Assembly: GCA_002928495.1 (NCBI GenBank)
Contig: PERF01000014.1
Coordinates: 1 to 36,335, forward strand
Direction of reading: 5' to 3'
Length of the DNA: 36,335 nt
DNA from: Methylobacter sp.
GTDB lineage: Bacteria; Pseudomonadota; Gammaproteobacteria; Methylococcales; Methylomonadaceae
Position numbers and translations under genes: made by a program. The notes beneath the pieces are model-generated. The model did not search any database, was not told the DNA's origin, and saw only the letters and a program-made list of their open reading frames with translations. Positions 1-36,335 of the stretch are shown one piece after another. The number at the start of each line of letters is the position of its first letter. Position 1 is the first letter of the stretch.

Positions 1-453
1 AATGGGTTAGTGGAGTTATTAAGCGTGCCGGGTTTGACCGACACTTTTATTGCCGTAGAACGTTCGTTTTCAGTGGGGATTGCAGGCACAGGTAATAATA
101 TCCGCCTGTATTTGACCAGCTTAACCGGGGCAACTAACATTTTGGGCGTTAACGATCTGGATAATGCGGGGCCGTTTGCCCGTGCCAGCAAGGAATTACT
201 GCTGGATTTGAGCACCTTAACTAACAACGATGGAACACCACTGGCGCTGGATAATATCGAAGGGATTACTTTTGGACCGGACAATACACTGGTTTTGGTT
301 TCGGATAATAATTTTTCCGGTACACAGTTTACCCAGTTTTTGGCTTTTCAAGTTGCAGCAGTGCCGGTTCCGGCAGCTTTGCCGCTATTTAGCAGTGCAT
401 TGTTAGGGATGGGATTTTTGGGAAACCGTAAGAAATCACAAAAGGTTAAGTGA
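1..453 (+). CDS. C-terminal part of a phytase-like exported protein with a PEP-CTERM-type sorting tail
   Basis: The reading frame is open from the first base, so the gene begins outside the window; only about 150 C-terminal residues are seen. The segment with NIEGITFGPDNTLVLVSDNN resembles the end of the esterase-like/phytase-like beta-propeller family (PF13449), which usually closes with a statement of this form followed by a beta strand. After that comes VPVPAALPLF, a hydrophobic helix and the basic end NRKKSQ, the layout of a PEP-CTERM sorting signal in its VPxPAA variant. The family expectation is secretion followed by processing by an exosortase; no exosortase gene is in the window. The substrate is unknown. 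The domain call is by pattern memory, the sorting tail is directly visible. Confidence 0.7.
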   Translation, partial: NGLVELLSVPGLTDTFIAVERSFSVGIAGTGNNIRLYLTSLTGATNILGVNDLDNAGPFARASKELLLDLSTLTNNDGTPLALDNIEGITFGPDNTLVLVSDNNFSGTQFTQFLAFQVAAVPVPAALPLFSSALLGMGFLGNRKKSQKVK

Positions 454-460
454 TTTGATG

Positions 461-494
461 AAAAATCTGATTGGGAGCAATCTCCCAATCAGAT
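461..494 (-). terminator. Rho-independent terminator of the Bfd-like gene
   Basis: A perfect 13-bp inverted repeat (465-477 with 482-494) closes a 4-base loop. Read on the minus strand the hairpin is followed by a run of five T (complement of 461-465), just downstream of the bfd stop codon. The plus strand lacks a T run after the stem, so it mainly serves the minus-strand gene, though it may also slow transcription from the upstream plus-strand gene. Confidence 0.8.
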
Positions 495-524
495 AAAAAA
501 CGAGCTGAAGTTATTTGCTATGAA

Positions 525-722
525 TCAGGCCGCCAGACTGTCTTCATTGGCAGAGATTTGTTGAAGCGCGCTATCAAGAACTTCTTTGACATGTCTACTG
601 CATTTACCGCAATCACCGCCTACGCCCAGGCAATTAAACAGTTGTTTGCGGGTGCAGGCGCCACTTTCCACCGCGTTTTTGATTTGGCTGTCTGTGACAG
701 CTTTGCAAACACACACGTACAT
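525..722 (-). CDS. bfd: Bacterioferritin-associated ferredoxin-like (2Fe-2S) protein
   Basis: A 65-residue protein beginning MYVCVCKAVTDSQI, with four cysteines in the Bfd pattern: CVC near the N terminus and a later C-x2-C (GGDCGKC). This is the BFD-like [2Fe-2S] fold (PF04324). In the known family, Bfd binds bacterioferritin and passes electrons to release stored iron. An upstream in-frame start would add 16 residues, but the ATG at 722 is preceded by AAGGG at good spacing and gives the family length. No bacterioferritin gene lies beside it. A Fur-box-like site just upstream suggests iron-dependent repression, and a strong terminator follows, so it is probably monocistronic. Confidence 0.85.
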   Translation of the reverse strand: MYVCVCKAVTDSQIKNAVESGACTRKQLFNCLGVGGDCGKCSRHVKEVLDSALQQISANEDSLAA

Positions 723-755
723 GATCTGGCCCTTGTTAATTTTCGTTATACTAAT

Positions 756-774
756 GATAACGATTCTCATTAAA
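756..774 (-). promoter_or_regulatory. Fur box upstream of bfd
   Basis: Read on the minus strand, this 19-bp stretch matches 15 of 19 positions of the classic Fur consensus (inverted GATAATGAT halves). It lies 33 bases upstream of the chosen bfd start, where a promoter is expected. Fur control of bfd is well established in other Gammaproteobacteria; here it is inferred from the match. Confidence 0.7.
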
Positions 775-958
775 AAATCAAGAGTGCATCTGAAATATTT
801 TTGATCGCGTACAAAAAAAAGTTATCGGTATACACTTAGTCGCAAATGCTTGACTGTAAACCCTTGGATAAACGCCAAATCGGTAACTATCCGGTTAGAC
901 AATGGCGTAAAGTCAAATCGTTATGTCGGTAAGGATTGCCTGTATCCAGTCCACCGGG

Positions 959-979
959 TTCCGGCAATCCGTGCCGGAA
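959..979. other. Short perfect hairpin in the gap between bfd and the DUF815 gene
   Basis: TTCCGGCA and TGCCGGAA form an 8-bp stem with a 5-base loop, 34 bases past the end of the DUF815 gene. There is no T run on either strand, so it is at best a weak terminator or a small palindromic element. A second partner, GGATTGCC at 934-941, can pair with GGCAATCC at 963-970, making an alternative fold. Nothing else recognisable lies in 775-1013. Confidence 0.3.
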
Positions 980-1013
980 CAAAGCGTTTCTATTACTTTA
1001 CGGCATTGTCCCC

Positions 1014-1778
1014 TTAGAGTAGGGGGTGTGCATGGGCGATGTAAAATTGTTTGGCGGTGCGGCCGTTTTTGGCGGCGTGTTGATGTGCAAAGTCCAGCGC
1101 AGCTTTATGTAATTCGGCGCGGTCGCCGGTAAACTCGGGGAAAAAGCTATCGATGATGGCTAAATAAGTGTCGGTGGTATGCGGGTAAAAAGCCAGTTTT
1201 AAACCGAAACGGTCGGACAGGGAAATCCGTTCTTCCACAGTGTCGCTATAATGCACTTCACCGCCGATAAGCTGGGTTTCCAAGTTGTCGCGCATGTATT
1301 CAGGCATTAAGTGGCGCCGGTTGGAGGTGGCATAAAACAACACGTTGTCGGGGGGCAGTTCTATTGAGCCTTCGAGCAGACTTTTCAGCGGTTTGTATAA
1401 AGTTTCACCGGTTTCAAACGATAAATCGTCGCAGTAGATGATAAAACGTTGCGGCTTGTCCCGAATGTTATCAACTATTTCCGGCAGATAAATTAAATCC
1501 TCTTTGTCGATTTCAATCACCCGCAAGCCTTCAAATTTAAAATTATTCAGCAGGGCTTTGATCAGGGAAGACTTACCGGTTCCGCGCGCCCCCCATAACA
1601 GTACGTTGTTAGCCGGTAAGCCTGCTAGAAAGCGTTGGGTATTGGCAACCGCTTGCTGTTTTTGATCTTCTATACCTAAGAGTTGATCCAGGCGCAGATT
1701 ATCCAGGAGCTTGACCGGTCTTAAAAAGCCTTGTCGCTGCCGCCAGATGGCGGCATAAGTGATATTCCAATCGATCAT
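1014..1778 (-). CDS. DUF815 family AAA+ ATP-binding protein
   Basis: This 254-residue protein carries a Walker A motif GARGTGKSS near residues 63-71 and a Walker B-like strand RFIIYCDDLSF near 111-121, followed by a sensor-like segment FYATSNRRHLMP. Order and spacing fit the DUF815 family (PF05673), a AAA+ ATPase group of unknown role found widely in Proteobacteria. It is somewhat shorter than many members, which carry an extra N-terminal region. It is soluble, with no signal or membrane segment. The next gene on the same strand, gloB, lies 72 bases upstream, so the two could share a transcript, but no functional link is known. Confidence 0.85.
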   Translation of the reverse strand: MIDWNITYAAIWRQRQGFLRPVKLLDNLRLDQLLGIEDQKQQAVANTQRFLAGLPANNVLLWGARGTGKSSLIKALLNNFKFEGLRVIEIDKEDLIYLPEIVDNIRDKPQRFIIYCDDLSFETGETLYKPLKSLLEGSIELPPDNVLFYATSNRRHLMPEYMRDNLETQLIGGEVHYSDTVEERISLSDRFGLKLAFYPHTTDTYLAIIDSFFPEFTGDRAELHKAALDFAHQHAAKNGRTAKQFYIAHAHPLL

Positions 1779-1850
1779 AAAACTATTCCCGGAAAAAAAC
1801 CGTTAATACAAGCATAGCGCAAGTTTTCGAGGTTTTGGCCCTCAATACTG

Positions 1851-2627
1851 TTAAACAAAGGCATCTTTAAGCTGCCGTAGGTGGGTGAACACCTCTACCT
1901 GAGGTTTGCCTGACAGGCCAATGCTGGCTTGTAAGGCCGGGTCGGATTCGCGTAAGAACGGGTTGGTGGCGAGTTCGGTCTGTAAATCACTAGGAACTGT
2001 AGGCAAGTGCTTGCCGCGCAGGCGCACTGTTTCCTCGGCTCTTTGTTGCAAGGCCGGGTTTAGCGGGTCTACACTTAGAGCAAAGCGCGCATTGGCTTGG
2101 GTGTACTCATGGGCGCAATAGATTTGGGTTTGCGGCGGCAGGCGTTTGATTTTTTGCAAAGACTCCCACATTTGCCGCGCGCTGCCTTCAAACAGGCGGC
2201 CGCAACCCATGGCAAACAAGGTATCGCCGCAGAATAAAAGGTTATCATGCGGAAAGTAATAAACTATATGGTGCAAAGTATGTCCCGGTGTAGCCATAAT
2301 CTCTACGGGATGTTCGCCAAGAAGCAAGGTATCGCCGTCTTGTACGCCAGTGTCCAGGCCCGGTATACGAGCCTTGTCGTCCCGGCTGGCAATGATTTTA
2401 CAGCCGGTTCGTTGCTTGAGTGTCAGGTTGCCACCGGTGTGGTCGCTATGGTGATGGGTGTTAAAAATATAGGTTAACTGCCAGCCATGCCGGTTTAAAG
2501 CGTCCTGCACAGGGTCGGCAAGCGCCGGGTCGACAACGGCAGTCGCACCGGATGCAGGATCATGGATTAAATAAATGTAGTTGTCGTCTAAAACCGGCAA
2601 TTGCAGGACTTTCAGCATGGCGCTCAT
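1851..2627 (-). CDS. gloB: Hydroxyacylglutathione hydrolase (glyoxalase II)
   Basis: A metallo-beta-lactamase-fold hydrolase that splits S-lactoylglutathione into lactate and glutathione, the second step of methylglyoxal detoxification in the cytoplasm. The zinc-binding signature THHHSDHTGGN is present, followed by the GHT histidine (ATPGHTLHHIVYY), the bridging aspartate region FCGDTLFAMGCGRLFEG and the final histidine in YCAHEYT. The family-typical C-terminal substrate-binding helices follow. A TTG at 2675 would extend the protein by 16 residues that do not resemble the family. The ATG at 2627 (258 aa) or the one three codons later at 2618 (255 aa) fits better; neither has a strong ribosome binding site. 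It is divergent from the NlpC/P60 gene. Confidence 0.9.
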   Translation of the reverse strand: MSAMLKVLQLPVLDDNYIYLIHDPASGATAVVDPALADPVQDALNRHGWQLTYIFNTHHHSDHTGGNLTLKQRTGCKIIASRDDKARIPGLDTGVQDGDTLLLGEHPVEIMATPGHTLHHIVYYFPHDNLLFCGDTLFAMGCGRLFEGSARQMWESLQKIKRLPPQTQIYCAHEYTQANARFALSVDPLNPALQQRAEETVRLRGKHLPTVPSDLQTELATNPFLRESDPALQASIGLSGKPQVEVFTHLRQLKDAFV

Positions 2628-2692
2628 TGTTAACGGATTGCCTGCATTTATAAAACGGATGCGGTAAATTGACAAGCTAAAGGCGGAATTTA

Positions 2693-3184
2693 ATGGCGGT
2701 TTTCGAGCGAATTTTTAGTTTAAGCATGGTTTTGTTGGCCATCATGATGGTTTCCGGCTGTGCTTCGGATTCGAAAAACACGGCTTTTTTACCGGTTCCA
2801 CAAGCGCAATCTCAGGCGGTGAGTTATGCCTTAAGCCTTCAAGGTACACCTTACCGTTACGGTAAGGATTCTCCCGAAGAGGGCTTTGATTGCAGCGGTT
2901 TCGTGAAGCATGTTTACCAAAGGCAAGGCGTTTATCTGCCGCGTTCAGCCCAAGAGATGGCTGAAGTCTTGCCAAATTGCCCGGTTGACGAGCTGCGTGC
3001 CGGGGATTTGATCTTTTTTGATACCAATGGCGATGAGTTTTCCCATGTCGGTTTGTACCTGGGCGACCGCAAGTTTATCCATGCGCCCAGTCGCAGAACC
3101 GGAAAAGTCTTGATTTCGGATTTTGGTAACGATTATTGGCAAAAGCATTTTACCGGCGCGCGGCGCCCGATTTCAGCTGATTGA
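2693..3184 (+). CDS. NlpC/P60 family cell-wall hydrolase lipoprotein
   Basis: The 163-residue protein starts with a hydrophobic signal and a lipobox ending VSGC (Cys about 23), so the mature form should be lipid-anchored. An NlpC/P60 domain fills the rest: catalytic Cys in FDCSGF, catalytic His in SHVGLYLG and the third polar residue in FIHAPSRR. The family are papain-like endopeptidases that cut peptide stems of peptidoglycan, similar in size and layout to E. coli MepS/NlpC. AGGCGG sits at good spacing before the ATG. The exact bond cut cannot be told from sequence. Confidence 0.9.
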   Translation: MAVFERIFSLSMVLLAIMMVSGCASDSKNTAFLPVPQAQSQAVSYALSLQGTPYRYGKDSPEEGFDCSGFVKHVYQRQGVYLPRSAQEMAEVLPNCPVDELRAGDLIFFDTNGDEFSHVGLYLGDRKFIHAPSRRTGKVLISDFGNDYWQKHFTGARRPISAD

Positions 3185-3270
3185 CGGCCAGACTGTAGCA
3201 AAATTGTCATAAATAAAGATTATATTGCCTGCATTTCTATTCATTAATTCCTATTCAAACGGCTCACACC

Positions 3271-5637
3271 ATGACTAATCAATTGGACGACAAAACCATC
3301 CAGCTTTTGGACAGTTATTGGCGCGCCTGTAACTATCTGGCCGCCGGCATGATTTATCTGCAAGATAATCCGCTATTACGCGAGCCTTTAAAACCCGAGC
3401 ATATTAAAAACCGGCTGTTAGGTCACTGGGGCTCAAGCCCTGGCTTGAGTTTTACCTATGTGCATTTAAATCGGTTAATCAACCAATATGATTTAAACGC
3501 CATTTTTCTGGCCGGGCCCGGCCATGGTGCGCCAGGGGTGTTGGGGCCGGTTTATCTGGAAGGTACTTACTCTGAAATCTATCCCAATAAAAGTGAAGAT
3601 GCCGAAGGCATGCGCCAGTTTTTTAAAGATTTTTCTTTTCCGGGCGGTATCGGCAGCCATTGCACGCCGGAGACGCCGGGCTCGATTCATGAAGGCGGCG
3701 AACTGGGATACAGTATTTCCCATGCCTTCGGCGCGGCTTACGATAACCCGGATTTACTGGTAACCGTAATGGTCGGCGACGGTGAGGCGGAAACCGGCCC
3801 GTTGGCGACGGCTTGGCACTCCAATAAGTTTCTCAATCCGGTGCGTGACGGCGCGGTGCTGCCGGTATTGCATCTAAACGGTTATAAAATCAACAACCCG
3901 ACGATCTTGTCGCGTATCTCGCATGAAGAGTTGCAAAACTTGCTCATCGGCTACGGTTGGACGCCTTATTTCGTTGAAGGCTCGGAGCCAATGGATATGC
4001 ACCGGAAAATGGCGGCGGTTCTTGAGCATTGCGTGCGGGAAATCCATAAAATTCAGCTGCACGCCAGAGAAAACAACGATGCCACGCGGCCGCGCTGGCC
4101 CATGATCATATTGCGCAGCCCCAAAGGCTGGACCGGTCCTGCGATGGTAGACGGCCATAAAGTGGCCGGTTTTTGGCGCGCGCATCAAGTGCCTTTGACC
4201 GGTGTCAAAGAAAATCCTGAACATCTGCAACTTTTGGAAACTTGGCTGAAGAGTTATCAGCCTGAACGGTTGTTCGATGACCAAGGCCGTTTGCTTCCGG
4301 AACTTAAGGCATTGGCGCCCAAAGGCTCCCGCCGGATGAGTGCCAATCCCGCCGCAAACGGCGGCTTGCTGCGCAAGGCTTTACGCATGCCGGATTTTCG
4401 CAGTTACAGTGTGGAAGTTCGCCAGCCAGGCTGCGAACAAGTGGAAAACACACCGCCGCTAGGTGGCTTTTTACGCGACATCATGCGGCTAAATGCAAGC
4501 AATTTCCGGATTTTCGGGCCGGATGAAAACACTTCCAACAAGCTGGATGCCGTTTACGAAGCCAGCAAAAAGCTTTGGCTGGCGGATTATTTACCCGAAG
4601 ATGCCGATGGCGGTGAGCTATCTACCGACGGCCGGGTCATGGAAATGCTGTCCGAACATACCTTGGAAGGCTGGCTGGAAGGCTATCTTTTGACCGGTCG
4701 GCACGGCTTTTTTTCCACTTATGAAGCGTTTGTGCATGTAATCGATTCCATGTTCAACCAGCATGCCAAGTGGCTGGCCATGAGCCGCGAAGTCCCTTGG
4801 CGCGCACCGGTGTCCTCGCTTAACCTACTGATTACCTCCACCGTTTGGCGGCAAGACCATAACGGCTTTACCCATCAAGATCCCGGCTTTTTGGATGTCG
4901 TGGTCAACAAAAGTCCGGATGTGTGCCGGATTTACCTGCCGCCGGATGCCAATACCTTGTTGACGGTGGCCGACCATTGCCTGCGCAGCACCAATTACAT
5001 CAACGTGATTGTGGCCGATAAACAAAAGCATCTACAGTTTTTGGATATGGAATCCGCCATCCGCCATTGCACCAAAGGCATCGGCATTTGGAGCTGGGCC
5101 AGCACCGACCAGGGCGGCGAGCCTGATGTGGTGATGGCCGGCTGCGGCGACATCCCGACTCAAGAGGCATTGGCGGCGATTTGCCTGTTAACCACGCATT
5201 TTCCGGATTTGAAAATCCGGTTTATCAACGTGGTGGATTTATTCAAGCTCTCCCCACAATCAGAGCACCCGCACGGCTTAAGCGATTTCGACTTCGATAG
5301 CTTGTTTACCAAAGATAAGCCGGTTATTTTTAATTTTCACGGTTATCCCTGGTTGATTCATCGCTTGGCCTATCGTCGAACCAACCATCCCAATCTGCAC
5401 GTGCGTGGTTATAAGGAAAAAGGCAGTATTAACACCCCGATGGATCTGGCCATCCGCAATGAAATCGACCGTTTTAGCTTAGCGATCGATGTTATCAACC
5501 GTGTTCCAGGCTTACAAGTAGCAGGTGCTCACGTCAAGGAAAAGTTGCGTGATATGCAGATTGCTTGTAGCCAGTATGCTTATAAACACGGTGTGGATGA
5601 CCCCGAGTTTGCCACTTGGCAATGGCCGGAACACTAA
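3271..5637 (+). CDS. xfp: Phosphoketolase (xylulose-5-phosphate/fructose-6-phosphate)
   Basis: A full-length 788-residue thiamine-diphosphate enzyme. The N-terminal third shows the family segments [19 protein letters not shown] and [20 protein letters not shown], then the cofactor motif [20 protein letters not shown]. The middle domain has the conserved [13 protein letters not shown] and [19 protein letters not shown] segments. Phosphoketolases cleave xylulose-5-P (and often fructose-6-P) with phosphate to acetyl-phosphate plus a shorter sugar phosphate, without losing carbon as CO2. The acetate kinase gene follows 15 bases after the stop, giving a complete route to acetate and ATP. In methanotrophs this shunt links formaldehyde-assimilation sugars to C2 units. 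I cannot tell the substrate preference from sequence. Confidence 0.97.
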
Positions 5638-5652
5638 CCCTGTTGAGGTTTG

Positions 5653-6858
5653 GTGGCGGATCAACAGCATATTTTCGTCATTAATAGCGGCAGCTCATCG
5701 GTTAAATATCAACTTTTGAGCTTGCCGCAAGAACAGGTTTTGCTAGACGGTAGCGTGGAAGGCATTGGCGGTGCTCAAGGCCGGCACCACTATCGTGGCG
5801 CGGACGGTAACCAGGACAACGAGCTTAGGGTAAGCGACCACCACCAGGCTTTTTTGGAAATCATCAAAGTACTGGGCAGTGTTTTTGCTGATGCGGAAAA
5901 TGGTGAACTCACCGCCATCGGCCATCGGGTAGTGCATGGCGGCGAGCGCTTTTTCGGGCCCACCCGCATCGATGAGGCGGTGTTGGCGGCAATCGAGCAG
6001 TTAGCCGAGCTAGCCCCGCTGCATAATCCCGCCAATGCCGAAGGGATACGCGTGGCGCTGGCGTTATTTCCTGCGATTCCTCAGGTGGCGGTGTTCGATA
6101 CCGCGTTTCACCAGAGCATGCCGCCCAAGGCTTACCGCTATGCCGTGCCGGAGCTTTGGTACCGCGATTTCGGCATACGTCGCTATGGTTTTCACGGCAC
6201 CTCCCACCGGTATGTCGCGGGCAAAGCCGCCGGCTTGTTACAACGGCCATTGGCGGAACTTAACCTGATTACCTTGCATTTAGGTAACGGCGCCAGTGTG
6301 TGTGCCATTGCGGGCGGCGCTTGCGTGGATACTTCCATGGGATTTACTCCGCTGGAAGGCTTGGTCATGGGCACCCGTAGCGGTGATCTTGATCCTTCGA
6401 TTCCTTTGTTTTTACAGCAAAGCCAAAATTTAAGTGCAACACAAATCGGCCACGACCTCAACCATGAATCCGGTTTGCAAGGACTGGCCGGCACCAACGA
6501 CATGAAAACCTTGCTGGCAAGAATGCAGCAAGGCGATCCCGAGGCCGCGCTGGCCGTGCAGGTTTATACTTACCGCATTAAGAAATACTTGGGTGCGTAT
6601 TTTGCCGTGTTGGGTAAAGTCGATGCCGTGGTGTTTACCGGCGGTATAGGCGAGAACGCCGCCGAAATTCGGCAACTATGCTGTGAAAATCTGGATAATC
6701 TGGGTATCAGCTTGGATACAGCCGCAAACCGCCAGCCACTAGCCTGCGTTGGCCGTATCAGCCGAAAGGGCAGTCCGGTAGCGCTGTTGGTTATTGCCAC
6801 CGATGAAGCCTTGCAGATTGCGCATGAGGCCTTGGCAGTAGTCACCGCAGTGCAATAA
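5653..6858 (+). CDS. ackA: Acetate kinase
   Basis: A 401-residue ASKHA-fold kinase that interconverts acetyl-phosphate plus ADP with acetate plus ATP. Visible signatures are the first phosphate loop INSGSSSVKYQLL, RVVHGGERF, the active-site segment YGFHGTSHRYVA, MGFTPLEGLVMGTRSGDLDP, and the adenosine-site GGIGENA. GTG at 5653 is preferred because GAGG lies four bases upstream; a TTG at 5650 would be too close to it. It is almost certainly cotranscribed with xfp, whose product supplies the acetyl-phosphate. No phosphotransacetylase gene is next to them, suggesting acetate formation or acetyl-phosphate handling rather than direct acetyl-CoA synthesis from this operon. Confidence 0.97.
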   Translation: MADQQHIFVINSGSSSVKYQLLSLPQEQVLLDGSVEGIGGAQGRHHYRGADGNQDNELRVSDHHQAFLEIIKVLGSVFADAENGELTAIGHRVVHGGERFFGPTRIDEAVLAAIEQLAELAPLHNPANAEGIRVALALFPAIPQVAVFDTAFHQSMPPKAYRYAVPELWYRDFGIRRYGFHGTSHRYVAGKAAGLLQRPLAELNLITLHLGNGASVCAIAGGACVDTSMGFTPLEGLVMGTRSGDLDPSIPLFLQQSQNLSATQIGHDLNHESGLQGLAGTNDMKTLLARMQQGDPEAALAVQVYTYRIKKYLGAYFAVLGKVDAVVFTGGIGENAAEIRQLCCENLDNLGISLDTAANRQPLACVGRISRKGSPVALLVIATDEALQIAHEALAVVTAVQ

Positions 6859-6888
6859 AACCGGAAACTGTCCTATTATTGGCGGCGC

Positions 6889-7302
6889 TTAATGTTTGGC
6901 TTGTTCAATGACTTCGAGTTCCAGTAAGAACTGGGCAGCCCAAGGTTCAACTCTTAACAGGCACGCCGCCGAAGCGGCTTGCTTTTCCGGAATGGCAAAA
7001 AAATCAGGTTCGTGCAGATACGGCGCGCTTATGCGGCCTACATCCAAAGCGTCATGGCTTAAATCTACGATTCTGCCGTCAATAACGTTATATTGATGCT
7101 CATAATGGCCGCAAATCGAGCCGCCAAAGACAAGATTGACAAATAAACTGCCGTATTTACAGGCCCCGGAGAGGTCGTCGGGTGGGTTGATTTTGCGCTC
7201 GCTGGCAAGTTCACACCATTTCCGGAAAAAAAACGCTTTTGCTAAAGCAAAGCGCTCATAAGAATACGCCAGCTTCGGGGATATGTCTGTGTCGTTGACC
7301 AT
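6889..7302 (-). CDS. Conserved hypothetical protein, 137 residues
   Basis: I do not recognise a named family, although the sequence looks like a conserved single-domain proteobacterial protein. Visible features are FFFRKWCELA, LSGACKYGSLF, GGSICGHYEHQYNVIDGRIV, DLSHDALDVG and PYLHEPDFF. The clustered Cys, His and Asp residues (CKYGS, GHYEHQYN, DLSHD) would suit a catalytic centre such as a cysteine-peptidase or transglutaminase-like fold, but this is only a guess. It has no signal peptide or membrane segment. It is convergent with ackA, 30 bases away, and has AAGG before the ATG. Codon use is like that of its neighbours. Confidence 0.75.
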   Translation of the reverse strand: MVNDTDISPKLAYSYERFALAKAFFFRKWCELASERKINPPDDLSGACKYGSLFVNLVFGGSICGHYEHQYNVIDGRIVDLSHDALDVGRISAPYLHEPDFFAIPEKQAASAACLLRVEPWAAQFLLELEVIEQAKH

Positions 7303-7667
7303 ATTCTTGCCTTGAGTTAAAAAGTAACACTACCCCGGTAGTCACCGAAGTATACTCAGGCAAAATATGTTCATTCCAGCTATGATGCCGGGTTGAGGAT
7401 ACGCGGATAGCGGTTTTTTTACAATCATTATTCAAATACTGATCGGCTTATCTCTAAGGTTAGAGGTATTTGGCAGCAATGAATGCCGACGGCGGCGGAC
7501 TGCGGTTATCAACCGCAAGCCAGCTGCCGCAGCCTAAGTGTGACACCGTTTAGAGCAGCCGGAGAACTGGATCACCAGGGTATTGCCGTCTATGCTAAGG
7601 GCAAAGATAGGCAGGAATATTAGTTCATCGGTGACTTTGAATGGCAGGGCAACTCAGTAAAAGCGGT
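7303..7667. other. Gene-free stretch between the conserved hypothetical gene and the diguanylate cyclase
   Basis: No convincing gene is seen in these 365 bases. There is a perfect 7-bp hairpin with 3-base loop at 7501-7517, inside a longer imperfect GC-rich fold. A 27-codon open stretch runs from a GTG at 7540 to a stop at about 7623; it is too short to support. The region may hold a terminator for the diguanylate cyclase and a promoter for the hypothetical gene, but no clear boxes are visible. Confidence 0.4.
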
Positions 7668-8609
7668 TCAATTCCCTCTTACCACGCAATTTCTGCCGTT
7701 TTGCTTGGCTTGATAAAGGCGTTTATCGACCTTTTCTATAAATTCGACAGGATTATCGTTATGCTCGGGAATAATAGTGCCAACGCCGAAACTAGCGGTA
7801 ATTACAGCGCTGACTTGCGATTTTTCATGCGGAATCTGTAGTTTAAACAGCAAATTACGGCAGCGTTCGGCGATTTTTTTGGCGGCATCTTCCTCGGTTT
7901 GCGGCAGGATAAAGACAAATTCCTCGCCCCCGAAGCGGGCAAAGAAGTCGCGGGAACGGGTGGCGGCATTATTTAAAGTTTTGGCCACCGTTTTAAGGCA
8001 TTCGTCGCCGCGAATATGTCCGTAGCTATCGTTATATTGCTTGAAGTAATCGATATCGAGCAGGATCATCGATAACGGCTGACGATTACGGCGGGCGGTA
8101 ACCCATTCTTGCTCTAGGATAGCGTCGAACAGGCGGCGGTTGGGTACGCCGGTCAGGCTGTCTTTGAACGATAGCTCTTCCAGTTCTTTCTGTAGAATAA
8201 CCAGTTGTTGTTCGGTTTTTTTGCGTTCGCTGATATCGAACATAAAGCCGATCAATGAATCAACCTCGCCGTTTTCGCGCCGGACTACGTGAACCACGTC
8301 CCGAATCCACACAAAGTCGCCGTTTTGGTTAAGCGCCCGGTAATCGGCTTCGTGGTCTACACCGGATTGCGATTGGCTAATGCAGTAATTTACCACGCGC
8401 TCCCTGTCCTCAGGATGCATCCGTTCCGCCCAATCCTGTACTGTAACCCAGCTGGATTGCGACCAGCCCAATAAAGTTTCAATTTGCGGGCCTATGTAGG
8501 TGAATTTGGCACTTTCCCAATCGATCACCCAGGGTATGGCCCGGGTCGATTCGAGTAGGGTTTTATAAACGGCACTGTCGGGCTGTGGGTTTATTAAGTC
8601 ATCATACAT
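7668..8609 (-). CDS. PAS-GGDEF diguanylate cyclase
   Basis: A 313-residue soluble signalling protein. Residues about 25-130 form a PAS fold of the PAS_3 type ending with a PAC-like IGFMFDISERKK. A short coiled linker follows, then a GGDEF domain from about 148 to the end. The active-site signature is GGEEF within FARFGGEEFVFIL, a functional variant. Five residues before it is the inhibitory-site motif RxxD (RSRD), so product feedback by c-di-GMP is expected. The opening LTGVPNRR and the D-x-D-x-F-K segment (LLDIDYFKQYND) are intact. It should make c-di-GMP from two GTP in response to a PAS-sensed cue. It lies 45 bases downstream of the DRE-TIM gene on the same strand. Confidence 0.93.
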   Translation of the reverse strand: MYDDLINPQPDSAVYKTLLESTRAIPWVIDWESAKFTYIGPQIETLLGWSQSSWVTVQDWAERMHPEDRERVVNYCISQSQSGVDHEADYRALNQNGDFVWIRDVVHVVRRENGEVDSLIGFMFDISERKKTEQQLVILQKELEELSFKDSLTGVPNRRLFDAILEQEWVTARRNRQPLSMILLDIDYFKQYNDSYGHIRGDECLKTVAKTLNNAATRSRDFFARFGGEEFVFILPQTEEDAAKKIAERCRNLLFKLQIPHEKSQVSAVITASFGVGTIIPEHNDNPVEFIEKVDKRLYQAKQNGRNCVVRGN

Positions 8610-8654
8610 GGTTACAAAGCCTGCCTTGAAAAGTGAGTCGTGGAAGTTTCTAAG

Positions 8655-9953
8655 TTATACACATTCTGCTTCGGCGCGCCGGTAAAGTTCAATCAGGTTG
8701 GCGGGTTCGTCATAAACGATACGCTTACCGGCTCTAAGATCACGGCGCATCAATCGCACCATTTGTTCCAGCACCGGCTGGGGAAACCCTGGCGCCGGTT
8801 CCGGCAAGATTTCGGCCAACCGCCCGGCAATAACCGCCGGATCGCTGACTACGGGGCAAACCCGGTAGCGGTATTGGCCGCCTATGGCTTCTGGAATCAA
8901 ATCCATAAACCGGTCAGGCAGTTGCCGGAAAAAGCTTAGCGGCAGGCGGTAAGCGTTATTGCCCAGTATCGGCAAGTCATCGGGGACGGCTTCCTCCTCG
9001 TCCAAAATCTGCAACGATGTTGCCATGGGTAAGAGCTGATTTAAAGTGTATTTTTGCATATCAGAGTTGCCTACCCGTACCAGATTGGCAATCAGTTCGC
9101 CTAATGAGGCATGGCCGATTATGGCCGAGCGTTTAGGCAATCCGCCCCATACACCGTCGGCGCCGTTAAGCAGCGCTTCAATAGCGGAGGCATTTTCGAA
9201 ACCGGCGCCCGCGTGCAGGTGCACAAGGATTTTTTTAGGTTCAGCTAAAAAGCCTCTAGCAATCGCGGTGTAGGCCCCAACTTGGAAGGGCAGGTAAGTG
9301 CCACGGTCGTCTTCCATGCTTAAGCCTTCGATAGGCTGTTCGGCCAGCAATGCTAAAATTTCGCAAGTTTGTTCAAAATTGCCGGCAAAGGCATCGCAGC
9401 CATCGACGATATTAATCAGAATCCTGGGTTTGCCGCCAGCGTCGCCCTTGATGTTTTCATTTAGCCATTGAATGCTTAAAGGCAAGCTACGGCATAACGT
9501 ATCAAAGTCATACAGGTCTTGCATACCGTCCTTGCTTAGATAAATTTCATGCAAGGTGTTGGGTACTTGGTAAGCCTGCATCTTGAGCATGGAAGGCGAA
9601 GGGGTAAAGCTGCCATCGGTTTGGGCAATGCCGATGTCGGTAAAAACAAAACCGCCGCTGCGGTCGATGTTGTGATCCCGTAAGTAGATCATAAAATCAT
9701 CGTCCACTTCCAGTTCATCAGGCAGGGAATAATCCAGCGTGCCCAGCAGAATGTTGTCGAAACCGAATGCCCTTAGTTTGGGCAAAATCTCCAGTTTCTC
9801 CTCTAGAGTCTGGCCTACACGGGCACCGACGGGGTTTTCCCGTAACGATAAATCAATTAAATAAGGTTTTATGTTGCGTAACACATCAAGCTTATCCTGG
9901 GCGCCGGCAAAAATACGGCGGGCTTGTTCGACTCTGTCGGAAGGGGCAGACAT
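8655..9953 (-). CDS. DRE-TIM metallolyase superfamily protein (HMGL-like/pyruvate carboxyltransferase fold)
   Basis: A 432-residue soluble protein with AAGGAG correctly placed before the ATG. Residues about 33-40 read LIDLSLREN, the D-x-S/T-L-R-E signature that opens the DRE-TIM superfamily (isopropylmalate and homocitrate synthases, HMG-CoA lyase, carboxylase lyase domains). The metal-binding H-x-H appears as ILVHLHAGAGF, followed by ALLNGADGVWGG, as in the family where substrate-binding strands close the barrel. The C-terminal ~130 residues do not resemble the LeuA regulatory domain. Condensing or lyase activity on a 2-oxo acid or acyl-CoA substrate is the family expectation; the actual reaction is unknown. 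It is not beside leucine, lysine or HMG-CoA genes. The downstream neighbour is the diguanylate cyclase. Confidence 0.7.
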   Translation of the reverse strand: MSAPSDRVEQARRIFAGAQDKLDVLRNIKPYLIDLSLRENPVGARVGQTLEEKLEILPKLRAFGFDNILLGTLDYSLPDELEVDDDFMIYLRDHNIDRSGGFVFTDIGIAQTDGSFTPSPSMLKMQAYQVPNTLHEIYLSKDGMQDLYDFDTLCRSLPLSIQWLNENIKGDAGGKPRILINIVDGCDAFAGNFEQTCEILALLAEQPIEGLSMEDDRGTYLPFQVGAYTAIARGFLAEPKKILVHLHAGAGFENASAIEALLNGADGVWGGLPKRSAIIGHASLGELIANLVRVGNSDMQKYTLNQLLPMATSLQILDEEEAVPDDLPILGNNAYRLPLSFFRQLPDRFMDLIPEAIGGQYRYRVCPVVSDPAVIAGRLAEILPEPAPGFPQPVLEQMVRLMRRDLRAGKRIVYDEPANLIELYRRAEAECV

Positions 9954-10508
9954 AAGACTCCTTGCTTTAAGGTAGCGGTTTAAGATTAAGCATTAGTTAC
10001 ATGACAAGGATTCAGGTTTCCGGTGCAATGAACTTAGGGCTTAATGTATAGGTTTTGTTATGGCAAGCATTTTAAAATAATTAAAAACCAAGGGTTTGTA
10101 GAATAATTATAATAAATTATTGAAATTGTGCAGGAAGATAACGGCTTTATTAATCAATTGACCGGAACACGATTGGATAAAAAGTTTAGCGTTTTTAACT
10201 GGAGCTAGGATGAATTATTACAATATTTGCGGATTATCAGACAAAAACCACGGCTAGCTTCTGTATTTTAAGTGGGTTGATCTAATCGGGAGCAAACCAA
10301 GGCGACAGACTCATTGCTGTGTATTGGTCTATCTGATACAGTGCCAAGAATTTGATTGTTACCGGGCACATGCCGTTGTCTTTGATTTGTTACGGAAGAG
10401 AAAATCGTATACTGATCAATTAACCACCAAGTCAAATACCATTCTCCGGACGCTACACAGAAACTTTCTAAATTCCTTGTTGGGCAAAAGACACAGGATT
10501 ATTCAGTA
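9954..10508. other. AT-rich stretch without an intact gene, upstream of the damaged methyltransferase
   Basis: Apart from a possible C-terminal remnant described separately, this 555-base region has no supported gene. It is clearly richer in A and T than the flanking genes and is broken by stops in all frames. The first part should contain the promoter of the minus-strand DRE-TIM gene. The rest looks like decayed accessory DNA; several 15-30 codon open stretches are present but none has a family signature. Confidence 0.4.
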
Positions 10509-10509
10509 A
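10258..10509 (+). pseudogene. Possible remnant of a gene translationally coupled to the methyltransferase
   Basis: An open frame follows a stop at 10255-10257 and ends with TAA at 10507-10509, whose last base is the first base of the ATG that appears to be the original start of the methyltransferase (TAATG). Such one-base overlaps are typical of real gene pairs. The last part (residues such as FDLLRKRKSY and LRTLHRNFLNSL) has plausible protein composition, but I recognise no family and there is no good start. It may be the tail of a decayed gene or chance. Confidence 0.25.
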
Positions 10510-11243
10510 TGCTAAAACAGTATTTTACTAATCTTTATCAGCGGACAATGCATGAGGCATATACTCTGAGCTCACGATGAAATTGCAACGGCTTGCAAGA
10601 TGATGGCGCATGTTTAGATTGCGGAGCGCATTCCGGTGAGAAATATGACCTGTTGCATAAAAGAATTGGAATGGATAAGTCTAGATATAACGGAATAGAA
10701 TGGAATACAAATCTGGTTCAGATCGCGCGCAACAAAGGGCTAAATGTATTGCAAGGCGACTTGAACAAAGACATGGCGTATCCTGATCAGTCCTATAAAT
10801 GCATTTTTGGTTTGTCCGTTTTAGAACACTTACTAAATCCTTGTAAATACCTTCGGGAATGCTATCGCTGTCTGGAAAAAGAGGGGGTATTGGTTATTTT
10901 GACACCCAATATCAGCACATATTTTACGGCTGCCTTGATTTTAGCGGGAAAGATGCCATCGAGTGGGCCGCATCCTGATTCCGATGCTTTGTTAAAGCAC
11001 GAAGAATTATTTAAAGTGAGTCATGAGAGTTTACAGCCGGATACAGAAACAGACACACCGGTTCATCGACATCTCGTCGTATTTAGCTTTCAAGTTCTAA
11101 AATCCTACCTATCGATGTTAGGGTTTGAGGGGATAAGAGGTTATGGTTACGGCTTATACCCATTTCCGAATTTTATGCAAAAACCATTGGAAAAGATCGA
11201 CCCGTACCATTGTCATCAAATGGTTTTCGTGGCTAGAAAATAA
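10509..11243 (+). pseudogene. Class I SAM-dependent methyltransferase, frame disrupted near its 5' end
   Basis: From 10593 to the stop at 11241 the frame encodes a Methyltransf_11/12-type domain: motif I is CLDCGAHSGEKYDLL, the acidic ribose region follows (YNGIEWN), and FGLSVLEHLLNP is the post-motif segment. The normal start seems to be ATG at 10509 (MLKQYFTNLYQRTMHEAYTL), but a stop at 10578 interrupts the frame. Between about 10577 and 10598 the sensible sequence MKLQRLA lies in a different frame, so a one-base loss near 10576 and a one-base gain near 10598 explain the pattern. Corrected, the protein would have 244 residues. As sequenced, only a shortened form from a weak TTG at 10593 could be made, without the N-terminal cap. 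The substrate is unknown; it resembles methyltransferases of sugar or polysaccharide loci. Higher AT content suggests transfer. Confidence 0.6.
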
Positions 11244-11414
11244 GCGATTGCTTAATTTTATACTTTATATTCTAACTGAGTTTGGCGAGGAGTTAGGGAC
11301 TACCCTAAAGCATAGTCAAAGCGGTTAGGTGCAATAACCAAAGGACATTGCACCGGAAGTTGAATAAATTCGTTTAGTTTTCGCGCAACGTTCTGATTTT
11401 TACGCTTAAGCGGA

Positions 11415-13277
11415 CTAAGCGCAAAAATCTTCAATCTGCTGTTTAATGCCTAGGCTATCCAGGCCGCAGAAACTCAGTAGTTCTTCGCGGGTGCCTTGCT
11501 CGATAAAGGCGTCGGGCAGGCCGATGTTAAGTACAGGCATTAAAATACGTTGGTTTTGTAGAAAAGTGGTAATGGCACTGCCTGCACCGCCTGCCACTAC
11601 GTTTTCTTCTACCGTGATAAAAATTTCATGGGTTTTTGCCATTTCCAGCACCAGTGCTTCATCGAACGGCTTAACGAAACGCATATTAACCACAGTAGCG
11701 CCAAGTTGTTTGCCGGCTTCAAGCGCCGGAGCAACCATGCTGCCCCAAGCTAAAATGGCGATACGTCCACCTTCGTGGCGTAATTCGGCTTTGCCTATGG
11801 GGAGCTCGGTAAGTTCGCAATCTACGGTGGCGCCTGGGCCTTTGCCGCGTGGATAGCGTACCGAGGCCGGGCCAGGATAGTGGTAGCCGGTGGTTAGCAT
11901 TTGGCGGCATTCGTTTTCGTCGGCCGGTGCCATGATCAACATGTTGGGCACGCAGCGCATGAAGCTGAAATCGAAGCTGCCGGCGTGGGTCGGGCCGTCC
12001 GGGCCGACCAGACCGGCACGGTCCAGGGCGAACAAGACATCCAGGTTTTGTAAGGCGACGTCGTGAATCATTTGGTCGTAAGCGCGTTGTAAAAACGTGG
12101 AATAAATTGCCACCACCGGTTTGCCGCCCTGGCAGGCTTGGCCGGCGGCCAGGGTTACCGCGTGTTGCTCGGCAATGGCAACATCGAAATAGCGTTTGGG
12201 AAAGCGTTCGGAAAACTCCACTAAGCCCGAACCTTCGCGCATTGCCGGGGTAATGCCTAGCAGGCGCTCGTCTTGCTGCGCCATATCGCAAAGCCAACGG
12301 CCGAATACTTCGGTATAGCTGGGGTGCACCGACGGTTTGGATTTGGGTAACGAGTCCTTGCTGGGATCAAACGCCGGCACGCCGTGGTAAGCCAATGGGT
12401 CTTTCTCGGCCGGAGCGTAACCTTTGCCTTTTTTGGTGACAATGTGCAAAAAGCGCGGGCCGGAAATGTTTTTCAGGTTTTCCAGGGTAGACACCAGCAT
12501 GTCGATGTCGTGGCCGTCAATTGGACCGATGTAGTTAAAGCCCAGTTCTTCAAACAGCGTGCCCGGCGCAATCATGCCTTTCATGTGCTCTTCGGTTTTG
12601 CGTGCCAATTCCCAAACGCTAGGCATGATGCTAAGTACTTTTTTACTTTCTTCCCGTACCGATGAATACAAGCGGCTGGAAAGAATTTTGGTCAGATAAT
12701 TGTTCAGCGCGCCGACGTTGGGCGAGATTGACATGTCGTTGTCATTCAGAATAACCAGCAAATCGGCATCCATGGAACCGGCATGGTTCATGGCTTCAAA
12801 GGCCATGCCGCCGGTGATGCTGCCGTCGCCGATGATGGCAACCATTTGTTTTTGCTCGCCTTTAAGGCCGGATACGATAGCCATGCCCAAGGCGGCACTG
12901 ATCGAGGTGCTGGAGTGGCCTACGCCGAAGGCGTCATAAATACTTTCCGAGCGCGAAGGAAACGCCGATACGCCGCCGCGGGTGCGGATAGTGGTCATGC
13001 GCTCCTTACGGCCGGTAAGGATTTTGTGCGGATAAGCCTGATGGCCGACATCCCAGACCAATTGATCATTAGGCGTGTCGAAAACATAATGCAGCGCCAC
13101 GGTTAACTCCACCGTGCCTAAGCCTGCGGAGAAATGTCCGCCGGAGATGCTAACCGTTTGGGTCAAATACTCGCGGACTTCTTTAGCCAAAGGTTTGAGC
13201 AGGTCACGGCTTAGTTTTCTTACGTCGGCCGGGGTATCAATCGTATTTAGCAGCGGAAACTGGTCTGGTGTATTCAT
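11415..13277 (-). CDS. dxs: 1-deoxy-D-xylulose-5-phosphate synthase
   Basis: A complete 620-residue transketolase-like enzyme that condenses pyruvate and glyceraldehyde-3-P to DXP, the entry step of the MEP isoprenoid pathway. The thiamine-diphosphate motif [18 protein letters not shown] ends with NDNDMSIS. The pyrimidine domain shows [15 protein letters not shown] and [17 protein letters not shown]. The C-terminal domain ends ...[12 protein letters not shown]. The start lies three bases after the copD stop, so it is probably the last gene of the hopanoid minus-strand unit and would supply precursor for squalene. No clear terminator follows: the palindrome at 11403-11412 has no T run. Confidence 0.97.
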
Positions 13278-13280
13278 ACG

Positions 13281-14945
13281 TTAGTAAAGAGGTTCGCGGT
13301 AAAACAGCAAAACAAGCCCGATCTGAAATAAGGCTGCAACCGAAACAAAACCGGCAATGCTTTTACCGGGGTTGTCGAGTTTAAGTTCCAGCCAGCGTCC
13401 GATGGCAAGGATAAGCGAAAACACACCCATTAAAGTGTGGCCGACCTGAATCAGAAACGCGCTTTTGGCCTGGAAGCCGACATGCGAATGGGTTAATAGC
13501 ATCAAACCGCCGAAAGCCGCCAATACCGGAAAAACATAAGGCAAACGGGTATTTTGAAAACGCGGCGTACGCGCTAACAATTCGATAACGCCCAGACAGA
13601 AAACCAGCAAAGTGGCGATCCGGTGCTGTAAAACTTCGCCGTTATTAAAAGTGCTTTCCCAAAACCCGATCGGACCTAACGGCCAAGTCTCGGCGTCACT
13701 ACGGAAGAATAGGAAAATTCCCAGCCCGACAAAGCCAATCGGCCAGTATTTAGTGTAAGGCAGATAACGCTCGAATAGCGTAAACGCCGAGGGAAAACGT
13801 CCGATATACGACACCATGGCAAAAAAGCTCATGCTGGCAAGGAATATGCCGGAAATATTATGGTTGTAATCCGACCATGCGGTTGCCGCCGGCGAAGGCA
13901 CTTGGCCAACGATGGCAACCCGCCCGGCTTCGCCGGCCAGTAAGTCTTGATGGCTTGGTGAGGCTGTGCGGGGAATGCGCGGCGTAAACGTGTTTAATAC
14001 TTCCTGCCAGCTCGCCGTTAACTCGGGAATATCGATAGCCGGCGGCTGCGAAGCCAGGCTGGCGGCGGTAAATAGCAAGGTGACCAAAACAAAGGTTTCG
14101 GCTTCCACGTAATAAGGTAGGCGCTGGGTGATGGTATGCGGATTTCGGCTGGTAAAATAAGCGCTTACCGCGTTTTTATTAATCGCGGCAAAGCCCAGGG
14201 CCAGACCTAATAAAATGATCTTTACCGTTAATAGATTGCCGTAGCCGGTACCGAGAAAACCGTTCCAGCTATCGATGTAGTTCAAGGCGATAGGCAGTCC
14301 GGACAACAAGATCATGCCGACTGCTACCATGCCGTAAGGCGAAAAACGTTTGAGCAAATCGGGCCAAAGCGCCGGGGGGATTTTCTGTTCGCGCCGTAAA
14401 AACCATAGATTAACCAGATGGAACACGCCGCCAATCCAGGCGGCGGCGGCCAGTTGGTGGATAACCGTCAGCGTCATCAACAAGTAGCGGTCTTCAAAGC
14501 GCCCGGCGGCGTGTACCAGCCAAGCGCCGGATATGATCATGGGGACGGCGCACAGACCGGCATTGATCCACTCGTCTTTGGAGTATGGCTGTTTACGCAG
14601 ATAAATATAGCCATAGGCAGTCATGGCCAAGGTCAGTATGATTCGAATAATACCACCGGTGAACTGGGTGGTTTCGGCAAATTCGGGAAACGGCCATTTT
14701 TCCAAAACCGCGGCCATCAGCCAGATTTTGATGATCAATTTTAATAATTGCGCAGCAGCCAGATACAAACCGCCTTTGTAGAACAATGCAATGGTTCTTT
14801 GCATTAGCACATCGTTATAGCCGTCAAGCCTTTGCCAGGGCCGTAACACAAAGAGTCCCCAAAACAGGCTGCCAATGGCTAAGGCAAAACAGATCAGCAT
14901 AACGCCGCCGATCAGTGAGTCGAGAAAATCAGCAATACCTGCCAT
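13281..14945 (-). CDS. copD: CopD-family copper resistance/uptake membrane protein
   Basis: A 554-residue inner-membrane protein with many hydrophobic segments. The first ~300 residues match CopD (PF05425), with about eight membrane helices including HQLAAAAWIGGVFHLVNLWFL, whose histidines are typical. A periplasmic loop of some 50 residues follows (about 310-360), then further helices ending with LTHSHVGFQAKSAFLIQVGHTLMG, where clustered histidines could bind metal. CopD with CopC is known to bring copper across the inner membrane in several bacteria. copC ends nine bases before its start and dxs begins three bases after its stop, so the three are cotranscribed. The two-part arrangement is longer than the classic 300-residue CopD but seen in other Proteobacteria. 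Confidence 0.88.
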   Translation of the reverse strand: MAGIADFLDSLIGGVMLICFALAIGSLFWGLFVLRPWQRLDGYNDVLMQRTIALFYKGGLYLAAAQLLKLIIKIWLMAAVLEKWPFPEFAETTQFTGGIIRIILTLAMTAYGYIYLRKQPYSKDEWINAGLCAVPMIISGAWLVHAAGRFEDRYLLMTLTVIHQLAAAAWIGGVFHLVNLWFLRREQKIPPALWPDLLKRFSPYGMVAVGMILLSGLPIALNYIDSWNGFLGTGYGNLLTVKIILLGLALGFAAINKNAVSAYFTSRNPHTITQRLPYYVEAETFVLVTLLFTAASLASQPPAIDIPELTASWQEVLNTFTPRIPRTASPSHQDLLAGEAGRVAIVGQVPSPAATAWSDYNHNISGIFLASMSFFAMVSYIGRFPSAFTLFERYLPYTKYWPIGFVGLGIFLFFRSDAETWPLGPIGFWESTFNNGEVLQHRIATLLVFCLGVIELLARTPRFQNTRLPYVFPVLAAFGGLMLLTHSHVGFQAKSAFLIQVGHTLMGVFSLILAIGRWLELKLDNPGKSIAGFVSVAALFQIGLVLLFYREPLY

Positions 14946-14954
14946 GGATTAACC

Positions 14955-15311
14955 TTACTGGGTCACGGAAAAATGAATAACGTCTTCGGTCAAATGGCCG
15001 TCGGCGGCGAAAACTTTCAACTTCAAGGCATAATCGCCGGGATCCAGCGCCGGTATCTGCACGACAATCTGGCCTTTTTTACCCCCCGTGCTCAACGGCA
15101 GGGATTCCAGGCTGTCGCCTTTGCGTACTAAAAAAACCCGCGACAAGCCCAGTTCAATCCGGGAATTAAACGACAACTCGACGATATCGGCTTGGTTGGC
15201 GTGTATCGGTTTTATCTTCAGTGAGTACTCGGTTACCACGGCATGCGCAGAACACAACGGGGTAAAGCAGGCGAAAGCGGCAAATATAAAAATACGCAAT
15301 AAGGGTTTCAT
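14955..15311 (-). CDS. copC: CopC-domain periplasmic copper-binding protein
   Basis: A small 118-residue secreted protein. A signal peptide of about 22 residues ends at CSA, leaving His as the first mature residue (HAVVTEY), the N-terminal histidine that forms the Cu(II) site in CopC proteins. The second part of that site, AADGHLTEDVIHFSV, is at the C terminus. Methionine-rich Cu(I) segments are absent, so it is likely a Cu(II)-only type. It is the usual partner of CopD, which follows directly. Its promoter is not separate: only 21 bases lie between it and hpnO. Confidence 0.9.
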   Translation of the reverse strand: MKPLLRIFIFAAFACFTPLCSAHAVVTEYSLKIKPIHANQADIVELSFNSRIELGLSRVFLVRKGDSLESLPLSTGGKKGQIVVQIPALDPGDYALKLKVFAADGHLTEDVIHFSVTQ

Positions 15312-15332
15312 GGTTTTGGTGTCTGTATTTAG

Positions 15333-16712
15333 TTATTTTTTCAAGGCATGCCCGGCCAGATTTTTGCCGAGATCCCAAATCGAGCCGGGAACTTGGTGGG
15401 TATCGGCAATGACTTTATCGAAAGCGCTGATAATATGATCTAGGTCTTTTTGGGTTAGATTTAGCGGCGGTAGCAGTTTGACTACATTCATGCCGTGGCC
15501 GGCCACTTGCGTCAGTATGTGGTGTTCCTTGAATAAGGGAATGGTTACCATTTGGCAGAACAAACCTTTATTGGCGGCTTCCAACATGCCCCAGGCTGCT
15601 TTCAGCATCAGGCTTTTGGGGGCCTGGAATTCAATGGCAATCATCATGCCTTTGCCGCGGGCTTCCTTGAGGAATTCGTACTTGCCGGCCATGGCATTGA
15701 GGCCGGCAATGATTTTATTACCGATTTCGGCGCTATTCTCGACCAATTTTTCTTCCGCCAACACATGCAGCGTAGCCAAGCCGGCAGCCATGGCCATGTT
15801 GTTTTTGGAAAACGTGGAGCCGTGCACCACGGCGCGGTCCATGCGGTTGAAAACCGTGTCCATGATTTTGTGGGTCATGGCTACACCGCCGACCGGCACA
15901 AAGCCGCCGGATAAAGCCTTGGCCATGCAGATCATGTCGGGTTTTACATTCCAGTGTTCGATGGCCCAGAGTTTGCCGGTGCGGCCCAAACCGGTCTGTA
16001 CTTCGTCGGCAACAAACAAGGTGCCGTATTGTTTGCACAAACGTTCCACTTCGGGCAGATAATTATCATCCGGCAGGTTGACGCCTTTGCCTTGCACGGG
16101 TTCGACAATAAAAGCGGCCACGTCTTTACCGCTTAAGGCTTGTTCCAGTGCCGGCAGATCATTGAATGGTACGGCGCTGCAACCGGGCAGGAGCGGGCCG
16201 AAACCTTCGCGGAAAATTTCTTCGCCGTTCAGCGACAGCGAGCCCATGGTCAGGCCGTGGTAGCCATGTTCGCAAAAAATGATTTTTTCGCGTTTGGTGG
16301 TATAGCGCGCGAATTTAATCGCGGCTTCCACCGCTTCCGTGCCGGAGTTGCAAAAGAACATCTTGTCCAGGTTATCCGGCGTGGTTTTTAGCAGTTCCTT
16401 GGCCAGCAATCCGCTCAGTATCGAAACATCAAGCTGTACCAGATTGGGCAGCTCCAGGGACAAGGTTTCGGTTAATGCGCTGACAACGCTAGGGTGGTTG
16501 CGGCCGATGGCAAAGACGCCGAAACCGCTGAGTAAATCCAGATATTCGGTGCCGTTTTCATCGTACAGGTATTGCCCTACCGCACGCTTGTAATTACGGT
16601 CGTAGCCGATGGTTTTCAATACCCTGACCATCTGGTTGTTCAGGTATTCCTCGTGTAGCGAGAACTTTTCCGTGTAATGCTGAGAAAAAAGTTCGGCGAT
16701 GCTGAATGTCAT
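15333..16712 (-). CDS. hpnO: Hopanoid aminotransferase HpnO (class III, aspartate aminotransferase family)
   Basis: A 459-residue PLP enzyme of fold type I, class III. Visible motifs are FFCNSGTEAVEAAIKFAR (phosphate contact), EHGYHGLTMGSLS, FVADEVQTGLGRTG (aspartate pairing with the PLP nitrogen) and MAKALSGGFVPVGG with the Schiff-base lysine. Acetylornithine-type aminotransferases look similar, but the long N-terminal extension, the end LGKNLAGHALKK and the position next to shc and hpnG favour HpnO, which makes 35-aminobacteriohopanetriol from a ribosylhopane-derived intermediate. AGAGGT lies at good spacing before the ATG. It sits 34 bases after the damaged hpnG. Confidence 0.85.
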   Translation of the reverse strand: MTFSIAELFSQHYTEKFSLHEEYLNNQMVRVLKTIGYDRNYKRAVGQYLYDENGTEYLDLLSGFGVFAIGRNHPSVVSALTETLSLELPNLVQLDVSILSGLLAKELLKTTPDNLDKMFFCNSGTEAVEAAIKFARYTTKREKIIFCEHGYHGLTMGSLSLNGEEIFREGFGPLLPGCSAVPFNDLPALEQALSGKDVAAFIVEPVQGKGVNLPDDNYLPEVERLCKQYGTLFVADEVQTGLGRTGKLWAIEHWNVKPDMICMAKALSGGFVPVGGVAMTHKIMDTVFNRMDRAVVHGSTFSKNNMAMAAGLATLHVLAEEKLVENSAEIGNKIIAGLNAMAGKYEFLKEARGKGMMIAIEFQAPKSLMLKAAWGMLEAANKGLFCQMVTIPLFKEHHILTQVAGHGMNVVKLLPPLNLTQKDLDHIISAFDKVIADTHQVPGSIWDLGKNLAGHALKK

Positions 16713-16746
16713 GTTTACCTCTTGGCTTCTACCGCCTGATTAACCG

Positions 16747-17486
16747 TCAAATTGCCGCGGCCGCTGATTTCTCGGCTGAGGCGGTGTCAAATGCGGTTAT
16801 CGCGGCTAAATTTTTAGCGGCTTTGGTTAGTGAGTGCTTGGCTTTGTGAAAATTCAATCCCAGAATGATTAAGCCGGGTATTTGGTCAGGATGAAAAATC
16901 AGAAATTTTAGCAGTTTAACCAGACTCACTTCACCTTTTTCATTGAGTGCATAGGCAACTGCAGCAGGTAGATCGAATTGCGCGGGATCGGCAATTGCTC
17001 TTACCGCCAGAAACGGCAGCTGGTGTTCGGTGGCGGTTTTGGCTACGCAAAACTTTCCATGTCCAACGCTTGTGCGCTGGTTTGTTGAAACAAAGCCAGC
17101 TTTTCGCTGCTTAAGGAGACAATAGTTTCACTTTCGAGTAAACAGCCTTGAAACCTCGCGCCAACTTCCAGATGCCGGGCGGCATGGCTGTGCCAAGCTA
17201 AATCTACGGGCAAAGATTCTTGGGCAGCGTTCAGCAATGACAGCGGTAGCATCAAGTCGCCGGGGGTCAGCGCAGGATTGATGCCGGCAGCGCAACCCCA
17301 GCTGATTAATCGCGTGGCGCCAAGATCCATGAGCTTGCCGGCAGCGGCACGGGCGTTGGTACTGCCGGTGCCGGAGTAAATCAGTACATGTTGCGCATCT
17401 AAAAATTCAACATCGCCTTTTGCAAGCTTTTTTGCCGTCAGCGTGCTGACTTCCTCAGGCAAGGCAACAATAATTCCGGTTATCAC
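16747..17486 (-). pseudogene. hpnG: Hopanoid-associated phosphorylase HpnG, split by a single-base frameshift
   Basis: The first 147 codons (GTG at 17486) read MITGIIVALPEEVSTL ... QALDMESFA and meet a stop at 17043-17045. The next frame continues without a break as VAKTATEHQLPFLAVRAIAD, then EKGEVSLVKLLKFLIF, to a stop at 16747. DMES..AVAK..LPFLAVRAIAD is a typical nucleoside-phosphorylase C-terminal segment, so the two parts are one gene of about 246 residues once one base is restored. The break lies next to TTTT (minus strand; 17049-17052): a fifth T would restore the frame. HpnG removes adenine from adenosylhopane, the step between HpnH and HpnO. GTGA overlaps the shc stop, showing translational coupling. 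As sequenced the product lacks the substrate-binding end and is unlikely to work. A true mutation or a base-calling error are both possible. Confidence 0.8.
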
Positions 17487-19441
17487 TGTTGTCCGGCAAG
17501 TTCATTGCGGTATCTGGCCAGCGCCCAGAGTGGGAAAAATTTGTCGTAACCATGGTATTTTAAATAAAACACTTTGGGAAAACCGGGGGCTGTGAAACAT
17601 TTATCGTTCCATAAACCATCGGCTTGCTGGTTGTGCAGAAGAAAATTAACACCGGCTTTAACTTCAGGGCTGTTGACTTCACCGGCGGCTATTAATCCCA
17701 GAATGGCCCAAGCAGTTTGGAAGGCGGTGCTGACTTTATATTTTGCGCGATAATTCGGGTCGTGATAACTGTAATTGTCTTCACCCCAACCCCCGTCTTC
17801 TCGCTGTACCTTTTTCAGCCATTGCACAGCTTTAATATACATGGGATCGGTTTTGGGCAGGGCAGTTTGCTCCAAACCCAGTAATACCGACCAAGTGCCG
17901 TAAACGTAATTGGTACCCCAGCGGCCAAACCATGAGCCATCGGCTTCCTGCTCTGCGCGCAGGTAAGTGATGATGCGCTCCAAAGCCGGCAGGTAACGGT
18001 TGTTGTTCCGGCTGACCCGGGCCAGCAGCATGCCGCAACGCGCGCTGACGTCCGCGGTCGGCGGGTCGAGCAGGGCGCCATGGTCGGCAAAAGGGATTTC
18101 GTTGAGATAGTAATGCGTATTATCCACATCGAACGCACCGTAACCGCCGTTTTCCGACTGCATGCCTTCCACCCAACGGCTAGCTCTTTCTATTGATTCT
18201 TCAAGCCCGGCTAACCCGGAGTCGGCCATGGCAAAAGCAACCATGGCAGTATCATCGACATCGGGATAATGTGGATTATTAAATTGAAAGGCCCAACCGC
18301 CGCCTGCCAATTGGGGGCGGGAAACACGCCAGTCACCGGGCTCATCTTTGAGTTGCTTGCTTTTGAGCCAGTCATAGGCTCTGGTAAGACTATCAGAATT
18401 ATTGTGACGGTCACTTTCCTGCAGCGCCAAAGCCGTTAAGCCGGTATCCCAAATCGGCGACAGGCAGGGTTGGCAATAAGCGTCGTTGTCGTTAATGACC
18501 AATAATTTGTCGATGGCTTTACGCGCGGTAACCACCAAATCATGGTCTTCCGGCATGCCCAATAACAGCATAGCCTGGTAAGAGTTGACCATGGCCGGAA
18601 AAATCCCGCCTAAACCGTCTTCTCCGTTTAAGCGTTCGGTAAACCAAGTCCGGGCTTTTTCGATGGCGTGCTGGCGCATAGCCTTGGGAATGAAAGGATT
18701 ACAAATGCGGCCCAGGCGGTCTAAGCCTAAGAAAACCTTGTTAAGCAGCGTACGTTCCGGAAAATAATGTTTTTCCTGGTCGGGATGGGTGATAAAAAGT
18801 TCCGGAATGTCCACTTGGCGTGGATTTTTGGCTTTGGCTTTGAGTGTGCACAATATGAACAGCGGTACCATCACCGTTCTGGACCAATAGGAAACCTTGT
18901 CCAAATGAAACGGAAACCATTTTGGCAATAACATGATTTCTACCGGGATGTAAGGCACCCCGCGCCATGGCAGCTGCTCAAAAATTGCCAATGCGATACG
19001 GGTAAAAACATTGGCCTTGGCTGCGCCGCCCTGGCTCAGGATATAGCTGCGCAGTTTGACCATGTGCGGCGCGTCCGGTGAGTCGCCCGCCATCTTCAAG
19101 GCATAGTAAACTTTAACGCTGCAGCTGATGTCGCCGGGGCCGCCGGGATAAAACGGGTAACTGCCGTCTTCCGACTGTCGGGCTCTTAAATAGACAGCTA
19201 TTTTAGCTTGCAGGGATTCATCGATATCGTCCAGGTAATGCATCATCATGATGTATTCCGACGGAATAATGCAATCAGCTTCAAGCTCAAATACCCAATA
19301 ACCTTCGGAATGCTGCAAACTTAAAAGTTTGTCCTGGGCTTTTTGGATAGCTCTGTTAAGGTCAAAAGCGTTAGAGTAAATAGCAGTCGATGAACTGGCA
19401 GCACTGCTGATAGGGTTTGCTGTAGTGGCATCTGTAAACAT
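17483..19441 (-). CDS. shc: Squalene-hopene cyclase
   Basis: A 652-residue prenyltransferase-like alpha/alpha-barrel enzyme that cyclises squalene to hopene and hopanol at the inner membrane. The catalytic acid motif DVDDTAM (DXDD) lies at residues 394-397, and several QW repeats are visible, such as QREDGGWGED, EADGSWFGRWG and QQADGLWNDKC. The typical end FFPLWALARYRN is intact. An upstream in-frame ATG exists at 19462, but the ATG at 19441 has AAGGG seven bases before it and gives the normal N terminus. The gene follows squalene synthase by 10 bases and overlaps hpnG by four, forming one unit. Confidence 0.97.
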   Translation of the reverse strand: MFTDATTANPISSAASSSTAIYSNAFDLNRAIQKAQDKLLSLQHSEGYWVFELEADCIIPSEYIMMMHYLDDIDESLQAKIAVYLRARQSEDGSYPFYPGGPGDISCSVKVYYALKMAGDSPDAPHMVKLRSYILSQGGAAKANVFTRIALAIFEQLPWRGVPYIPVEIMLLPKWFPFHLDKVSYWSRTVMVPLFILCTLKAKAKNPRQVDIPELFITHPDQEKHYFPERTLLNKVFLGLDRLGRICNPFIPKAMRQHAIEKARTWFTERLNGEDGLGGIFPAMVNSYQAMLLLGMPEDHDLVVTARKAIDKLLVINDNDAYCQPCLSPIWDTGLTALALQESDRHNNSDSLTRAYDWLKSKQLKDEPGDWRVSRPQLAGGGWAFQFNNPHYPDVDDTAMVAFAMADSGLAGLEESIERASRWVEGMQSENGGYGAFDVDNTHYYLNEIPFADHGALLDPPTADVSARCGMLLARVSRNNNRYLPALERIITYLRAEQEADGSWFGRWGTNYVYGTWSVLLGLEQTALPKTDPMYIKAVQWLKKVQREDGGWGEDNYSYHDPNYRAKYKVSTAFQTAWAILGLIAAGEVNSPEVKAGVNFLLHNQQADGLWNDKCFTAPGFPKVFYLKYHGYDKFFPLWALARYRNELAGQQ

Positions 19442-19451
19442 ATTCTGGCCC

Positions 19452-20552
19452 TTAAAGATCAAAGTTCGATTTTGATGAAGGTAGTGAGTATGTCCAACCT
19501 GGGGATTTTAGCCCTGAGCTGGCCCAATTAAACAGTAATGACAACAAGGTATTGCTGCGCACGGTCAAGCGTGTCGCTAAAATCGTTGCTTTAACGCTGT
19601 TGCGACTGATCTTGACTTGATTCGATTCGTTAAATGCCAAATTGGCTTTGATTTTTTTCAAAGTCAAAACCGCCATGCCCAATGCCCAGAGGCAAAAATT
19701 ACGGATTCCGGTTTCATGTTCGGGAATCATTTGCGTATAAGTCAGTGCATTTTTCAGGTGGTCGTGGGCAATGCTGATCAAATGCTGAAGACCGGTTCTA
19801 AAGTTGGGATCACTGGTATCCGGGGTTAAGTTTTTTAAGTCGAAACCGGTTTCATTGAATATGTCCTGTGGCAGCCAACACACGCCGCGACCGGCATCGT
19901 CCCAAATATCCTTAAGTATGTTGGTCATCTGCAAGCCTTGACCAAACGATACGGCCAACACCAATAATTGTTCGCGGTGTTTGGCGATTTCAGGCGAGTA
20001 ATGGCAAAACAGTTTTGCCAGCATTTCACCCACACAACCGGCAACGTAGTAGCAGTATTGGTCCATATCCGCCAGGGTCGGTAAACCGTTGTGCAGGTTT
20101 TGCGCTTGAAAAACCGGCATGCCTTGAGCCATGGTTTCCACGCAACAGGCTAATGCTTCAATTTGTTCAGGTTCGAATTTGTGAGTGATTTCGATTACCC
20201 TTGGTAAAACATGGATAAGCGTATGTTCGGCAGGTATGGTCTGATCCGATAGCAGCGGCGCCAATTCCACGGCAAAAGGCGCGGAGTTTTGACCGGTTTT
20301 AACTACATTAATGAATTCGGAACAAAAATAGGCTTTTTGTTCAGCGGACAGCGACACTTCGTCTTCGATAGTATCGACAATCCGGCATAGTAGATAAGCG
20401 TTGGCGACGGGTTGGTACAGCCCATGCGGAAGCTGAGGGATGGTCAGAGCAAACGTTCTGGACACGCCCTCAAGCAAAGCGGCCTGAAATTCTTCGTCAG
20501 GCAATTTATTTAATAATTTTGGATTTTCCAGTGAAACTTGTGTTTCGTTCAT
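19452..20552 (-). CDS. sqs: Squalene synthase (farnesyl-diphosphate farnesyltransferase type)
   Basis: A 366-residue trans-isoprenyl head-to-head synthase. The first aspartate-rich motif is DTIED (residues 60-64) in AYLLCRIVDTIEDE. The second is the DIWDD of LQMTNILKDIWDD near residue 217. SRTFALTIPQLP opens the domain. The size and the FGQGLQMTNILKDIWDDAGRGVCWLP segment resemble the eukaryotic-type one-step squalene synthases known in Methylococcus more than the shorter HpnC/HpnD pair, and no hpnC, hpnD or hpnE is present here. The C terminus (about 330-366) has a hydrophobic stretch that could touch the membrane. It is the first gene of the minus-strand hopanoid unit; its ribosome binding site is weak. 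Confidence 0.88.
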   Translation of the reverse strand: MNETQVSLENPKLLNKLPDEEFQAALLEGVSRTFALTIPQLPHGLYQPVANAYLLCRIVDTIEDEVSLSAEQKAYFCSEFINVVKTGQNSAPFAVELAPLLSDQTIPAEHTLIHVLPRVIEITHKFEPEQIEALACCVETMAQGMPVFQAQNLHNGLPTLADMDQYCYYVAGCVGEMLAKLFCHYSPEIAKHREQLLVLAVSFGQGLQMTNILKDIWDDAGRGVCWLPQDIFNETGFDLKNLTPDTSDPNFRTGLQHLISIAHDHLKNALTYTQMIPEHETGIRNFCLWALGMAVLTLKKIKANLAFNESNQVKISRNSVKATILATRLTVRSNTLLSLLFNWASSGLKSPGWTYSLPSSKSNFDL

Positions 20553-21035
20553 GAGGAAAGCAACTCTTCCAATAGCTTAAGTCAATCAATTGAGGCAATA
20601 ATATACTGTTTGTTGGTAATTTGCAAAGCTGTGTTGTTTTATTGTAAATCCAGTAAATTAGCTATGCAAACTGAAGCAACAAAGGATTTTTTGATCTTAA
20701 ACGGGCTTGTTTCTGAAATTTCTGTTGTAATTTAACAAATTCACCGGTATAGCGCTGATATTTGCTTTTTTTTGCTATAATTTGTGACAACTGTATGAAC
20801 AAAGCTGATCGGCGATTTACTTAGAAAGTTCATTAACATTCTGTAATTATTGGATTTTTATCTTGTTTTGCACAGATGTGTTGCGATACCTTGAACTTTA
20901 TAATAATGAGCCGATCCCATTTAATTATGTTGTTTTATTGCAACGTATTTGTTGTTTGGCTTATCATGTGTATTAAATGGCGGTTGTGCTGAATTTTGAT
21001 CAACCGTTCGCGTAATTAATCTGGAGGATTGGCTC
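20553..21035. other. Divergent promoter region between sqs and hpnH
   Basis: This 483-base AT-rich gap separates the two arms of the hopanoid locus and must hold promoters for both. A perfect TATAAT sits at 20776-20781 on the plus strand, but no good -35 box is seen at 17 bases, so it might depend on an activator or be chance. This leaves a leader of about 250 bases before hpnH. No stable hairpin, gene or known riboswitch core was recognised. Confidence 0.5.
20776..20781 (+). promoter_or_regulatory. Candidate -10 box for hpnH
   Basis: Exact TATAAT hexamer on the plus strand in the divergent intergenic region, preceded by a T tract. The -35 region is poor. It is the best visible candidate but is unproven. 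Confidence 0.3.
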
Positions 21036-22145
21036 GTGGGAGTTCCTTTACGTCAACAATTGGCTGTAGGCAGCTATCTTTTAAAACAAAAACTAATGGG
21101 TGTTAAGCGTTATCCATTGGTTTTAATGCTGGAGCCGCTATTTCGCTGCAATCTAGCCTGTGCAGGCTGCGGGAAAATCGACTATCCCGAAGAGATTCTG
21201 GATAAACGCCTGAGTTATGAAGAGTGCATGCAAGCAGTGGATGAATGTGGCGCACCGATGGTGTCGATTCCAGGTGGCGAGCCGTTAATTCACAAAGACA
21301 TGCCGCGTATTGTCGAAGGTTTGGTTGCTCGCAAAAAATTTGTTTACTTGTGCACGAATGCTTTATTGCTAAAAAAACGTATCGGCGATTACAAGCCTTC
21401 TCCTTATCTGACATTTTCGGTGCATCTGGACGGATTAAAAGACAGACACGATACCTCGGTCTGTCAGGAAGGGGTATTCGAGCGCGCGGTGGAAGCCATC
21501 CAGCTGGCTTTATCCAAGGGTTTTAGGGTCACGGTGAACTGCACGTTGTTTCAAGGCGAAAACTCAGAGGAAGTGGCTGAGTTCTTGGATTACTGCATGG
21601 AATTAGGTGTGGAAGGAATCACTATCGCTCCCGGGTTCAGTTATGAACACGCACCCAAGCAGGATATTTTTATTCGCGGCCGGGATGTTAAAGAATTATT
21701 CCGTGATATTTTTAGAATCGGTAAAAACCGCAAGTGGAAACTAAACCACTCCTCATTATATTTGGACTTTTTAGCCGGTAACCAAAACTATCAATGCACG
21801 CCGTGGGGTAATCCGACACGCAATGTATTCGGTTGGCAAAAACCTTGTTACTTACTGGCCGACGAAGGCAATGCAGCGACTTTCAAAGAATTGCTGGAAA
21901 CCACACCTTGGGATAAATATGGCAACAGTTCCAATCCTAAATGTGCGAGTTGCATGGCACATTGCGGTTATGAAGCGACTGCCGTGGAAGACATGCTGAA
22001 AAATCCCTTGAAGGGTATGTTAGTCGCATTGAGAGGGCCTAAAACAGACGGTGAAATGGTGCCTGAGCCCATGCCGGAGACGGCCTTGCCCAGACCGATT
22101 GCCACTATCGGCGGTATTCCGGTTCGGATTGAAACTGCCAAATAA
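21036..22145 (+). CDS. hpnH: Adenosylhopane synthase HpnH (radical SAM)
   Basis: A 369-residue radical SAM enzyme that joins a 5'-deoxyadenosyl group to diploptene, starting extended hopanoid side chains. The [4Fe-4S] motif CxxxCxxC is FRCNLACAGC (Cys 38, 42, 45). The SAM-binding GGEPL segment reads SIPGGEPLIHKDM. The characteristic C-terminal part has PKCASCMAHCGYEATAVEDM. Start is GTG, with GGAGG at good distance. The hpnB start overlaps its stop by one base (TAATG), so they are coupled. Together with hpnG and hpnO on the opposite arm it defines the route to aminobacteriohopanetriol. Confidence 0.97.
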   Translation: MGVPLRQQLAVGSYLLKQKLMGVKRYPLVLMLEPLFRCNLACAGCGKIDYPEEILDKRLSYEECMQAVDECGAPMVSIPGGEPLIHKDMPRIVEGLVARKKFVYLCTNALLLKKRIGDYKPSPYLTFSVHLDGLKDRHDTSVCQEGVFERAVEAIQLALSKGFRVTVNCTLFQGENSEEVAEFLDYCMELGVEGITIAPGFSYEHAPKQDIFIRGRDVKELFRDIFRIGKNRKWKLNHSSLYLDFLAGNQNYQCTPWGNPTRNVFGWQKPCYLLADEGNAATFKELLETTPWDKYGNSSNPKCASCMAHCGYEATAVEDMLKNPLKGMLVALRGPKTDGEMVPEPMPETALPRPIATIGGIPVRIETAK

Positions 22146-23269
22146 TGAGCAGTTTGGTTTTTGTTTTGACCCTGCTGGCGTCAGCAGGGTGGCTGATAGC
22201 TTTGTTGTTACCCTGGCAGCCTTGGCGAGTCCGCGAGGTTTTGGAAGCGGATGAAGCCGCCTCAAATGCTATTGATATTTCGGATGTTACCGTGGTTATT
22301 CCTGCTCGTAATGAAGCCGAAGTGATTGAGGGGACATTAGAGGCATTAAAAGCGCAGGGCCAACAGTTAAAAGTTGTACTGGTTGATGACGATTCCAGCG
22401 ACAACACCGTTGCTCTCGCTAGGCAAATGGGTCTTGAAGCGCTAACAGTAATAGAATCAAAAAGGCTGCCCAAAGGCTGGACCGGCAAGCTATGGGCACA
22501 AGAGCAAGGCTTGCAACATGTTGATACCCCTTATACCTTGTTGTTAGATGCGGATATCAAATTGGAAGCCGGCATGATTAATAGTCTTAAAAATAAACTG
22601 GTAGTTGAAAATTTGCAGTTTATCTCTTTAATGGCTGCTTTATGTTTCGATTCATTTTGGGAAAAATTACTGATGCCGGCATTTGTGTATTTTTTCAAAA
22701 TGTTATATCCCTTTGCGCTATCGAATGATTCAAAGGCTCCCATAGCGGCTGCAGCCGGTGGTTGTATTTTTGTTGAAACCAGATCGTTACGCGAAATAGG
22801 CGGCATGTCGGCAATAAAGCAGGCTGTGATTGACGATTGCAGCTTGGCAAAACAGGTTAAATCGGCCGGTTTTAAAACTTGGATAGGGTTGACTCATGGC
22901 GTGAAAAGCCAGCGACGCTACCAATCTCTCAATCCGATATGGAATATGGTAGCCCGCACTGCCTATACTCAGCTGGGCTATTCCGTAGGGTTGCTGGCCG
23001 CCTGTACGGTTATTATGTTGGCAATGTATTGGGTTCCCGTGGTCGGGCTTATGTATGAAAAAAGTATTCTGGCGATGAGTTGTGTTTCGCTATTTATAAT
23101 GTGGATTATCTATATTCCAACTTTGAAATTTTATGCGTTTAGTCCTCTATGGGGGCTAGCGCTGCCGATTATTGCCGGCATGTTTTTATTAATGACCTGG
23201 ACATCCGCAGTACGTTATTGGCAAGGCGAAAGATCTCGCTGGAAAGGCCGGGTTTATGAAATCAACTAG
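22145..23269 (+). CDS. hpnB: Hopanoid-associated glycosyltransferase HpnB
   Basis: A 374-residue family-2 glycosyltransferase anchored in the membrane. One N-terminal helix (about 3-23) is followed by the GT-A domain: VTVVIPARNEAEVIEGTL, VVLVDDDSSDNT and LLLDADIKLEAG (the D-x-D metal site). The later acid is in QAVIDDCSLAKQVK. Three or so hydrophobic helices close the protein (about 275-350). Its position directly after hpnH and its layout match HpnB of other hopanoid clusters. The sugar donor and the exact product are not established for the family as a whole. Confidence 0.9.
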   Translation: MSSLVFVLTLLASAGWLIALLLPWQPWRVREVLEADEAASNAIDISDVTVVIPARNEAEVIEGTLEALKAQGQQLKVVLVDDDSSDNTVALARQMGLEALTVIESKRLPKGWTGKLWAQEQGLQHVDTPYTLLLDADIKLEAGMINSLKNKLVVENLQFISLMAALCFDSFWEKLLMPAFVYFFKMLYPFALSNDSKAPIAAAAGGCIFVETRSLREIGGMSAIKQAVIDDCSLAKQVKSAGFKTWIGLTHGVKSQRRYQSLNPIWNMVARTAYTQLGYSVGLLAACTVIMLAMYWVPVVGLMYEKSILAMSCVSLFIMWIIYIPTLKFYAFSPLWGLALPIIAGMFLLMTWTSAVRYWQGERSRWKGRVYEIN

Positions 23270-23297
23270 TTGCGTGTTACCCTGAAGGAACTTAACA

Positions 23298-23915
23298 ATG
23301 ACTATTAAAACTATAATTGTCGCTTTTTCACTGTTGATAACTCTGGGCTCTCTCCCGGTTTCGGCTATTGAGGCAGCCGCAATGAGTCCTCGGCAGGTGG
23401 TTGAAAAATTCCAGAGTGAGCTCGTCGATGTGATGAAAAACGGGCAAAAATTAGGTTTCAAAGGCCGTTATGACAAGTTGGAAGATGCAGTTGCCAACAG
23501 CCACGATTTGCCGAAAATTGCCCGTATTGTGATCGGACAGGAATGGGAAAAGCTAAGCCCGGAGCAGCAGCAAAAATTTACCGATGTATTTTCAAGGTTA
23601 AGCATTGCCTCTTATGCGCATAATTTTAAAGATTACTCTGGCGAAAACTTTGTTTTTGATTCGGAGTCCGAAACCAAACGGGGTGGCGTTGTGGTATTTT
23701 CCCATTTAAACATTCCCGACGATAAACCGGTTAAATTCGAATATCAATTGAAGGATAATAATGGTACAAATTGGCGTATCATTAATATCATTGCCAATGG
23801 CGTGAGCGATTTGGCGGTAAAGCGTTCGGAATATACCAGTATTTTGCAACGCGATGGTTTTGATGCGCTCGTAGGCATCATTGGCGAAAAAATTGACAGC
23901 TATTCAAAGCAATAA
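23298..23915 (+). CDS. hpnM: Hopanoid-associated MlaC-type lipid-binding protein HpnM
   Basis: A 205-residue exported protein with a signal peptide cut near PVSA. The rest fits the MlaC/Ttg2D family (PF05494): MSPRQVVEKFQSELVDVM, DLPKIARIVIGQEWEKLSPEQQQKF and WRIINIIANGVSDLAVKRSEY. In hopanoid loci this member is called HpnM and is thought to carry lipids across the periplasm. AAGGA lies before the ATG. It is followed 18 bases later by mlaA, the outer-membrane partner of MlaC in the Mla system. Confidence 0.9.
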   Translation: MTIKTIIVAFSLLITLGSLPVSAIEAAAMSPRQVVEKFQSELVDVMKNGQKLGFKGRYDKLEDAVANSHDLPKIARIVIGQEWEKLSPEQQQKFTDVFSRLSIASYAHNFKDYSGENFVFDSESETKRGGVVVFSHLNIPDDKPVKFEYQLKDNNGTNWRIINIIANGVSDLAVKRSEYTSILQRDGFDALVGIIGEKIDSYSKQ

Positions 23916-23933
23916 GTATTCGGATTTGTGTAC

Positions 23934-25040
23934 ATGAAAAACTTTTCAGCAGTAATAAAGCAGCGTTTAAATCTTACGCATACCGCGTTAGCGTTATCGG
24001 CCATGATCGGTTTAAGCGCCGGTGGTTGCGCAACGACCAACGATATTCCCGCCGCCCAAACTGAAGTGCAAGAGCATGATCCGTATGAAGGCTTTAATAG
24101 GAAAGTCTTCGGGTTTAATAATTCGGTGGACGACTATGTTGCTAAGCCAATATCAGATGCTTACCAATTTATTACGCCCAAGTTTGTTCAAACCGGCGTA
24201 AGTAATTTTTTTGGTAACCTAAAAAACATCAACGTAGTGTTGAATGACTTATTGCAGGCAAAATTCAGCCAAAGTGCATCCGATACCGGGCGTTTTGCAG
24301 TCAATTCCACATTTGGCTTATTGGGATTGTTTGATGTTGCTAGCGAGCTTGGGCTTGAACAACACGACGAGGATTTTGACCAAACCTTGGCCGTGTGGGG
24401 GGTTTCGCCCGGTTCATATCTGGTTTTGCCGCTTTTAGGGCCTTCGACGGCACGCGGAATTCCAGGGGCGATATTCGACACTGCGGCTAATCCTGCATCG
24501 TATGTCGGCGCACCGGTACAGCTGGTTTCCTTGCTTAATACGCGCGCTAATGCCGAAGGCTCGCTTAAATTCATCGATGAAGCGGCGTTGGATCCTTATG
24601 TTTTTACCCGCGAAGCCTATTTGCAATGGCGCAAAAATTTGTCCACTGACGGCAAGCCGGATGAGACTATTGATAACGACTTGGATAGCCTATTGGACGA
24701 AGATTCCGCTGAAAGTAAGCCAAAAGGCCATTTGAGTTTAGGTTCACCGCAGTCCGGGGAATCCGAAAAAGCGTCGTTGAAGCCGCAGGTTCAGGCAGCT
24801 CCGGGTTTGATGAGGCATCCAAAGCCTTTGAAGGCGCGGCAGAATCGTTTGACACCACCGCTGAGTCGTTCAAAGAGGCTAATCAAAAGCTGGATAAGGT
24901 TAAGAAGCGAAGAAAATAAGTGTTGGCCAGCTTATTTAATAGTAGGTTTTTATTTTTGGTTTTTTGAATGGTATCGAATTTATCAGCCTACTCGAAATAA
25001 TAGGTTGTATATTAAAAACATGCTTTCAAAAATGCACTAA
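23934..25040 (+). CDS. mlaA: MlaA/VacJ family outer-membrane lipoprotein with a frameshifted tail
   Basis: The N terminus has a signal ending LSAGGC, a likely lipobox (Cys about 24). Residues about 48-245 form the MlaA domain: DPYEGFNRKVFGFNN, RFAVNSTFGLLGLFDVASELG, FDQTLAVWGVSPGSYLVLPLLG and DPYVFTREAYLQWR. After the acidic stretch DNDLDSLLDED the frame gives an odd basic tail running into the apt gene. Reading one base earlier after AAAAA at 24766-24770 gives SVVEAAGSGSSGFDEASKAF and a lysine-rich end with a stop at 24917-24919. So one A appears lost, and the likely original protein was 328 residues. The core is whole and may still work. It should form the outer-membrane gate with HpnM. GTG at 23928 is an alternative start. 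Confidence 0.85.
   Translation: MKNFSAVIKQRLNLTHTALALSAMIGLSAGGCATTNDIPAAQTEVQEHDPYEGFNRKVFGFNNSVDDYVAKPISDAYQFITPKFVQTGVSNFFGNLKNINVVLNDLLQAKFSQSASDTGRFAVNSTFGLLGLFDVASELGLEQHDEDFDQTLAVWGVSPGSYLVLPLLGPSTARGIPGAIFDTAANPASYVGAPVQLVSLLNTRANAEGSLKFIDEAALDPYVFTREAYLQWRKNLSTDGKPDETIDNDLDSLLDEDSAESKPKGHLSLGSPQSGESEKASLKPQVQAAPGLMRHPKPLKARQNRLTPPLSRSKRLIKSWIRLRSEENKCWPAYLIVGFYFWFFEWYRIYQPTRNNRLYIKNMLSKMH
24914..24937. terminator. Possible bidirectional terminator between mlaA and apt
   Basis: A 7-bp stem (24914-24920 with 24931-24937) overlaps the likely original stop of mlaA. On the minus strand it is followed by TTTTC, as expected past the apt end. On the plus strand a T-rich stretch begins about 10 bases later. 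The stem is weak in G and C, so this is tentative. Confidence 0.35.
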
Positions 25041-25541
25041 TGAATGCACCTCGTAACCGGAAAGCTTGTTCCGGCCGTTAAGAAAATCCAGTTCCACGAC
25101 AAACGCACAGGCTTCCACGCTGGCACCCAGTTTTTCCACCAACTCGCAGCTGGCTTTGGCGGTTCCGCCGGTGGCCAGCAGATCGTCTACCAAAAGCACT
25201 CTGTCGGTTGTGTCTAGAGCGTCAATATGTGCTTCCAGAGCGGCTGAGCCGTATTCCAAATCGTAGCTCACGCTTTGCACGTCGTAGGGCAGTTTGCCGG
25301 GCTTACGCAAGGGTACGAAGGGCAAGTTTAATTCCCAGGCGATCAAGCTACCGAAGATAAAGCCCCGCGCTTCCATGCCGGCAATGGCGGTTATCGGCCG
25401 TGCGGTAAAGGGCTGCATCAATTCCTGTATGGCAAAGCGCAATGCTTGAGGGTCTTTGACCAGGGGCGTGATGTCTTTAAAAATGATACCGGGTTTGGGA
25501 AAGTCGGGAATATCGCGGATTTTATTGATAATTCTTTCCAT
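25026..25541 (-). CDS. apt: Adenine phosphoribosyltransferase
   Basis: A 171-residue purine salvage enzyme that makes AMP from adenine and PRPP. The PRPP loop is VLLVDDLLATGGTA, and the family opening IPDFPKPGIIFKDITPL and AGMEARGFIFG are intact. The stop side overlaps the misread tail of mlaA, which supports that tail being an artefact of a frameshift. It lies 15 bases after ispA in the same direction. HpnG releases adenine from adenosylhopane, so apt beside the hopanoid locus could recycle it; this link is my inference from proximity. Confidence 0.96.
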   Translation of the reverse strand: MERIINKIRDIPDFPKPGIIFKDITPLVKDPQALRFAIQELMQPFTARPITAIAGMEARGFIFGSLIAWELNLPFVPLRKPGKLPYDVQSVSYDLEYGSAALEAHIDALDTTDRVLLVDDLLATGGTAKASCELVEKLGASVEACAFVVELDFLNGRNKLSGYEVHSLVHF

Positions 25542-25556
25542 GCTTAAGGTAGTGGC

Positions 25557-26453
25557 TTAGTGGTCGCGTTGAATAATGTAAAGCGATAAGTCGCGCAGTA
25601 AATCGGCTTCGGGGCCGAATACCGCCAGGCTCTCCAAAGCTTGTTCGTGGAGTTCCAGGGCTTTTGCTTTAGCCCCTGAAAGCCCTAATAAAGCGGGATA
25701 CGTGGGCTTGTCGTTGGATTTATCTTTGCCTTGGGTTTTGCCGAGCGTGGCGGTATCGCTTTCCTCATCGAGAATGTCGTCTTTAACTTGAAACGACAAG
25801 CCTATACATTTGGCGTAGCGGTCCAACTTTTTGGCAAGTTCCGGGTCGATATCGGGTTTGGCCAGCGTTGCCAGGTTGACGCTGGCACGGATTAAAGCGC
25901 CGGTTTTATGGATATGCATGTTTTCCAGTTCCGGCAATGTGATTTTTTGGCCTACCGAGGCTAAATCAATGGCCTGGCCACCAACCATGCCTTGCGAACC
26001 GCTGGCTTTGGCCAGTATGGTAATCATTTGCAAACGCGCTTCGGCATCGGCGCTCATGCTAGCGTCGTGGGCCAGGGTTTCAAAAGCCAATGCTTGCAAG
26101 GCATCACCCGCCAAAATGGCAGTAGCTTCGTCAAACGCAACATGGCACGTCGGTTTGCCGCGCCGTAAATCGTCATCGTCCATTGCCGGCAAGTCGTCGT
26201 GAATCAGGGAATAGACGTGGATAAATTCAACCGCACAGGCCGGGCCGTCCAAAATTTCAGGGCTTAGGCCCAAGGTATTGCCAGTACAATAGGTCAGCAT
26301 GGGCCGCATGCGTTTACCGCCATTGAGCACACTGTAACGCATGGCTTCGTGCAGTTTTTGCGGGAGAATCCCGGCATTGGGCAATCTATCCGCCAATGCC
26401 GCCTCAGCGCGCTGTTGGCAGAAATTGACATAGTCTTTTAATGCATCACTCAT
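25557..26453 (-). CDS. ispA: Farnesyl-diphosphate synthase (polyprenyl synthetase)
   Basis: A 298-residue trans-prenyl synthase making farnesyl diphosphate from IPP and DMAPP. The first aspartate-rich motif is [14 protein letters not shown], the second DDILD in [13 protein letters not shown], and NGGKRMRP binds diphosphate. An upstream in-frame start would extend it by 13 residues that overlap xseB heavily. The ATG at 26453 overlaps the xseB stop by eight bases, the usual coupling. Its product is the substrate for squalene synthase encoded 5 kb away. GGPP synthase activity cannot be excluded by eye, but xseB-ispA order argues for IspA. Confidence 0.95.
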
Positions 26454-26679
26454 CAGTAAAGGGCTCCAGCGTTTGAGTGTGGTTTTTTTCAAGTAGAATA
26501 TTCACTTTCTGTTCTGCCTCCTGCAGCGCCGCTTGGCAGCTTCGGGTCAGATTAACGCCGCGTTCGAAGGCTTTCAGCGATTCTTCCAGAGAAATATCGC
26601 CTTGTTCCAATTGGCTTACCAGTTGTTCAAGTTCAGCTAAGGATTCTTCAAAGGAAACGGGCGTTTTCTTTTTAGGCAT
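26446..26679 (-). CDS. xseB: Exodeoxyribonuclease VII small subunit
   Basis: A 77-residue helical protein with the family signature [20 protein letters not shown], then [20 protein letters not shown]. It binds XseA to form exonuclease VII, which degrades single-stranded DNA. The ATG at 26679 gives [12 protein letters not shown], the usual start; a TTG nine codons upstream is less likely. It heads a minus-strand unit with ispA and apt, and is divergent from parE. Confidence 0.95.
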
Positions 26680-26758
26680 AAGCAGAGCAAATAAAGGTTG
26701 CGGCAAAAGATTAAGCGCCAGATTATAGCTGAATTTAATAAAGAGTATTTAGGGAAGT

Positions 26759-28648
26759 ATGTCCACAGATTACAACGCAGCGGCAATAGAAGTTTTAAGC
26801 GGATTGGAACCGGTTCGCAAACGGCCCGGTATGTATACCGATACCAGCAGGCCAAACCACTTGGTGCAGGAGGTGGTGGATAATAGTGTCGACGAGGCTA
26901 TGGCCGGGTTTGCCAGCCGGATAGCGGTAGTGCTTTTCCGGGACGGTAGTATCGGCGTGACCGATAACGGCCGCGGCATGCCGGTGGATATTCATCCCGA
27001 GCAAGGGATTCCCGGTGTGGAAGTGATTTTGAGTACGCTGCACGCAGGCGGCAAGTTTTCCAATAAAAATTACCAGTTTTCCGGTGGTCTGCATGGCGTT
27101 GGGGTGTCGGTAGTGAATGCTTTGTCGGCCCGTTTGGATGTGGAAGTGAAACGCGATGGCAAGCGTTATCACATGGCATTTGGCGATGGCGAGAAATTGG
27201 AAGCATTGACTGAAATCGGTAATGTCGCTAAGAGCGATACCGGGACTATGGTCAAATTTTGGCCTAACGGCAAGTACTTCGATTCGAATAAAGTTTCAGT
27301 GCCCCGGCTTGTCCATAATTTACGCGCGAAGGCTGTGTTATGTCCGGGCTTGAAAATTTCTCTGGCGGTTGAAGCCAGCGAAGAGCATTTTGAATGGTAT
27401 TACCAGGACGGTTTAAAAGACTATCTGCTGGACCGGGTTGGCGGCATTGAGTTTTTACCGGCACAGCCGTTTATGGGCAGTTTTTCGGGTGACCACGAAG
27501 CAGTGGATTGGGTGGTGGTGTGGGCTCTGGAAAATGCCGGGGAGGTATTGGCCGAAAGCTACGTGAATTTGGTACCGACGCCTCAGGGCGGCACCCATGT
27601 CAATGGCCTTAGAGTCGGCTTGACCGAAGCGATCCGAGAGTTTTGCGATTTTCGGAACTTATTGCCGCGTGGTGTCAAAGTGGCGCCCGAGGACGTTTGG
27701 GATAATTGCCATTTTGTGCTGTCGGCCAAATTGGAAGATCCGCAGTTTTCCGGGCAAACCAAGGAGCGCTTGAGTTCGCGTGAATGCGTGGCGTTTATTT
27801 CCGGTATCGCCAAAGACAGTTTCAGCCTGTGGTTGAATCAGCACCCGTCGGAAGGCGAGAAAATTGCCGAGATTATTATTGCCAATTCTCAGAAACGTTT
27901 GCGCGACAGTAAAAAAGTCGTGCGTAAAAAAATCACGACGGGGCCGGCTTTGCCGGGCAAACTGGCGGATTGCTCGGCACAGGACATTAATCGCACGGAG
28001 TTGTTTCTGGTAGAGGGCGATTCCGCCGGCGGTTCCGCCAAGCAGGCCCGCGATCGAGAGTTTCAAGCCATCATGCCGCTACGCGGAAAAATTCTTAATA
28101 CCTGGGAGATTGAGTCCGCTCAAGTGATGGTGTCGCAAGAGGTGCACGATATTGCTGTGGCTTTGGGGATTGAACCCGGCTCCAGCGATTTGCAAAATCT
28201 ACGCTATGGTAAGGTCTGCATTCTGGCCGATGCCGATTCCGACGGCAATCATATTGCCACTTTGATCTGCGCGTTGTTCTACCAGCATTTTAATGCTCTG
28301 GTTCATGCCGGCCATGTCTTTGTTGCCATGCCGCCCTTGTACCGCATCGATGTCGGCAAAAGAGTGTTTTACGCGCTGGATGAGGCCGAGCGGCTGGCCG
28401 TGTTGGACCGTATCAAGGCGGAAAAAATTAAAGGCTCGATCAATGTGCAACGGTTCAAAGGTTTAGGGGAAATGAATCCCGGCCAGCTTAGGGAAACCAC
28501 AATGAATCCGGATACCCGGAGATTAGTGCAATTAACCGTAACCGAAGGCGACGATACTACCGGGCAACTGGATTTATTATTAGCCAAAAAGCGCTCGTTG
28601 GATCGGAAAACTTGGTTGGAAAGCAAAGGCAATCTGGCAGTACTATAG
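26759..28648 (+). CDS. parE: DNA topoisomerase IV subunit B
   Basis: A complete 629-residue type IIA topoisomerase subunit. The GHKL ATPase domain shows VDNSVDEAMAG, TDNGRGMPVDIHPEQG and SGGLHGVGVSVVNALS. The transducer follows, then the Toprim domain with LVEGDSAGGSAKQARDR and LADADSDGNHIATL, and the final QRFKGLGEMNPGQLRETTM segment. DADSDG, the ParE form rather than DADVDG, and the lack of the GyrB insertion of about 165 residues separate it from GyrB. With ParC it separates daughter chromosomes. No parC gene is nearby. Confidence 0.96.
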   Translation: MSTDYNAAAIEVLSGLEPVRKRPGMYTDTSRPNHLVQEVVDNSVDEAMAGFASRIAVVLFRDGSIGVTDNGRGMPVDIHPEQGIPGVEVILSTLHAGGKFSNKNYQFSGGLHGVGVSVVNALSARLDVEVKRDGKRYHMAFGDGEKLEALTEIGNVAKSDTGTMVKFWPNGKYFDSNKVSVPRLVHNLRAKAVLCPGLKISLAVEASEEHFEWYYQDGLKDYLLDRVGGIEFLPAQPFMGSFSGDHEAVDWVVVWALENAGEVLAESYVNLVPTPQGGTHVNGLRVGLTEAIREFCDFRNLLPRGVKVAPEDVWDNCHFVLSAKLEDPQFSGQTKERLSSRECVAFISGIAKDSFSLWLNQHPSEGEKIAEIIIANSQKRLRDSKKVVRKKITTGPALPGKLADCSAQDINRTELFLVEGDSAGGSAKQARDREFQAIMPLRGKILNTWEIESAQVMVSQEVHDIAVALGIEPGSSDLQNLRYGKVCILADADSDGNHIATLICALFYQHFNALVHAGHVFVAMPPLYRIDVGKRVFYALDEAERLAVLDRIKAEKIKGSINVQRFKGLGEMNPGQLRETTMNPDTRRLVQLTVTEGDDTTGQLDLLLAKKRSLDRKTWLESKGNLAVL

Positions 28649-28719
28649 AACACTGGCGGTTATGATTAATTTCGTTAAAATAGCGCGCTGTTTCAGTCAG
28701 TACACATCGAGGTCAATTA

Positions 28720-29070
28720 ATGAGCGAGCAAGCGATAACGCCTTCTAGCGGCGGTTCGGATATATTTTCCAGTGCATTTTTACTGACCAATGTCGGTGCG
28801 CCGTTTATTATCGGTATGGCGGTAGGCTATTTTGCCAAGAAAATGCTGAAATTGGCTTTATTAGTCGGCGGCGGCGCCTTGGTTTTGTTATTTGTTACCG
28901 AGTATTACGGCCTTATCACGATTAGCGACAGCAATCTGCAAAATGCCGCCAGCATCGCTACCGAAGCGACCAAAGAATCCGGCAGTTTTTTAGTTAACCG
29001 GCTCTCCACAATTACCAGCCGAGGGGTTAGTGCCGTCACCGGCTTTTATTTCGGCCTTAAGCTGGGTTGA
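28720..29070 (+). CDS. FUN14-domain small membrane protein
   Basis: A 116-residue protein with two or three membrane segments: GAPFIIGMAVGYFAKKMLKLALLVGGGALVLLFV, then a polar stretch, and a final glycine-containing hydrophobic part ending FYFGLKLG. The opening GxPFxxGxxxGYxxKKxxK pattern fits FUN14 (PF04930), found in many bacteria and in mitochondrial mitophagy receptors; its bacterial role is unknown. GAGGT at good spacing precedes the ATG. It stands alone between parE and the PA3496-family gene. Confidence 0.75.
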   Translation: MSEQAITPSSGGSDIFSSAFLLTNVGAPFIIGMAVGYFAKKMLKLALLVGGGALVLLFVTEYYGLITISDSNLQNAASIATEATKESGSFLVNRLSTITSRGVSAVTGFYFGLKLG

Positions 29071-29281
29071 TCTCAAGTTTTTCAAGGTTAGCAGCATTCA
29101 GCAACGCCTTTGTTCTCGATATTAAGCAAAGCGGCTTCTTGCCGTGGGCGAGCCGTCACAATAAATTTTACTTGCCCGGTTGACAGCCGCCAGCCGCATA
29201 TTATTATTTTTGTGTAGGTGCCCGTATGCTGACAGATTGGGCAAATGTTCTAAATGCGATTTTTTTAGGTCATCAACACGT

Positions 29282-29539
29282 ATGGTAAAGAAAACTCAAA
29301 AGCCCTCTTCTAATTCAACTTCTGAACTTGCAGGAGCCGAGCCGGAAACCGAGAAAGTTAAAAACGAAGTCGAAATTGATGAAGATTTTGAAATGAGTGA
29401 CGATTTTATAAACTTCCCCACTGAAAGTGAAAAAGCCGCCAAAAAAATGGCTGCCCGCCGTAAAATTGAAATGTATTGGGAAAAAAAGCGGTTGCAAGAA
29501 CAATTAGGTGATTTAGACGACCTTGATCTTGATTTTTAA
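29282..29539 (+). CDS. PA3496-family small acidic protein
   Basis: An 85-residue soluble protein. The N-terminal half is acidic and probably disordered (EPETEKVKNEVEIDEDFEM). The C-terminal half, KMAARRKIEMYWEKKRLQEQ followed by LGDLDDLDLDF, matches the helical core of the PA3496 family, described as a putative envelope-integrity protein. A longer reading frame reaches back to 29180, but the ATG at 29282 gives the family form. The 211 bases upstream hold no other gene. Confidence 0.7.
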   Translation: MVKKTQKPSSNSTSELAGAEPETEKVKNEVEIDEDFEMSDDFINFPTESEKAAKKMAARRKIEMYWEKKRLQEQLGDLDDLDLDF

Positions 29540-29635
29540 ATAGGTCGATTGCGAATATTTTAGTTTCAGTATGGCGTGGAAGCGATACATAAACGATATA
29601 TCTTCTTAAGAAATTCCTAAGATTATATTTTTGCC

Positions 29636-29641
29636 CTATAA
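29636..29641 (+). promoter_or_regulatory. Candidate -10 box for the lytic transglycosylase gene
   Basis: Exact TATAAT on the plus strand about 100 bases before the start. The region 17 bases upstream is a poor -35. A palindromic TTCTTAAGAA lies a little further upstream and might be an operator. Tentative. Confidence 0.35.
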
Positions 29642-29742
29642 TGGCGCCAAGTTTTTAAATAACAAATTTTATTTTTACTATGGAAGCTTTTTCAATCGCT
29701 TAAGTTTGACGTTGAAAAAGCTTGAAGCACTTGTTATCGACT

Positions 29743-30606
29743 ATGCGCTATCGTCTCTGTTCATTTTGTTTATTATTGATTCAAATGTCCTTACCGTTAG
29801 CGGCAGAGCCGGGGCCGGTTAATTTAAAGCAACTTAGGCAACAGGCTTTGGCGTTCGAGCATGGTCGAGGGATCAAACAAGATTACCGGCAGGCTCACGC
29901 GCTATATTGCCAGGCTGCGCTGGCAGGTGATGCCGAGTCCGCTTATAACCTGGGTTTTATGTATTTCTATGGCCGCGGAAATGCCCGTAATTTGCCTATG
30001 GCAATGTATTGGTTTAAGACGGCGGCGGCTAAAGGCGACATTTACGGTAAACGTATGTTGGTGCGATTTAAGGATGCGGGTGTGACAGAAGGCGATCCGG
30101 ATTGCCATCCCGAGCCCGTGCAAGTTGCCATACCGGAAGTCAATATTGAACTTAGCCCTGACCAGAAAGTAGTGGAAACCTGGGTTAATCAGATCGCCCC
30201 TACATTCGATATTGATCCAAAATTGGTTATGGCGGTCATTCAGGCTGAATCGGCCTTCAATACCGCCGCGTTATCAAGTAAAAATGCCCAAGGTCTTATG
30301 CAGTTGATTCCCGAAACCGCTGAACGTTTTGGCGTTAAAGATGCCTGGAATCCTGTAGAAAATATCAAAGGCGGAGTAGCGTATTTGCATTGGCTTTTAC
30401 ATCATTTTTCCGGCAGGGTTGAATGGGCGCTGGCGGCTTACAACGCGGGAGAAGGCGCAGTTGACCGTTACCAAGGTATTCCTCCGTATCAGGAAACCCA
30501 AAACTATGTAAAACGAATTTTGGCAAGATACCCGAAAACCGTACATCCCATTCCCAATAAACGGCCGGCCGCTGCAATGGGTTTGCAATCACTGAGTGCT
30601 TTTTAA
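29743..30606 (+). CDS. Sel1-repeat lytic transglycosylase
   Basis: A 287-residue exported enzyme. A signal peptide is cut near PLAA. Residues about 30-100 form two Sel1-like repeats (ALYCQAALAGDAESAYNLGFMYFYG, then MAMYWFKTAAAKGD). The C-terminal SLT domain has the catalytic glutamate in IQAESAFNTAALSSKNAQGLMQLIPETAERFG and the typical WALAAYNAGEGAVDRY. It should cut glycan strands of peptidoglycan, releasing 1,6-anhydro ends. A TTG 21 bases upstream could extend the protein, but ATG at 29743 starts a proper signal peptide. The family resembles MltC/Slt-type soluble enzymes fused to repeats that bind partners. Confidence 0.9.
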   Translation: MRYRLCSFCLLLIQMSLPLAAEPGPVNLKQLRQQALAFEHGRGIKQDYRQAHALYCQAALAGDAESAYNLGFMYFYGRGNARNLPMAMYWFKTAAAKGDIYGKRMLVRFKDAGVTEGDPDCHPEPVQVAIPEVNIELSPDQKVVETWVNQIAPTFDIDPKLVMAVIQAESAFNTAALSSKNAQGLMQLIPETAERFGVKDAWNPVENIKGGVAYLHWLLHHFSGRVEWALAAYNAGEGAVDRYQGIPPYQETQNYVKRILARYPKTVHPIPNKRPAAAMGLQSLSAF

Positions 30607-30617
30607 CGCTAAAAAGC
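30598..30617. terminator. Hairpin spanning two convergent stop codons
   Basis: An 8-bp perfect stem (30598-30605 with 30610-30617) with a 4-base loop covers the stops of the lytic transglycosylase and pqiC genes, which are only two bases apart. It is AT-rich and has T runs inside the arms rather than after, so it may be a weak bidirectional terminator. Confidence 0.4.
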
Positions 30618-31202
30618 TTCAGCCAGTGCTTTGGCCAGATGCGCGCTAAACTCCCCTAAGAGCTGATTCATGGCTTGCACATTGGCCGCATAAGACAGTC
30701 CCAGGTTAGCGGTTTGCTGTTCAAAACGGCCTTTTTTAATCACATTATGGGTGGTTTCGTTGATAATGGCCCAGTCCGCCGTCAGATTGGCGACAACGCC
30801 GGGTTCGCTATCAAACCGGCTAATGTCGACTACCAAACGGTAATCCACGCCGCCGAAGGCCGACCACGGATAAGCCCGAAACGTCATGCCGGCACTTAAT
30901 TTACTCAAATCCTGGCGTATCACCTCGGCTATGGCGTCTTTTAACGGTGCCGCCCATTGATCGAGCTCAGCTATCTGAACGGTGTGATCTTGGCTGCGGG
31001 TGACAATTTGTTTACGGTTCAATACGGCGGGTAGAGTTAACGGGCCTATGCCAACGGCCGGTGCTTTTCGGTTTTCGGGCGCTGTTTCAGAAATGTTCGG
31101 CGCGGTGCTTTCCAGGATATAAAAACGCGTAGGCGGTGTGCCGGCGCAGCCATTGATAACCAGACAAACGGCTATCAGCCAACTTAATTTCATTATCTGC
31201 AT
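30609..31202 (-). CDS. pqiC: ABC-type transport auxiliary lipoprotein, PqiC family
   Basis: A 197-residue lipoprotein with lipobox INGC (Cys about 19) followed by the family opening TPPTRFYILES. This is DUF330/ABC_trans_aux, known as PqiC, which sits in the outer membrane and binds the MCE tunnel protein PqiB. GAGG lies five bases before the ATG, which follows the pqiB stop directly. It closes the pqi operon. Confidence 0.9.
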   Translation of the reverse strand: MQIMKLSWLIAVCLVINGCAGTPPTRFYILESTAPNISETAPENRKAPAVGIGPLTLPAVLNRKQIVTRSQDHTVQIAELDQWAAPLKDAIAEVIRQDLSKLSAGMTFRAYPWSAFGGVDYRLVVDISRFDSEPGVVANLTADWAIINETTHNVIKKGRFEQQTANLGLSYAANVQAMNQLLGEFSAHLAKALAEAF

Positions 31203-32786
31203 TTATTCCTCTTTTTTGCCGCGCACAAGCGCTTCAGGGTGTTGCTCAAGATAATCGGTGAGTTGCTTTAAAGAGCTGGCTGTTTCGGTTAGTTCCAGCA
31301 ACAATTGCTCGATTTGATACTGTGTGGTGGAGCCTTTTTCGAATCCTTTAAGGATTTGTTGGGCCGAGGTTAAAGTACCGTCCAGTTGGTCGAAACTATG
31401 CTGGCCGGCTCTCAGGGTTGCCGTGGCGGCCAAGGAGGTAGCCTGTAGGCTGCTGAGCGTTTGATTAAGTTGACGACTGGTTTCTTCCAGCGGCAATTTG
31501 GAAATTTTATCCAGAATCACGTTAGCGGTATGGGTAAACTGGTCGAACGAACTCGCCATGGTCGGAAATTCGGGATACAGGTTGTGATATCGGCTATAGC
31601 TGATCTTGCTGTTGGGATAAAAATCCAAATCCACCAATAATTGGCCGGTTAACAAGCTGCCGGTCTGTAACTGGGCGCGCAAGCCTTTTTCAATCAGCTG
31701 GTTGATGAGTTCTTTGTCGTTGATATTGGCCTGATTATTGATTTTACGCAGGCGTTCGAGCTCAAGTTCGACGATAACCGGAACGCTGATTTCAGCGGTT
31801 TTTTCGTCAATTTCAAGCGTTATATCGGTAACTTTGCCAATCGGCAAGCCGCGTAACTGAACCGGAGCGCCAAGGTTTAAGCCGCGTAACGAACCACTAA
31901 AATGCATGACATACTTTAATGTTTTGGTATAGATTTTTTCAGTCGAGAGATCATAGTTGTCGTAAAGTTTAAAAGTCTCGTTTGCCGGCGCTGTATCGAC
32001 CGTGGCGTCCTGTTCTGAGGTTCTAAAGGCAATGCCGCCGCTTAAAATCGAGATCAATGGCCCCGTTCTGACTTTAAGACCTTCTGAGCTGGCTGACAAA
32101 TCAACGCCGCTGTTGATCCAGAAACGGGTATTTTTTCTGACAAATTGATCGTACGGCGCATTGATGAAAACGGTTAACAGAATAGTATTGCCTTGGTGCG
32201 AAAGTTGATGGCTGAGTACCTCACCGGCATTAATACCGTGAAAATAAATTTGCGTACCGGGATGCATGGAGCCCAGTTCGGTGGTTTCCAGAATAAATTG
32301 TTTACCATCGGTTGTGGTTTTCAACACCGGCGCCGATTTCATACCGATAAAATGCCGCTCGGGGTCACCGTCTCCCGGCGCAATCTCAATATAAGGCCCG
32401 GAAATCAAGGTGCCTAGGCCGGATACGCCAGCCAAACCGACTTCCGGCCTCACAACCCAAAACCGGGTATTTTTATTAAGAAAATTGTCGGCGCCGTTGT
32501 TCATTTGGGCACTGACGCTAATGGTTTTCCGGTCTTGGTTGATGGTAATGCTGGTTACTTTACCGATTTCAACATCAAGATATTTGATCTTTGTTTTGTC
32601 TATCTCCAGGCCTTCGGCGGTTGGAAACTCAATAGTGATTTCAGGGCCTTTGTCATGCACTGATTTAAATATCAGCCAGCCGCTGACCAGCACCGCCACT
32701 ACCGGTAATAACCAAACTAAAGGCAGTTCGGCTCGTTTGCTTAACTCAGGCGCTTCGGACTGATAATTGTCGTTGAAATCATTCAT
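31203..32786 (-). CDS. pqiB: MCE-domain intermembrane lipid transport protein PqiB
   Basis: A 527-residue protein with one N-terminal membrane helix (LPLVWLLPVVAVLVSGWLI) and three MCE repeats, each starting like GPEITIEFPTAEGLEIDKTKIKY, with GxPVxLRGLPIGKVTDITLE in the third. A C-terminal helical part follows (about 430-527), used in the family to form the needle-like tube across the periplasm. The reading frame extends upstream to 32912, but the ATG at 32786 overlaps the pqiA stop by eight bases and gives the normal MNDFNDNYQSEAPE start. It is slightly shorter than E. coli PqiB (546 residues). Confidence 0.93.
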   Translation of the reverse strand: MNDFNDNYQSEAPELSKRAELPLVWLLPVVAVLVSGWLIFKSVHDKGPEITIEFPTAEGLEIDKTKIKYLDVEIGKVTSITINQDRKTISVSAQMNNGADNFLNKNTRFWVVRPEVGLAGVSGLGTLISGPYIEIAPGDGDPERHFIGMKSAPVLKTTTDGKQFILETTELGSMHPGTQIYFHGINAGEVLSHQLSHQGNTILLTVFINAPYDQFVRKNTRFWINSGVDLSASSEGLKVRTGPLISILSGGIAFRTSEQDATVDTAPANETFKLYDNYDLSTEKIYTKTLKYVMHFSGSLRGLNLGAPVQLRGLPIGKVTDITLEIDEKTAEISVPVIVELELERLRKINNQANINDKELINQLIEKGLRAQLQTGSLLTGQLLVDLDFYPNSKISYSRYHNLYPEFPTMASSFDQFTHTANVILDKISKLPLEETSRQLNQTLSSLQATSLAATATLRAGQHSFDQLDGTLTSAQQILKGFEKGSTTQYQIEQLLLELTETASSLKQLTDYLEQHPEALVRGKKEE

Positions 32787-33396
32787 AATCTTGATTATCC
32801 CAAAGCAAGCGGGGATCGAAACTTTTGGCGGCAAACATGGTAAATACCACCACCGCGGCAAAAGCCGTGGCGGCTGAACCGGCAATGACCTGGGCGACAC
32901 CGCCCAGATCAACCAGCGAAACTAAAATTGAGATCATAAAAATATCCAGCATGGACCAGCGGCCAACGAAAAGAATGACCCGGTAAATCCGGGTCCACCT
33001 TCGGGCATGACCTTGCCATTGCAAGTGAACATAAAGTAGCAACAGTGCCAATCCCAGCATTTTCAAAAGCGGCACTAAAATGCTGGCAATCAATACCAAG
33101 GCGGCAATCGGCACCATATCGCTATTAGCCAGGGCAATAATACCGCCGATGATGGTATGGGGCTCGCCCACGCCAAATTTGGTGATGGTCATTATCGGGA
33201 ACAAGTTGGCCGGAACATACAAGGCCAAGCTGCCGATCAATAAAGCCAGGGTTTTTTGTTGGCTGTGAGGAATCCGGCCGTGCAGGCGGCAGCCGCACAA
33301 GGGACAAAATCGGCGTTGGCGGGCTTGGCTTAAGGTCCCGCAATCATGGCACCGGATCAAACCTTGGCGGATGGCCGAGTTATTGATTTTGCTCAT
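32779..33396 (-). CDS. PqiA-domain membrane protein, second half
   Basis: A 205-residue inner-membrane protein with a zinc-ribbon-like CHDCG...FCPLCGC at the N terminus and four membrane segments. In E. coli, PqiA is one chain with two such modules; here they are separate genes, and this is the second. ATG at 33396 overlaps the first gene's end by 17 bases, so they are coupled. Likely forms a pair with the neighbour and recruits PqiB. Confidence 0.88.
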   Translation of the reverse strand: MSKINNSAIRQGLIRCHDCGTLSQARQRRFCPLCGCRLHGRIPHSQQKTLALLIGSLALYVPANLFPIMTITKFGVGEPHTIIGGIIALANSDMVPIAALVLIASILVPLLKMLGLALLLLYVHLQWQGHARRWTRIYRVILFVGRWSMLDIFMISILVSLVDLGGVAQVIAGSAATAFAAVVVFTMFAAKSFDPRLLWDNQDYE

Positions 33397-34003
33397 GGTT
33401 TAGTTGGGCAATTTGCCGCCAGAATAAAGGGTTGTCCAGATTACTGGCCAACATACCGGTGATCAGTAGTAAGGCAATAAAAGCACACAACCCCAAGCCA
33501 AAATGCAATTCAGCCATGGAGCTCAGTTTTACGCAGGCGACAATAATGCCTAAAGTGTACACTTCCAGCATGGCCCATTCGCCCAGGTGTTGCAACCAGC
33601 GTAACCAATTCGGCAGGGCGGGGTGAAAACGCCGGAAATAAAGATGCCCGCTAATGAGCAGTGACAGCACAATGTTTATTGCCGGAAATAACATGCTGGA
33701 TAGAAAAACCAGCACGGCCAGTGCCCACATATTCTCGGCAAACAGTGCCGACACGCCCGACCATAACGTGCCGTCCTGATCCTTGCCAAGCAGTTTAATG
33801 CCCACCAGCGGCAGTAAGTTCGCGGGAAATAGTAAAATCAAGCCCGTCAGCGACAATGCTAATGTGCGCTCAATGCTGTTTTGTGTTGGCCTGTGCAGCA
33901 AACAACCGCAACGTGGACAATGCGCTTTTTCGCCTACTTCAGGCTGTCCTGCATGAATAAGTAAATCGCATTCGGGGCAGGCATCCAGTTGAATTTCATA
34001 CAT
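33380..34003 (-). CDS. pqiA: PqiA-domain membrane protein, first half
   Basis: A 207-residue inner-membrane protein with CPECD near residue 9 and CPRCGC near residue 31, another zinc-ribbon-like pair, and four hydrophobic segments such as ALSLTGLILLFPANLLPLVG. It is the first gene of the pqiA-pqiA-pqiB-pqiC unit. Known Pqi systems act in membrane integrity and lipid movement, and are induced by redox stress in E. coli. The region 34004-34068 should hold its promoter; no clear box is seen. Confidence 0.88.
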   Translation of the reverse strand: MYEIQLDACPECDLLIHAGQPEVGEKAHCPRCGCLLHRPTQNSIERTLALSLTGLILLFPANLLPLVGIKLLGKDQDGTLWSGVSALFAENMWALAVLVFLSSMLFPAINIVLSLLISGHLYFRRFHPALPNWLRWLQHLGEWAMLEVYTLGIIVACVKLSSMAELHFGLGLCAFIALLLITGMLASNLDNPLFWRQIAQLNHEQNQ

Positions 34004-34068
34004 TGGGAGTCTAAATTTTAAGATTTACAGATTCGGCAACCTGTATTGATGGATATTGAGCGGGTTCA

Positions 34069-34278
34069 ATGTTATATCAGTCCACAACCGCTAAGATAGC
34101 AAAAATCGAGAAAAATTACCTGTTACTTAACATTGACCAGTTTGGCAAAATTAAGTTTGAAAAACTGCGGGGATTAAAGCAATCAGATGCTTATAGACTT
34201 ATTTTAGTAAATGCGGCGGGTGCTCGCGGTGCAATCATCTTTAGTCCGCAGTGTCGATTCTATGACCTAGAAATCTGA
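34069..34278 (+). CDS. Small hypothetical protein, 69 residues
   Basis: An open frame from ATG 34069 to a stop at 34276. The sequence alternates charged and hydrophobic residues (KIAKIEKNYLLLNIDQFG, then AYRLILVNAAGARGAIIF), suggesting a small beta-rich soluble protein. No family is recognised and the ribosome binding site is weak. It lies divergent from pqiA with 65 bases between. It may be real, but chance cannot be excluded. Confidence 0.4.
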   Translation: MLYQSTTAKIAKIEKNYLLLNIDQFGKIKFEKLRGLKQSDAYRLILVNAAGARGAIIFSPQCRFYDLEI

Positions 34279-34372
34279 AGCAAAGTCGAAAGTTACCAGG
34301 AAACTAAAACAAAGCAAAAATCTGTCCTAAACTTTATTGCATGCCAAATTTAATTGCCGAGGTTTTTAGTTA

Positions 34373-35419
34373 ATGACGTTGCGTGTTGGGATAGCCGGCT
34401 TGGGAAGAATTGGCCGCGGATTATTGAGAACGAATTACACACAAGCTAAAGCAGGCCGGTTTGATATTTGCGTTGTTTGCGATGTCATGCCGGTTGAGCA
34501 TGTGGCGTATTTGATCGCCAATGACAGTACCTACGGCAATCCGCCGTTTTCTGTCGATTGCACTCAGGACGAGCTCGTTATAAACGGAAAAAAAATCCGT
34601 TATCTGCAAGTCGGCAGGCGGCGCAACCCTGTTGACGGCGCCGATTTAAATGTACTCAGGCATTTGTCGTTGGATGTATTCGTCGATGCGACCGGAACTG
34701 CCGCATTGGCTGATCTTCAGCGCTACATCGAACAAAACGCAGCACCGAAAGTGGTTTGTACGTCCAATATCGGTGGTGCCGATATTAGTCTGGTTTACGG
34801 GGTTAATCATAGGGATTACGATCCTGCCCGCCATCATATTATTACTGCCAGCACCTGCACCGGTAATGCCATGGTGCCGGTTGCCCATATTCTAGAACGC
34901 CATTTCGGTATTAATTTTGCCAGAATTATCACCATACATCCGGCTTTAGCCGACCAGCGGGTCTTGGACGGCTACCATGCCACTGCTCAATTGGGACGGT
35001 CTTATATGGCATCGGTCATCCCGGTGCCGACCAACGTAGCCAAATCGACTGCTTTGGTGCTTCCGGAGCTGGAAGGTAAGTTGGAGTCGTTGTCCTACCG
35101 GGTTCCCACCGCTATTGTGTCGATACTGGATGTCTCCGCCAGCCTTAAAACCTCGACATCGCGCGAGGAATGCGTCGCCTTGTTCGAAGAATATGCCCAA
35201 AATCAATTTAAAGGCATTATCCAGTGCGAATACGGGGCCTGGGGACAAGAGCGAGCCAGTATCGATTTTTCCGGCTCGGAATATTCGGCCATTCTCTTGA
35301 TGAAGCACATTGTGGTGAACAGCGGCACACAACTGGGCTTGAGTATCATGCATGACAACGAACAAGCCTATTGTTGCAGGGCTTTGGACGTTCTAAATCT
35401 CATTAATCAAAGCAACTAA
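34373..35419 (+). CDS. Divergent glyceraldehyde-3-phosphate dehydrogenase family enzyme
   Basis: A 348-residue NAD(P)-dependent dehydrogenase. It opens with GIAGLGRIGRGLLR, the dinucleotide-binding loop. The catalytic cysteine is C162 in TASTCTGNAMVPV; the family form is ASCTTNCLAPV, so the Cys-Thr and Asn are kept but the second Cys and a Thr are changed. H189 (IITIHPALADQ) fits the catalytic histidine. The end RVPTAIVSILDVSA is family-like. The usual W-Y-D-N-E end is replaced by LGLSIMHDNEQAYC. It could be a GAPDH, an erythrose-4-P dehydrogenase or a relative acting on another phosphosugar. No glycolytic neighbours are present. Full length, no sign of damage. Confidence 0.75.
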   Translation: MTLRVGIAGLGRIGRGLLRTNYTQAKAGRFDICVVCDVMPVEHVAYLIANDSTYGNPPFSVDCTQDELVINGKKIRYLQVGRRRNPVDGADLNVLRHLSLDVFVDATGTAALADLQRYIEQNAAPKVVCTSNIGGADISLVYGVNHRDYDPARHHIITASTCTGNAMVPVAHILERHFGINFARIITIHPALADQRVLDGYHATAQLGRSYMASVIPVPTNVAKSTALVLPELEGKLESLSYRVPTAIVSILDVSASLKTSTSREECVALFEEYAQNQFKGIIQCEYGAWGQERASIDFSGSEYSAILLMKHIVVNSGTQLGLSIMHDNEQAYCCRALDVLNLINQSN

Positions 35420-35636
35420 AAGCCTTTTTATTCCGACTTAATACCCGGTGTCAGGCCGGTGATCAAAATTTTCTTGGCCAAGCTCATGAACTAAATGGCC
35501 GATGGCAAAGTCAACTTCTGCAAATACAGCTTTAGCTGGACTTGCATCCTACTAATCTTATTTTTCCGAGTATTTTTACCTGGTAATCATTTGTCCTTAT
35601 TGCTTTCAATGTTTTTTAAAAAAATTTAAAAAAGTT

Positions 35637-35664
35637 TGTAAGGATTTTCACGCAGCAACGACTA
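35637..35664 (+). promoter_or_regulatory. Candidate ECF-sigma-type promoter of the bufferin operon
   Basis: TGTAAG at 35637-35642 and CGACTA at 35659-35664 are separated by 16 bases. This resembles the TGTAAC-N16-CGTC layout of many extracytoplasmic-function sigma promoters; bufferin operons in other bacteria are known to be under ECF (SigF-type) control. Transcription would start near 35670. No sigma or anti-sigma gene is in the window, so this is inference from pattern and spacing. Confidence 0.35.
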
Positions 35665-35677
35665 ATTAGTTAATTCG

Positions 35678-35810
35678 GCAGGTAATTGCCTGCATGACCT
35701 GACATAAGCCGCATCAGGAATTTTTGCGGCTTGTGGCGCCTTGGCGCAAACGCTAGACCTTCCTGATGAAAAGGAAGTTTGCCGATGTCGGACAGGAAGT
35801 CCGCCTGCAA
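35678..35810 (+). ncRNA. Structured 5' leader upstream of bufA2 (candidate cis-regulatory RNA)
   Basis: Many helices crowd this stretch: GCAGG/CCTGC near 35679-35694; AAGCCGCA with TGCGGCTT (35706-35713, 35725-35732); GCAAAC with GTTTGC (35746-35751, 35777-35782) around CTTCC/GGAAG; and CGGAC/GTCCG (35789-35803). CATCAGGAA at 35712-35720 is perfectly complementary over 9 bases to TTCCTGATG at 35760-35768, which would make a pseudoknot or compete with the hairpins. A second CCTGC at 35804-35808 can also pair with the first GCAGG. I recognise no named riboswitch. The rest of 35420-35850 holds no gene. Confidence 0.4.
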
Positions 35811-35850
35811 GCAATTCACATTATTAAATTAACCACATAGGAAAATAATT

Positions 35851-36111
35851 ATGAAATCAACCAACACATCCGGATTATTATTAGCTACTGCTGTTGCCAC
35901 TATGTTTGTTGCTGCCCCTGTTATGGCGGAAAAGCATGCAGGCGCCAAAGAAGCCAAAGTTCATTGCAGCGGCATAAACGAATGCAAAGGCCATTCTGAG
36001 TGCAAAACTGCTTCAAACGCTTGCAAAGGCCAAAACGAATGCAAAGGCAAAGGCATCGTCGCTACTACTGCTGAAGAATGTGAAGCCAAAGGCGGCAAAA
36101 TCGAAAAATAA
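35851..36111 (+). CDS. bufA2: Bufferin-type copper metallophore precursor, BufA2 family
   Basis: An 86-residue exported peptide. A signal peptide ends at PVMA (residue 26). The mature part has six cysteines (39, 45, 51, 58, 64, 77) with repeated spacing, in units such as [10 protein letters not shown] and [13 protein letters not shown]. This matches BufA2-type bufferins, ribosomally made peptides whose cysteines are changed to thiooxazoles by an MNIO enzyme so that they bind copper in the periplasm. AGGAAA precedes the ATG. The maturase gene follows after a hairpin terminator. Which cysteines are modified here is unknown. Confidence 0.85.
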
Positions 36112-36133
36112 GCGGTTTTAATTACAAGACTAA

Positions 36134-36160
36134 AGAGGGGCGGTTTTTCCGCCCCTTTCT
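36134..36160 (+). terminator. Strong hairpin terminator between bufA2 and bufB
   Basis: GGGGCGG at 36137-36143 pairs with CCGCCCC at 36149-36155 around a TTTTT loop; the stem is lengthened by three weaker pairs, and TTTCT follows. It lies within the operon, 22 bases before the bufB start, so it is expected to lower maturase transcription relative to the precursor. Confidence 0.75.
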
Positions 36161-36182
36161 ATTATCAACCCAAGAGGCATTT

Positions 36183-36335
36183 ATGTCTGTGACTGAGAAC
36201 CTTCCCTTTTTAGGTTATGGCTTAGGCCTTAGAAAAGATCATTATCTGACCATTATTGAGGAAAAGCCCGCTATCGATTGGTTTGAAATTATTACCGAAA
36301 ACTATCTGGTCGAAGGCGGTAAGCCATTGTATTAT
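36183..36335 (+). CDS. bufB: MNIO family bufferin maturase BufB, 5' part (runs off the window)
   Basis: Only the first 51 codons are present. They read GYGLGLRKDHYLTIIEE, then DWFEIITENYL, then GGKPLYY, the start of the DUF692/MNIO family, whose members use two or three iron atoms to oxidise cysteines of a precursor peptide. The Glu and Asn of the EIITEN segment include known metal ligands. AGAGG precedes the ATG at good spacing. The rest, and any bufC partner, lie beyond the end. Confidence 0.9.
   Translation, partial: MSVTENLPFLGYGLGLRKDHYLTIIEEKPAIDWFEIITENYLVEGGKPLYY

Follow-up and report, generated by a model that had tools for sequence, protein, structure and literature searches.

The bufferin locus

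The window, the whole 36,335-nt stretch of Methylobacter sp. DNA analyzed here, ends in an operon that pairs a bufferin precursor gene with the gene for an MNIO enzyme. Bufferins are peptides that chelate copper and were described only recently. The draft genome from which the window comes is 77% complete. The features at this end of the window, all on the + strand, are as follows.

35637 to 35664, + strand: ECF-type promoter, TGTAAGGA-N14-CGACTA, with a predicted transcription start near 35671
35678 to 35693, + strand: hairpin P1, local pairing of GCAGGT with TGCCTGC in predicted folds; differs among relatives
35703 to 35735, + strand: hairpin P2, loop TCAGGAATTTT with GGA at 35717 to 35719; first candidate CsrA-type site
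35736 to 35747, + strand: hairpin P3, GCGC-CTTG-GCGC; seen in the fold, stem covarying in relatives
35760 to 35776, + strand: hairpin P4, TTCCT-GATGAAA-AGGAA; seen in the fold, covarying stem
35777 to 35812, + strand: hairpin P5, apex GGAC-AGGAA-GTCC, with GGA at 35795 to 35797 within CAGGAAG; main candidate CsrA-type site
35837 to 35845, + strand: Shine-Dalgarno region ATAGGAAAA, with a third GGA at 35840 to 35842, 45 nt beyond the GGA of P5
35851 to 36111, + strand: bufA2-like bufferin precursor gene; product with six conserved Cys residues and a signal-peptide-like N terminus
36183 to 36335, + strand: MNIO enzyme gene, bufB (PF05114, E value of 4.4e-9), running off the end of the window

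Orthologs of bufA2 are present in the same family and more widely in the order, and in all orthologs with a folded leader, a relative of the MNIO gene follows bufA2. Upstream of the leader and co-oriented with it lies a glyceraldehyde-3-phosphate dehydrogenase-like gene (positions 34373 to 35419; PF02800 and PF00044). The interval between bufA2 and the MNIO gene contains a GC-rich hairpin at 36136 to 36156, AGGGGCGG-TTTTT-CCGCCCCT, followed by a T-containing tail, which could lessen read-through from the precursor to the enzyme gene.

A conserved folded leader precedes bufA2

Positions 35671 to 35850 are best explained as the structured 5' leader of a bufA2-bufB mRNA transcribed from the ECF-type promoter. 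The original prediction of a structured leader of about 180 nt was borne out both by folding, in which the full 214 nt from the promoter to the start codon were more stable than dinucleotide shuffles (z of -2.1) and the leader core still more so (z of -3.2), and by a covariance search with leaders of bufA2 homologs, the comparison by which that prediction was to be judged. The first covariance model (R1) drew on four bufA2 leaders of one genus and excluded the window. It recovered two further paralogous leaders (E values of about 5e-13) and the leader of L151, which belongs to a different taxonomic family (E value of 7e-5). In the window, R1 matched positions 35699 to 35853 with an E value of 3.5e-4 in 63 kb, a score due in part to the A/T-rich tail and the Shine-Dalgarno sequence; the same site was the top match in its own genome (E value of 0.014).

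In a joint alignment, standard pairs filled 91.8% of the pair cells and 11 of 24 pairs showed changes on both sides, which none of 500 shuffles matched, although a fit of the alignment to the model biases these counts toward structure. When the window and L151 were each folded independently as single sequences, P2, P3, P4, and P5 also appeared in order. Judged from the alignment, P2 to P5 are kept by compensatory changes, always ahead of bufA2 and an MNIO gene, and on this comparative evidence, the leader is a genuine folded RNA that evolution has conserved. The leader of L087 has the promoter and P5 in common with the others and fits the model weakly, and the bufA2 genes of L152, L153, and L154 have no folded leader. 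L093 (G166:C23:9110-9361) is a bufA2-like copy with in-frame stops that is apparently decayed and likewise has no folded leader.

A second model (R2) included both the window and L151 in its seed, so that R1 is the only independent test for these two leaders. R2 was run on 311 genomes of the order, on 369 genomes sampled from the class, and on 80 more distant bufA2-like loci, and nowhere did the fold turn up in another genomic context. The next match in the order scored 25.7 bits, in comparison with 89.5 bits, and the weak matches elsewhere (17 to 26 bits) were taken as noise because of the wide gap to those of at least 89.5 bits. An independent small RNA gene was considered and rejected, since every strong match lies directly before bufA2. 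The leader had been described as an undescribed element with no known riboswitch core, which agrees with the lack of any Rfam match at either gathering or relaxed thresholds. Comparison at the plain DNA level yielded nothing in plasmids and, within the family, no more than short, marginal matches to three other genomes. A covariance model is now available for this structured RNA outside Rfam.

The alternative helices are disfavored

The leader had also been proposed to act as a switch between mutually exclusive helices. The letters on which this proposal drew are present: CATCAGGAA (35712 to 35720) is the exact reverse complement of TTCCTGATG (35760 to 35768), the 5' side of P4 serving as one arm of this 9-base complement, and GCAGG at 35678 to 35682 has CCTGC partners at 35689 to 35693 and at 35804 to 35808. 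The helices themselves fared poorly. A nonlocal complement of at least 9 bases occurs in 5.5% of dinucleotide-shuffled leaders, and the 9-base pairing has an ensemble probability of about 1e-4 and, when imposed, is 6.0 kcal/mol less favorable than the local hairpins. The pairing of GCAGG with CCTGC has a probability of 0.73 for the local partner and 0.013 for the distal one. Eight orthologous leaders were examined, and all lack the 9-base complement. The Shine-Dalgarno sequence lies outside both alternative helices. With the pairing disfavored and not conserved, no intrinsic terminator found on the + strand of the leader, and the Shine-Dalgarno sequence left free, the switch as described was rejected.

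Transcription attenuation was rejected as well, because the + strand of the leader has no terminator. A 24-codon open reading frame at 35766 to 35840 was considered and rejected as a leader peptide; it has no evident ribosome site and, by eye, no conserved counterpart in relatives.

GGA is retained in two exposed loops

The stems vary across the leaders while GGA stays in the apex of P2 and in the loop of P5. The GGA of P2 is found at a matching place, 132 to 140 nt before the start codon, in seven of nine leaders and is lost in L106; that of P5 is kept 47 to 56 nt before the start codon, also in seven of nine, and is lost in L089. In the window, the ensemble probability of being unpaired is at least 0.89 for the GGA of P2 and at least 0.97 for that of P5, whereas the leader's two remaining GGAs ahead of the Shine-Dalgarno sequence are buried in stems. 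Summed over the nine leaders, 10 GGAs lie in hairpin loops, compared to 1.3 ± 1.2 expected (0 of 200 shuffles), an excess that was tested after the fact, since the idea came from these same leaders, and that does not count independent events, since the leaders are related and were judged to represent about five lineages. The total number of GGAs is unremarkable (29, compared to 23.7 in shuffles; 20 of 200). By minimum-energy fold, four of the nine leaders show both loops at the P2 and P5 positions, an arrangement whose frequency among shuffles does not exceed 0.3% for any of the leaders; the minimum-energy folds of L088 and L090 do not contain both loops.

Retention of GGA in both exposed loops makes a CsrA-type RNA-binding protein the candidate partner of the leader. 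Hairpin-rich 5' leaders can protect mRNAs, and these hairpins might do nothing more than stabilize an abundant transcript or leave the ribosome site accessible, without any dedicated regulator. The bufA2 genes that do without such a leader would fit this passive role; however, it leaves unexplained why GGA is retained in two loops at fixed places amid changing stems, and it is considered unlikely. Sensing of metal, peptide, or temperature had also been suggested, and nothing in the analysis points in that direction, the conserved element being GGA in two exposed loops. If P2 to P5 formed an aptamer for copper, for another metal, or for a metabolite and so altered bufA2 translation, the leader would be riboswitch-like or metal responsive, which would account for a conserved multihairpin fold dedicated to a single metal-related operon. 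The leader would then be a new ligand- or metal-responsive RNA class of bufferin operons, in which the two GGA loops would make up the core for sensing or protein docking instead of CsrA sites. Such a role is improbable: there is no Rfam match and no terminator, the alternative helix is unfavorable and not conserved, and strong conservation of unpaired letters outside the tail is essentially limited to the GGA loops, with no extended aptamer core.

CsrA as the candidate regulator

The CsrA-binding RNA CsrB carries the repeat CAGGA(U/A/C)G in hairpin loops, and the SELEX consensus for CsrA is RUACARGGAUGU (PMC7652899). Repression of glgC involves a CsrA dimer that spans a site in a hairpin loop and the Shine-Dalgarno sequence, and sites 10 to 63 nt apart can be bridged (PMC7652899). 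The genome from which the window comes contains a canonical csrA gene adjoining lysC (PF02599, E value of 3.4e-26), whose product has the RNA-binding residues L4 and R44. The P5 loop, CAGGAAG, fits the CsrB repeat, and the distance of 45 nt from its GGA at 35795 to that of the Shine-Dalgarno sequence at 35840 is inside the bridging range. A Shine-Dalgarno sequence that contains GGA is ordinary in itself. CsrA is favored because of the P5 loop sequence, the spacing to the Shine-Dalgarno GGA, the additional P2 loop, and the genomic csrA; loop GGAs above chance, a suitable spacing, and a csrA gene, as expected of a CsrA-regulated leader, were all found. Against this, L106 and L089 have each lost one of the loop GGAs, L087 fits poorly, and the count of candidate CsrA sites calls for caution, since the GGA motif is short and the leaders share ancestry.

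Fixed-sequence loops are typical docking sites, and the GGA loops might serve a different partner, either a small RNA with an anti-GGA stretch or an RNA-binding protein other than CsrA. In the window, TTCCTG could pair with either CAGGAA loop; however, this stretch is found in the window alone and not in its relatives, and the genome has CsrA, whose site fits with no further assumptions. A different partner is rated slightly less likely than a passive or a metal-responsive leader.

CsrA probably represses bufferin translation, a reading given a probability of about 0.6. In the proposed mechanism, the ECF-type promoter would transcribe a bufA2-bufB mRNA with the P2-to-P5 leader, in which P2 and P5 would expose their loop GGAs while a further GGA sits in the Shine-Dalgarno sequence. 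CsrA dimers would most likely bridge the P5 loop, as the anchor, and the Shine-Dalgarno sequence, with the P2 loop as an extra site. Bound CsrA would block ribosomes and so repress bufferin translation, and full bufferin output would be expected only when the ECF sigma factor is active and CsrA has been titrated away. The binding of CsrA, the repressive direction, and a signal behind the ECF factor are inferred, whereas the conservation of the promoter, of the P2-to-P5 fold, and of the exposed GGA loops and the presence of csrA were observed.

The leader resembles CsrA/RsmA-repressed leaders of the Escherichia coli glgC type (PMC7652899) in having a GGA in an upstream hairpin loop and another in the Shine-Dalgarno sequence at bridging distance, together with a further upstream loop site. 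It differs in preceding a gene for a copper-binding RiPP precursor, in its ECF-type promoter, and in a four-hairpin fold conserved across two families, with CsrA binding as a prediction. With the CsrB and RsmZ sponge RNAs, it shares CAGGA(U/A/C)G in hairpin loops; in contrast to them, it has only two such loops, is continuous with a coding sequence instead of being a separate small RNA, and has no Rfam match. An RsmZ-type antagonist scored above the cutoff in none of 31 genomes searched with a narrow Rfam model. In the literature searched, no link between CsrA and bufferin genes was reported. In Legionella, the activity of the GIG promoter was unchanged by deletion of letA, and csrA was named there only as a candidate (PMC5413113).

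The regulation of bufferins noted in the literature searched is confined to the sigma/anti-sigma genes of Buf1 clusters, with Buf2 clusters reported to lack such genes (PMC12452194). If the CsrA reading is correct, the leader would add a posttranscriptional layer to bufferin expression and tie copper defense to carbon and energy status. The mechanism would then be an already known one, that of a CsrA-repressed leader, in a leader RNA that is itself not in Rfam.

The promoter and the leader are separable

An ECF-like promoter had been predicted ahead of the leader, and genome and relatives both agree with it. In a pattern search, the promoter was the sole exact match genome-wide, with two-mismatch matches no commoner than in the control, and the same elements, equally spaced, stand before bufA2 in L087, L089, L106, L110, L151, and L154, which represent three families. 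The promoter is absent from four of the folded leaders (L088, L090, L091, and L105), and L154 has the promoter with no folded leader; the promoter and the leader are therefore regarded as separable modules that are inherited separately. The site resembles that of Caulobacter sigmaF, GTAACC-N16-CGAA (PMC3511200), in its GTAA...CGA architecture before a DUF2282/DUF692 (bufferin) operon and differs from it in reading GTAAGG-N15-CGAC(TA), with a spacing one base shorter.

Related loci show further arrangements. In L154 (G260, from another family), the ECF-like promoter before bufA2 reads TGTAAGAA-N14-CGACAA and is followed only by a short leader. In L110 (G010:C358, positions ~1380 to 1460), the ECF-like promoter is kept and a long palindrome, GTAGGGGCGAATTTATTCGCC...GGGCGAATGAATTCGCCCCTAC, interrupts the bufA2 leader, apparently as a repeat insertion in place of the hairpins. 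The genome from which the window comes also contains a second bufferin/DUF2282-like gene (L109:1360-1500; G000:C7, upstream of 5539). A sigma54-like promoter, TTGGCACCGGTTTTGC, lies upstream of this gene and differs from the ECF-like promoter of the bufA2 leader.
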